This document shows, one piece after another, positions 1 to 37,614 of a DNA stretch of 37,614 bases. Both the position numbers and the translations under genes were made by a program. Source of the DNA: Natronococcus amylolyticus DSM 10524. Its GTDB lineage: Archaea; Halobacteriota; Halobacteria; Halobacteriales; Natrialbaceae. The notes under the pieces are model-generated. The model made no database searches. It was not told the DNA's origin and worked only from the letters and a program-made list of their open reading frames with translations. Where the stretch lies: the NCBI RefSeq assembly GCF_000337675.1, contig NZ_AOIB01000002.1, positions 8,387 to 46,000 on the forward strand, read 5' to 3'. Positions within the stretch are counted from its first letter, which is position 1; the number at the start of each line of letters is the position of its first letter.

Positions 1-36
1 AAGTGCCGAGCATCCGTGAGCGAAGCGAACGGTTCA

Positions 37-77
37 CCGCCGGAGCGGGGTGAAACCCCGCGACGGCGGCCTTTTTT
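37..77 (+). terminator. Hairpin plus T-tract terminator of an upstream gene
   Basis: A near-perfect hairpin is visible. CCGCCG (37-42) pairs with CGGCGG (64-69), and GCGGGGT (45-51) pairs with ACCCCGC (55-61). The loop is GAA, and a symmetric GA/GA internal pair separates the two stems. Six T follow at 72-77 and another T-run at 86-91. This looks like a transcription terminator for a plus-strand gene that lies before the window. No gene body is visible in bases 1-36. Confidence 0.6.
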
Positions 78-103
78 CATCGAAGTTTTTTGCTGGGGGT
101 TGA

Positions 104-126
104 GGCTGACGCCAAAGGCGTCAGCC
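104..126. repeat. Perfect 10-bp inverted repeat
   Basis: GGCTGACGCC (104-113) and GGCGTCAGCC (117-126) are exact reverse complements around an AAA loop. It lies between the upstream terminator and the convergent permease gene, so it may be a second terminator or RNA-stabilising hairpin. No T-run follows it on the plus strand. Confidence 0.6.
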
Positions 127-202
127 GATGCTCCCGGTAAAAAAGTTCGCTACATGCACCGCGAGTTTCACAGACAGCTCTGGATAACGAACCGGTCGAA
201 AA

Positions 203-1858
203 TCACTCGAGCGTGTACAGATCGAACGTCTCGCAGGCGTAGAGGAACGACACCGGCGGGGCGAGAAGCCCGATCCCGAGAACGGTCCAGGCGACGACGG
301 TAAGCTGGGTACCGGTCACCGAGAGTTCGGGCGTCGGCGCCCAGACCGACATCATCGTGAGGAAGTCGGCGATCGGGCCCGCCGCGTCGGTGTAGAGCAC
401 GGCCGCGGCGGCCGCCGGGAGGACGACTGCGACCGAGTAGGCGACGAACGCCGCCTTGCTCGGCATCACCGCCTCGCGGCTGTTCGTGACGTTAACGCTG
501 CCGAATCGAGGGAGTGCCGTGCCGATCCCGGTCGCCAGCGCGGGCGTCGCGACGGTGCCGACGAACGTCGCCGCGACGAGCAGTGCCGCCTGCTCGAGCG
601 AGAGCGGACTGACGAGGCCGAGCGCGAGCGAGCCGACCAGCCCGATCGGCGCCGCGACGAGGACGCCGGCGACGACGAGTCCGGCGACCGCCCGGCCGCC
701 CGACAGCGTCGAGGTCACGACCGCAGGGAGCGCCGAACCCAGGTCGCCCAGCGGGTTGAGCGTGAAGAGGGCGCCGGCGGCCCAGACGAGGTACAGCGAG
801 AGGATCGCGGCGACGTAGGCGGGGACCGTCCCCGTCTCGAGGATCACCTGAACGAACCCGACCGCGCCGAAGAGGGGGTAGCCGACGTACGCCAGCCGGA
901 TCGGTGCCCGTCGGGTTCGCCGGATCGCGGTGAGCGTCACGGTTCGGGTCGGGCGGCTGAACCCGCTCGAGAGCGCAGCGGCGAGCCGGCTCGAGGAGTC
1001 GCTCGACGACGGCCGATCGTCGAATCTCGCGGGGTCGGCGAACCAGTGGATCCGCGCGGAGGCGACGCCGACCGCGAGCGCGACCGACCCCAGTAGGACC
1101 GTGCCGACGACCGCCCCGAGGATCGACGTCGTCGATGGGGGGACGTTGGGCACGCCGACCAGCAGGACGTGACCGAGCCAGCCCAGTGGCCCGTCCTGCA
1201 GGGCGACGAACAGTTCGCTCACGACCAGATCGAGCCGACCCGTTGCGATCGCCCCGAAGTACAGCGCCCAGAACCCGACGAACAGCACCCACCGGTAGCG
1301 GGCGATCGGCTCGTACACGGTCACCAGGTGTCTGAACCAGATGCCGACCACGAATCCGACCGGAACTGCGGTGAGCAACGCGAGCGCCGCGGTCGCGGCT
1401 GCGGCGCCGACGGAAAGGGCCGTGCCGGTACCGACGGCGAACGCACTCGCGAGCAGGATCGTCGGGGGAAGGACCCAGACGGCAACCAGCAGTATCTCAG
1501 CTGCGACGATCCCGACCGCGGCGTTTCGTGTCGACGTCGAGACGAGCAGGAACGCGGGCTCGTCGGGGTTCGCCGCGGCGGTAAACGCCCGGATCGCGCT
1601 CATCCCGACCAGGAACAGCCAGGCGACCGCGACGCCGCCCGCGGCGGCTTCGGTCGCGAGCGCGACGTGGTCCGAACCCGGCGCCCCGGCGTAGTGCTCG
1701 CCGAGGGAGGGCAACAGGTAGCCGCCGGCGACCGTCACCGAGCCGAGCATCAGGGCGCCGAGCAGGACCAGCAGGAGGAGTTTCGTCCGCTCGGTCGTCA
1801 CCGCACGGACCGTCCGCCGGAACTCCGTGCGGGCGACGAAGAGCGCTGCACGCCTCAC
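203..1858 (-). CDS. ABC-2 type transporter permease
   Basis: This encodes a 551-residue integral membrane protein with many hydrophobic stretches spread over its length. The first follows a short basic N-terminus (RRAALFVARTEFRRTVRAV). The arrangement of one long permease next to a divergent ATPase gene is typical of haloarchaeal ABC-2 exporters of unknown substrate. A hydrophilic, serine- and arginine-rich cytoplasmic loop lies near residues 275-305. The start is a GTG at 1858-1856, which overlaps the stop of a 16-codon reading frame (1855-1905) by four bases (GTGA). The neighbouring ATPase at 2079-2864 is the likely energising partner, although it is read in the opposite direction. The substrate cannot be told from sequence. 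Assignment as a permease is firm; the ABC-2 subclass is inferred from context and topology. Confidence 0.75.
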   Translation of the reverse strand: MRRAALFVARTEFRRTVRAVTTERTKLLLLVLLGALMLGSVTVAGGYLLPSLGEHYAGAPGSDHVALATEAAAGGVAVAWLFLVGMSAIRAFTAAANPDEPAFLLVSTSTRNAAVGIVAAEILLVAVWVLPPTILLASAFAVGTGTALSVGAAAATAALALLTAVPVGFVVGIWFRHLVTVYEPIARYRWVLFVGFWALYFGAIATGRLDLVVSELFVALQDGPLGWLGHVLLVGVPNVPPSTTSILGAVVGTVLLGSVALAVGVASARIHWFADPARFDDRPSSSDSSSRLAAALSSGFSRPTRTVTLTAIRRTRRAPIRLAYVGYPLFGAVGFVQVILETGTVPAYVAAILSLYLVWAAGALFTLNPLGDLGSALPAVVTSTLSGGRAVAGLVVAGVLVAAPIGLVGSLALGLVSPLSLEQAALLVAATFVGTVATPALATGIGTALPRFGSVNVTNSREAVMPSKAAFVAYSVAVVLPAAAAAVLYTDAAGPIADFLTMMSVWAPTPELSVTGTQLTVVAWTVLGIGLLAPPVSFLYACETFDLYTLE

Positions 1859-1905
1859 CGGGAATCACCGCCGGAAACCGGGAGGCCGCGCGTCGTCAGG
1901 GTCAT
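1855..1905 (-). CDS. Possible 16-residue leader ORF before the permease
   Basis: An ATG at 1905 opens a 16-codon frame (MTLTTRGLPVSGGDSR) whose TGA overlaps the permease GTG by four bases. A GTTTAC box sits 27 bases before this ATG, where a haloarchaeal TATA box should be for a leaderless transcript. The frame may be a translated first cistron coupled to the permease, or only the 5' leader of the mRNA. No homology is recognised. Confidence 0.3.
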   Translation of the reverse strand: MTLTTRGLPVSGGDSR

Positions 1906-1929
1906 AGCCGATACCGGGTGCCCCACCGA

Positions 1930-1935
1930 GTAAAC
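1930..1935 (-). promoter_or_regulatory. TATA-like box for the permease transcript
   Basis: GTTTAC on the minus strand is centred about 27 bases upstream of the ATG at 1905. This is the spacing expected for a leaderless haloarchaeal transcript beginning at that ATG. Confidence 0.4.
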
Positions 1936-2048
1936 GGTTCGGATCCGATCAGCGTTCGAGACTGTCAGTAGCGGGAACTCGAGGCCGGCGCTCGCTCGGG
2001 GTCGACTCGAGCGGCCGACCGAAGCGGTTGGCGAACGTGAACGTACGG

Positions 2049-2054
2049 TTTTAC
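2049..2054 (+). promoter_or_regulatory. TATA-like box for the ABC ATPase
   Basis: TTTTAC is centred about 27 bases before the ATG at 2079, so a leaderless transcript could start at that codon. A GGAGGG run lies immediately before the ATG, too close to act as a normal ribosome-binding site. Confidence 0.45.
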
Positions 2055-2078
2055 GTGCGGCAAACCGAAACGGAGGGT

Positions 2079-2864
2079 ATGCATCCGAGCGACGGCCCCG
2101 CGATCGAGACCGACTCGCTGACGAAACGCTACGGGGAGACGACGGCCGTCGCCGGACTGACGATGTCCGTCAACCGGGGGACGGTGTACGGCTTTCTCGG
2201 ACCCAACGGCGCGGGCAAGACGACGACGATGCGGATGCTGACGACGCTGACGAAGCCGACCTCGGGGACCGCCCGGGTCGCGGGCCAGTCGATCGCGGAC
2301 CGGGAGGCCGTTACTCCCCACATCGGCTACCTGCCCGAGGAGCCCCCGATCTACGACGAACTGACCGGTCGCGAACAGCTCGAGTACGCCGCCGGGCTCC
2401 GGAATCTGCCCGAGGACGAGTCCGCCGAACGGATCGAATCGTTGCTCGAGCGCTTCGCCCTGCTCGACGACGCCGACAGGCGGATCGAGGGCTACTCGAA
2501 GGGGATGCGCCAGAAGGTCGGCGTCATCCAGGCGGTACTCCACGAGCCCGTCGTCGCCTTCCTCGACGAGCCCACCAGCGGGCTCGATCCCCGCGCGGCC
2601 CGGACGATGCGGGAGACGATCGCCGACCTCGCCGACCGGGAGATGACGATCGTCCTCTCGACGCACATCCTCCCCGTCGTCGACGAACTGGCCGACGAAA
2701 TCGGCGTGATCCACGAGGGCGAACTGGTCGCCCAGGGCGACCCCGAGACGCTCAAGTCCCGCGCCGAGACGGGCGAGACCCGCAGCCTCGAGGACGCCTT
2801 CCTCGAGATCACCCGGGAGACGCCCGAGGAAGTCGATCACTCGCCGGTTCCGTCGTCCGAGTAG
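2079..2864 (+). CDS. ABC transporter ATP-binding protein
   Basis: This 261-residue nucleotide-binding subunit couples ATP hydrolysis to transport. Walker A is GPNGAGKT (41-48), the signature is YSKGMRQKV (139-147), Walker B is VVAFLDEP (158-165) followed by the D-loop SGLDP, and the switch histidine is H196 in LSTH. The signature YSKGM and the short drug-exporter-like (CcmA/NatA) fold are typical of ATPases paired with ABC-2 permeases. An in-frame start further upstream exists at 2028, but the TATA-like box at 2049-2054 favours 2079. The permease on the other strand (203-1858) is the likely partner. The acidic C-terminus (after residue 235) carries no recognised domain. The substrate is unknown. 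Confidence 0.9.
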   Translation: MHPSDGPAIETDSLTKRYGETTAVAGLTMSVNRGTVYGFLGPNGAGKTTTMRMLTTLTKPTSGTARVAGQSIADREAVTPHIGYLPEEPPIYDELTGREQLEYAAGLRNLPEDESAERIESLLERFALLDDADRRIEGYSKGMRQKVGVIQAVLHEPVVAFLDEPTSGLDPRAARTMRETIADLADREMTIVLSTHILPVVDELADEIGVIHEGELVAQGDPETLKSRAETGETRSLEDAFLEITRETPEEVDHSPVPSSE

Positions 2865-2947
2865 CCGACGACCGATCGAGACCCGTGCCGGCCCGCGTTC
2901 GCCGCTGTAATTCCGGCGTGTCCGCTCGCTTCTACCAGTTAACAACA

Positions 2948-2956
2948 CAATATATT
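2948..2956 (+). promoter_or_regulatory. TATA box for the membrane protein at 2983
   Basis: The AT-rich stretch CAATATATT stands out in GC-rich DNA. It is centred about 30 bases before the ATG at 2983 and only about 10 before the in-frame ATG at 2962. This favours 2983 as a leaderless start. Confidence 0.5.
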
Positions 2957-2982
2957 CACGTATGAAAGAATATACAGTCAGT

Positions 2983-3861
2983 ATGGACGTGCTTCGAGAG
3001 TACCGTGAGGGGGTTGCCGGCGACCCCTTACGGTTCGCCGTTCTTGTCGGCCTCGCGACGGTCCCGTTCACGGTCGCGCTCTCCTGGCAGCCGCCCGACG
3101 AGACGACCGTCGCCGGCGGAACCGTCTCGGGGGCTCCCCTGTTGGCGGCCGGCGCGCTCGTCGGCTACCGCTACGGCGACTGCGCGAGTCGGACCCGTCG
3201 GGCCGGAATCTGGGCCGGACTCGTCGCCTCGGTCGCGACGGTGTTGCTGTACGCCGCCACCGCAGCGTCGACGATCGGAACTGCGTCGACGACGATAACG
3301 GTGCTCGCCGTCGTCCTGACACCGATCGCCGTTGTGATCGGCGTGGGACTCACCGTGCTGGTCACGGCGGCGACCGCCGTCGTCGTCGGCTGGATGCGAC
3401 GGCGGAGCGCTCGAGCGTCCCGGAGTCGGGACGCGACCGAAAAGGAGGGCCGGAACGCGCTCGAGTCGCGGTGGTGGCCCCCCGTCGTCGCGTACGTTCT
3501 GCTGGTGCCGGCGGTCGCGCTCGCGGAGGGAGTCGTCGAACCCGACGGCGGCGCGGGCTTCGCGGTCGCGTTGCTGCTGGTCGGCACCGTTCTCCTCTCG
3601 GTGCCCGCCGCCCTCGGCGTGTTCGTCGACGCGACCGTACCCCGGCGTGAGTCGGCGTGGCTCCCGAACGTGCGGGCGTACATCGGACTCCCGGTTTTCG
3701 GGTTCGCGGTCGCGTACGTCGGCGCCGCCCTCTACGGATCGCCGCGCCCGTCCGCACCCGCAGCGTTTGGCTTTCTCGCGGCGCTGTGGCTGACGGCCGT
3801 CGTCTACCTCGCGAACAGGTATCGCAACCTCGAGCGGATCGCCGACGAACGGCCGCGCTGA
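2983..3861 (+). CDS. Unknown multi-pass membrane protein
   Basis: A 292-residue protein with about seven hydrophobic segments, arranged in two blocks. The first block (about residues 18-135) and the second (about 165-275) are separated by a basic, hydrophilic loop near 138-160 (RRRSARASRSR). I recognise no catalytic motif or named family; similar stand-alone membrane proteins are common in haloarchaea. An alternative in-frame ATG at 2962 would add seven residues, but the TATA box position favours 2983. It lies between an ABC ATPase and folCP on the same strand, 118 and 66 bases away, and has its own promoter. The function is unknown. Confidence 0.6.
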   Translation: MDVLREYREGVAGDPLRFAVLVGLATVPFTVALSWQPPDETTVAGGTVSGAPLLAAGALVGYRYGDCASRTRRAGIWAGLVASVATVLLYAATAASTIGTASTTITVLAVVLTPIAVVIGVGLTVLVTAATAVVVGWMRRRSARASRSRDATEKEGRNALESRWWPPVVAYVLLVPAVALAEGVVEPDGGAGFAVALLLVGTVLLSVPAALGVFVDATVPRRESAWLPNVRAYIGLPVFGFAVAYVGAALYGSPRPSAPAAFGFLAALWLTAVVYLANRYRNLERIADERPR

Positions 3862-3927
3862 CCGGACTCCCCGTGGTCCGCTCCTCGGGTCCGACATCCC
3901 TAAGCGCGCGGACTCAGTGATTCCAGT

Positions 3928-6390
3928 ATGGAGTATCACGAGGCGGCGGAGTTCCTGTTCGGGCTCCGTCGGTTCCGTCCAAAACCGGGGACGGAGTCGA
4001 CGGCCCGGCTGCTCGCCCACCTCGAGGACCCCCAGGAGGGCGTCGAGTTCGTCCAGATTGCGGGGTCGAACGGGAAGGGAAGCACGGCGCGGATGGTCGA
4101 GCGAACGCTGCGGGAGGCGGGGCTGTCGGTCGGTCTCTACACCTCGCCCCACCTCGAGGACCTGCGCGAACGCATCCGGGTCGACGGGCGGAAGATCCCG
4201 AAGTCGTCGGTGTCCGCCTTCGTTGCGGAGATTCGCGAGCACGTCACCGAGCGGGCCGCCGACGGGGAGTCGCCGACGTTCTTCGAGGTACTGACCGCGA
4301 TGGCGATTCAGGAGTTCGACCGGGCCGACGTCGACGTCGCCGTCCTCGAGGTCGGGATCGGCGGGCGCTACGACGCCACGAGCGTCGTCGACCCGGTCGC
4401 GAGCGCGGTGACGAGCGTCACGCTCGAGCACACGGGGATTCTCGGCGACACCGAGGCCGAAATCGCCCGCGATAAGGCCCACGTCACGCCCGCCGACGCG
4501 CCGCTCGTTACCGGCGCCTCCGGCGAGGCTCTCGAGGGCGTCCGCGAGGTCGCCGGCGAGGTCGTCACCGTGGGGTTCGACGGCGAGGACGACCGCCAGC
4601 CGGACGTCCGCGTCGCCTACGAGGGTCGGGTGAACCACACCGAGGCGGCCGTCTCGATCGACGACGGCAGCCCGCTCGAGGCCCGAATTCCACTCCTCGG
4701 GCGCCACCAGGCCGAGAACGCGGGGATCGCGGCGACGGTGGCCCGGCAGGTGGCCGATGTCTCCGACGCCGACCTCCAGCGGGGGCTGCGAAACGCCCAC
4801 TGGCCGGGTCGGTTCGAGGTGCTCGAGACCGAGCCGCTGGTCGTCCTCGACGGCGCGCACAACCCGGGCGCCTGCGAGGGCCTGGCCGAGACGCTCTCGA
4901 GCTACGAGTACGACGATCTCACACTCGTTGCCGGCGTGATGCACGACAAGGACGTCACGGGGATCGCCGACGCGTTGCCGACCCCCGACGCCGTCGTCGC
5001 GACCGAACCGGGCCTCGAGCGCGCCGAGGACCCCGACGCCCTCTCGACGGTGTTCGAACGGACCGGCGTCTCCGACGTTCGGACGATCCCGGACGTCCGG
5101 GACGCCCTCGAGGCCGCGATCGCCGAGAGCGGCGCCGACGACTGTGTACTCGTGACCGGGTCGCTGTTCGCGGTCGCCGAGGCGCGCTCGCGGTGGACCT
5201 CGCTGCAGGTCCCCAAGCGGGTTCGTGACATCGATGACGCCCGCGAGGCACTCTCGAGTGCGGACGCGACCGAGAGCGACGTCGCCGACGCAGCGGGCTC
5301 GGCTATCCACCGAGTCGTCAAAACGTCGCTCCGGTACAGACAGGCGACGGCCTTCCGGGAGGAGCTGCTTCGGATCGGCGGCGAGTGTACCCTCTCGGGG
5401 CTCCGGCGGAACGACGAGCGGATCGACGCCGTCCTCTCGGGGACGCTCGAGCAGTTCACGCGCCTCGTCGACCGGCTCGCGGAGCGCTCGGACGGACTGG
5501 CCGCGGTCGGGCGGGAACTCGAGTCGACGCTCGAGTTGAGCGGCGAGGCACAGTCGGGAGGCGGCGACGACCCGTCGCCTCCTTGGACGGACGGGACCGC
5601 CGTCATGGGGATCCTCAACGTCACCCCCGACAGTTTCCACGACGGCGGGGAGTTCGACGCGCTCGAGGACGCCGTCGCCCGCGCGGAGGCGATGATCGAG
5701 GCCGGCGCCGACGTGATCGACGTCGGCGGCGAGTCGACGCGACCGGGCGCCGACCCCGTCTCGGTCGAAACCGAGATCGATCGGGTCGTCCCCGTCCTCG
5801 AGGCGATCGGCGACCTCGACGCCCTGCTGTCGATCGACACGCGGAAGGCGGCCGTCGCCGACGCGGCCCTCGAGGCGGGCGCCGACATCGTCAACGACGT
5901 CTCCGGGCTCGAGGATCCCGAGATGCGCTTCGTCGTCGCCGACCACGACGCGAGCCTGATCGTGATGCACAGCGTCGACGCGCCCGTCATTCCGGATCGG
6001 GAGGTCGAGTACGACGACGTCGTCGAGGACGTGATCGACCAGCTCCGCGAACGGATCCTGCTGGCCGAGAAGGCGGGCCTCGAGCGCGAGGACGTCATCG
6101 TCGACCCCGGGATCGGGTTCGCCAAGTCGGCCCCCGAGAGCTTCGAGCTGCTCGACCGGCTCGCGGAGTTCCGTGCGCTTGGCTGTCCAGTCCTCTTCGG
6201 CCACTCGCACAAGTCGATGTTCGCACACATCGGCTGCGAGTCCGGCGAGCGCCTCGAGCCGACCGTCGCGGCGAGCGCGCTCGCGGCCGACCGCGGTGCC
6301 GACCTCGTCAGGGTTCACGACGTCCCCGAGAACGTCGCCGCGGTTCGAACGGCGCTCGCGGCGCGCGATCCCGACCGCTTCGAGCCGTAG
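3928..6390 (+). CDS. folCP: Bifunctional folylpolyglutamate/dihydrofolate synthase-dihydropteroate synthase (FolC-FolP fusion)
   Basis: An 820-residue fusion covering two steps of folate synthesis. The N-terminal part (about 1-420) is a Mur-ligase-like FolC that adds glutamate to (dihydro)pteroate or folate using ATP. It shows the P-loop GSNGKGST (46-53), EVGIGGRYDAT (141-151) and DGAHNPGA (308-315). The C-terminal part (about 557-820) is dihydropteroate synthase, which condenses p-aminobenzoate with the pterin pyrophosphate. It shows GILNVTPDSF (561-570), DVGGESTRPG (598-607), SIDTRK (635-640) and a RVHD motif near the end. The usual SRKS loop reads SHKS, keeping the catalytic lysine. Residues about 421-556 form a linker region with no assigned domain. 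This fusion is known in halophilic archaea (hdrC of Haloferax). No dihydrofolate reductase gene is adjacent. Start: ATG at 3928, 66 bases after the previous stop. Confidence 0.93.
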   Translation: MEYHEAAEFLFGLRRFRPKPGTESTARLLAHLEDPQEGVEFVQIAGSNGKGSTARMVERTLREAGLSVGLYTSPHLEDLRERIRVDGRKIPKSSVSAFVAEIREHVTERAADGESPTFFEVLTAMAIQEFDRADVDVAVLEVGIGGRYDATSVVDPVASAVTSVTLEHTGILGDTEAEIARDKAHVTPADAPLVTGASGEALEGVREVAGEVVTVGFDGEDDRQPDVRVAYEGRVNHTEAAVSIDDGSPLEARIPLLGRHQAENAGIAATVARQVADVSDADLQRGLRNAHWPGRFEVLETEPLVVLDGAHNPGACEGLAETLSSYEYDDLTLVAGVMHDKDVTGIADALPTPDAVVATEPGLERAEDPDALSTVFERTGVSDVRTIPDVRDALEAAIAESGADDCVLVTGSLFAVAEARSRWTSLQVPKRVRDIDDAREALSSADATESDVADAAGSAIHRVVKTSLRYRQATAFREELLRIGGECTLSGLRRNDERIDAVLSGTLEQFTRLVDRLAERSDGLAAVGRELESTLELSGEAQSGGGDDPSPPWTDGTAVMGILNVTPDSFHDGGEFDALEDAVARAEAMIEAGADVIDVGGESTRPGADPVSVETEIDRVVPVLEAIGDLDALLSIDTRKAAVADAALEAGADIVNDVSGLEDPEMRFVVADHDASLIVMHSVDAPVIPDREVEYDDVVEDVIDQLRERILLAEKAGLEREDVIVDPGIGFAKSAPESFELLDRLAEFRALGCPVLFGHSHKSMFAHIGCESGERLEPTVAASALAADRGADLVRVHDVPENVAAVRTALAARDPDRFEP

Positions 6391-6471
6391 TCGGCGGCGC
6401 ATCTGCCGGTCCAAGCTTCAACTGTCGGGGCGCGGTACTGGTCGTGAGCGCAGCGTGCTCGAGGCCAATCT

Positions 6472-7176
6472 ATGACAGACGAATACGATCACGATCTACA
6501 GGGCGAGGAGCTCGAGGAACTGGCGGACGACCCGATGAACGCGGCGCGGGAGATCGCGGGCGAGAGCGCCCGCGACGGCCGTCTCGCCGTCGTCAGCGGC
6601 GGACTCATGCTGCTGTCGACGCTGCGATCGGTCGCTCGCGGCCAGCTTCGCGCGCTCCCGAAGGCGGCCGTCGGCGCCGGGTTGGTCGGCATCGGACTCC
6701 GGCAGCGTCGGACGTCGGAACCGACGACGTTCGAACCCGACCTCGACGAGGTCGACGGCGAGACCGAGGACAAGGAGACGTCCGATCAGGCCGCCGCGGC
6801 GGCCGAGCGGCCCGATGCCGGCCAGGAGTCACAGATCGACGCCAGTGGCGACGTCGACGAGGAGCCACAGCTCGGCGAGGCCGACGATGACGATGGCGGC
6901 GAGATCGAGTTCACCGACGACCCCGAGGAGGGTGAGCCACGATCGAAACCCAGCGCCGACAAGGACGACGAGGACCCCCGCCGAACCACCGACGACGAGA
7001 CGACGGAGGTCGACGTCTCCGAGACCGCAATGGCCGAGGAGACCGCCGAGGCAACAGGGCCGGACCCCGAACAGGCTCAGCCGACCCAGACCGACTCGAC
7101 GGAACCCGAAGAGGACGCCTCGGACATGAAGGTCGACCCCGACGAAGACGAGGACGAGTCGGACGAGAACAACTGA
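6472..7176 (+). CDS. Acidic hypothetical protein with a hydrophobic N-terminal region
   Basis: A 234-residue protein of two parts. The first 85 residues hold a weakly hydrophobic helix pair (about 38-75: LAVVSGGLMLLSTL, then VGAGLVGIGL). The remaining 150 are almost all Asp, Glu, Gly, Ser and Thr with no predicted fold. Such disordered acidic tails are usual in haloarchaeal proteins, so composition gives no function. It is read in the same direction as folCP (81 bases upstream) and the glycosidase-like gene (41 bases downstream), possibly as one transcript. No family is recognised. Confidence 0.65.
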   Translation: MTDEYDHDLQGEELEELADDPMNAAREIAGESARDGRLAVVSGGLMLLSTLRSVARGQLRALPKAAVGAGLVGIGLRQRRTSEPTTFEPDLDEVDGETEDKETSDQAAAAAERPDAGQESQIDASGDVDEEPQLGEADDDDGGEIEFTDDPEEGEPRSKPSADKDDEDPRRTTDDETTEVDVSETAMAEETAEATGPDPEQAQPTQTDSTEPEEDASDMKVDPDEDEDESDENN

Positions 7177-7217
7177 CCCCGATCCTCGACAGCAGCGTCC
7201 CCGCTCTCCTTCGTTCG

Positions 7218-8294
7218 ATGGAGTCGATAGCTACCCTCCAATACTACGCCCGGGAGCTCCACCGGCGCCTCACACACTACGCCGAGAAGCGTCGCCACGG
7301 CTACCGACGAGCGGGGTCGCTCGAGCGCGCCGCCGACCGGATCCTCTCGATGCGGGCCGAGCGCGGCCTCGAGTCCGGCGGTCACTTTCACGGCGTCTGG
7401 CCCCGCGACCTCTGTTTCGCCGCGCCGGGGCTCGTGGCGGCGGGATACGACGACGTCGTCGCCGACACTGCAGCGGCGCTGCTCGCGGAGCTCTCGGCCT
7501 CGGACGTCTTCTACACCGACTTCCACCCCGGTTACAGCGCCGCGACGCCGGCCGAGGGCGTCGACACCGTTCCCGCGGTCGTGCTCGCACTGGCCGCGGC
7601 CGGACGGCTCGGCGAACACGCCGACGCCGTCGTCGAACTCGTCGCGCGCCACCGCGAACGGTTCGTCGAGAACGGGCTCGTCACCGGGTCCGGGAGCTCC
7701 TGGTGGGACTCGGCTGCGGCTCCGCGGGAGACGTACAACACCGCGATGTGGCTGGCGGCGGTCGAGACCCTCGAGAGTCGCGGGCTCGAGACCGCCGGCG
7801 CGGACTCATCGAGGATCCGAGACGGGCTCGAGACCCTGTGGAACGGCCGGTACTTCGACGAGCGCCGCAGGTCGGCGGTCCTCGCCTGCGACGCGAACGT
7901 CGTCCCGCTGTACTTCGGCCTCGTCGGCGACGACCGCGCGCGATCGATCGCCGACGCGCTCGAGCGCCTCGAGACGCCGACCGGGCTGTGCATGCGCGAG
8001 CGGTCGTTCGGGGTCGGCGAGGTCCACCCCTTCTTCGTCCTTCACCGGGACTACCACTACCACATCTGGCCCTGGAACAGCCTCATGTACGCTAACGGCC
8101 TCGAGCGGTACGGGTTCGAGGAGCGGGCCCGTCGGGAAGTCGAACGGATCGAGCGCGTCATGGCGCCGTACGGCACCTTCCTCGAGGTACTCACGCTCGA
8201 GGGCGAGCCGTACGTCAAACGCGGGTACGCGAGCGCCGAGGAGTTCACCGTCGCGGCCGCGCTGTGGCGGGAGTTCGCCGACCGGCCGCGCTGA
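7218..8294 (+). CDS. Six-hairpin glycosidase-like (glucoamylase/debranching-type) protein
   Basis: The 358-residue protein has the helical-hairpin repeats of an (alpha/alpha)6 barrel. Conserved stretches include HFHGVWPRDLCFAAPGLVA (about 55-73), SSWWDSAA (about 160), ETYNTAMWLAAVE, and near the C-terminus HIWPWNSLMYANGL followed by GEPYVKRGYASAEEF. The W-P-R-D and aromatic-rich W-P-W-N motifs resemble archaeal amylo-alpha-1,6-glucosidase and GH15/GH63-like enzymes that act on alpha-glucosides. It has no signal peptide, so a cytosolic role on intracellular glucans or oligosaccharides is likely. It is shorter than typical glucoamylases and may represent the catalytic domain only. The substrate is inferred, not shown. 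Confidence 0.7.
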   Translation: MESIATLQYYARELHRRLTHYAEKRRHGYRRAGSLERAADRILSMRAERGLESGGHFHGVWPRDLCFAAPGLVAAGYDDVVADTAAALLAELSASDVFYTDFHPGYSAATPAEGVDTVPAVVLALAAAGRLGEHADAVVELVARHRERFVENGLVTGSGSSWWDSAAAPRETYNTAMWLAAVETLESRGLETAGADSSRIRDGLETLWNGRYFDERRRSAVLACDANVVPLYFGLVGDDRARSIADALERLETPTGLCMRERSFGVGEVHPFFVLHRDYHYHIWPWNSLMYANGLERYGFEERARREVERIERVMAPYGTFLEVLTLEGEPYVKRGYASAEEFTVAAALWREFADRPR

Positions 8295-8512
8295 CTCTCG
8301 AGGTCGTCCTCCCCTCGCCTCCGCGGAACTACCCGGCGGTGTTGGTCGGGAGTTCGGATCCGCGAACGCGGCGATTTTGCTCGAAAGTCGACGCAGATAG
8401 CAGCAAAGGGATGCCTCGTGTCACAAGCTGTCGCAATATCTACTCTCACCTACGACAGTACCGTCCTAGATAGGGGCAATTTTCACATCTATCTCCGACG
8501 GCATCGACAAGG

Positions 8513-8518
8513 ATTAAG
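8513..8518 (+). promoter_or_regulatory. TATA-like box for the small ORF/YeiH transcript
   Basis: ATTAAG is centred about 29 bases before the ATG at 8545, consistent with a leaderless transcript that starts at the small ORF and continues into the YeiH-family gene. The rest of the 250-base gap from 8295 to 8544 shows nothing else I can support. Confidence 0.45.
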
Positions 8519-8544
8519 TGCGCAGGTTCGAAGGTCTAATACGA

Positions 8545-8685
8545 ATGGGTAGTACTCGACTGGATCGGGGCGTTGCGGCCGTTCGATCCCGCTGGACGGA
8601 CCTCGAGCGCGACTGGCAGAGCGTCGCCGTCGGCGCGACGACGGTGGCGGCGATCGCCGTCTTCGAACTGCAGATCCCCTGGTAG
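8545..8685 (+). CDS. Small 46-residue protein upstream of the YeiH-family gene
   Basis: A 46-codon frame (MGSTRLDRGVAAVRSRW... ending FELQIPW) begins 27-30 bases after a TATA-like box and ends four bases before the start of the YeiH-family gene (TAG, TCAG, ATG). It has a basic and acidic N-terminal half and a moderately hydrophobic helix (SVAVGATTVAAIAVFEL), so it could be a single-span membrane peptide. Promoter position and tight spacing support translation as the first gene of a two-gene transcript. No homologue is recognised. Confidence 0.5.
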   Translation: MGSTRLDRGVAAVRSRWTDLERDWQSVAVGATTVAAIAVFELQIPW

Positions 8686-8689
8686 TCAG

Positions 8690-9679
8690 ATGTCGGCCGC
8701 GCGGTTTCTTCCGGGGCTGGCAGCGCTCCTTCTCGGCGCCGTTCTCGCGCGAGCCGTCGAGCTCACACTCGGATTCAACCACCTGCTCGTCGCCATCGCG
8801 CTCGGATTCGTGCTGGCGAACGCCGTCGGCGTTCCCGACCGGCTCGAGCCGGGGATCAACACCCACAAGCTCTGGCTGGGCGCCGGCATCGTCCTCATGG
8901 GCGCGTCGCTGACCCTCGAGACGATCCTCGAGGTCGGCGGGCTCGTGTTGCTGGTCGTCGTCGGCGTGACGACGCTGACCATCCTCGTCGTCGAGTTGCT
9001 CGCGCGTAACGTCTTCGGACTCGCGGACCACATGGGTTCGTTGCTCGCCGCCGGCTCGGGGATCTGTGGCGTCTCCGCGGTCGTCGCAGTCGCCGGCGCG
9101 ATCCGGGCGCGAGAGGAGCAGATCGCCTACGCGGCGGCGACGGTGTTGCTGTTCGACGCGATCACGATCGTCGTCTACCCGCTAATCGGCGATCTGCTCG
9201 GGCTCTCCGACGTCGTCTTCGGCGTCTGGGCCGGCGTCAGCATGTTCTCGACGGGGCCGGTCGTCGCCGTCGGCTTCGCCCACTCCGAGGTCGCCGGCCA
9301 GTGGGCGACGATGGCGAAGCTCTCGCGCAACGCCCTGATCGGCGCCGTCGTCATCGCCTACGCGAGCTACTACGCCCGGTCGGGATCCGCGGGTCGTCCC
9401 TCCCTGCGAACCCTCTGGGACGAGTTCCCGAAGTTCGTGCTTGGCTTCCTCGTTCTGGTCGCGCTGGCGAGTGCGGGGGTCTTCTCGTCGGCCCAGCAGG
9501 CGTCCATCGAGAACGCCTACAACTGGCTGTTCGTACTCGCGTTCGTCGGGCTCGGCACGGAGATCCAGCTCGCGGAGCTTCGGAGCACGGGACTGACGCC
9601 CGCGCTCGTCGTCCTGCTCGCACTGGTGGTCGCCAGCACGGTCTCGCTCGTCGTCCTCTCGATGCTGTTCGGCGCGTAG
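8690..9679 (+). CDS. YeiH/UPF0324 family membrane transporter, copy 1
   Basis: A 329-residue protein with about ten transmembrane segments. Family hallmarks are visible: GIVLMGASLTL, the loop SLLAAGSGICGVSAVVAVAG, QIAYAAATVLLFD, and GVSMFSTGPVVAVG. The family is annotated as putative sulfate/sulfur-compound exporter, but a substrate has rarely been shown. The start at 8690 is preferred because the upstream part of the frame is basic and non-membrane, and the 46-residue ORF occupies it. A close paralog lies at 13916-14899, so the two copies bracket the pst phosphate operon; a role linked to anion supply is a guess from this context. The small ORF before it is the likely first gene of its transcript. 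Confidence 0.87.
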   Translation: MSAARFLPGLAALLLGAVLARAVELTLGFNHLLVAIALGFVLANAVGVPDRLEPGINTHKLWLGAGIVLMGASLTLETILEVGGLVLLVVVGVTTLTILVVELLARNVFGLADHMGSLLAAGSGICGVSAVVAVAGAIRAREEQIAYAAATVLLFDAITIVVYPLIGDLLGLSDVVFGVWAGVSMFSTGPVVAVGFAHSEVAGQWATMAKLSRNALIGAVVIAYASYYARSGSAGRPSLRTLWDEFPKFVLGFLVLVALASAGVFSSAQQASIENAYNWLFVLAFVGLGTEIQLAELRSTGLTPALVVLLALVVASTVSLVVLSMLFGA

Positions 9680-10030
9680 CGACCGGATCGGACGCTCGAG
9701 CGCCCGTGCGGTCGGTCGACCGTCGAAGCCCGAGGCAATACTTGCGAGATCGGCGTACCGGGCTCGTTCCGTCGAATATCGGGAATTAGGAGTGCCGAGG
9801 GCTGCGGGAGCCGCCATAGAGAACGCCCGTAACGTGTGGAGCGTCACACCAGACGGGCCGTTGTCCGGCCGTACCGCCCGCAGAGCCGGCCGTGGCGGGA
9901 TCGGCGCGGCGCGGAACGCACCGTGGGACGGGACCGCGTTCCACCGAGAGCTTTGCTGGTTTCGGGTGGAGAACCAAAGAATTGCAGGCTCACGAGGGGA
10001 TACAAGCGTCTAGTCTCTAGGGAGGCACGT
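9680..10030 (+). promoter_or_regulatory. 351-base upstream region of the pst operon
   Basis: No gene is supported here. A strong Shine-Dalgarno-like GGAGG (10021-10025) lies five bases before the pstS ATG, unlike the leaderless starts elsewhere in the window, so this mRNA probably has a 5' leader. Candidate AT-rich boxes are CAAAGAATT (about 9973-9981) and GATACAAG (about 9999-10006). CTAG-TCT-CTAG just before the GGAGG is a short palindrome. Phosphate control is expected for this operon, but I cannot identify an operator. Confidence 0.4.
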
Positions 10031-11017
10031 ATGAATCGGGGTTACTCGCGTCGTTCTGCACTAGCTGCCCTCGGGGCCAGCTCTGCGGTTGCGCTTTCGG
10101 GCTGTCTGTCGGGGTCGGATTCTGACTCCGACTCCGGCTCGGAGTCGACCATCCGCATCTCCGGCGGCGTCGGCCCGCTGCCGATGGTACAGGTGTGGGC
10201 CGACATCTACACCGACGAACGTGACGTCAACATCGACGTCTCCGGCGGCGGAACCGGCGTCGGCGTCTCCGACGTCATGAACGAGCAGGTCGACATCGCG
10301 ATGATGGGGCGCGACCCCGACGAGGAGGAGATCGAGCAGGGACTGGTCGCCACCGCGATGCTGATCGACACCGTCGTCGGGACGATCAACGTCAACAACC
10401 CGGTGTACGACGAGATCCGAGAGCACGGCCTCACCCAAGACGAGCTCGCGGCGGTGTTCTCGAAGGAGATCACGAACTGGGGCGAACTCGTCGACAGCGA
10501 CGTCGACGAACCGATCTACGTCTACGGGCGATCGGACTCCTCCGCCGCCTACCAGCAGTGGGGCGAGTTCCTCGGCGGCTACACCGAGAACGAACTCGAG
10601 GACATGGCCGACGGCAACTTCGACGGCGACCAGCAGGTCGCCCAGGCGATCAACAATGACTCCCACGGGATCTCGCTGAACAACATCAACTACGTCTACG
10701 ACTTCAATACGGGCGACCTCGAGATGAACATCCGGCCGGTCCCACTGGATCGGGACGAGAGCGGCACCCTCTCGCCTGGAGAGGACTTCTACGACACCCG
10801 CGACGAGTTCCTCACCGCTGTCGAGGAGGACCGCTACCCCTCCCCGCCGGCCCGGGACATGTACCTGGCCGCGAACGGGGAGTTCGACGAGGACGCCGCC
10901 GACTTCGTCGAGTGGGTCCTCACGGAGGGCCAGCAGTACGTCCGCGACAACGGCTACGCACCGATCGACGACGAGAAGCTCGAGGAACAGCGCGAGATCC
11001 TCGAGGAGGCGTCGTAG
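10031..11017 (+). CDS. pstS: Phosphate ABC transporter substrate-binding lipoprotein PstS
   Basis: A 328-residue binding protein that captures phosphate outside the cell. The N-terminus has a twin-arginine-like motif (SRRSALAALG, 6-15) and a lipobox ALSGC with C25 as lipid anchor, the usual haloarchaeal Tat lipoprotein layout. A Ser/Asp-rich linker follows. The mature domain shows ISGGVGPLP, SGGGTGVGVSDVMNEQVDIAMMGR and YGRSDSSAAYQQW, matching the phosphate-contacting loops of PstS-like proteins. Its TAG is followed directly by the pstC ATG. Identification rests mainly on the operon, since PstC, PstA and PstB are clearly phosphate-type. A different oxyanion is possible but less likely. Confidence 0.9.
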   Translation: MNRGYSRRSALAALGASSAVALSGCLSGSDSDSDSGSESTIRISGGVGPLPMVQVWADIYTDERDVNIDVSGGGTGVGVSDVMNEQVDIAMMGRDPDEEEIEQGLVATAMLIDTVVGTINVNNPVYDEIREHGLTQDELAAVFSKEITNWGELVDSDVDEPIYVYGRSDSSAAYQQWGEFLGGYTENELEDMADGNFDGDQQVAQAINNDSHGISLNNINYVYDFNTGDLEMNIRPVPLDRDESGTLSPGEDFYDTRDEFLTAVEEDRYPSPPARDMYLAANGEFDEDAADFVEWVLTEGQQYVRDNGYAPIDDEKLEEQREILEEAS

Positions 11018-11950
11018 ATGGGCACGACCGAAACCCCCTCGGAGGGAGCGAACCGACTCGACCGACGGCTGCTGCTCGAGCGCCTGAGCAGTTACTGGCT
11101 CGTCGGCGCCGGCCTCTTCGCCGTCGCGCTGTTCGGGCTGATCGTCCTGACGCTCGTCCAGCAGTCGATCCCGATCGTCTCCGAGTACTCGCTGTTCCAG
11201 ATGATGACCTCCTCGAACTGGGATCCCGCAGCCGACGAGTTCGGCTTCTTGCCGGCGATCGTCGGCACGATCTACGTCACCGTCCTCTCGATGGCGATGG
11301 GAACGCCGCTGGCGATCCTCGCGGCGATCTACATCGCCGAGTACGCCGAGGGGCGGACGAAGATGCTCGTCTCGTCGTTCATCGACGTGCTCGCGGCGAT
11401 CCCGAGCGTCATCTTCGGGCTCGTCGGCCTGATCGTCGTCGTCCCGTTCGTCGGCGACTACCTCGCGCCCGCCGTCGGCGCCCACAGTATCGGACTCGGC
11501 ATCGTGACGGTCAGCCTGGTGATGGCGATCATCGTCACCCCCTTTATGATCTCGCTGTCGGTCGAGTCGCTCGAGGCCCTGCCGGACGAACTCCGCGAGT
11601 CCTCGCTGGGCGTCGGCGCGACGAAGTGGGAGACCATCCGAACGGTGCTCCTGCGAGCCGCAGGACCGGGGATCTTCTCCGCAATCCTGCTCGGCTTCGG
11701 TCGCGTCTTCGGCGCGACGATCGTTCCCGCGATGCTGATCGGCGGCCAGACGGCCATTCCCGAGAGCCCGTTCGACGCCGGCGAGACGCTGCCGACGCTG
11801 ATCGTCAACGACTTCGGCGAGTTGATGTCGATCCCGTTGACCCAGTCGGCGCTGATCCTCGTCGGGCTGATGTTGCTCGTCATCGTCTGGCTGTTTAATT
11901 TCGGGGCGATGCTCGTTCGTCGCCGTCTCCAGCGGAGGTGGCAGTACTGA
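11018..11950 (+). CDS. pstC: Phosphate ABC transporter permease PstC
   Basis: A 310-residue inner-membrane permease with about six transmembrane segments. It carries the ABC permease EAA-type loop (SSLGVGATKWETIRTVLLRAA, with the downstream G near 225), followed by ILLGFGRVFGATIVPAMLIGG, characteristic of PstC. An N-terminal cytoplasmic tail of about 25 residues precedes the first span. It begins immediately after the pstS stop, and its own TGA overlaps the pstA ATG, so the genes are translationally coupled. Confidence 0.93.
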   Translation: MGTTETPSEGANRLDRRLLLERLSSYWLVGAGLFAVALFGLIVLTLVQQSIPIVSEYSLFQMMTSSNWDPAADEFGFLPAIVGTIYVTVLSMAMGTPLAILAAIYIAEYAEGRTKMLVSSFIDVLAAIPSVIFGLVGLIVVVPFVGDYLAPAVGAHSIGLGIVTVSLVMAIIVTPFMISLSVESLEALPDELRESSLGVGATKWETIRTVLLRAAGPGIFSAILLGFGRVFGATIVPAMLIGGQTAIPESPFDAGETLPTLIVNDFGELMSIPLTQSALILVGLMLLVIVWLFNFGAMLVRRRLQRRWQY

Positions 11951-12810
11951 TGGACCGCTACACCGAGCAGCGACTGTTCGGCTTCCTCGCCCGCGCAAGC
12001 GCTGCACTCATCCTCGGAGTGTTGGTGATGGTCGTCGGCGTCACCCTCTGGCGGGGCGGCCGCGTCTTCATCACCGATCCCGCAGTGATGGTGACGGCGC
12101 CAGGTTCGCGCTACATGTTAGACGGCGGCGGCGGCTTCCTCCACGCCGTCCTGGGGAGCATCTTTATCGTCGTCCCCGCGACGGTAGTCGCCTCGATCCT
12201 GGCGATCTCGACGGCCATATTCCTCCAGAGCGACTACTCGAACGAGCGCACGTCGGACGTGATCAACATGTTCCTGAACGTGCTCTGGGGGACGCCCCCG
12301 ATCGTCTACGGGGTGTTCGTGCTGACGATCATCATCGCCGCCGGCGCCCAGACCAGCCTGATCTTCGGGACGATCGCGATCGCGATCTTCCAGTACCCGA
12401 TCATGACCCGCTACGCCGACGAGGCGCTGCGAGCCGCTCCGGACGCGGTCAAGGAGGCGTCCTACGGACTGGGCGCGACGCGGTTCGAAACCGCCCAGGT
12501 GACCGTTCGGGCGGCCTTACCGGGCGTCATCGCCGGGATCATCATGGGCTTCGCCCGCGGGATCGGCGACGCCGCCACGGTGCTGTTTACGGCCGGTCGG
12601 AGCACGCAGATGCCCGGCGGCCCGTTCGATCCCGCGACGACGCTGCCGATCCTCATCTTCGAGCAGGCGGCGTCGTTCAACGCCGAAGTCCGCTCGCACG
12701 CCTACGCGGCGTCGTTCGTCCTGATCGTCGCCGTGCTCGCACTGATACTGGCCTCGAAGCTCCTCGCCGGGAGGTTCGCTCGCTTCGCACCAGGAGGAAG
12801 ACACTCATGA
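11950..12810 (+). CDS. pstA: Phosphate ABC transporter permease PstA
   Basis: A 286-residue permease partner of PstC. It has about six membrane spans and the coupling loop KEASYGLGATRFETAQVTVRAALPG, followed by GIIMGFARGIGDAATVLFTAG, typical of PstA. The start is the ATG at 11950, which shares one base with the pstC TGA (TGATG). A GTG at 11938 is an alternative but would overlap pstC more. Its stop overlaps the pstB ATG by four bases. Confidence 0.93.
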   Translation: MDRYTEQRLFGFLARASAALILGVLVMVVGVTLWRGGRVFITDPAVMVTAPGSRYMLDGGGGFLHAVLGSIFIVVPATVVASILAISTAIFLQSDYSNERTSDVINMFLNVLWGTPPIVYGVFVLTIIIAAGAQTSLIFGTIAIAIFQYPIMTRYADEALRAAPDAVKEASYGLGATRFETAQVTVRAALPGVIAGIIMGFARGIGDAATVLFTAGRSTQMPGGPFDPATTLPILIFEQAASFNAEVRSHAYAASFVLIVAVLALILASKLLAGRFARFAPGGRHS

Positions 12811-13640
12811 GTAACGATATCGCACTCCGCACCGACGATCTCGAGGTAACGTACACCGGAAACAGGGAAGTAACCGCGGTCGACGGCGTCAGCACCGAGT
12901 TCGCCGAGAACAAGCTGACGGCCATCATCGGTCCCTCGGGCTGTGGCAAGTCCACCCTGCTGAAGGCGCTGAACCGCCTCCACGAGATCCAGCCAAACGC
13001 CGAGATCACCGGCGAGGTCTACCTCGGCGACGAGGCGATCTACGACACCGACGATCCGCTGCCCGAGATCAGGCGGCGAGTGGGGTACGTCCCGCAGACG
13101 CCGACGGCGCTGCCGCTGTCGATCTACAACAACGTCGCCTACGGCGCGAAGATCCACGGCGACCACTCGAGCGAGGAGCTCGACGACCTTGTCGAGAGCT
13201 ACCTCCGGAAGGTCAACCTCTGGGACGAGGTGAAGGATCGTCTGGACGACCCCGGCGCCGAGCTCTCTACGGGGCAGGTCCAGCGGCTCTGTCTCGCCCG
13301 CTCGCTGGCCGTCGAGCCCGAGGTGTTGCTCTGTGACGAGGTCACCTCCGCGCTGGACCCGATCTCGGCCGAGCAGGTCGAGGAGACCCTCGAGGATCTC
13401 AAAGAGGAGTACACGATCGTCATGGTCACTCACAGTATGGACCAGGCCAAGCGGCTGGCCGACGACGTGATCTTTCTCTACCTGGGCGAGCTCGTCGAGG
13501 CCAACGACACCCGCTCGTTCTTCGAGAACCCCCAGCACGAGCGGACACAGGAGTTCGTGAAGGGCCACACCGCGGTCGACTACGACGACGAACCCGACGA
13601 GGAGTCGGTGACGGACGAACAGCCCGTCGCCACCCGCTAA
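12807..13640 (+). CDS. pstB: Phosphate ABC transporter ATP-binding protein PstB
   Basis: A 277-residue ATPase that drives the PstCA channel. Walker A is GPSGCGKST (42-50), the Q-loop is in RVGYVPQTPTALPLSIYNNVAYG (91-113), Walker B is LLCDE (174-178) with SALDP after it, and H209 is the switch histidine in MVTHS. The Q-loop stretch and NRLHEIQPNAEITGEV are specific for PstB. The ABC signature reads LSTGQ rather than LSGGQ. An acidic tail of about 25 residues is haloarchaeal in character. No phoU gene follows; the operon ends here and a 275-base gap leads to the second YeiH copy. Confidence 0.95.
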   Translation: MSNDIALRTDDLEVTYTGNREVTAVDGVSTEFAENKLTAIIGPSGCGKSTLLKALNRLHEIQPNAEITGEVYLGDEAIYDTDDPLPEIRRRVGYVPQTPTALPLSIYNNVAYGAKIHGDHSSEELDDLVESYLRKVNLWDEVKDRLDDPGAELSTGQVQRLCLARSLAVEPEVLLCDEVTSALDPISAEQVEETLEDLKEEYTIVMVTHSMDQAKRLADDVIFLYLGELVEANDTRSFFENPQHERTQEFVKGHTAVDYDDEPDEESVTDEQPVATR

Positions 13641-13915
13641 TCGGTCGGCTCGAGTTCGGTTCGATCGTCGCGTCTCGCCTCGGGAACCCCCAAGGGAAAC
13701 GGGAGCGAGACGTGGGTGCCGAAAGTCTGCGGGCAGTATCGACAGCGGTTACCGCCATCGCTTCGAAGCGCCGAACAGATGACGTCCGGCCAGTGGCTCC
13801 CGCCCGATACGATCGTCCGATCCAGCCGGGCACCCCTCGAGCGCCGACCGAAACGCGTCGGTATCGGTTCTCCTAACCGTCACCGCGATCACTGCCCTCA
13901 AGCGCGCTACTCACG

Positions 13916-14899
13916 ATGAGCGTACGAGAACTTCTTCCCGGGCTGCTCGCGCTCTGTCTCGGCGCCGCGTTCGCTCGCGGCGTCGAGGGAGTCGTCGGCT
14001 TCAACGCCTTGCTCGTCGCTATCGCGGTCGGGTTCGTCGTCGCAAACACGGTCGGCGTCCCGAAGCGACTCGAGGCGGGGATCGCGACCCACGGCTTCTG
14101 GCTGGCCGCCGGAATCGTCCTCATGGGGGCGTCGGTGACGCTCGGCACTGTCCTCGAGACGGGCGCGCTCGTCCTCGCAATCGTCGTCTGTGTCTCCGCG
14201 GGAACGATCCTCGTCGTCGAGTTGCTCGCGCGAAACGTCTTCGGGATCACCGGCCGGCTCGGCTCGCTGCTGGCGGCGGGCTCGGGGATCTGCGGGGTCT
14301 CCGCGGTCGTCGCAGTTGCCGGCGCGATCCGAGCCCGGGAGAACCAGATCGCCTACGCCGCGGCGACGGTGTTGCTGTTCGATGCCGTGACGATCGTCGT
14401 CTACCCGCTAATCGGCGATCTGCTCGGCCTCTCGGGCACCGTCTTCGGTGTCTGGGCCGGCGTCAGCATGTTCTCGACAGGGCCAGTCGTCGCCGTCGGC
14501 TTCACTCACTCGGAGCTCGCCGGCCAGTGGGCGACGATGACGAAGCTCGCCCGGAACGCCCTGATCGGCGTCGTCGTGCTGGCGTACGCGAGCTACTACG
14601 CCCGATCCGGCGGGGGATCGCACCCCTCGGCGAGGACGCTCCTCGAGGAGGTGCCGGCGTTCGTCCTCGGCTTCTTCGCGCTCATGGTCGTCGCGAGCGC
14701 GGGGCTGCTCTCGGCGTCCCAGCGGGCGGCGATCGAGGAGCTGTACGGCTGGCTGTTCCTGCTCGCGTTCGTCGGCCTCGGAACGGAGATTCGCCTCGCC
14801 GAGCTCCGACGGACGGGACTGTTGCCCGCCGTCGTCGTGCTGACGGCGCTGGTGCTCGTCAGCACGCTCTCGCTCGCGGTGTTGCTCGCCGTCTTCTGA
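13916..14899 (+). CDS. YeiH/UPF0324 family membrane transporter, copy 2
   Basis: A 327-residue, roughly ten-span membrane protein closely matching copy 1 (8690-9679) over its whole length. The core blocks ARNVFG, SLLAAGSGICGVSAVVAVAGAI, QIAYAAATVLLFDA, TIVVYPLIGDLLGLS and VFGVWAGVSMFSTGPVVAVGF are identical, while the ends differ more. It starts with ATG at 13916; no clear TATA box is seen 27 bases upstream. Unlike copy 1 it has no small ORF before it. Its TGA is one base from the stop of the convergent gene at 14901-16319. Substrate unknown; the family is annotated as putative sulfur-compound exporters. Confidence 0.87.
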   Translation: MSVRELLPGLLALCLGAAFARGVEGVVGFNALLVAIAVGFVVANTVGVPKRLEAGIATHGFWLAAGIVLMGASVTLGTVLETGALVLAIVVCVSAGTILVVELLARNVFGITGRLGSLLAAGSGICGVSAVVAVAGAIRARENQIAYAAATVLLFDAVTIVVYPLIGDLLGLSGTVFGVWAGVSMFSTGPVVAVGFTHSELAGQWATMTKLARNALIGVVVLAYASYYARSGGGSHPSARTLLEEVPAFVLGFFALMVVASAGLLSASQRAAIEELYGWLFLLAFVGLGTEIRLAELRRTGLLPAVVVLTALVLVSTLSLAVLLAVF

Positions 14900-14900
14900 G

Positions 14901-16319
14901 TCACTCCGCCTTCCACTCGAGCCCGTACTCCGGAGCGACGTCCTCGGCAATCGACTCGAACTGGTCGAACGCCATCGCCGGGGGGAGGGGATGGCGTGCG
15001 TCGATCTCCTCGGGGAGGTCGTCGTGGTACCGGACCTGCGTCTCGACGTCGTAGGGGAACTCCGCCTCGTCGACGCCGACGAACCCGTACTCGTCGCGGG
15101 CGCGTGAGAGGACTCCCTTCCACTCCGCGGTGGAGGCTAACCCCGCCGACTCCATCCCGTGGGAGAACAGCGTCGAGCGGATCTCGTCGTAGGGCTCGCT
15201 GTCGTCGAGGTACTCCTCGAGGTACTCCACATCCGAACGGGTGTTAAAGGCGGTCCAGTAGGGGACCGATCCCGTCCGAAGGGTCCACCAGGGCTCGACC
15301 AGCGCGAACGACTGGACGAGCAGGCGGTCGACCGATCGGTCGCGGGCCTCGTAGCGCTCGCGGTAGCGATCGGCGACGAACGGGCTCAGCTCCCGCGGAT
15401 CGTCGAACGCGAGCCGACGGAGTTCGTAGTCGCGTTCGTCCGCGATCCGCTCGAGGTCCTCGCGTAAGGCCGGGTCGAATCCCCACTCGGCCTCCGGTGC
15501 CCGTCGGTCGGGCTCGGGAACGTCCCACTCGCGGCGGTCCGCGCCCTGCAGTCGAAGAAAGTCGGCGACCTGCTCGCTGCCCTCGTAGTACTCCTCGGGC
15601 GCCAGCCCGCCACAGCCCCCGAGCTGGAAGGTGTGGTGGTCGTCGACGTCGACGACCGGCCAGTCGTACTCGCACTCCAGCGAGATGACGGTGCCGCCGG
15701 GCTCGAGAACGGTGTCGAGGAACTCCTCGTACGCTTCACCCAGGATCCGTGATTTGACCCGGAAGTACGCCAGCTTCCGGACCATCAGCCGATCCTGGTT
15801 CGGATCGTGCATCTGGGCCAGCGAGACGTCGGGGTTGTTCTCGAGGAAATCGGGCGCGTGTTCGGCGCCCCACTCGATGTCCTTGCGGATCTCGTCGGCG
15901 CCCATCGAGCGTCGGATCGGCAGGAGGAACGTCTGGGGCAGAAACGGCACTCCCAGCAGGGCCGCGAGGTGGACCGCCGCGCCGTTGCTCGAGCCAACGA
16001 TTACGGCGGGATAGCCGCGTTCGGGGTACTGGTCGACGACCCACTCCCGGAAGCGCTCGACGTCGATGTCGCCGAGGTCGTCGGGGTCGATCCCCTCGTT
16101 GGCCCCGCCCGTCGTGTATATCTTGGCGCGGGTCTCCCTGGAGAGGCCGTTGACCCGCTTTGCGAGCGGCGTCAGTTTGGGGTGGATCATCCCCAGTCGC
16201 GGGAACTGCTCGCCCCGCAGGGAGCTGGCGGCCGCCCGGACGAACACCGTCGTCGAGTCGAAGTTCGGTAGTCCGTAGGGGGTCGACTCCTCGTCGGCGA
16301 ACAGCCGCGAGAGCCTCAT
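14901..16319 (-). CDS. Unrecognised 472-residue protein with a nucleophile-elbow-like motif
   Basis: The 472-residue protein is cytosolic by appearance, with no signal peptide or membrane span. Near residues 104-125 the stretch YPAVIVGSSNGAAVHLAALLG contains GSSNG (109-113) after a hydrophobic strand, which fits the Gly-x-Ser-x-Gly elbow of alpha/beta hydrolases. The fold is not proven, and I see no clear downstream Asp/His pair. Other striking stretches are KIYTTGGANEGI (about 66-77), MHDPNQDRLMVRKLAYFRVK and HHTFQLGGCGGL. The C-terminal half is rich in charged residues and tryptophan. The ATG at 16319 is chosen because conserved-looking sequence begins there and it overlaps by four bases (ATGA) a short upstream frame. 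I do not recognise the family. Confidence 0.7.
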   Translation of the reverse strand: MRLSRLFADEESTPYGLPNFDSTTVFVRAAASSLRGEQFPRLGMIHPKLTPLAKRVNGLSRETRAKIYTTGGANEGIDPDDLGDIDVERFREWVVDQYPERGYPAVIVGSSNGAAVHLAALLGVPFLPQTFLLPIRRSMGADEIRKDIEWGAEHAPDFLENNPDVSLAQMHDPNQDRLMVRKLAYFRVKSRILGEAYEEFLDTVLEPGGTVISLECEYDWPVVDVDDHHTFQLGGCGGLAPEEYYEGSEQVADFLRLQGADRREWDVPEPDRRAPEAEWGFDPALREDLERIADERDYELRRLAFDDPRELSPFVADRYRERYEARDRSVDRLLVQSFALVEPWWTLRTGSVPYWTAFNTRSDVEYLEEYLDDSEPYDEIRSTLFSHGMESAGLASTAEWKGVLSRARDEYGFVGVDEAEFPYDVETQVRYHDDLPEEIDARHPLPPAMAFDQFESIAEDVAPEYGLEWKAE

Positions 16320-16393
16320 CGGTCGCTCACCTCGAACCGTCGCACCGGTTCTGCCATCCGCGGCGGGACCGGTCGTCGGCCGTCGTCGATCAT
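16316..16393 (-). CDS. Possible 25-residue ORF coupled to the 472-residue protein
   Basis: A short frame (MIDDGRRPVPPRMAEPVRRF...) starts at an ATG at 16393 and ends with a TGA overlapping the ATG of the following gene by four bases. A weak AT-rich box on the minus strand (about 16421-16428) lies some 30 bases upstream of the ATG. It may be a leader peptide or chance; no homology is recognised. Confidence 0.28.
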   Translation of the reverse strand: MIDDGRRPVPPRMAEPVRRFEVSDR

Positions 16394-16543
16394 CGGTTGG
16401 TCGGAATACCACGGATCGGCGGATAGTACTGTGGCCGGCAGGATCGACCGCCGCGGGCCGGAGCGGTCCGAGCGTGAGACGACAACCCTCGAGCGGGCGG
16501 TGGTACCGGACCCCAACCGGGCCACGTTTCCGCCAACTCAACC

Positions 16544-16549
16544 CTTAAT
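16544..16549 (+). promoter_or_regulatory. TATA-like box for the MATE exporter
   Basis: CTTAAT is centred about 27 bases before the GTG at 16573, which supports a leaderless GTG start. Confidence 0.45.
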
Positions 16550-16572
16550 CGGCGACCGCGAGAACCGCGACC

Positions 16573-18000
16573 GTGTTCGTCGTTCTGTTTTCGCTCGCCG
16601 ATCGTCGGCTCTGGCGGGTCTGGAAGCGCGTGTTCGGCCTCTCCTGGCCCGTGATGGCCGAGCAGGTGTTGCGGACGCTGATGCGGACTACCGACATGAT
16701 CGTCGCGGGCCTCTTCTCGCCGGCGGCGGTCGCGGCGGTTGGCCTCGCGGACATCTACGCTCGCTTTCCGCTGCGGTTCGGCATCGGCATCGGCGACGGC
16801 GCGATCGCGCTCTCGAGTCAGGACACGAGCGCCGATGCCACCGCGAACCGGGACGAGGCGGTCTCGCAGGCGCTGTTGCTCGGCCTGCTCGGGGGGATCC
16901 CGTTTATCGTCTTCGGGCTGTTGCTCAACGAGTACGCGATCTCGGTACTGGGCGCGCTGACCGACGAGGGGGCGATGGACGCGGTCGTCGAGTACGGCAG
17001 CGTCTACCTGATGGTGATCATGATCTCGGCGCCCGCGATCCACGTCAACTTCATCGCGGCTCGCTCGATCCAGGGCACCGGCGACACGAAGACGCCGATG
17101 TACGTAAACGGCGTCGTCAACGCGCTCAACATCCTCGCAACGATCGGGCTGGCGTTCGGGCTCGGCCCGCTGCCGGAGCTCGGCGTCATCGGGATCGCCG
17201 TCGCGACCGCGGCCGCGGACACGCTCGGCGCGACCGCCTTCCTCGCGATCCTCGCCACGCCGCGCAGCGGGATTCAGTACGTCGTCCCCCGACAGCTCGT
17301 CATCACGAAGCAGCTGATCCTGATCAGCTGGCCCCGGATCGCCGAGGGAGTCACGGAGATGTTCGCAGAGTTCCCGTTCAACGCGATCCTGCTGGCGTTC
17401 GGCACCGAGGTCAACGCCGCCTATCACATCGGCCGCCGGATGTACCAGCAGATTGCCTCGCCGCTCGCGCGGGGGTACGGCGTCGCGGCGAACATCATGG
17501 TCGGCCAGTCACTCGGCCAGGGCGAGGGAGCGACCGCCTACTACAACGGGCTGGCCGCGACGGCTCTGAGCACGCTCACCGTCGGCGGGCTCTGTGCCCT
17601 GCTGTTTACGTTCGCCGAGGAGTTCGTCCTCGTGTTCACGCGCGATCCCGCGACGGTCGGGTACGCGGTCGGCTTCGCGCAGGCGTACGCCATCACCGCG
17701 CTGTTGATCGCGGCCTACATCACGCTCGCCGGCTCGCTTCGGGGCGGCAGCGAGACGGTCGTCCCGTTCGTCTCGCGGGTCATCGGGACGTTCGTCTTCC
17801 TGCTCGGCTTCACCTACGTCGTCGGCGTCGAACTCGGCTACGGTGTCGTCGCCGCCTACGCCGCCATCATCCTCGACTTCGCGTTTCGGGTCGTCTACCT
17901 CGGCGTCGTCTTCTACCGACGGCGGTGGGTCGAACGGGGCACCTCGATGATGCGCGAACGGGGCAGCTTCAGCGAGGGCTCGACGGACGCGGACGACTGA
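16573..18000 (+). CDS. MATE family efflux transporter
   Basis: A 475-residue membrane protein with twelve hydrophobic segments in two similar halves, the hallmark of MATE cation-coupled multidrug/organic-cation exporters. The opening SWPVMAEQVLRTLMRTTDMIVAG, with GLADIYARFP after it, and the internal SIQGTGDTKTPMYVN match the family's conserved blocks; the second half repeats them as SLRGGSETVVPFV. The start is GTG at 16573, placed 27 bases after a TATA-like box. The C-terminal tail (ERGSFSEGSTDADD) is acidic and cytosolic. The ion and substrate cannot be read from the sequence. It stands alone, divergent from the 472-residue protein gene. Confidence 0.88.
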   Translation: MFVVLFSLADRRLWRVWKRVFGLSWPVMAEQVLRTLMRTTDMIVAGLFSPAAVAAVGLADIYARFPLRFGIGIGDGAIALSSQDTSADATANRDEAVSQALLLGLLGGIPFIVFGLLLNEYAISVLGALTDEGAMDAVVEYGSVYLMVIMISAPAIHVNFIAARSIQGTGDTKTPMYVNGVVNALNILATIGLAFGLGPLPELGVIGIAVATAAADTLGATAFLAILATPRSGIQYVVPRQLVITKQLILISWPRIAEGVTEMFAEFPFNAILLAFGTEVNAAYHIGRRMYQQIASPLARGYGVAANIMVGQSLGQGEGATAYYNGLAATALSTLTVGGLCALLFTFAEEFVLVFTRDPATVGYAVGFAQAYAITALLIAAYITLAGSLRGGSETVVPFVSRVIGTFVFLLGFTYVVGVELGYGVVAAYAAIILDFAFRVVYLGVVFYRRRWVERGTSMMRERGSFSEGSTDADD

Positions 18001-18017
18001 CTGCCGGGCCGCGGAAC

Positions 18018-18026
18018 TTACTTTAC
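18018..18026 (+). promoter_or_regulatory. TATA-like box for trpB
   Basis: TTACTTTAC is centred about 27 bases before the ATG at 18049, the expected place for a leaderless haloarchaeal promoter. Confidence 0.5.
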
Positions 18027-18048
18027 CGTCACCGAGAAACGGTCGATC

Positions 18049-19200
18049 ATGTCCGACGGAGAGTTCGAGGGCTACGGGGGGAGACACGTTCCGGAACCGC
18101 TTCGCGACCCACTCGAGCAGCTCGCGGCCGCCTACGACGAGGTCGCCGGGACCGACGAGTTCCGGACCGACCTCCGGGTCCACCTCGAGGAGTTCGCCGG
18201 CCGCCCCACGCCGCTGTACTACGCCGGAAACCTGAGCGAGCGCTACGGCGCCGAGATCTACCTCAAACGGGAGGACCTGCTCCACGGCGGCGCCCACAAG
18301 ATCAACAACGTGCTCGGACAGGCCCTGCTCGCGAAGCGGACCGGGCGCGAGCGCCTGATCGCCGAGACCGGCGCCGGCCAGCACGGCGTCGCGACGGCGA
18401 TGGCGGGCGCGCTGCTCGGCCTCGAGACGGAGATCTACATGGGCGAGAAGGACGTCGCCCGCCAGGAGATGAACGTCCTCCGAATGCGGCTGATGGGGGC
18501 CGACGTCAACGAGGTCTCGCGAGGGAACGCGGGGCTGGCCGACGCCGTCGACGCCGCCCTCGAAGACTTCGCCGAGAACGTCGCCGACACCCACTACCTC
18601 GTGGGCAGCGTCGTCGGCCCCGACCCGTTCCCGCGGATGGTCCGGGACTTCCAGTCGGTGATCGGCCGGGAGGCCCGCGAGCAGTTCCGCGAGCGGACCG
18701 GCGACCTGCCCGACGCCGCGGTCGCCTGCGTCGGCGGCGGCTCGAACGCGATCGGACTCTTCCACGCCTTCCGCGACGATCCCGTCGAGTTCTACGGCGC
18801 CGAGGGCGGCGGCGAGGGCGCAGACTCGAGCCGACACGCGGCGCCGCTGGCGAGGGGGAGAGACGACACCCTCCACGGGATGCGTACCAGAGTAATCGAC
18901 GACGACGTCGAGGTCCACTCCGTCTCCGCGGGGCTGGACTACCCCGGCGTCGGTCCCGAACACGCCATGTTCCGGGCCGTCGGGCGCTGTGAGTACACCG
19001 GCGTCACCGACGAGGCGGCGCTGGCGGCGTTCCGGGAACTGAGCGAGACCGAGGGAATCATTCCGGCCCTCGAGTCGAGCCACGCGGTGGCTCGAGCGAT
19101 CGAACTCGCCGAGGACGGCGCCCACGAGACGATTCTCGTGAACCTCTCGGGACGGGGCGATAAGGACGTAGAGACCGCAGCGCAGAAATTCGACCTCTGA
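18049..19200 (+). CDS. trpB: Tryptophan synthase beta chain (stand-alone)
   Basis: A 383-residue PLP enzyme that condenses indole with serine to give tryptophan. The cofactor lysine is K84 in HGGAHK (79-84), the catalytic glutamate is E106 in AETGAGQHG (105-113), the phosphate-binding loop is GGGSNA (229-234), and [17 protein letters not shown] (290-306) is a family signature. The residue before the GAHK motif is G where most TrpB proteins have T, and the segment before [11 protein letters not shown] is a few residues short. No trpA, trpC or other trp gene is adjacent, so the protein either pairs with a distant alpha subunit or is a salvage-type or divergent copy. It has its own leaderless promoter, and a hairpin follows its stop. 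Confidence 0.88.
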
Positions 19201-19206
19201 GGGGAA

Positions 19207-19239
19207 TTGCTGTAACGATTTAGTCCCGGATCGCGGGAC
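19207..19239 (+). terminator. Conserved motif plus hairpin after trpB
   Basis: The 16-base motif TTGCTGTAACGATTTA (19207-19222) is followed at once by a hairpin, GTCCCG (19223-19228) and CGGGAC (19234-19239) with loop GATCG. A nearly identical motif (14 of 16 bases) followed by a longer hairpin lies just after the yqeC stop on the other strand (30495-30510). Position after a stop codon suggests transcription termination or 3'-end processing. No T-run follows. Confidence 0.4.
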
Positions 19240-19300
19240 CGACGAGCCCGCGGGGTCGCAGTTCGTAATCGTCATACCGACTCGTCGCCAACCGACGCGT

Positions 19301-19699
19301 ATGCGGATGGAACTGCGGGTGTGCAAACACTGCTACACCGGGGAGCACGGGAACGAACAGAAAACCGCGATCACGACGGACATGGTCGCCTGCGCCGAGG
19401 CCGTCCGGGAGTACAAGGACCTCCTCTCGCTCGACGCGGTCTACATCACCAAGGTCGAGGCCGGCGACGTCGGCGGCTCCGAGGAGCTGCCGATCAACGT
19501 CGCGGGGATCGAAGACGACACGATCACGCTGCGGGACACCCAGCTCGTGATCGAGGACGAAGACGGGAGCGTTCTGGTCTACCCCGAGCCGGCGGACATC
19601 CTCGAGGTGCTGACCCGAAACCTCGACCAGATTAACGAGCGAACCCGCCAGGACGTCGTCGTCGACATCTCGGCCGACAGCGCGGAACTGATCACCTGA
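19301..19699 (+). CDS. Small hypothetical protein with an N-terminal CxxC
   Basis: The 132-residue protein begins MRMELRVCKHCYTGEHGNEQ, giving a single C8-x2-C11 pair close to histidine H10 and H16. A third cysteine is C31. The rest looks like a compact alpha/beta domain with several short strands (VYITKVEAGDVGG, ITLRDTQLVIEDEDGSVLVY). Metal binding by the CxxC is plausible but not proven. I recognise no family. Two in-frame ATGs (19301, 19307) are possible starts. It lies alone between trpB and the HdrA/MvhD-like gene, both on the same strand. Confidence 0.6.
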   Translation: MRMELRVCKHCYTGEHGNEQKTAITTDMVACAEAVREYKDLLSLDAVYITKVEAGDVGGSEELPINVAGIEDDTITLRDTQLVIEDEDGSVLVYPEPADILEVLTRNLDQINERTRQDVVVDISADSAELIT

Positions 19700-19830
19700 G
19701 GTCGACGTCCGTCCCTCGCGACGAAGCGCCACACCGTCCCGTTCGCTTCCCGAGCACGGCCACGGACCCGGTTCCGATCGTTCCCGGTGGGTCCGAAGCC
19801 GCCGCTACCGGATCTTTTCGTCACGACAGC

Positions 19831-19837
19831 TTTACAA
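19831..19837 (+). promoter_or_regulatory. TATA-like box for the HdrA/MvhD-like gene
   Basis: TTTACAA is centred about 28 bases before the ATG at 19862. This decides in favour of 19862 over the longer in-frame start at 19787. Confidence 0.5.
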
Positions 19838-19861
19838 CCGTGCCATCGCTACCTGTTCGCG

Positions 19862-21994
19862 ATGAATGAGGGCGCGTTTGTCTGTTCCTGCGCCGGGACT
19901 TGCGACATCGATCTCGAGGAGGCCAGGGAAGGGATCGAGGACGTCGAGGTCGCCGCGAGCTCGCAGCTGCTCTGCCAGGACAAGCTCGAGGCGTTCGAGC
20001 AGGTAATCGAGGAGTACGAACTCGACGAGATGATCGTCACCTGTCCCGAGGCCAAGGCCCAGGAGAAGATCGAGGCCGCGGCCGAGCGACAGGGGCTCCG
20101 GCCGGACGACGTCGAGTTCGTCGACCAGCGGGAGGGGGCGGGGTGGGTTCACGACCGCGAGGCCGCGACCGCCAAGACCGCGCGGCTGGTCAACGCGGCG
20201 AACGCTGGCCGCGAAACCGAGCGGCGCCCCCGATCGAGCATCCACCGGGCCGGCTACGACGTCGTAGTCGTCGGCGATCCGAACGCGGCCGCGGCGATCG
20301 CGGACGCCGCGGACGTGACGCTGCTCGCGGACGGCGAGGAGCTGGCGACGGCCGACGCCGACCTCGAGAACGTCGACGTCGAGCGGGGTCGCGTCGTCGA
20401 CGTCGACGGCAAGTACGGCGAGTTCGAGCTGACGGTCGAGGCGCTCGTCACCGACGACTGCGTCTCCTGTATGAAGTGCGTCCACGAGGGACCCGACGGG
20501 ATGGTCACCCGCTACCCGGTCGACATCGATCCCGAGGCTCCGGTCGGCGAGTGGGTGACGGTCTGTCCGACCGACGCCATCGAGATGGAGGGCGTCGAGC
20601 GGACGATCGAGTGCGATCAGGTGATCCACCCCGGCGGAGAGGGGCCGGTCGGCGGCCAGCGCGGCTATCACACCAAGTTCGACCCGGCGACGGTCAACGA
20701 GGTCGAACGCCTGCTCGGCGGGTTCGAGGGGATCGACTTCCTCGACCTCGAGATGGAGGTCTGTGCCGCCGGGACGGCCGGCGAGATGGGCTGTAACGAG
20801 TGCGTCGAGGCCTGTCCCCACGACGCCGTCGAGCGGGCCGCGATCGACGAGGTCGAGTTCCACCTCGACAGCTGCCAGAACTGCGGCGCCTGTACCAGCG
20901 CCTGTCCGACCGGCGCGACCCGGCTCCAGGAGCCGAACAACGAGCGCCTCGCCCGCGAGGTCGAGGCGCTACTGGCCCCGACGGGCGACGACGGCGGGTT
21001 CGTCAGCGGACTGCTCGGGGGCTCGAGCGCGAACATCGAGACGCCGATGATCGCGTTCGTCTGTTCGGAGCGCGCACAGAACGCGCTTCGGGAGTACGGC
21101 CGCCTGGCGGCCGCGGGACGCGCCGACGTCGAGTACCCGCCGATCCTCCCGGTCTCGGTCAACTGCGCCGACACCGTCGGCGAGGCCCACGTCCTCCACG
21201 CGCTGGCGGCCGGCGCCGACGGCGTCGCGATCGTCGGCTGCGGCGGGAGCTGTCTCCACTCCGGCCCGGATCCGAAAGCCGAGCTCGTCGAGCGGGTCAA
21301 CCGAGCGACGGCCGATCTGGGACTGGGCGAGCGAGTCTCCTTCTTCGCGCCCGACCCGGACGAGCCCGAGGCGTTCGTCGAGGAGGTCTCCCAGTTTGCC
21401 GTCGCGGAGCTCGAGGCGTCGCCGATCCCCGCCGGCGAGCACGAGGCGGACGGCGGGATCGACGACCCCGAACGGGAGAACCCGCCGTTCGACAACCACG
21501 GCTGGACCCTCGAGAGCGTCCGCGCGATCCTCGAGCATGTCGAGCCCGAGCGGGAGGTGATCCGCGGGCTGAAGGACTTCGGGATCGTCGAGGTCGCGGA
21601 GGGCTGTACGCTGACGCCGACCTGTACGAGCTACTGTCCGACCGACGCACTCCGGCGCACCGAAAACGGCCTCGACTTCAACCACGAGCGCTGTGTCAAC
21701 TGCGGGCTCTGCGAGGAGGTCTGTGTCGAGAACGTCATGAGCGTCGAGGACGGGCTCGACCTGTCGCTGCTGCCGGAGAACAAGCCGGAGGAGCCGGATC
21801 CCGCCTGGGAGCGGGTGTACGAGGGGTCGATGCTGTCGTGTGCCGGCTGCGGAAAGCAGTTCACGAGCGAGGCGACAGCCGACGCGATCGAGGACCGTAT
21901 CGGCGACGTCGTCGCCGACCTCGCCCCCGACTCCGAGGAGAGCATCTTCCAGTACTGTCCGGAGTGCCGAGCGCGGCTGCTTCACGACGTCTAA
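19862..21994 (+). CDS. HdrA/MvhD-like multi-cluster iron-sulfur electron-transfer protein
   Basis: A 710-residue soluble protein with many cysteines. In order: an HdrA-like N-terminus (CSCAGTC, 8-14; C38; C61); a short remnant of a dinucleotide-binding region (VVVVGDPNAAAAIA, about 134-147) without the Gly-x-Gly-x-x-Gly loop; ferredoxin-like clusters at C200/203/206 with C235P, at C311/314/318P, and at C338/341/344/348P; an MvhD-like domain (about 396-497) with C401, C435, C460 and C464; a final ferredoxin pair (C582/588/592P and C611/614/617/621); and a zinc-ribbon-like tail (C660/663, C699/702). HdrA and MvhD carry electrons between hydrogenase or formate dehydrogenase and heterodisulfide reductase in methanogens. 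Here no HdrB/C is visible, and the formate dehydrogenase operon follows 1.2 kb downstream. The start is set by the TATA-like box at 19831. The role is inferred only: electron transfer partner of the redox island. Confidence 0.8.
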   Translation: MNEGAFVCSCAGTCDIDLEEAREGIEDVEVAASSQLLCQDKLEAFEQVIEEYELDEMIVTCPEAKAQEKIEAAAERQGLRPDDVEFVDQREGAGWVHDREAATAKTARLVNAANAGRETERRPRSSIHRAGYDVVVVGDPNAAAAIADAADVTLLADGEELATADADLENVDVERGRVVDVDGKYGEFELTVEALVTDDCVSCMKCVHEGPDGMVTRYPVDIDPEAPVGEWVTVCPTDAIEMEGVERTIECDQVIHPGGEGPVGGQRGYHTKFDPATVNEVERLLGGFEGIDFLDLEMEVCAAGTAGEMGCNECVEACPHDAVERAAIDEVEFHLDSCQNCGACTSACPTGATRLQEPNNERLAREVEALLAPTGDDGGFVSGLLGGSSANIETPMIAFVCSERAQNALREYGRLAAAGRADVEYPPILPVSVNCADTVGEAHVLHALAAGADGVAIVGCGGSCLHSGPDPKAELVERVNRATADLGLGERVSFFAPDPDEPEAFVEEVSQFAVAELEASPIPAGEHEADGGIDDPERENPPFDNHGWTLESVRAILEHVEPEREVIRGLKDFGIVEVAEGCTLTPTCTSYCPTDALRRTENGLDFNHERCVNCGLCEEVCVENVMSVEDGLDLSLLPENKPEEPDPAWERVYEGSMLSCAGCGKQFTSEATADAIEDRIGDVVADLAPDSEESIFQYCPECRARLLHDV

Positions 21995-22133
21995 GCGGGT
22001 CCGCGGGGGGCGACGACAGCCGCGTCTTCGAAGCGACGTCGCCTCGGCTCTCAAACGATCTCCCGTGCCGAATTTTCGGAGCGACCCCGAGCTATCCTGC
22101 GGTCGCTCCAGAGCTGACGGACGGTAGTCCGTA

Positions 22134-22862
22134 CTACTCCGGATGTTCGATCGTCCAGTCGGCCTTCTCGGCGGCCGTCGCGAGCGGAACGAACTCCCAG
22201 CCGGCGTCATCGGCGATCCACTCCTCGTCGCTGCAGCCGACGACGACGGTCCGATCGGCGTAGAACATCGAGTCGGGCGTGACGTCCGCGAGGCGCTCGG
22301 CCGGACCGGTCTCGGAACCGCCGAAGAAGTCGAGTTCGATCCGCTCGTCGCGCTGGAACTTCCGGATCGCCGGTGTCGACACCGTGCCGACGATTCCGAT
22401 CCAGTCCGCCCACCCCCTGGCGTCGCCGACCACGAACTGTGGATCCTCGAGCCGGTTGATCGCCTGGTAGGTAAAGGCGAGGGTCATGTCGTCGGCCGCC
22501 GTCGCCTCCCCGTGGTCGGTCGTTCGGGACGTGGAGCCGGCCGACGTCGACTCGTCCGTCCTCGATTCGGTCTCCGACTCCGCGTCCGAGCTCCTGCCGG
22601 CGCCACCGCCGCCGCGATTCTCCGGAACGCCGACCGGCCCCTCCGTCGCCCCCGGCACCTGGGGGACGCGACGGGACGGCTCGCCGTCGCTATCGGACTC
22701 GCCGTCGGCCACCCCTTCGGCAGACGCGTCGCTCCAGACGGGGTCCGACTCCTCGTCCGGATCGCCCTCGCCCCGCCAGAGCCAGTCGCCGTGGTTGGTG
22801 GTCTCGCCGTCGTCCTCGTCCTCGCCGACGTCCATGTCGTCGAGGTCGATGCTGTCGGTCAT
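22134..22862 (-). CDS. Haloarchaeal hypothetical protein with acidic linker and C-terminal conserved domain (DUF7124-like)
   Basis: A 242-residue protein. Residues 1-125 are acidic and low in complexity. Residues about 126-242 form a compact domain starting MTLAFTYQAINRL and containing RKFQRDERIELDFFGG (167-182) and TVVVGCSDEEWIADDAGWEFVPL. This resembles a domain found in many haloarchaeal hypothetical proteins; I recall it as DUF7124 but cannot confirm the number. The start at 22862 overlaps the stop of a short upstream frame by four bases (ATGA). It sits on the minus strand between the HdrA/MvhD-like gene and the formate dehydrogenase, and its function is unknown. Confidence 0.65.
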   Translation of the reverse strand: MTDSIDLDDMDVGEDEDDGETTNHGDWLWRGEGDPDEESDPVWSDASAEGVADGESDSDGEPSRRVPQVPGATEGPVGVPENRGGGGAGRSSDAESETESRTDESTSAGSTSRTTDHGEATAADDMTLAFTYQAINRLEDPQFVVGDARGWADWIGIVGTVSTPAIRKFQRDERIELDFFGGSETGPAERLADVTPDSMFYADRTVVVGCSDEEWIADDAGWEFVPLATAAEKADWTIEHPE

Positions 22863-23005
22863 CGGCGACCGACGACCTCCTCGAGCCGGCTCCTTCCGGT
22901 TGCGGCTGCTGCCCTTACCCGCGGACGCACGGATCGCCGTTCGGGGCGTGCCGCGGTCGGAACGCGTCGCGACCGGCCGATCGGTGCCGTCCTCGTCGTG
23001 GTCAT
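22859..23005 (-). CDS. Possible 48-residue basic small protein
   Basis: This short frame (MTTTRTAPIGRSRRVPTAAR... ending LEEVVGRR) has an ATG at 23005 with a TTTAAT box about 28 bases before it, and a TGA that overlaps the next gene's ATG by four bases. It is very rich in arginine, unlike the acidic proteins of this organism, which argues either for nucleic-acid or membrane contact or for a non-selected leader. No homologue is recognised. Confidence 0.35.
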   Translation of the reverse strand: MTTTRTAPIGRSRRVPTAARPERRSVRPRVRAAAATGRSRLEEVVGRR

Positions 23006-23030
23006 CGTCTGTACTTCGCGCTGTAGTCGG

Positions 23031-23036
23031 ATTAAA
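23031..23036 (-). promoter_or_regulatory. TATA-like box for the 48-residue ORF and downstream gene
   Basis: TTTAAT on the minus strand lies about 28 bases before the ATG at 23005. No such box is seen 27 bases before the larger gene's own start at 22862, so the transcript probably begins at the small ORF. The rest of the divergent gap to 23174 holds the AT-rich run near 23085-23125 and the formate dehydrogenase promoter. Confidence 0.4.
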
Positions 23037-23144
23037 TGCCACGGTGTCGTCGCTGCTGTCAAGGGGTTGAACGGACGGCCACCTATTAAACGATCTAATG
23101 GAATCCGTCTAACAAAAACGCCGAATCAGTTCGGACCCAAAGGA

Positions 23145-23151
23145 TTAATAA
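23145..23151 (+). promoter_or_regulatory. TATA box of the formate dehydrogenase operon
   Basis: TTAATAA is centred 27 bases before the ATG at 23175, the clearest leaderless promoter in the window. The bases just before it (about 23080-23140) are unusually AT-rich for this genome and could hold a regulator site, but I see no defined operator. Confidence 0.6.
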
Positions 23152-23174
23152 CGTGAGTCACTGACGAACGATTC

Positions 23175-26147
23175 ATGTCTCGGTCATCACTCGACCTTGA
23201 TCGGCGAGGGTTCCTGAAAGCCGGCGCCGGCGGAACCCTCGCGGCTGCGGTCGGGGGACGAACACTGCTTCAACAGCGCGCCGCCGCCGACGAAGACGAC
23301 GTCGTCGACCCCGAGGCGGGGGACGAACTGGTAAAGACCGTCTGTACGCACTGTTCGGTCGGCTGTGGGATACAGATGTCCGTCGAGGAGGACGCAGTCG
23401 TCGGCCAGGAAACCTGGGAGGACAGCCCGGTCAATCAGGGCGGACTCTGTTCGAAGGGGGCGTCGCTAACCCAGTCGGTCAACTCCGAACAGCGCCTGAA
23501 GAAGCCGTTGAAGCTCGAGGGCGGCGAGTGGACCCAGATGGAGTGGGACGAGATCCTCGAGGAGATCACGGGCCGACTCGACGACATCCGCGAGGAGACC
23601 GGTCCCCACTCGACGATGTGGGTGGGATCGGCCAAACACAGCAACGAGGCCGCCTACCTGATTCGGAAGCTGGCCGCGTTCTACGGAACGAACAACATCG
23701 ACCACCAGGCGCGGATCTGTCACTCGACGACCGTCGAGGGGATCGCGAACGTCTGGGGCGTCGGCGCCATGACGAACAACTCGAACGACATGCGCAACGT
23801 CGACGTCAACCTCATCATCGGGCACAACCCGATCGAGAGCCACCCCGTCGCCTGGCAGTACTTCCAGGAGGCCCAGGAACGGGGCGGCAAACACATCGTC
23901 GCCGAGCCACGGTACACCAAGACCGCGGCCGCGTCCGACGACTTCTACCAGTTCCGTTCGGGCACCGACGTCGCCTTTATTTACGGCCTGATCTACCACA
24001 TCGTCGAGAACCTCGAGGCCCACGACGAGGAGTTCATCGAGAGCCGCGTGATGGTCGATACCTGGGAGGAGTTCCGCGACGACGTCCTCCCCGAGTACGA
24101 CCTCGAGACCGTCGCCGACATCTGTGGCATCTCCGAGGAGGAGCTGATGGAGCTCGCCGAGGAGCTCGCGGACGCGGAGGTCAGCTGCGTCGAGTGGGCG
24201 ATGGGCGGCACCCAGCACAACAACGCGACGGGGAACGTCCGCGCCTACGCGATGCTCAACCTGGCGCTCGGCCACGCCGCCCAGTCCGGCGGCGGCACCC
24301 CGATCTTCCGGGGCCACGACAACGTCCAGGGCGCGACCGACCTCGGCGTCGACTCGAGTACGCTGCCCGGCTACTACGGGCTGGACGAGGACGCCTGGGA
24401 ACACTGGGCCAACGTCTGGACCCAGACCCAGAGCACCTCCGGCGAGGTCAGCTACGACGACCTCCACAACCGGTTCCACGACACCGAGCTGATGGAGAAG
24501 AACGGGTTTACCGTGGCCCGCTGGTACGAGGGCGTCCTCGACGACGAGTGGGAGATCTACCAGCCCGACCCCCTTCGCGCGGCGATCTTCTGGGGGCACG
24601 GGCTCGCCTCGCTCACCGAGTACAAGAAGGTCAAGCGGGCGGTCAACGAGCTCGACTTCATCGTCAACGTCGACGTCTTCCCGAACCAGGTCGCCGAGCT
24701 CGCCGAGGACGACACCGACGTCTACATGCTGCCGGTCTGTACGAACGTCGAGGAGGCCGGCAGCGTCACCAACACCGGCCGACAGGTCCAGTGGCGTTCG
24801 CAGGCGATCGAACCTCGTCACGACTCCCGGACGGACTGGGAGCTGATGTGTGACTTCGCCGAGCGACTCGGCTTCGGCGAGCACTTCGACTACGACGAGG
24901 TCGAGGACGTCACCCGGGAGTGGAACCTCGGGACGCGCTCGGTCGGCTACGTCGGCCAGACACCGGAGCGACTCAAGGCCCACCAGCAGAACTCCGAGGT
25001 GTTCAGCGCCGAGGACATCCAGGCCGAGGTCGACGAGGACCACGAGCTTCACGGGGAGTACTACGGACTCCCGTGGCCGTGCTGGCACGAGGACCATCCC
25101 GGAACACCCATCCTCTACGACGACTCGCTGCACCCCTCCGAGGGCGGGATGGACTTCCGGGCGAACTGGTGGGACGAGGACGACCCCGACGTCGATCCCG
25201 AGGATCAGCTCCGGGATCCGTACGAGCCCGACTGGTGGGACGGCGAGATCGAGGGCGTGCCCCAGTACCCGATGTTCTCGACGGTGCTTCCCGACCCCGA
25301 GAACCCCGCCGCGGCGACGATCCCGATCGAGGGCGCGTTCGACGAGGACACCTCGGTCGCCGACGTCGCCCAGCAGCTCGACGACGAGGGGTACGACGTC
25401 GAACTCGACATCTACGAGGAGTTCGACAACCCCCAGCCCGACGCCCCGTGGGGCCGCGGTCGGGCCCGGATGAAGGCCTGGAACCTCACCGACGAGATCC
25501 CGGTCCACCGCGAACCCGCGGTGACGCCCCGGCCCGACCTCGTCGAGGACTTCCCGTGTAACGAACGCGTCGAGGACCACTGGCGCGTCGAACTCGACAA
25601 CGCCGGCGTCCAGCAGGACAACATCGACGCCATCGACGAACTCGTCGAGGTCGGCGACGTCGACCCGCTAGTGCTCACCTCGGGTCGACAGGTCGAGCAC
25701 AAGGGCGCGGGCGCGGTAACCCGCAGTACGAAAGGAACCGCCTCACGGGCCCCGATGATGTATCTCGAGATCCATCCGGACGTCGCAGCCGAGATCGACG
25801 TCGAGGAGGGCGACTGGATCGTCGTCACGACGCCACACGCCGAGATGCTCGTCCAGGCCAGGCCGACCGGACGGGTCGCATCCGACCACGCGTTTGCCCC
25901 CTATCACTGGAGCGGTATCCTCGAGGGCGAGCGAGTTATGGATAGCGTCCCCAACGGGATGGAACCGCTGGTGATCGGCGAGTCGATCAACTGCGGCACG
26001 GCGCCGGCCTACGACCGCGAGACCCAAATGCAAGAGACCAAGACGACGCTGTGTAACATCAGGGTCGCCAACGACGACGAGATCCCCGAGCTGTCGGATC
26101 GACAGATCAGGTGGCAGGAACAGCGCATGGATCGGAACAAGCGATAG
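23175..26147 (+). CDS. fdnG: Formate dehydrogenase catalytic subunit, FdnG type, Tat-exported
   Basis: The 990-residue molybdopterin oxidoreductase oxidises formate to CO2. A Tat signal (DRRGFLKAG, 9-17, then a hydrophobic stretch) means it is folded inside and exported. A [4Fe-4S] cluster is bound by C57, C60, C64 and C92, and K94 next to it is the electron-relay lysine of formate dehydrogenases. The active-site motif RICHSTTV (180-187) has C182 where E. coli FdnG has selenocysteine, followed by the catalytic H183. Further FdnG-like blocks are GAMTNNSNDMRN (197-208), EPRYTKTAA, and LPWPCW with HPGTP downstream. The C-terminal domain (about 840-970) is the molydopterin-dinucleotide fold. It is followed 10 bases later by its ferredoxin subunit and then by NrfD. 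Molybdenum or tungsten is equally possible. Confidence 0.92.
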   Translation: MSRSSLDLDRRGFLKAGAGGTLAAAVGGRTLLQQRAAADEDDVVDPEAGDELVKTVCTHCSVGCGIQMSVEEDAVVGQETWEDSPVNQGGLCSKGASLTQSVNSEQRLKKPLKLEGGEWTQMEWDEILEEITGRLDDIREETGPHSTMWVGSAKHSNEAAYLIRKLAAFYGTNNIDHQARICHSTTVEGIANVWGVGAMTNNSNDMRNVDVNLIIGHNPIESHPVAWQYFQEAQERGGKHIVAEPRYTKTAAASDDFYQFRSGTDVAFIYGLIYHIVENLEAHDEEFIESRVMVDTWEEFRDDVLPEYDLETVADICGISEEELMELAEELADAEVSCVEWAMGGTQHNNATGNVRAYAMLNLALGHAAQSGGGTPIFRGHDNVQGATDLGVDSSTLPGYYGLDEDAWEHWANVWTQTQSTSGEVSYDDLHNRFHDTELMEKNGFTVARWYEGVLDDEWEIYQPDPLRAAIFWGHGLASLTEYKKVKRAVNELDFIVNVDVFPNQVAELAEDDTDVYMLPVCTNVEEAGSVTNTGRQVQWRSQAIEPRHDSRTDWELMCDFAERLGFGEHFDYDEVEDVTREWNLGTRSVGYVGQTPERLKAHQQNSEVFSAEDIQAEVDEDHELHGEYYGLPWPCWHEDHPGTPILYDDSLHPSEGGMDFRANWWDEDDPDVDPEDQLRDPYEPDWWDGEIEGVPQYPMFSTVLPDPENPAAATIPIEGAFDEDTSVADVAQQLDDEGYDVELDIYEEFDNPQPDAPWGRGRARMKAWNLTDEIPVHREPAVTPRPDLVEDFPCNERVEDHWRVELDNAGVQQDNIDAIDELVEVGDVDPLVLTSGRQVEHKGAGAVTRSTKGTASRAPMMYLEIHPDVAAEIDVEEGDWIVVTTPHAEMLVQARPTGRVASDHAFAPYHWSGILEGERVMDSVPNGMEPLVIGESINCGTAPAYDRETQMQETKTTLCNIRVANDDEIPELSDRQIRWQEQRMDRNKR

Positions 26148-26157
26148 GTGAGATCAA

Positions 26158-26760
26158 ATGAGTACACAAGAATCTAACAGCGGACCGGCACGAGTCATCC
26201 CGAACTGGGAGTCATGTATCGACTGCGGGGCCTGCGAGGTCGCCTGTCAGCGGACCTGGGATCTCCCCCCGGAGAGCGACCGAATCCAGGTCGTCGCGCT
26301 CGGCCACGGGACCGAAGAGGAGGCAAACAAGCCGATGCAGTGTTACAACTGCGTCGAGGCACCCTGCGTCGAGGTCTGTCCGACCGACGCGTTGCGCATC
26401 CGGGACAGCGGCAGCGTCCGCGTCAAAGCCGACATGTGTATCGGCTGTCACTACTGCGGCGTCGGCTGTCCGTTCGGCGCACCGCAGTACCCGGACGCCG
26501 AGGTTCCCAATGCCGAGGAGGCCGAGCCGATGGGATCCCGAAGCGGCGGCCTGATGGACAAATGTACGACCTGCGAGCCGCGCCAGGAGGAGGGGCTCGA
26601 GCCCGCCTGCTCCTCGGAGTGTCCGACCGACGCCTTGCTGTTTGGCACGCCCGAGCAGCTCTCCGAGAAGCTCGACGAGGACGGCGTTTCGACGCCGTTC
26701 AGCGACGAGGCCGCCGAGATCGTCTTCGGCGAGGACGCGGACGAGATCATGGGGGACTAA
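26158..26760 (+). CDS. Four-cluster ferredoxin subunit of formate dehydrogenase
   Basis: A 200-residue electron-transfer subunit of the FdnH/PsrB/NrfC family. Four [4Fe-4S] binding sets are visible: CIDCGACEVAC near residue 20; CYNCVEAPCVEVCP near 62; CIGCHYCGVGCP near 94; and CTTCEPRQ with CSSECP near 138-156. It lacks the C-terminal membrane helix of FdnH and has no signal peptide, so it probably rides out with the Tat-exported catalytic subunit and is held by the NrfD protein. It starts 10 bases after the fdnG stop and ends six bases before NrfD, consistent with one operon. Confidence 0.93.
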   Translation: MSTQESNSGPARVIPNWESCIDCGACEVACQRTWDLPPESDRIQVVALGHGTEEEANKPMQCYNCVEAPCVEVCPTDALRIRDSGSVRVKADMCIGCHYCGVGCPFGAPQYPDAEVPNAEEAEPMGSRSGGLMDKCTTCEPRQEEGLEPACSSECPTDALLFGTPEQLSEKLDEDGVSTPFSDEAAEIVFGEDADEIMGD

Positions 26761-26766
26761 CCGCCG

Positions 26767-27882
26767 ATGGCAACCGAAGTCACGTTCGACCTGCCGTACT
26801 CCCAATGGAACTGGCAGATCGGCGTCTACATCGCGATGATCGGGATCGCCAGCGGGGCGTACCTGATGGGGTACGTCGCCGACCTCCTGGGCTCGCGGCG
26901 AGATGCCCACGGGCACGGCCAGGTCGCGAAGTACGGCTACCTGGTCGGACTACTCGGGCTGGTAATCGGGCCGCCGATCCTGCTGTCACACCTCGCGACG
27001 CCGTTCCGAGCGATGTTGATCCCGCTGACGATGACGAACTTCGACTCGTGGATGACCATCGGTGCGTACCTGCTCGGCGGACTCGGGCTGGGTGCGTTCC
27101 TGATGTTCGTCTGGGTCGCGTTCGGACGGAATCGACCGCACGCACCCGATCGAGCCGAGCGAGCCGACTCCGGCGCAGTCGCCGCCGACGGCGGAACCGA
27201 GCGCGACGCCGCCAGGGCCGCGACCACCGACAGGACCGACGGACTGCGCGGCGTCGCCGACCGCGTCGGACTGCTCGATCTCGTCGACTCGCTCGCCGAC
27301 ACGACCCGTCCCTCGGAGACGGTTCGGCTCGCGCTTGGCGGCGTGTTCTCGATCGCCGCGGCCGGCGTCCTGATCTACTCGGCGATGGCCTACGGCTCCG
27401 GAATGACCGAGCGGGTCGCACTGTGGGACAAGACGTTCCTGCTCCCGGTCCAGATCTTCAGCGGTCTCGGCGTGGGACTGGCCGGAGCGGTCGGGCTGGC
27501 GGCGGTGGCTGGCCGAAATCCCGGCCGTGCGGTTCGGCAGTACTCGCTTGTGACTGCCGGGCTGCTGGCGGCGACGCTGGCGATGGTCGTCGCGACGATC
27601 GTCCTGTTGCCCGAGCAGAGTCCCGCAGCGGAGGCGGGGATCAATAACCTGCTCACCACCTACGCCGTTCCGTTCGTCGGTCTCGCCGTGATCGGCGGGC
27701 TGGTCGTGCCGATCCTGCTGTCGGTCGGCGCGGTCGTCGGCCAGCGACGCGACGCGCTCTCGCCGACAGCGGCGACGGCGACGTACGCTACCATTGCGCT
27801 CCTCGCGGTCGTCGGCAAGATCGCGCTGGCGTTGAGCTACCTGCTCGCCGCCGAGTTCGAGCCGCTCATCCTTCCGCTGTAG
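26767..27882 (+). CDS. nrfD: NrfD/PsrC family membrane anchor of formate dehydrogenase
   Basis: A 371-residue integral membrane protein with about eight to ten spans, belonging to the NrfD/PsrC quinol-interacting family. The opening WNWQIGVYIAMIGIASGAYLMG and HLATPFRAMLIPLTMTNFDSWMTIG are typical of the family. A hydrophilic, charged loop near residues 120-175 is longer than usual. It would pass electrons from the ferredoxin subunit to menaquinone. It replaces the cytochrome b FdnI of the bacterial enzyme. It has no heme-ligand pattern that I can see. The gene starts six bases after the ferredoxin stop. Confidence 0.88.
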   Translation: MATEVTFDLPYSQWNWQIGVYIAMIGIASGAYLMGYVADLLGSRRDAHGHGQVAKYGYLVGLLGLVIGPPILLSHLATPFRAMLIPLTMTNFDSWMTIGAYLLGGLGLGAFLMFVWVAFGRNRPHAPDRAERADSGAVAADGGTERDAARAATTDRTDGLRGVADRVGLLDLVDSLADTTRPSETVRLALGGVFSIAAAGVLIYSAMAYGSGMTERVALWDKTFLLPVQIFSGLGVGLAGAVGLAAVAGRNPGRAVRQYSLVTAGLLAATLAMVVATIVLLPEQSPAAEAGINNLLTTYAVPFVGLAVIGGLVVPILLSVGAVVGQRRDALSPTAATATYATIALLAVVGKIALALSYLLAAEFEPLILPL

Positions 27883-27900
27883 GCGGGCTCGAGCCAACTG

Positions 27901-27906
27901 TTTTAA
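27901..27906 (+). promoter_or_regulatory. TATA-like box for the TorD-type chaperone
   Basis: TTTTAA is centred about 28 bases before the ATG at 27932. The chaperone can therefore be transcribed on its own, as well as by read-through from the formate dehydrogenase operon. Confidence 0.5.
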
Positions 27907-27931
27907 CCCGATCTACACCCTCGTACCCAGT

Positions 27932-28567
27932 ATGACACGGACCAGCGACCCCACGAGCGAACTCGCGGATCTGTACGCGTTCCTCTCGGGCGTTCTCGCG
28001 GATCCACCCGACGAGACGGCCGTCGAACGGCTCAGCGCCGAACAGCTGCCGCGGCAGGCGTCGCCCCAGGCGCTCGACACGGGCTACCAGCTGCTCGACA
28101 AGTGGCGAGCCAGAGTCGACGACCCCGAGGCGGAGGCGGCCGAGCTGAATCGGGTCCACACCCGACTGTTCGTCGGACCGCGTCCGCGGATGCAGATTCA
28201 CGAGTCCTGGTACGCCGACGACTACCTCGGCGAACCGCTCGCGGCCGTCAAGAGTTCCTACCGCGACCTCGGCATTCGGCCGTCGACGGAGCTCCGCGAG
28301 GAAGCCGACCACGCCGCCGTCGAACTCGCCGCCCTCGAGATCCTGGCCCGTGGAGGCAACGACGAGTACCGACGGGCTTTCCTGCAGGCCCACGGCTGGT
28401 GGCTGCGGGAGCTGGCCCGCGACATCCAAGAGATGACCGACAACCCCTTCTACGAGGGCGTCGGCTGGCTGCTCGAGGGAGTCTTCCAGGCCGACACCTA
28501 CCTGCTTGGCCTCGACCCCGACGACCTCTCGCCGGGCTACGGACAGCTCTCCGCGAACGGCGAGTAG
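27932..28567 (+). CDS. TorD/DmsD-family molybdoenzyme chaperone
   Basis: A 211-residue, all-helical cytosolic protein. Family marks are the central EEADHAAVELAALEIL, corresponding to the E-x-D-H motif of TorD-like proteins, and the preceding LFVGPRPRMQIHESWY loop. Such chaperones bind the Tat signal and help load the metal cofactor before export. Position directly after the formate dehydrogenase genes makes FdnG the likely client. It converges on the AOR-like gene, whose stop is 59 bases away. Confidence 0.88.
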   Translation: MTRTSDPTSELADLYAFLSGVLADPPDETAVERLSAEQLPRQASPQALDTGYQLLDKWRARVDDPEAEAAELNRVHTRLFVGPRPRMQIHESWYADDYLGEPLAAVKSSYRDLGIRPSTELREEADHAAVELAALEILARGGNDEYRRAFLQAHGWWLRELARDIQEMTDNPFYEGVGWLLEGVFQADTYLLGLDPDDLSPGYGQLSANGE

Positions 28568-28626
28568 CGCCGCTTTTCTCCAATCGACGCGGCACCCGCC
28601 ACAGCGCACAGAAGTAGTAGCCGACG

Positions 28627-30366
28627 CTACAGTCCCTCGAGGTCGAGTCGCTCGAGGGTTCGGTCGGTCGGGACGCCGTCGTCCCACCCCCGGCGCTCGT
28701 AGTACCGCTCGAGGGTCTCCTCGAAGCCGGCCGCGTCGATCGCCGCGCCGTCGTTGGGACCGCCCTCGAGCGGCTCCGTGAGCCGCTGTGGAAGCGTGTC
28801 GTCCTCGCGGGTAAATCCCTCGCGACAGTTGAACAGCCGGATCAGCGTCCAGATGCGCTCGCCGACCCGACGCAGCTCCTCGGGCTCGTACTCGCGGTCG
28901 ACGGCCGCGAGCCAGTCGGCACCCAGCGTCGCCGAGAGCGCCTCGCCGAAGAAGTCGTCGGCGATCAGGCTCCAGAGCACGGCGCGGCGGTCCTGCTCGG
29001 CGATCACCCTGTTAACCTGATCGACGGCGCTCCAGTCGGTGCCGCCCAGCGCCTCGACCTCCACCGGTCGTGCGCGGCGGTGGCAGGCGCCCCGATCACT
29101 GGTCGCGTAGGCAAGCGCCATCGCGGACGCACCGCGGGGGTCGTAGGCCGGCAGCGCCATCCCCTTCACCGAGGGGATCAGGTCGTCGCCGCCGTACTCG
29201 GCCGCGGCCGCGTCGACACCGTCGGCGAGCGTCTCGCCCAGCGGGCTCGAGCGGTGGGTAATCTCCTCGATCAACTCGCGGGCGCCCTCCTCGTCGCCGA
29301 ACTCGAGGTCGCGGTCGATCAGCCCCTCCTGGCTCGCGCGGATCGCCCAGGCGACGGCGTTGCCCCCCGAGATGACGTCGAGTGCGAGCCGATCGCAGAC
29401 CGAGCCAAGGGTGGCGACAGCGTCGAAATCGTCGATCCCCAGGCCCGCGCCCAGCGAGATCGGTGTCGATCCTCGCGGAACGCTGTCGCCGTCGTCGCTC
29501 TCGACCTGGAACCCGCCCGGCACCGGCTCGTCGGCTCGCTCGCGGTCGTGGGCGGCGTCGCGGACGGCCTCGATCCCGATCCCGTCGGCGCCGTCGAACC
29601 GGCCCTCCTGCCAGCCGCGGGTCGGCAGGACGCCGACCTCGTTCGCGAAGTCAAGCGTCTCGACGGTCTCGCTGGCGGCCTGCCAGCGGCCCGTGTCGTC
29701 GGTTGCAAAGGCCTCCTCGTACCGCCGGTGGAGTTCACGGAGGTCCGCGTCGAGTTCCGGTGGGTCGTCGCGGGCGACCAGCGCCTTCAGTCGCTTCGCG
29801 CCCATCACCGCGCCCGCACCACCCCGGCCGGCGTGGTGGTCGCCGCCGTCGGAGGCGATCGTCGCGTAGGAGACGCCGTTCTCGCCTGCGGGACCGATGC
29901 AGGCGACCGCGGCCTCGCCCGCTCGCTCGTCGGTCTCGCGGGCGTCGAGCCCCCACCAGTCCTCGGCCGGCTCGATGGAGACCTCGCCACCGTCGATCTC
30001 GAGTCTGACGGGGCGGTCCGCCCGACCGGTGACGAGGATCCCGACGTGGTCCTCGAGCGAGCCCGCGAGCCGATCGGCCATCGAGCCGCCCGCGTAGGAG
30101 TCGAGAAAGGCCCCGGTCAGCGGCGATTTGGTGATGACGACGGAACGTTGCTCGCCTGGCAGGAGACCGGTTAGTGGGCCGGTGAGAAACAGCAGGACGT
30201 TGTCGTCGCCCAGCGGGTCCGTCCCCGGCTCGAGCTCCTCGTAGAGGTAGCGGGCGCCGAGTCCCTTCCCGCCGACGTACTTTCGGCGCCACGACTCCGG
30301 TACTGGCTCGGACGCGACGGACTCGGCCGCGAGATCGACGCGGACGAGAGTCTCCCCCGTTTCCAT
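28627..30366 (-). CDS. aor: Aldehyde ferredoxin oxidoreductase homologue lacking the [4Fe-4S] cysteines
   Basis: The 579-residue protein aligns over its whole length with tungsten AOR enzymes, which oxidise aldehydes to acids. Cofactor-contact blocks are kept: SVVITKSPLTG (75-85), AGRGGAGAVMGAKRLKA (179-195), GLGIDDFDA (308-316), LPAYDPRGA (405-413) and RGACHRRA (425-432) with the conserved H429. But the C-x2-C-x3-C ligands expected near residues 276-288 are absent (here RADEPVPGGFQV), and the fourth ligand, expected near 466-471, reads SLIADD. The glutamate of the usual GPEYE block is also missing (RGSTPI, 298-303). The protein has only four cysteines, at 156, 324, 428 and 514. It may still bind tungstopterin but cannot carry a standard cluster. 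The start is ATG 30366, with a TTTAACTAT-like box about 30 bases before it. It is read after yqeC. Confidence 0.85.
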   Translation of the reverse strand: METGETLVRVDLAAESVASEPVPESWRRKYVGGKGLGARYLYEELEPGTDPLGDDNVLLFLTGPLTGLLPGEQRSVVITKSPLTGAFLDSYAGGSMADRLAGSLEDHVGILVTGRADRPVRLEIDGGEVSIEPAEDWWGLDARETDERAGEAAVACIGPAGENGVSYATIASDGGDHHAGRGGAGAVMGAKRLKALVARDDPPELDADLRELHRRYEEAFATDDTGRWQAASETVETLDFANEVGVLPTRGWQEGRFDGADGIGIEAVRDAAHDRERADEPVPGGFQVESDDGDSVPRGSTPISLGAGLGIDDFDAVATLGSVCDRLALDVISGGNAVAWAIRASQEGLIDRDLEFGDEEGARELIEEITHRSSPLGETLADGVDAAAAEYGGDDLIPSVKGMALPAYDPRGASAMALAYATSDRGACHRRARPVEVEALGGTDWSAVDQVNRVIAEQDRRAVLWSLIADDFFGEALSATLGADWLAAVDREYEPEELRRVGERIWTLIRLFNCREGFTREDDTLPQRLTEPLEGGPNDGAAIDAAGFEETLERYYERRGWDDGVPTDRTLERLDLEGL

Positions 30367-30435
30367 GCAGTCCCGTAATCGTAACCGCCGAGCGATAGTT
30401 AAAGCTCTCGGCTGCGAGCGCCGTCGCTCCGACTC

Positions 30436-30517
30436 ATACTGTCTGCTGTAAGTCATTTCCGGTGGGACCGCAGGACGGATCGCGGTCCCACCGGTAACTC
30501 GTTACAGCAAACCGTAT
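30436..30517. repeat. 82-bp nested palindromic element between yqeC and aor
   Basis: Outer arms 30436-30451 and 30502-30517 match as inverted repeats at 14 of 16 positions (ATACTGTCTGCTGTAA against ATACGGTTTGCTGTAA). After seven-base spacers on each side comes a perfect 13-bp inner inverted repeat, CCGGTGGGACCGC (30459-30471) and GCGGTCCCACCGG (30482-30494), around a 10-base loop. The right edge touches the yqeC stop codon. It could be a MITE-like or palindromic repeat element, or a terminator/processing hairpin after yqeC. No clear target duplication is seen. Confidence 0.7.
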
Positions 30518-31242
30518 CAGACGACGTCGACGACCCGATCCTCGAGCAACTGCGCGAGAACGACCCGGGGTACGTCCCGTCGCTCACGGATCTCGCCGGC
30601 GATCTCGCGGGCCGTCTCCTCGAGTTCGGGGGTGTCGACCATGTTCACGAGCGGGATCACCGTCGCGCCGTCGGGCACGTCCTTGCAGCCGCCTCGGTCG
30701 CTCGTCACGACGGCCGCGACGTCGCTCGCCGAGATCCGATCGCCGGGCTCGAGGTCGGTAATCGCTGCGACCCGCTCGGGGCGGTGAACGTGCTCCTCGG
30801 CGAGTCGCTCGCCGACGATCTTCGCGCTCGCGATGGGGACGACGACGTCGGTCGCGGTCGGCAGCTGCGGCTCGTCGTCGTTCGGCGCCTTGAACCAGCG
30901 GGTGCGGGCGCCGTCGGCCTTGACGACCACCGACGTCTCCGGTCCGAGATCGGCCACGAAGTCGTCGACCGTCTCGGGATCGTAGCCGAGGTAGCGGTCC
31001 GATCCTTCGCGGCCGGCGACGAGACCGATCGGCCACGACTCGGCCGAGTCGATCGCCTCGAGCGGGCGATCCGTGACGATCACGTCCTCGACCTGCTCCT
31101 CGAACGGCGGGATGCGAACGGTGGCGGTGACGACCGCGCGCTCGAGTCGGTCCGCGAGCGCGTACAGCGTCGACTTCTTGCCGCCCGCGCCGACAACGCA
31201 GGTGACGTTACCGCGAGCGGTCAGCGCCTCGGGAAGATCCAT
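30517..31242 (-). CDS. yqeC: YqeC family molybdo/seleno-enzyme accessory protein
   Basis: A 241-residue P-loop-containing protein. GAGGKKST (near residues 18-25) is the phosphate-binding loop. The middle shows VVVKADGARTRWFKAPNDDEP, and VVPIASAKIVGERL follows; both are characteristic of the YqeC family linked to selenium-dependent or molybdenum hydroxylase maturation. The exact reaction is unknown. It lies upstream of the AOR-like gene on the same strand and beside the formate dehydrogenase cluster, which supports a cofactor role. The start is ATG at 31242; the stop touches the palindromic element. Confidence 0.85.
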   Translation of the reverse strand: MDLPEALTARGNVTCVVGAGGKKSTLYALADRLERAVVTATVRIPPFEEQVEDVIVTDRPLEAIDSAESWPIGLVAGREGSDRYLGYDPETVDDFVADLGPETSVVVKADGARTRWFKAPNDDEPQLPTATDVVVPIASAKIVGERLAEEHVHRPERVAAITDLEPGDRISASDVAAVVTSDRGGCKDVPDGATVIPLVNMVDTPELEETAREIAGEIRERRDVPRVVLAQLLEDRVVDVV

Positions 31243-31379
31243 AGCGATACCCGAAGCATCGAAGCGGGCGCACTTGTAGCTGCGCGTTCGATCGATGCGG
31301 CGCCGGCGGGAGCTGCGTCGGTTAGCTCGCGTCCGTCACCTCGTGCACGTGATCGGCGAGGATGCTCGAGCCCCTCGCG

Positions 31380-31994
31380 TCAGTCGTCGTCATCATCGTC
31401 GTCGTCGTCCTCATCATCATCGTCGTCGTCGTCATCGTCGTCGTCGTCATCGTCGTCGTCCTCATCATCATCGTCATCGTCCTCATCATCATCGTCGTCC
31501 GCTTCGTCCTCCTCGTCTTCCTCGTCGTCATCATCATCCGCCTCGTCGTCGTCTTCGTCGTCATCCGCTTCATCGTCATCGCCGTCGTCAGTCGCCGATT
31601 CGTTCCCGTCGGTTTCGTTGTCGGCCGTCTCGTTGCCGTCGGCCCCGTCGTCGGTTTCGTTCCCGTCGTCCTCGAGCTCGTCCCAGTCGATTTCTTCCGT
31701 CTCGTTGTCGCCGTTACCGCCTCCCTCGTCCTCGAGGTCGTCGTCTTCGTCATCCTCGGCCTCGTCGTCCGAATCGGTGGCGTCGATCATCTCGGCGGGA
31801 TCGTCCTCGAGCCCCGGCAGGTCCTCGGTCTCCGCGTCCGTCTCGGCGCTCGAGGTGTCGCCGCTGACTCCGAGCCCGAGGGTAACGCCGGCGATCGTCA
31901 TCCCGAAGACGACGAGGACGGCGACCGTCGTGACGAGCAGCGCGCCGACGGATCCCCCGTCCGGCTCCCGGTCGTACCCGCGCGTTCCCGACAT
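31380..31994 (-). CDS. Membrane-anchored protein with poly-aspartate C-terminus
   Basis: The 204-residue protein starts with a short cytosolic segment, followed by one membrane helix (about 16-44, LLVTTVAVLVVFGMTIAG). Beyond this it is an acidic extracellular-type tail. Five N-x-S/T glycosylation sequons (NET at 97, 112, 121, 126; NES at 131) lie in the middle. The last 39 residues (166-204) are only Asp with three Glu, without interruption. No catalytic domain is present. The gene is preceded on the minus strand by a TTAACAATAC box about 31 bases upstream of ATG 31994. Possible roles are surface charge or cation (Ca/Mg) binding; this is inference. In other frames the same DNA reads as poly-Ser or poly-Val/Ile, which are shadows. 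Confidence 0.65.
   Translation of the reverse strand: MSGTRGYDREPDGGSVGALLVTTVAVLVVFGMTIAGVTLGLGVSGDTSSAETDAETEDLPGLEDDPAEMIDATDSDDEAEDDEDDDLEDEGGGNGDNETEEIDWDELEDDGNETDDGADGNETADNETDGNESATDDGDDDEADDDEDDDEADDDDDEEDEEDEADDDDDEDDDDDDEDDDDDDDDDDDDDDDDEDDDDDDDDD
31383..31499. repeat. Imperfect trinucleotide repeat (GTC/ATC) encoding the poly-Asp tail
   Basis: Thirty-nine consecutive triplets of GTC or ATC, with three CTC, fill this stretch on the plus strand (GAC/GAT/GAG on the coding strand). A looser version with interruptions continues to about 31575. Such a tract can change length by slipped replication and is also hard to sequence or assemble, so its exact length is uncertain. Confidence 0.85.
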
Positions 31995-32177
31995 CGTACT
32001 CGACGTACGCACCCTGATCGGTATTGTTAAGCACCGCAGAACCCTCGGCCGTTCGGCGCAAGACGACAGCGTCGATGGGTCGGCTCCGCGTCGTCGGACG
32101 TAGGCGGCGACTACCCGGGGCGGTCGCCGGGTTCCGGGACCGAAACGACTACCGGGTCGCGTTCGTACCACCGTCCC

Positions 32178-34010
32178 ATGGGACGCTACGACATCGAACG
32201 CTACCTCAACGTTCGCAGCGCCTACGGGGCCTCCTTCGGTCCCGACGGCGAGCGACTTTCCTTCCTGATGGATACGACCGGCACCGCCCAGGTCTGGACG
32301 CTCGAGGGACCCCGTGAGTGGCCCGAGCAGCGCACGTTCTACGACGAGCGGGTCACCTTCGCCTCGTGGTCGCCCGAGCGGCCCGAGCTGATCTTCGGGA
32401 TGGACGAGGGCGGCAACGAGCGCGCCCAGCTCTACCGGCTCGACGCCGACACCGGCGAGATCGAGAACCTGACCGCGATGCCCGACGCGAAACACCGCTG
32501 GGGCGGCTGGAGCCACGACGGCGAGCGCTTCGCGTTCGCCTCCAACCGTCGCGACGAGTCCGTCTTCGATATCTACGTCCAGGATCGGGACGCGACGGGC
32601 GACGAGGCTCGGCTCGTCTACGAGGGCGACGGCTGGCTCTCGCTGTCGGGCTGGAGCCCCGACGACTCCCGGCTGCTGGTCTCGCAGGCGTACTCCAACT
32701 TCGACCAGGACCTCTACGTCCTCGACCTCGAGACCGAGGAGCTCGAGCACCTCACGCCCCACGAGGGCGACGTCCGCTACCAGAGCGCCAGCTGGGCGCC
32801 CGACGGCGAGGGGATCTACCTCGTGACCGACGAGGGCGACGCCGACACGCTCTACCTCGCGTACCTCGACCTTGCAAGCGGCGAGCTCGAAACGGTCGTC
32901 GACGACGGGGAGTGGAACGTCGACGGGATCGCGCTGGACGACGAGACGGGTCGATTCGTCTACTCGAAGAACGTCGAGGGCTACACCGACCTCACCGTCG
33001 GCGAGTTCGACGCCGACGAGCCGACCGAGTTCGAGACCTTTCCGGAACCGGATCTGCCGGGCGGGGTCGCCGGCGGCGTGAGTTTCGATTCCGACGCCGA
33101 GCGCTTCGCCATCTCGACGACCGGGGACACGGTGAACACGAACGCCTTCGTCGTCGAACTCGAGACCGGCGAGACCGAGCGCTGGACCGCGGCGCCGACG
33201 GGCGGGATCCCGCCCGAGACGTTCGACGAGTCCGAACTGGTTCACGTCGAGAGTTTCGATGGACTGGGAGTGCCCGGGTTCCTCACGCTTCCCAGCGAGG
33301 ACGAGGCGAGCGAGACCGAAACCGGCGAGGGCGTCCCCGTCATCGTCGACATCCACGGCGGCCCCGAGAGCCAGCGCCGGCCCTCCTTCTCGAGCGTCAA
33401 GCAGTACTTCCTCGATCGGGGGTACGCCTACTTCGAGCCCAACGTCCGGGGCTCGGCGGGGTACGGCGCCGACTACGCCGCCCTGGACGACGTTGAGAAG
33501 CGGATGGACTCCGTGGCCGACATCCGGGCCTGCGTCGAGTGGCTACAGAACCACGATGCGGTCGACCCCGATCGGATCGTCGCCAAGGGCGGCTCCTACG
33601 GCGGGTTCATGGTGCTCGCGTCGATGACCGAGTACCCCGAGCTCTGGGCCGCCGGGATCGACATCGTCGGCATCGCCAACTTCGTCACGTTCCTCGAGAA
33701 CACCGGCGACTGGCGCCGCGAGCTCCGTGAGGCCGAGTACGGCAGCCTCGCCGAGGATCGTGAGTTCCTCGAGGAGATCTCACCGACGAACAACATCGAG
33801 AACATCGCGGCGCCGCTGTTCGTCCTCCACGGCGAGAACGATCCCCGCGTGCCGGTCGGCGAGGCCGAACAGATCGCCGAGCAGGCCGAACAGCAGGGCG
33901 TCCCGGTCCGCAAGCTGATCTTCGAGGACGAGGGCCACGGCTTCTCGAAGCTCGAGAACCGCATCGAGGCCTACTCGGCGATCGCGGAGTTCCTCGACGA
34001 GCACGTCTGA
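32178..34010 (+). CDS. S9 family peptidase (prolyl oligopeptidase/acylaminoacyl type)
   Basis: A 610-residue serine peptidase. Residues about 20-340 contain repeated blocks such as WSPDDSRLL and WSHDGERFAF, forming a beta-propeller that restricts access to short peptides. The C-terminal hydrolase domain shows HGGPESQ (393-399) for the oxyanion hole, the nucleophile Ser473 in GGSYGG (471-476), Asp555 in HGENDPRVP and His587 in DEGHGF. There is no signal peptide, so it is cytosolic and trims oligopeptides. It lies alone; no TATA-like box is obvious before the ATG. Length and order fit the S9C (acylaminoacyl peptidase) subgroup. Confidence 0.93.
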   Translation: MGRYDIERYLNVRSAYGASFGPDGERLSFLMDTTGTAQVWTLEGPREWPEQRTFYDERVTFASWSPERPELIFGMDEGGNERAQLYRLDADTGEIENLTAMPDAKHRWGGWSHDGERFAFASNRRDESVFDIYVQDRDATGDEARLVYEGDGWLSLSGWSPDDSRLLVSQAYSNFDQDLYVLDLETEELEHLTPHEGDVRYQSASWAPDGEGIYLVTDEGDADTLYLAYLDLASGELETVVDDGEWNVDGIALDDETGRFVYSKNVEGYTDLTVGEFDADEPTEFETFPEPDLPGGVAGGVSFDSDAERFAISTTGDTVNTNAFVVELETGETERWTAAPTGGIPPETFDESELVHVESFDGLGVPGFLTLPSEDEASETETGEGVPVIVDIHGGPESQRRPSFSSVKQYFLDRGYAYFEPNVRGSAGYGADYAALDDVEKRMDSVADIRACVEWLQNHDAVDPDRIVAKGGSYGGFMVLASMTEYPELWAAGIDIVGIANFVTFLENTGDWRRELREAEYGSLAEDREFLEEISPTNNIENIAAPLFVLHGENDPRVPVGEAEQIAEQAEQQGVPVRKLIFEDEGHGFSKLENRIEAYSAIAEFLDEHV

Positions 34011-34053
34011 GGACGGCTCTCTCCACTCGGTTCGAGCGCGTCTTTCAGGAAGA

Positions 34054-34058
34054 TTTAC
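34054..34058 (+). promoter_or_regulatory. TATA-like box retained before the ABC remnant
   Basis: TTTAC lies about 27 bases before the GTG at 34083, as expected for the former ABC ATPase gene. The promoter seems to have survived the deletion described in the next entry. Confidence 0.4.
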
Positions 34059-34082
34059 AGTTCGCTGACCGAACGTTCGACC

Positions 34083-34551
34083 GTGCCCGCTATCGAAACG
34101 ACCGCCCTGACCAAACGCTTACGCCGCCTTCGTTGGGCTCACGTTGTTGTACGCGCTCGCCTACGTCTCGATCGCCGTCGCGATTTCGGCGGCGACCGCG
34201 AGCCGATCGCGGGCGATGGGCGGCGCCATCGGCTTCTTCTTTGCGTTCAACGTCGGCTGGAACTTCCTCCCGGTCGGCCCCGCTTACATGGCCGAGTTCG
34301 TCCTCGAGGAACTCGGTCTGAGCTACGCCGACGAACACATCGAGTTCATCTTCAGCCTCAGTCCGACCGGCGCCTACCTCAACGGGCTCGGACTCGTCTT
34401 TCCCGATGCGGCGATGGGCGGGGGACAGGCCGCGAACGGGTTCGACGCCTTCTACGTCCAGGACTGGTTCATGCTCGTGCTCCTCGCGGGCTGGGTCGTC
34501 GTCCCGCTGGTCGCAGGGATCTGGCGGTTTCGTCGCGCCGACCTCGGCTGA
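34083..34551 (+). pseudogene. Deletion remnant joining an ABC ATPase start to an ABC-2 permease end
   Basis: The first 12 codons from GTG 34083 read VPAIETTALTKR, the usual N-terminus of a haloarchaeal ABC ATPase (normally ...TKRYG). At about 34119-34122 this stops making sense. From TAC at 34120, in another frame, the sequence reads as the last ~143 residues of a NosY-like ABC-2 permease: YAAFVGLTLLYALAYV, GFFFAFNVGWNF, FIFSLSPTGAYLNGL and a final GWVVVPLVAGIWRFRRADLG. The ATPase body and the permease N-terminal half are gone, and the two pieces are out of frame. A single internal deletion explains this. A TTG at 34144 could still start a 135-residue permease fragment. Confidence 0.7.
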
Positions 34552-34611
34552 CCTCTCGAGTCACCGAACACACACTCGAGAGAGACATTCAGGACTTCGA
34601 TTCCACCGACG

Positions 34612-34618
34612 TTTTTAG
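34612..34618 (+). promoter_or_regulatory. TATA-like box for the flippase-like gene
   Basis: TTTTTAG is centred 26 bases before the ATG at 34641 and fixes this as the start, although the frame stays open back to 34083. Confidence 0.5.
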
Positions 34619-34640
34619 CGTCGAATCTGTAGGGGCGCCC

Positions 34641-35675
34641 ATGCAGTGGCGGCGAGCGGTCGCCGGACTCGTCGTTGCAGTCGGCGTCGTGGGACTGTTC
34701 GTCTCCGGGGTCGGCTGGAACGAGGTGCTCGAACACGTCCGAGCGGCGCATCCAGCCGCACTCGCAGCCGCTCTCGTCGCGGGTCTCGGAATGCTCGCGC
34801 TTCGGGGCGCGCTGGTCAAACGGCTGCTGGCGCCGATCGACGGCGCAGCGGGCGGAACGACGTTCGCGACGGCGTACCTCTCGGGCTATTTCGCCCGGAG
34901 TGCCCTCCCCTGGGGTCGCTCGACCGGAACGCCCGTGATGGCGTTCCTGCTCGCACGGGACTCCGACTCGGAGTTCGAGGATAACCTGGCGGTCGTCGCC
35001 GCCGCGGAGGGGTTCAACCTCGTCGGCAGTCTGGTGCTCGCCGGAATCGGCATTGCGATCTTCGCCGTCGTCGGCAACGGCTCGGTCGACACCGTTATCG
35101 GCAGCCTCGCGGTCGCCGGCGGTGGCGGACTGCTCACCGCCGGAGCCGTTCTCGTCGTGTTCAACCGCGGCGTCGCGAGGCGCGTCTCGTTCGGGCTCGC
35201 CGCCCGCTGTGAGACCGCCGTCGGCTCCCTCCCCCGGCTGCCGTCGATCGAGGGACGGCTCACGAACCGGATCGACGGCTTCTTCGGAACGCTCGAGGCG
35301 ATCCAGGCCTCCCGACGCACGCTCGTCGTGGCGTTCGGGATCGCGGTCGCGAGCTGGGTGCTCAACGCCTTACCCCTGTACTTCGGGCTGCTCGCGCTCG
35401 GCGTCGACGTTCCGCTGGCGCTGGTGCTCGTCTGTGCGCCGCTGGCCTCCTTTGGGGGGATCGTTCCGCTTCCCGGCGGCAGCGGCGGGATCGAGGTCGT
35501 GCTGGCGAGCCTGCTCGTCGCGACCGCCGGGGTTCCAGCCGATGTCGCGACCGCAGGGGCGATCCTCTACCGGTTGACGACCTACTGGGCACACTTCGCG
35601 ATCAGCGGGGCTGTGGCCGTGCTGGTCTCGGTGTTCGGCACGAAGCCCGCACTTCCGATCGATCGCGGCCTCTGA
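34641..35675 (+). CDS. Flippase-like (UPF0104/LPG synthase transmembrane-type) membrane protein
   Basis: A 344-residue protein with about eight membrane spans, matching the lysylphosphatidylglycerol-synthase transmembrane/UPF0104 superfamily (AglD- and MprF-like flippase domains). Typical blocks are ATAYLSGYFARSALPWGRSTG (about 74-94), where the family has an A-x-x-x-R-x-x-P-x-G pattern, and, near the C-terminus, ASFGGIVPLPGGSGGIEVVLASLL. The soluble synthase domain is missing, as in most archaeal members. A role in moving a polar lipid or lipid-linked sugar across the membrane is likely, but the substrate is unknown. Its TATA-like box fixes the start. It converges on egsA with a 77-base gap. 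Confidence 0.82.
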   Translation: MQWRRAVAGLVVAVGVVGLFVSGVGWNEVLEHVRAAHPAALAAALVAGLGMLALRGALVKRLLAPIDGAAGGTTFATAYLSGYFARSALPWGRSTGTPVMAFLLARDSDSEFEDNLAVVAAAEGFNLVGSLVLAGIGIAIFAVVGNGSVDTVIGSLAVAGGGGLLTAGAVLVVFNRGVARRVSFGLAARCETAVGSLPRLPSIEGRLTNRIDGFFGTLEAIQASRRTLVVAFGIAVASWVLNALPLYFGLLALGVDVPLALVLVCAPLASFGGIVPLPGGSGGIEVVLASLLVATAGVPADVATAGAILYRLTTYWAHFAISGAVAVLVSVFGTKPALPIDRGL

Positions 35676-35752
35676 TAGCGTCTCAAGCCCGAACTACAGT
35701 GACGAACCCGTTGACGAGGTTCGCTTCGTCCCTGCATTCGGCGCTCAAAACG

Positions 35753-36814
35753 CTATTCGATGACGCCCGTTTTCGTCGCAACCTCTCGAGCGGCCCGCTC
35801 GTTCATTCCGTTCCCCAGGATCGTGTAGCGGTCGCGGATCTCGTGGCAGGTCGTCAGCGCCTCGATCACCGTCTCGTCGTCGATGCCGAGTTCGGCCGCC
35901 GTCGTCGGCGCGTCGATGCTGTCGAGCGCCGAGCGGATGTCCTTCCAGATGCCTCGCTCGCCGCCGTGGAGGTAGGCAGTCACGATCGAGCCGACGCCGA
36001 CCTGGTGGCCGTGCAGGGCCGTTCCGGGCGCGAGCCGATCGAGCTGGTGGGAGAAGAGGTGTTCGGCACCGCTTGCGGGCCGCGAGGAGCCAGCGATGCT
36101 CATCGCGACGCCCGAGGACATCAGCGCCTTGGTGACGATCCAGGCCGACTCCTCGAGGCCGGGTCGGACGTGGTCGGCGTTGTCGACGAGGATCTCGGCG
36201 GTCATCTCCGAGAGCGCGGCGGCGTACTCGGAGTACTCGACGTTCTGGAGCCGGCGGGCGAGGCGCCAGTCCATGACGGCGGTGTAGTTGGAGATGATGT
36301 CGGCACAGCCCGCCGTCGTGAGCTCCCAGGGGGCCTCCGCGAGGACGCCCGTGTCGGCGATCACGGCGAGCGGCGGCTCGGCGGCGACGCTGTGGCGGGT
36401 GTCGCCGTCGGGCACCGAGCCACGGTTGCTGACGATCCCGTCGTGGCTGGCCGCGGTCGGCACCGAGAGAAACCCCATCTCGAGGTGTTCGCTGGCCATC
36501 TTCGCGATGTCGATCGCCTTCCCGCCGCCGATGCCGACAAGGTAGGAGACCTCCTCGGCCTCGGCGGTCTCGATCACCTCCTCGACGGCGTCGAACGACG
36601 CGGACTCGACGGTGACGACCGCCGGCTCGACCCCGATGGCCTCGAAGTCGGCCACGATCGGCTCCGCCGCGACCCGACGCGGCGTCGGGCTGGTCACGAA
36701 CAGCGGCCGTCCATGCAGGTGGAGTTCGTCCACGGCGTCGACGACGTCCGACAGTACGTCGTGGCCGACGATAACGTTCCGCGGAAGACGAATCCACGTC
36801 GACTTCTCGAACAT
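35753..36814 (-). CDS. egsA: sn-Glycerol-1-phosphate dehydrogenase
   Basis: The 353-residue enzyme reduces dihydroxyacetone phosphate to sn-glycerol-1-phosphate, the backbone of archaeal ether lipids. NAD(P)-binding GIGGGKAIDIAK (94-105) and SVPTAASHDGIVSNRGS (117-133) are typical. Likely metal ligands are D172 (GCADIISN), H252 (GAEHLFSHQLD) and H268 (LHGHQVG). Length matches the family. A GTATAC box lies 26-27 bases before the ATG at 36814, so the transcript is probably leaderless and separate from the epimerase 83 bases upstream. Confidence 0.95.
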   Translation of the reverse strand: MFEKSTWIRLPRNVIVGHDVLSDVVDAVDELHLHGRPLFVTSPTPRRVAAEPIVADFEAIGVEPAVVTVESASFDAVEEVIETAEAEEVSYLVGIGGGKAIDIAKMASEHLEMGFLSVPTAASHDGIVSNRGSVPDGDTRHSVAAEPPLAVIADTGVLAEAPWELTTAGCADIISNYTAVMDWRLARRLQNVEYSEYAAALSEMTAEILVDNADHVRPGLEESAWIVTKALMSSGVAMSIAGSSRPASGAEHLFSHQLDRLAPGTALHGHQVGVGSIVTAYLHGGERGIWKDIRSALDSIDAPTTAAELGIDDETVIEALTTCHEIRDRYTILGNGMNERAAREVATKTGVIE

Positions 36815-36837
36815 ACGGTAGCTGAGTCACCGCCGGG

Positions 36838-36843
36838 GTATAC
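36838..36843 (-). promoter_or_regulatory. TATA-like box for egsA
   Basis: GTATAC on the minus strand is centred about 26-27 bases before the egsA ATG, matching a leaderless promoter. Confidence 0.45.
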
Positions 36844-36897
36844 GTGTTGTTGCTCGCCGACACGACCGGCGACGGGGACTCGAGACGCAGTCGGGAG

Positions 36898-37581
36898 TCA
36901 GAAGGTGTCGAGGATTCCCAGCACCCGCTCCTCGCTCTCGCGGTCGGGCTCGTGTTCGCTCCCGTCGCGGTCGCTCTCGAGGTGGTCTTCGACCGAGCGG
37001 GCCATCGCCTCGCCGATCGGCGTCGACTCCCAGCCCAGTGCCGCGAGTTTGGCGGTCGAGAGGACGTGGGGATACTCCCGGTAGAGGACGTAGTCGTCGG
37101 GCTCGATGGAACCCGCCTCGAGCTCGCGGGGACCGGCGGTGACGACCTCGACCGTGGTGTCCAGCTGGTCGGCGATCAGGGTCACCATCTCCTCGAGCGT
37201 GACGAGCCGTCTGTCGCCGACGTTGTAGGCTTCGCCGGCGTCGCCCTCCTCGGCGACGAGCCGCAGGGCGCTGGCGACGTCCTCGACGTACGCGCGGTGC
37301 CAGAGGTTCGTCCCGTCGCCGGGGACGACGACCCGATCGAAGCGGTTGACGCGGTCGATCCAGAAGTCGAGTCGCTCGGTGTAGTCGTGAGGGCCGTAGA
37401 CGATGCAGGGTCGGACGGACATGGCCCGGACGCCTCGCTCCGCGGCGGCGAACACCGCACGATCACCCTCGGCCTTGCGGGGACCGTAGGTCGCGTCGGA
37501 GTCGTCGACGGCCTGCTCCGGGCTACAGTCCGCGAGCGGGGTCTCGTCCTCCCGCTTGGGAATCTTCTCGCGGCCGTAGGC
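36898..37581 (-). CDS. NAD-dependent epimerase/dehydratase, 3' part only (cut by contig end)
   Basis: The last 227 residues of an extended short-chain dehydrogenase that acts on nucleotide sugars. The Y-x-x-x-K pair is seen as YGPRK, followed by RPCIVYGPHDYTERLDFWI, GDGTNLWHRAYVEDVA and GEAYNVGDRRLVTLEEM, all standard for this family. The N-terminal Rossmann NAD-binding part (GxxGxxG) lies beyond the contig end. The first genomic codon is GCC at 37581; everything further is adapter. The apparent start MYKRQ is encoded by the adapter and is not real. The substrate sugar cannot be named. Confidence 0.88.
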   Translation of the reverse strand, partial: AYGREKIPKREDETPLADCSPEQAVDDSDATYGPRKAEGDRAVFAAAERGVRAMSVRPCIVYGPHDYTERLDFWIDRVNRFDRVVVPGDGTNLWHRAYVEDVASALRLVAEEGDAGEAYNVGDRRLVTLEEMVTLIADQLDTTVEVVTAGPRELEAGSIEPDDYVLYREYPHVLSTAKLAALGWESTPIGEAMARSVEDHLESDRDGSEHEPDRESEERVLGILDTF

Positions 37582-37614
37582 CTGTCTCTTATACACATCT
37601 CTGATGGCGCGAGG
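37582..37614. other. Sequencing adapter (Tn5 mosaic end plus 454 primer A)
   Basis: Bases 37582-37600 are exactly the 19-base Tn5/Nextera mosaic end CTGTCTCTTATACACATCT. Bases 37601-37614 (CTGATGGCGCGAGG) are the reverse complement of the 3' part of the Roche/454 primer A. They are not part of the organism's genome. Confidence 0.97.

Follow-up and report, generated by a model that had tools for sequence, protein, structure and literature searches.

Tungsten aldehyde:ferredoxin oxidoreductases (AORs) hold a [4Fe-4S] cluster through four cysteines, which are C288, C291, C295, and C494 in the Pyrococcus enzyme (1AOR). In this enzyme, the cluster is the electron exit, E313 is the catalytic Glu and H448 the active-site His, and N93, R182, A183, and D489 are pterin contacts in the published structure; R76, D343, and a glycine-rich loop also contact the tungsten-bis-pyranopterin cofactor. 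A separate protein, FdhD, is a maturation factor dedicated to formate dehydrogenase (FDH) that binds bis-MGD and sulfurates it; in Methylorubrum, W-FDH and Mo-FDH both require it (PMC13197769). YqeC, in turn, has been named a marker of selenium-dependent molybdenum hydroxylases, as part of a set with YqeB and SelD, and Haloarcula marismortui is one such case (PMC2276186).

Here we describe AorX, an AOR-family protein that lacks the cluster ligands and is encoded in a 37,614-nucleotide stretch of Natronococcus amylolyticus DNA (the window), where aorX and yqeC adjoin a Tat-type FDH operon (catalytic, 4Fe-4S, NrfD-like, and TorD-type chaperone genes; Table 1). The uninterrupted frame of 579 codons plus stop is also open from an upstream ATG at 30456, which would give 609 aa, and many orthologs begin near Met31. 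Residue numbers refer to the 609-aa frame; subtracting 30 gives those of the 579-aa frame.

By its domains and fold, AorX belongs to the AOR protein family. Its whole length is covered by Pfam AFOR_N (E 1.5e-63, 214.6 bits) and AFOR_C (E 4.7e-98, 329.3 bits), both above their curated cut-offs, and searching the PDB by sequence returned AORs (9MQX, 9Q1T [Haloferax volcanii WOR83], 1AOR, and 1B25). The structural modeling proposed in the original prediction gave an AlphaFold2 model, built from 58 window and locus sequences (mean pLDDT 86.1, pTM 0.90), in which AorX is predicted to retain the complete three-domain AOR fold: Foldseek aligned it to 1AOR, 1B25, and 9MQX with a TM-score of 0.93, an rmsd of 2.5–2.8, and 31–34% identity over the structural alignment. 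Confidence was lower (blocks of 59–80) at model residues 221–320, a region that includes the former cluster loop. Profile searches found no FdhD-NarQ domain in AorX, which is thus not of the FdhD family, and the protein has no Tat signal.

Table 1 Features of the aorX region, in window coordinates.
Feature	Position	Strand	Basis
AorX, AOR-family protein without [4Fe-4S] ligands, 579 aa	28627..30366	-	ORF and translation, Pfam, ortholog alignment, AlphaFold2 model
Lost C-x2-C-x3-C loop site (residues 305–316, RERADEPVPGGF region)	29509..29544	-	R305 and E306 invariant in AorX, F316 97%; alignments
Former GPEYE block, now VPRGS (residues 326–330)	29467..29481	-	E311 to R, E313 to A/S/G; alignment
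Lost fourth-Cys site, W495-S-L-I-A-D500-D501-F502	28951..28974	-	W495, D500, D501, F502 invariant in AorX; alignments
Retained C458-H459 of RGACH (Pyrococcus C447-H448)	29080..29085	-	100% in AorX; alignment
YqeC (TIGR03172/PF19842), upstream neighbor of AorX, same strand	30517..31242	-	Profile matches, co-occurrence
Tat-type FDH-like catalytic subunit, 990 aa, RICHS active-site motif	23175..26147	+	Profile matches, motif
4Fe-4S subunit of FDH (FDH3_beta-like)	26158..26760	+	Profile matches
NrfD-like membrane subunit	26767..27882	+	NCBIfam TIGR03148, E 1.2e-6, under its cut-off
TorD/NarJ-type chaperone (PF02613)	27932..28567	+	Profile matches
DUF7124 protein	22134..23042	-	Directly downstream of AorX, same strand, in 19 other loci
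HdrA/FlpD-like polyferredoxin accompanying Tat-type FDHs	19787..21994	+	Profile matches, locus comparison
Long Asp/Glu-rich low-complexity run, C-terminus of a small predicted protein upstream of yqeC	31380..31750	-	
FolC-dihydropteroate synthase fusion protein	3928..6390	+	

Lost cluster ligands and altered active-site residues

The original prediction held that all four [4Fe-4S] ligands had been lost, and the alignment that it called for, with AORs and haloarchaeal paralogs, bears this out. Relative to 1AOR, C288 is replaced by D309, C291 by V312, C295 by F316, and C494 by D500. Across 68 AorX sequences from throughout Halobacteria, these columns hold Asp (69%) or Glu (12%), Val (51%) or Ile (21%), Phe (97%), and Asp (100%), respectively, and none of the 68 has a Cys at any of them, while all 45 other AORs have the full set (7/7 from the sister clade described below and 38/38 others, including paralogs of the host genome). 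The GPEYE glutamate, also said to be missing, is indeed gone: E311 corresponds to R328 (Arg in 99% of the 68 sequences) and E313 to S330 (82% Ala, 12% Ser, 6% Gly), and only the His of the Glu–His active-site pair (Pyrococcus E313 and H448) is kept throughout. An assembly error in this stretch is excluded, because the same residues recur in dozens of independently sequenced genomes.

Judging from the alignments, Asp at the fourth-ligand column and Phe at the third are not plausible as replacement cluster ligands. The Asp is invariant and lies within an equally invariant W495-x4-DDF, where the sister clade has (F/Y)SMV(A/S)C(D/S)F. No conserved Cys or His occurs in the old three-Cys loop, and the Cys seen near the fourth site in a few AorX sequences (WCLI variants) falls in another, variable column and does not replace a ligand. 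In a number of orthologs (L116/L125, L117/L126, L118–L120, L123, L124, L127, and L128), this former three-Cys loop has given way to long acidic inserts of tens of residues, suggesting that it lies on the surface and is under no structural constraint.

The statement in the original prediction that the blocks contacting tungstopterin are kept holds for the motifs themselves (KSPLTG, AGRGGAGAVMGAKRLKA, DPRGA, and RGACH are all present) but not for every contact: N93, R182, A183, and D489 are replaced by Y121, H207, H208, and W495. AorX keeps R76 and D343 (Pyrococcus numbering), the glycine-rich loop, and H448, i.e., the contacts are partly kept and partly replaced, and H459, C458, and D360 are fully conserved. 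Since the N93, R182, and A183 replacements are common to AorX and its Cys-containing sister clade, they are older than the cluster loss. AorX thus shares its whole fold with the tungsten AORs but, compared with 1AOR, has neither the four-Cys [4Fe-4S] site nor E313; it has lost the electron exit and the catalytic Glu, and we infer that it would be redox inactive. With the defining cluster feature of AOR enzymes missing, it should not be named a tungsten aldehyde oxidoreductase.

Phylogeny and conservation of the AorX clade

The AorX family was recovered throughout Halobacteria when 392 genomes of this group were searched, and 62 non-redundant neighborhoods were extracted, with further sequences added later. 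In a maximum-likelihood tree of 82 sequences (quick search, support by SH-aLRT only), AorX forms one clade (SH-aLRT 100), its nearest neighbor is a Cys-containing haloarchaeal clade (L108/L177–L183; 100), and both group together (100). This sister clade resembles AorX in sequence (42–45% identity), in the replacement of N93 by Tyr and of R182 and A183 by His, and in a T(S/A)DRG(A/G)CHxRA motif; however, it keeps the four Cys and GPEYE, and no FDH, YqeC, or MobA gene was found near its members. The simplest reading of these sequences would be a single loss of the cluster ligands in AorX. When 197 genomes from across the phylum were searched, no match outside Halobacteria exceeded ~40% identity, and the 29 outside sequences inspected all have four Cys. 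Short AORs (about 575 aa) of other Halobacteriota, considered as additional Cys-less members, also have all four, and two apparent AorX fusion proteins (L053/L040, 1054 aa) carry an Arg-rich N-terminal extension unlike haloarchaeal proteins, which we interpret as an over-extended open frame. A literature search that took in few subscription papers and no preprints yielded no report of an AOR clade without the cluster, nor is such a clade mentioned in the passages found of a 2026 classification that distinguishes 92 WOR clades (PMC13328260).

Close AorX pairs displayed dN/dS ratios of 0.07–0.24, indicating purifying selection, and roughly 90 positions do not vary among 58 AorX sequences, some of these positions being unique to AorX (W495, D500, and E306). 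The orthologs and these ratios rule out a frame error as well as decay; the original prediction had argued against decay from the intact 579-codon frame alone. It had also asked whether Cys-less members form a conserved clade with the same neighbors, and both the tree and the survey of loci support a conserved clade with recurring neighbors.

Association with formate dehydrogenase genes

Overall, AorX was detected in about half of the halobacterial genomes (205/392), with presence called at E < about 1e-95, borderline cases partly checked, and presence lists compiled by hand from search tables. YqeC was found in 203 of the 205 AorX-positive genomes and in 51 of the 187 AorX-negative ones (Fisher p 5e-59, kinship ignored), and the two exceptions among the former are assemblies that are 77% and 85% complete. 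FDH matching TIGR01591 occurred in 193/205 and 85/187 genomes, respectively. When the Tat-type FDH of the window was considered as well, 11 of the other 12 AorX-positive genomes gave a match (a weak one in G089, whose assembly is 70% complete), which brings FDH to 204/205 genomes; conversely, 106 of the 109 genomes with the Tat-type FDH have AorX. AorX also co-localizes with FDH, as would be expected of a maturation factor, and an FDH catalytic subunit lies within 8 kb in 39/62 loci. The relation is one-sided: AorX nearly always comes with FDH, but not the reverse, and a need for AorX by every FDH is rejected by the 85 TIGR01591-FDH genomes without it (47 with and 38 without YqeC).

Other genes found within 8 kb of AorX were those for HdrA/FlpD-like polyferredoxin (25/62 loci), YqeC (23/62), DUF7124 (21/62), and MobA (18/62). 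The polyferredoxin was seen in loci of the Tat-type FDH, and no electron-transfer subunit accompanies AorX in all contexts. Four architectures occur among the partner FDHs: two are Tat types, one is NuoG-like and comes with NuoF, and one has 710 residues. All those checked have the R-x-C-H active-site motif, and FDH type switches at least 12 times on the AorX tree, which indicates that AorX tracks FDH in general and not one operon. Close Natronococcus relatives, for instance, have the same AorX–YqeC pair beside different FDH types. In several genomes, YqeC adjoins FDH and MobA without AorX. DUF7124 lies directly downstream of AorX in 19 of the 21 loci that have it; it was found in 39/40 halobacterial genomes tested, which rules it out as an AorX-specific partner, and its second copy is mostly associated with Tat-type FDH, often right after AorX.

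Haloarchaea appear to lack FdhD although their FDH genes are common: no halobacterial genome gave a match to TIGR00129 (55 searched) or to PF02634 (38 searched), while each profile scored in 8 of 14 control genomes. FdhD was also absent from the 15 tested genomes with FDH and no AorX. AorX can therefore be neither generally required nor the sole solution, and something else must mature the FDHs of such genomes. A selenium link through YqeC was rejected, since SelD exceeded its cut-off in only 5/55 halobacterial genomes; unlike the YqeB/YqeC/SelD set, with which it shares YqeC as a near-constant companion, the AorX–YqeC–FDH set is thus mostly selenium-independent. Several haloarchaea have two YqeC copies (e.g., G020, G035, G193, and G386), and in SelD-positive genomes with two, one adjoins SelD and the other lies elsewhere (beside AorX in G193 and G020).

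Candidate roles of AorX

Given its genetic association with formate dehydrogenase and the cofactor genes, AorX probably contributes to the assembly of this enzyme rather than oxidizing aldehydes. We propose, with a probability of about 50%, that AorX is an AOR-type protein disabled for redox chemistry and recruited as an FDH cofactor-maturation factor that acts with YqeC and MobA. The former AOR cavity would bind a Mo/W-bis-pterin cofactor or one of its intermediates, and the three proteins may hold or modify the cofactor or hand it, presumably in this direction, to apo-FDH, the step served by AorX possibly being insertion, dinucleotide handling, or sulfuration. The original prediction had offered another electron acceptor, a non-redox tungsten reaction, or cofactor handling or storage, the last from the position next to yqeC; of these, cofactor handling fits the neighborhood best, but the context is defined by FDH (plus MobA), with YqeC as a near-obligatory companion. 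The proposed role resembles that of FdhD, although the two proteins are unrelated in sequence. It is conceivable, if rather doubtful, that in haloarchaea, which seem to have no FdhD, AorX arose from an AOR-type oxidoreductase that lost its cluster and catalytic Glu and now carries the bis-pterin cofactor to FDH, with YqeC and MobA, and so replaces some or all of the FdhD role for the FDHs that it accompanies.

Several observations weigh against a maturation factor: the replaced pterin contacts, the FDH genomes without AorX, the occurrence of YqeC beside FDH and MobA without it, and a yqeC deletion in C. difficile with no clear phenotype (PMC11448449). In addition, neighborhood alone would look alike for a maturation factor and for an enzyme acting in that pathway, and AorX might still catalyze a non-redox reaction on pterin-bound tungsten, or pass electrons directly to a soluble acceptor or a partner, as part of formate or C1 metabolism. 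The AOR fold, the conserved H459, C458, and D360, and the location by FDH and polyferredoxin genes would suit such an enzyme, yet we consider it unlikely given the loss of E313 and all cluster ligands and the want of an electron-transfer subunit beyond the HdrA/FlpD-like protein of Tat-type loci. Storage or buffering of the Mo/W pterin cofactor (or metal), serving FDH as well as other molybdoenzymes and involving no transfer step of its own, would agree with the retained fold and the association with YqeC and MobA, but a general store should not follow FDH as closely as AorX does, which makes this quite improbable.

If AorX were a subunit of FDH complexes, with a structural or regulatory role, this could likewise explain why aorX and fdhA often lie no more than a few hundred bases apart and why the AorX paralogs of G152, G240, and G374 each lie beside an FDH. 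Such a subunit, lacking a Tat signal, would however have to serve both Tat-exported and cytoplasmic NuoG-type FDHs, and in window-type loci aorX and fdhA lie on opposite strands, so we regard this as a poor candidate. The lost catalytic and cluster residues might finally be those of a decaying or non-functional paralog hitch-hiking with a molybdenum gene island, a reading that is hardly credible as it is contradicted by the low dN/dS, the invariant positions, and the presence in 205 genomes.

Taken together, the AorX clade stands apart from every other AOR-family member sampled, all of which have the four cluster Cys. If cofactor maturation is indeed its role, a conserved cluster-less clade tracking FDH would be one of the rare metalloenzymes that have become cofactor handlers. 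AorX is a candidate answer to how haloarchaea mature FDH without FdhD, and YqeC gains a selenium-independent set of partners that is open to genetics in tractable haloarchaea.
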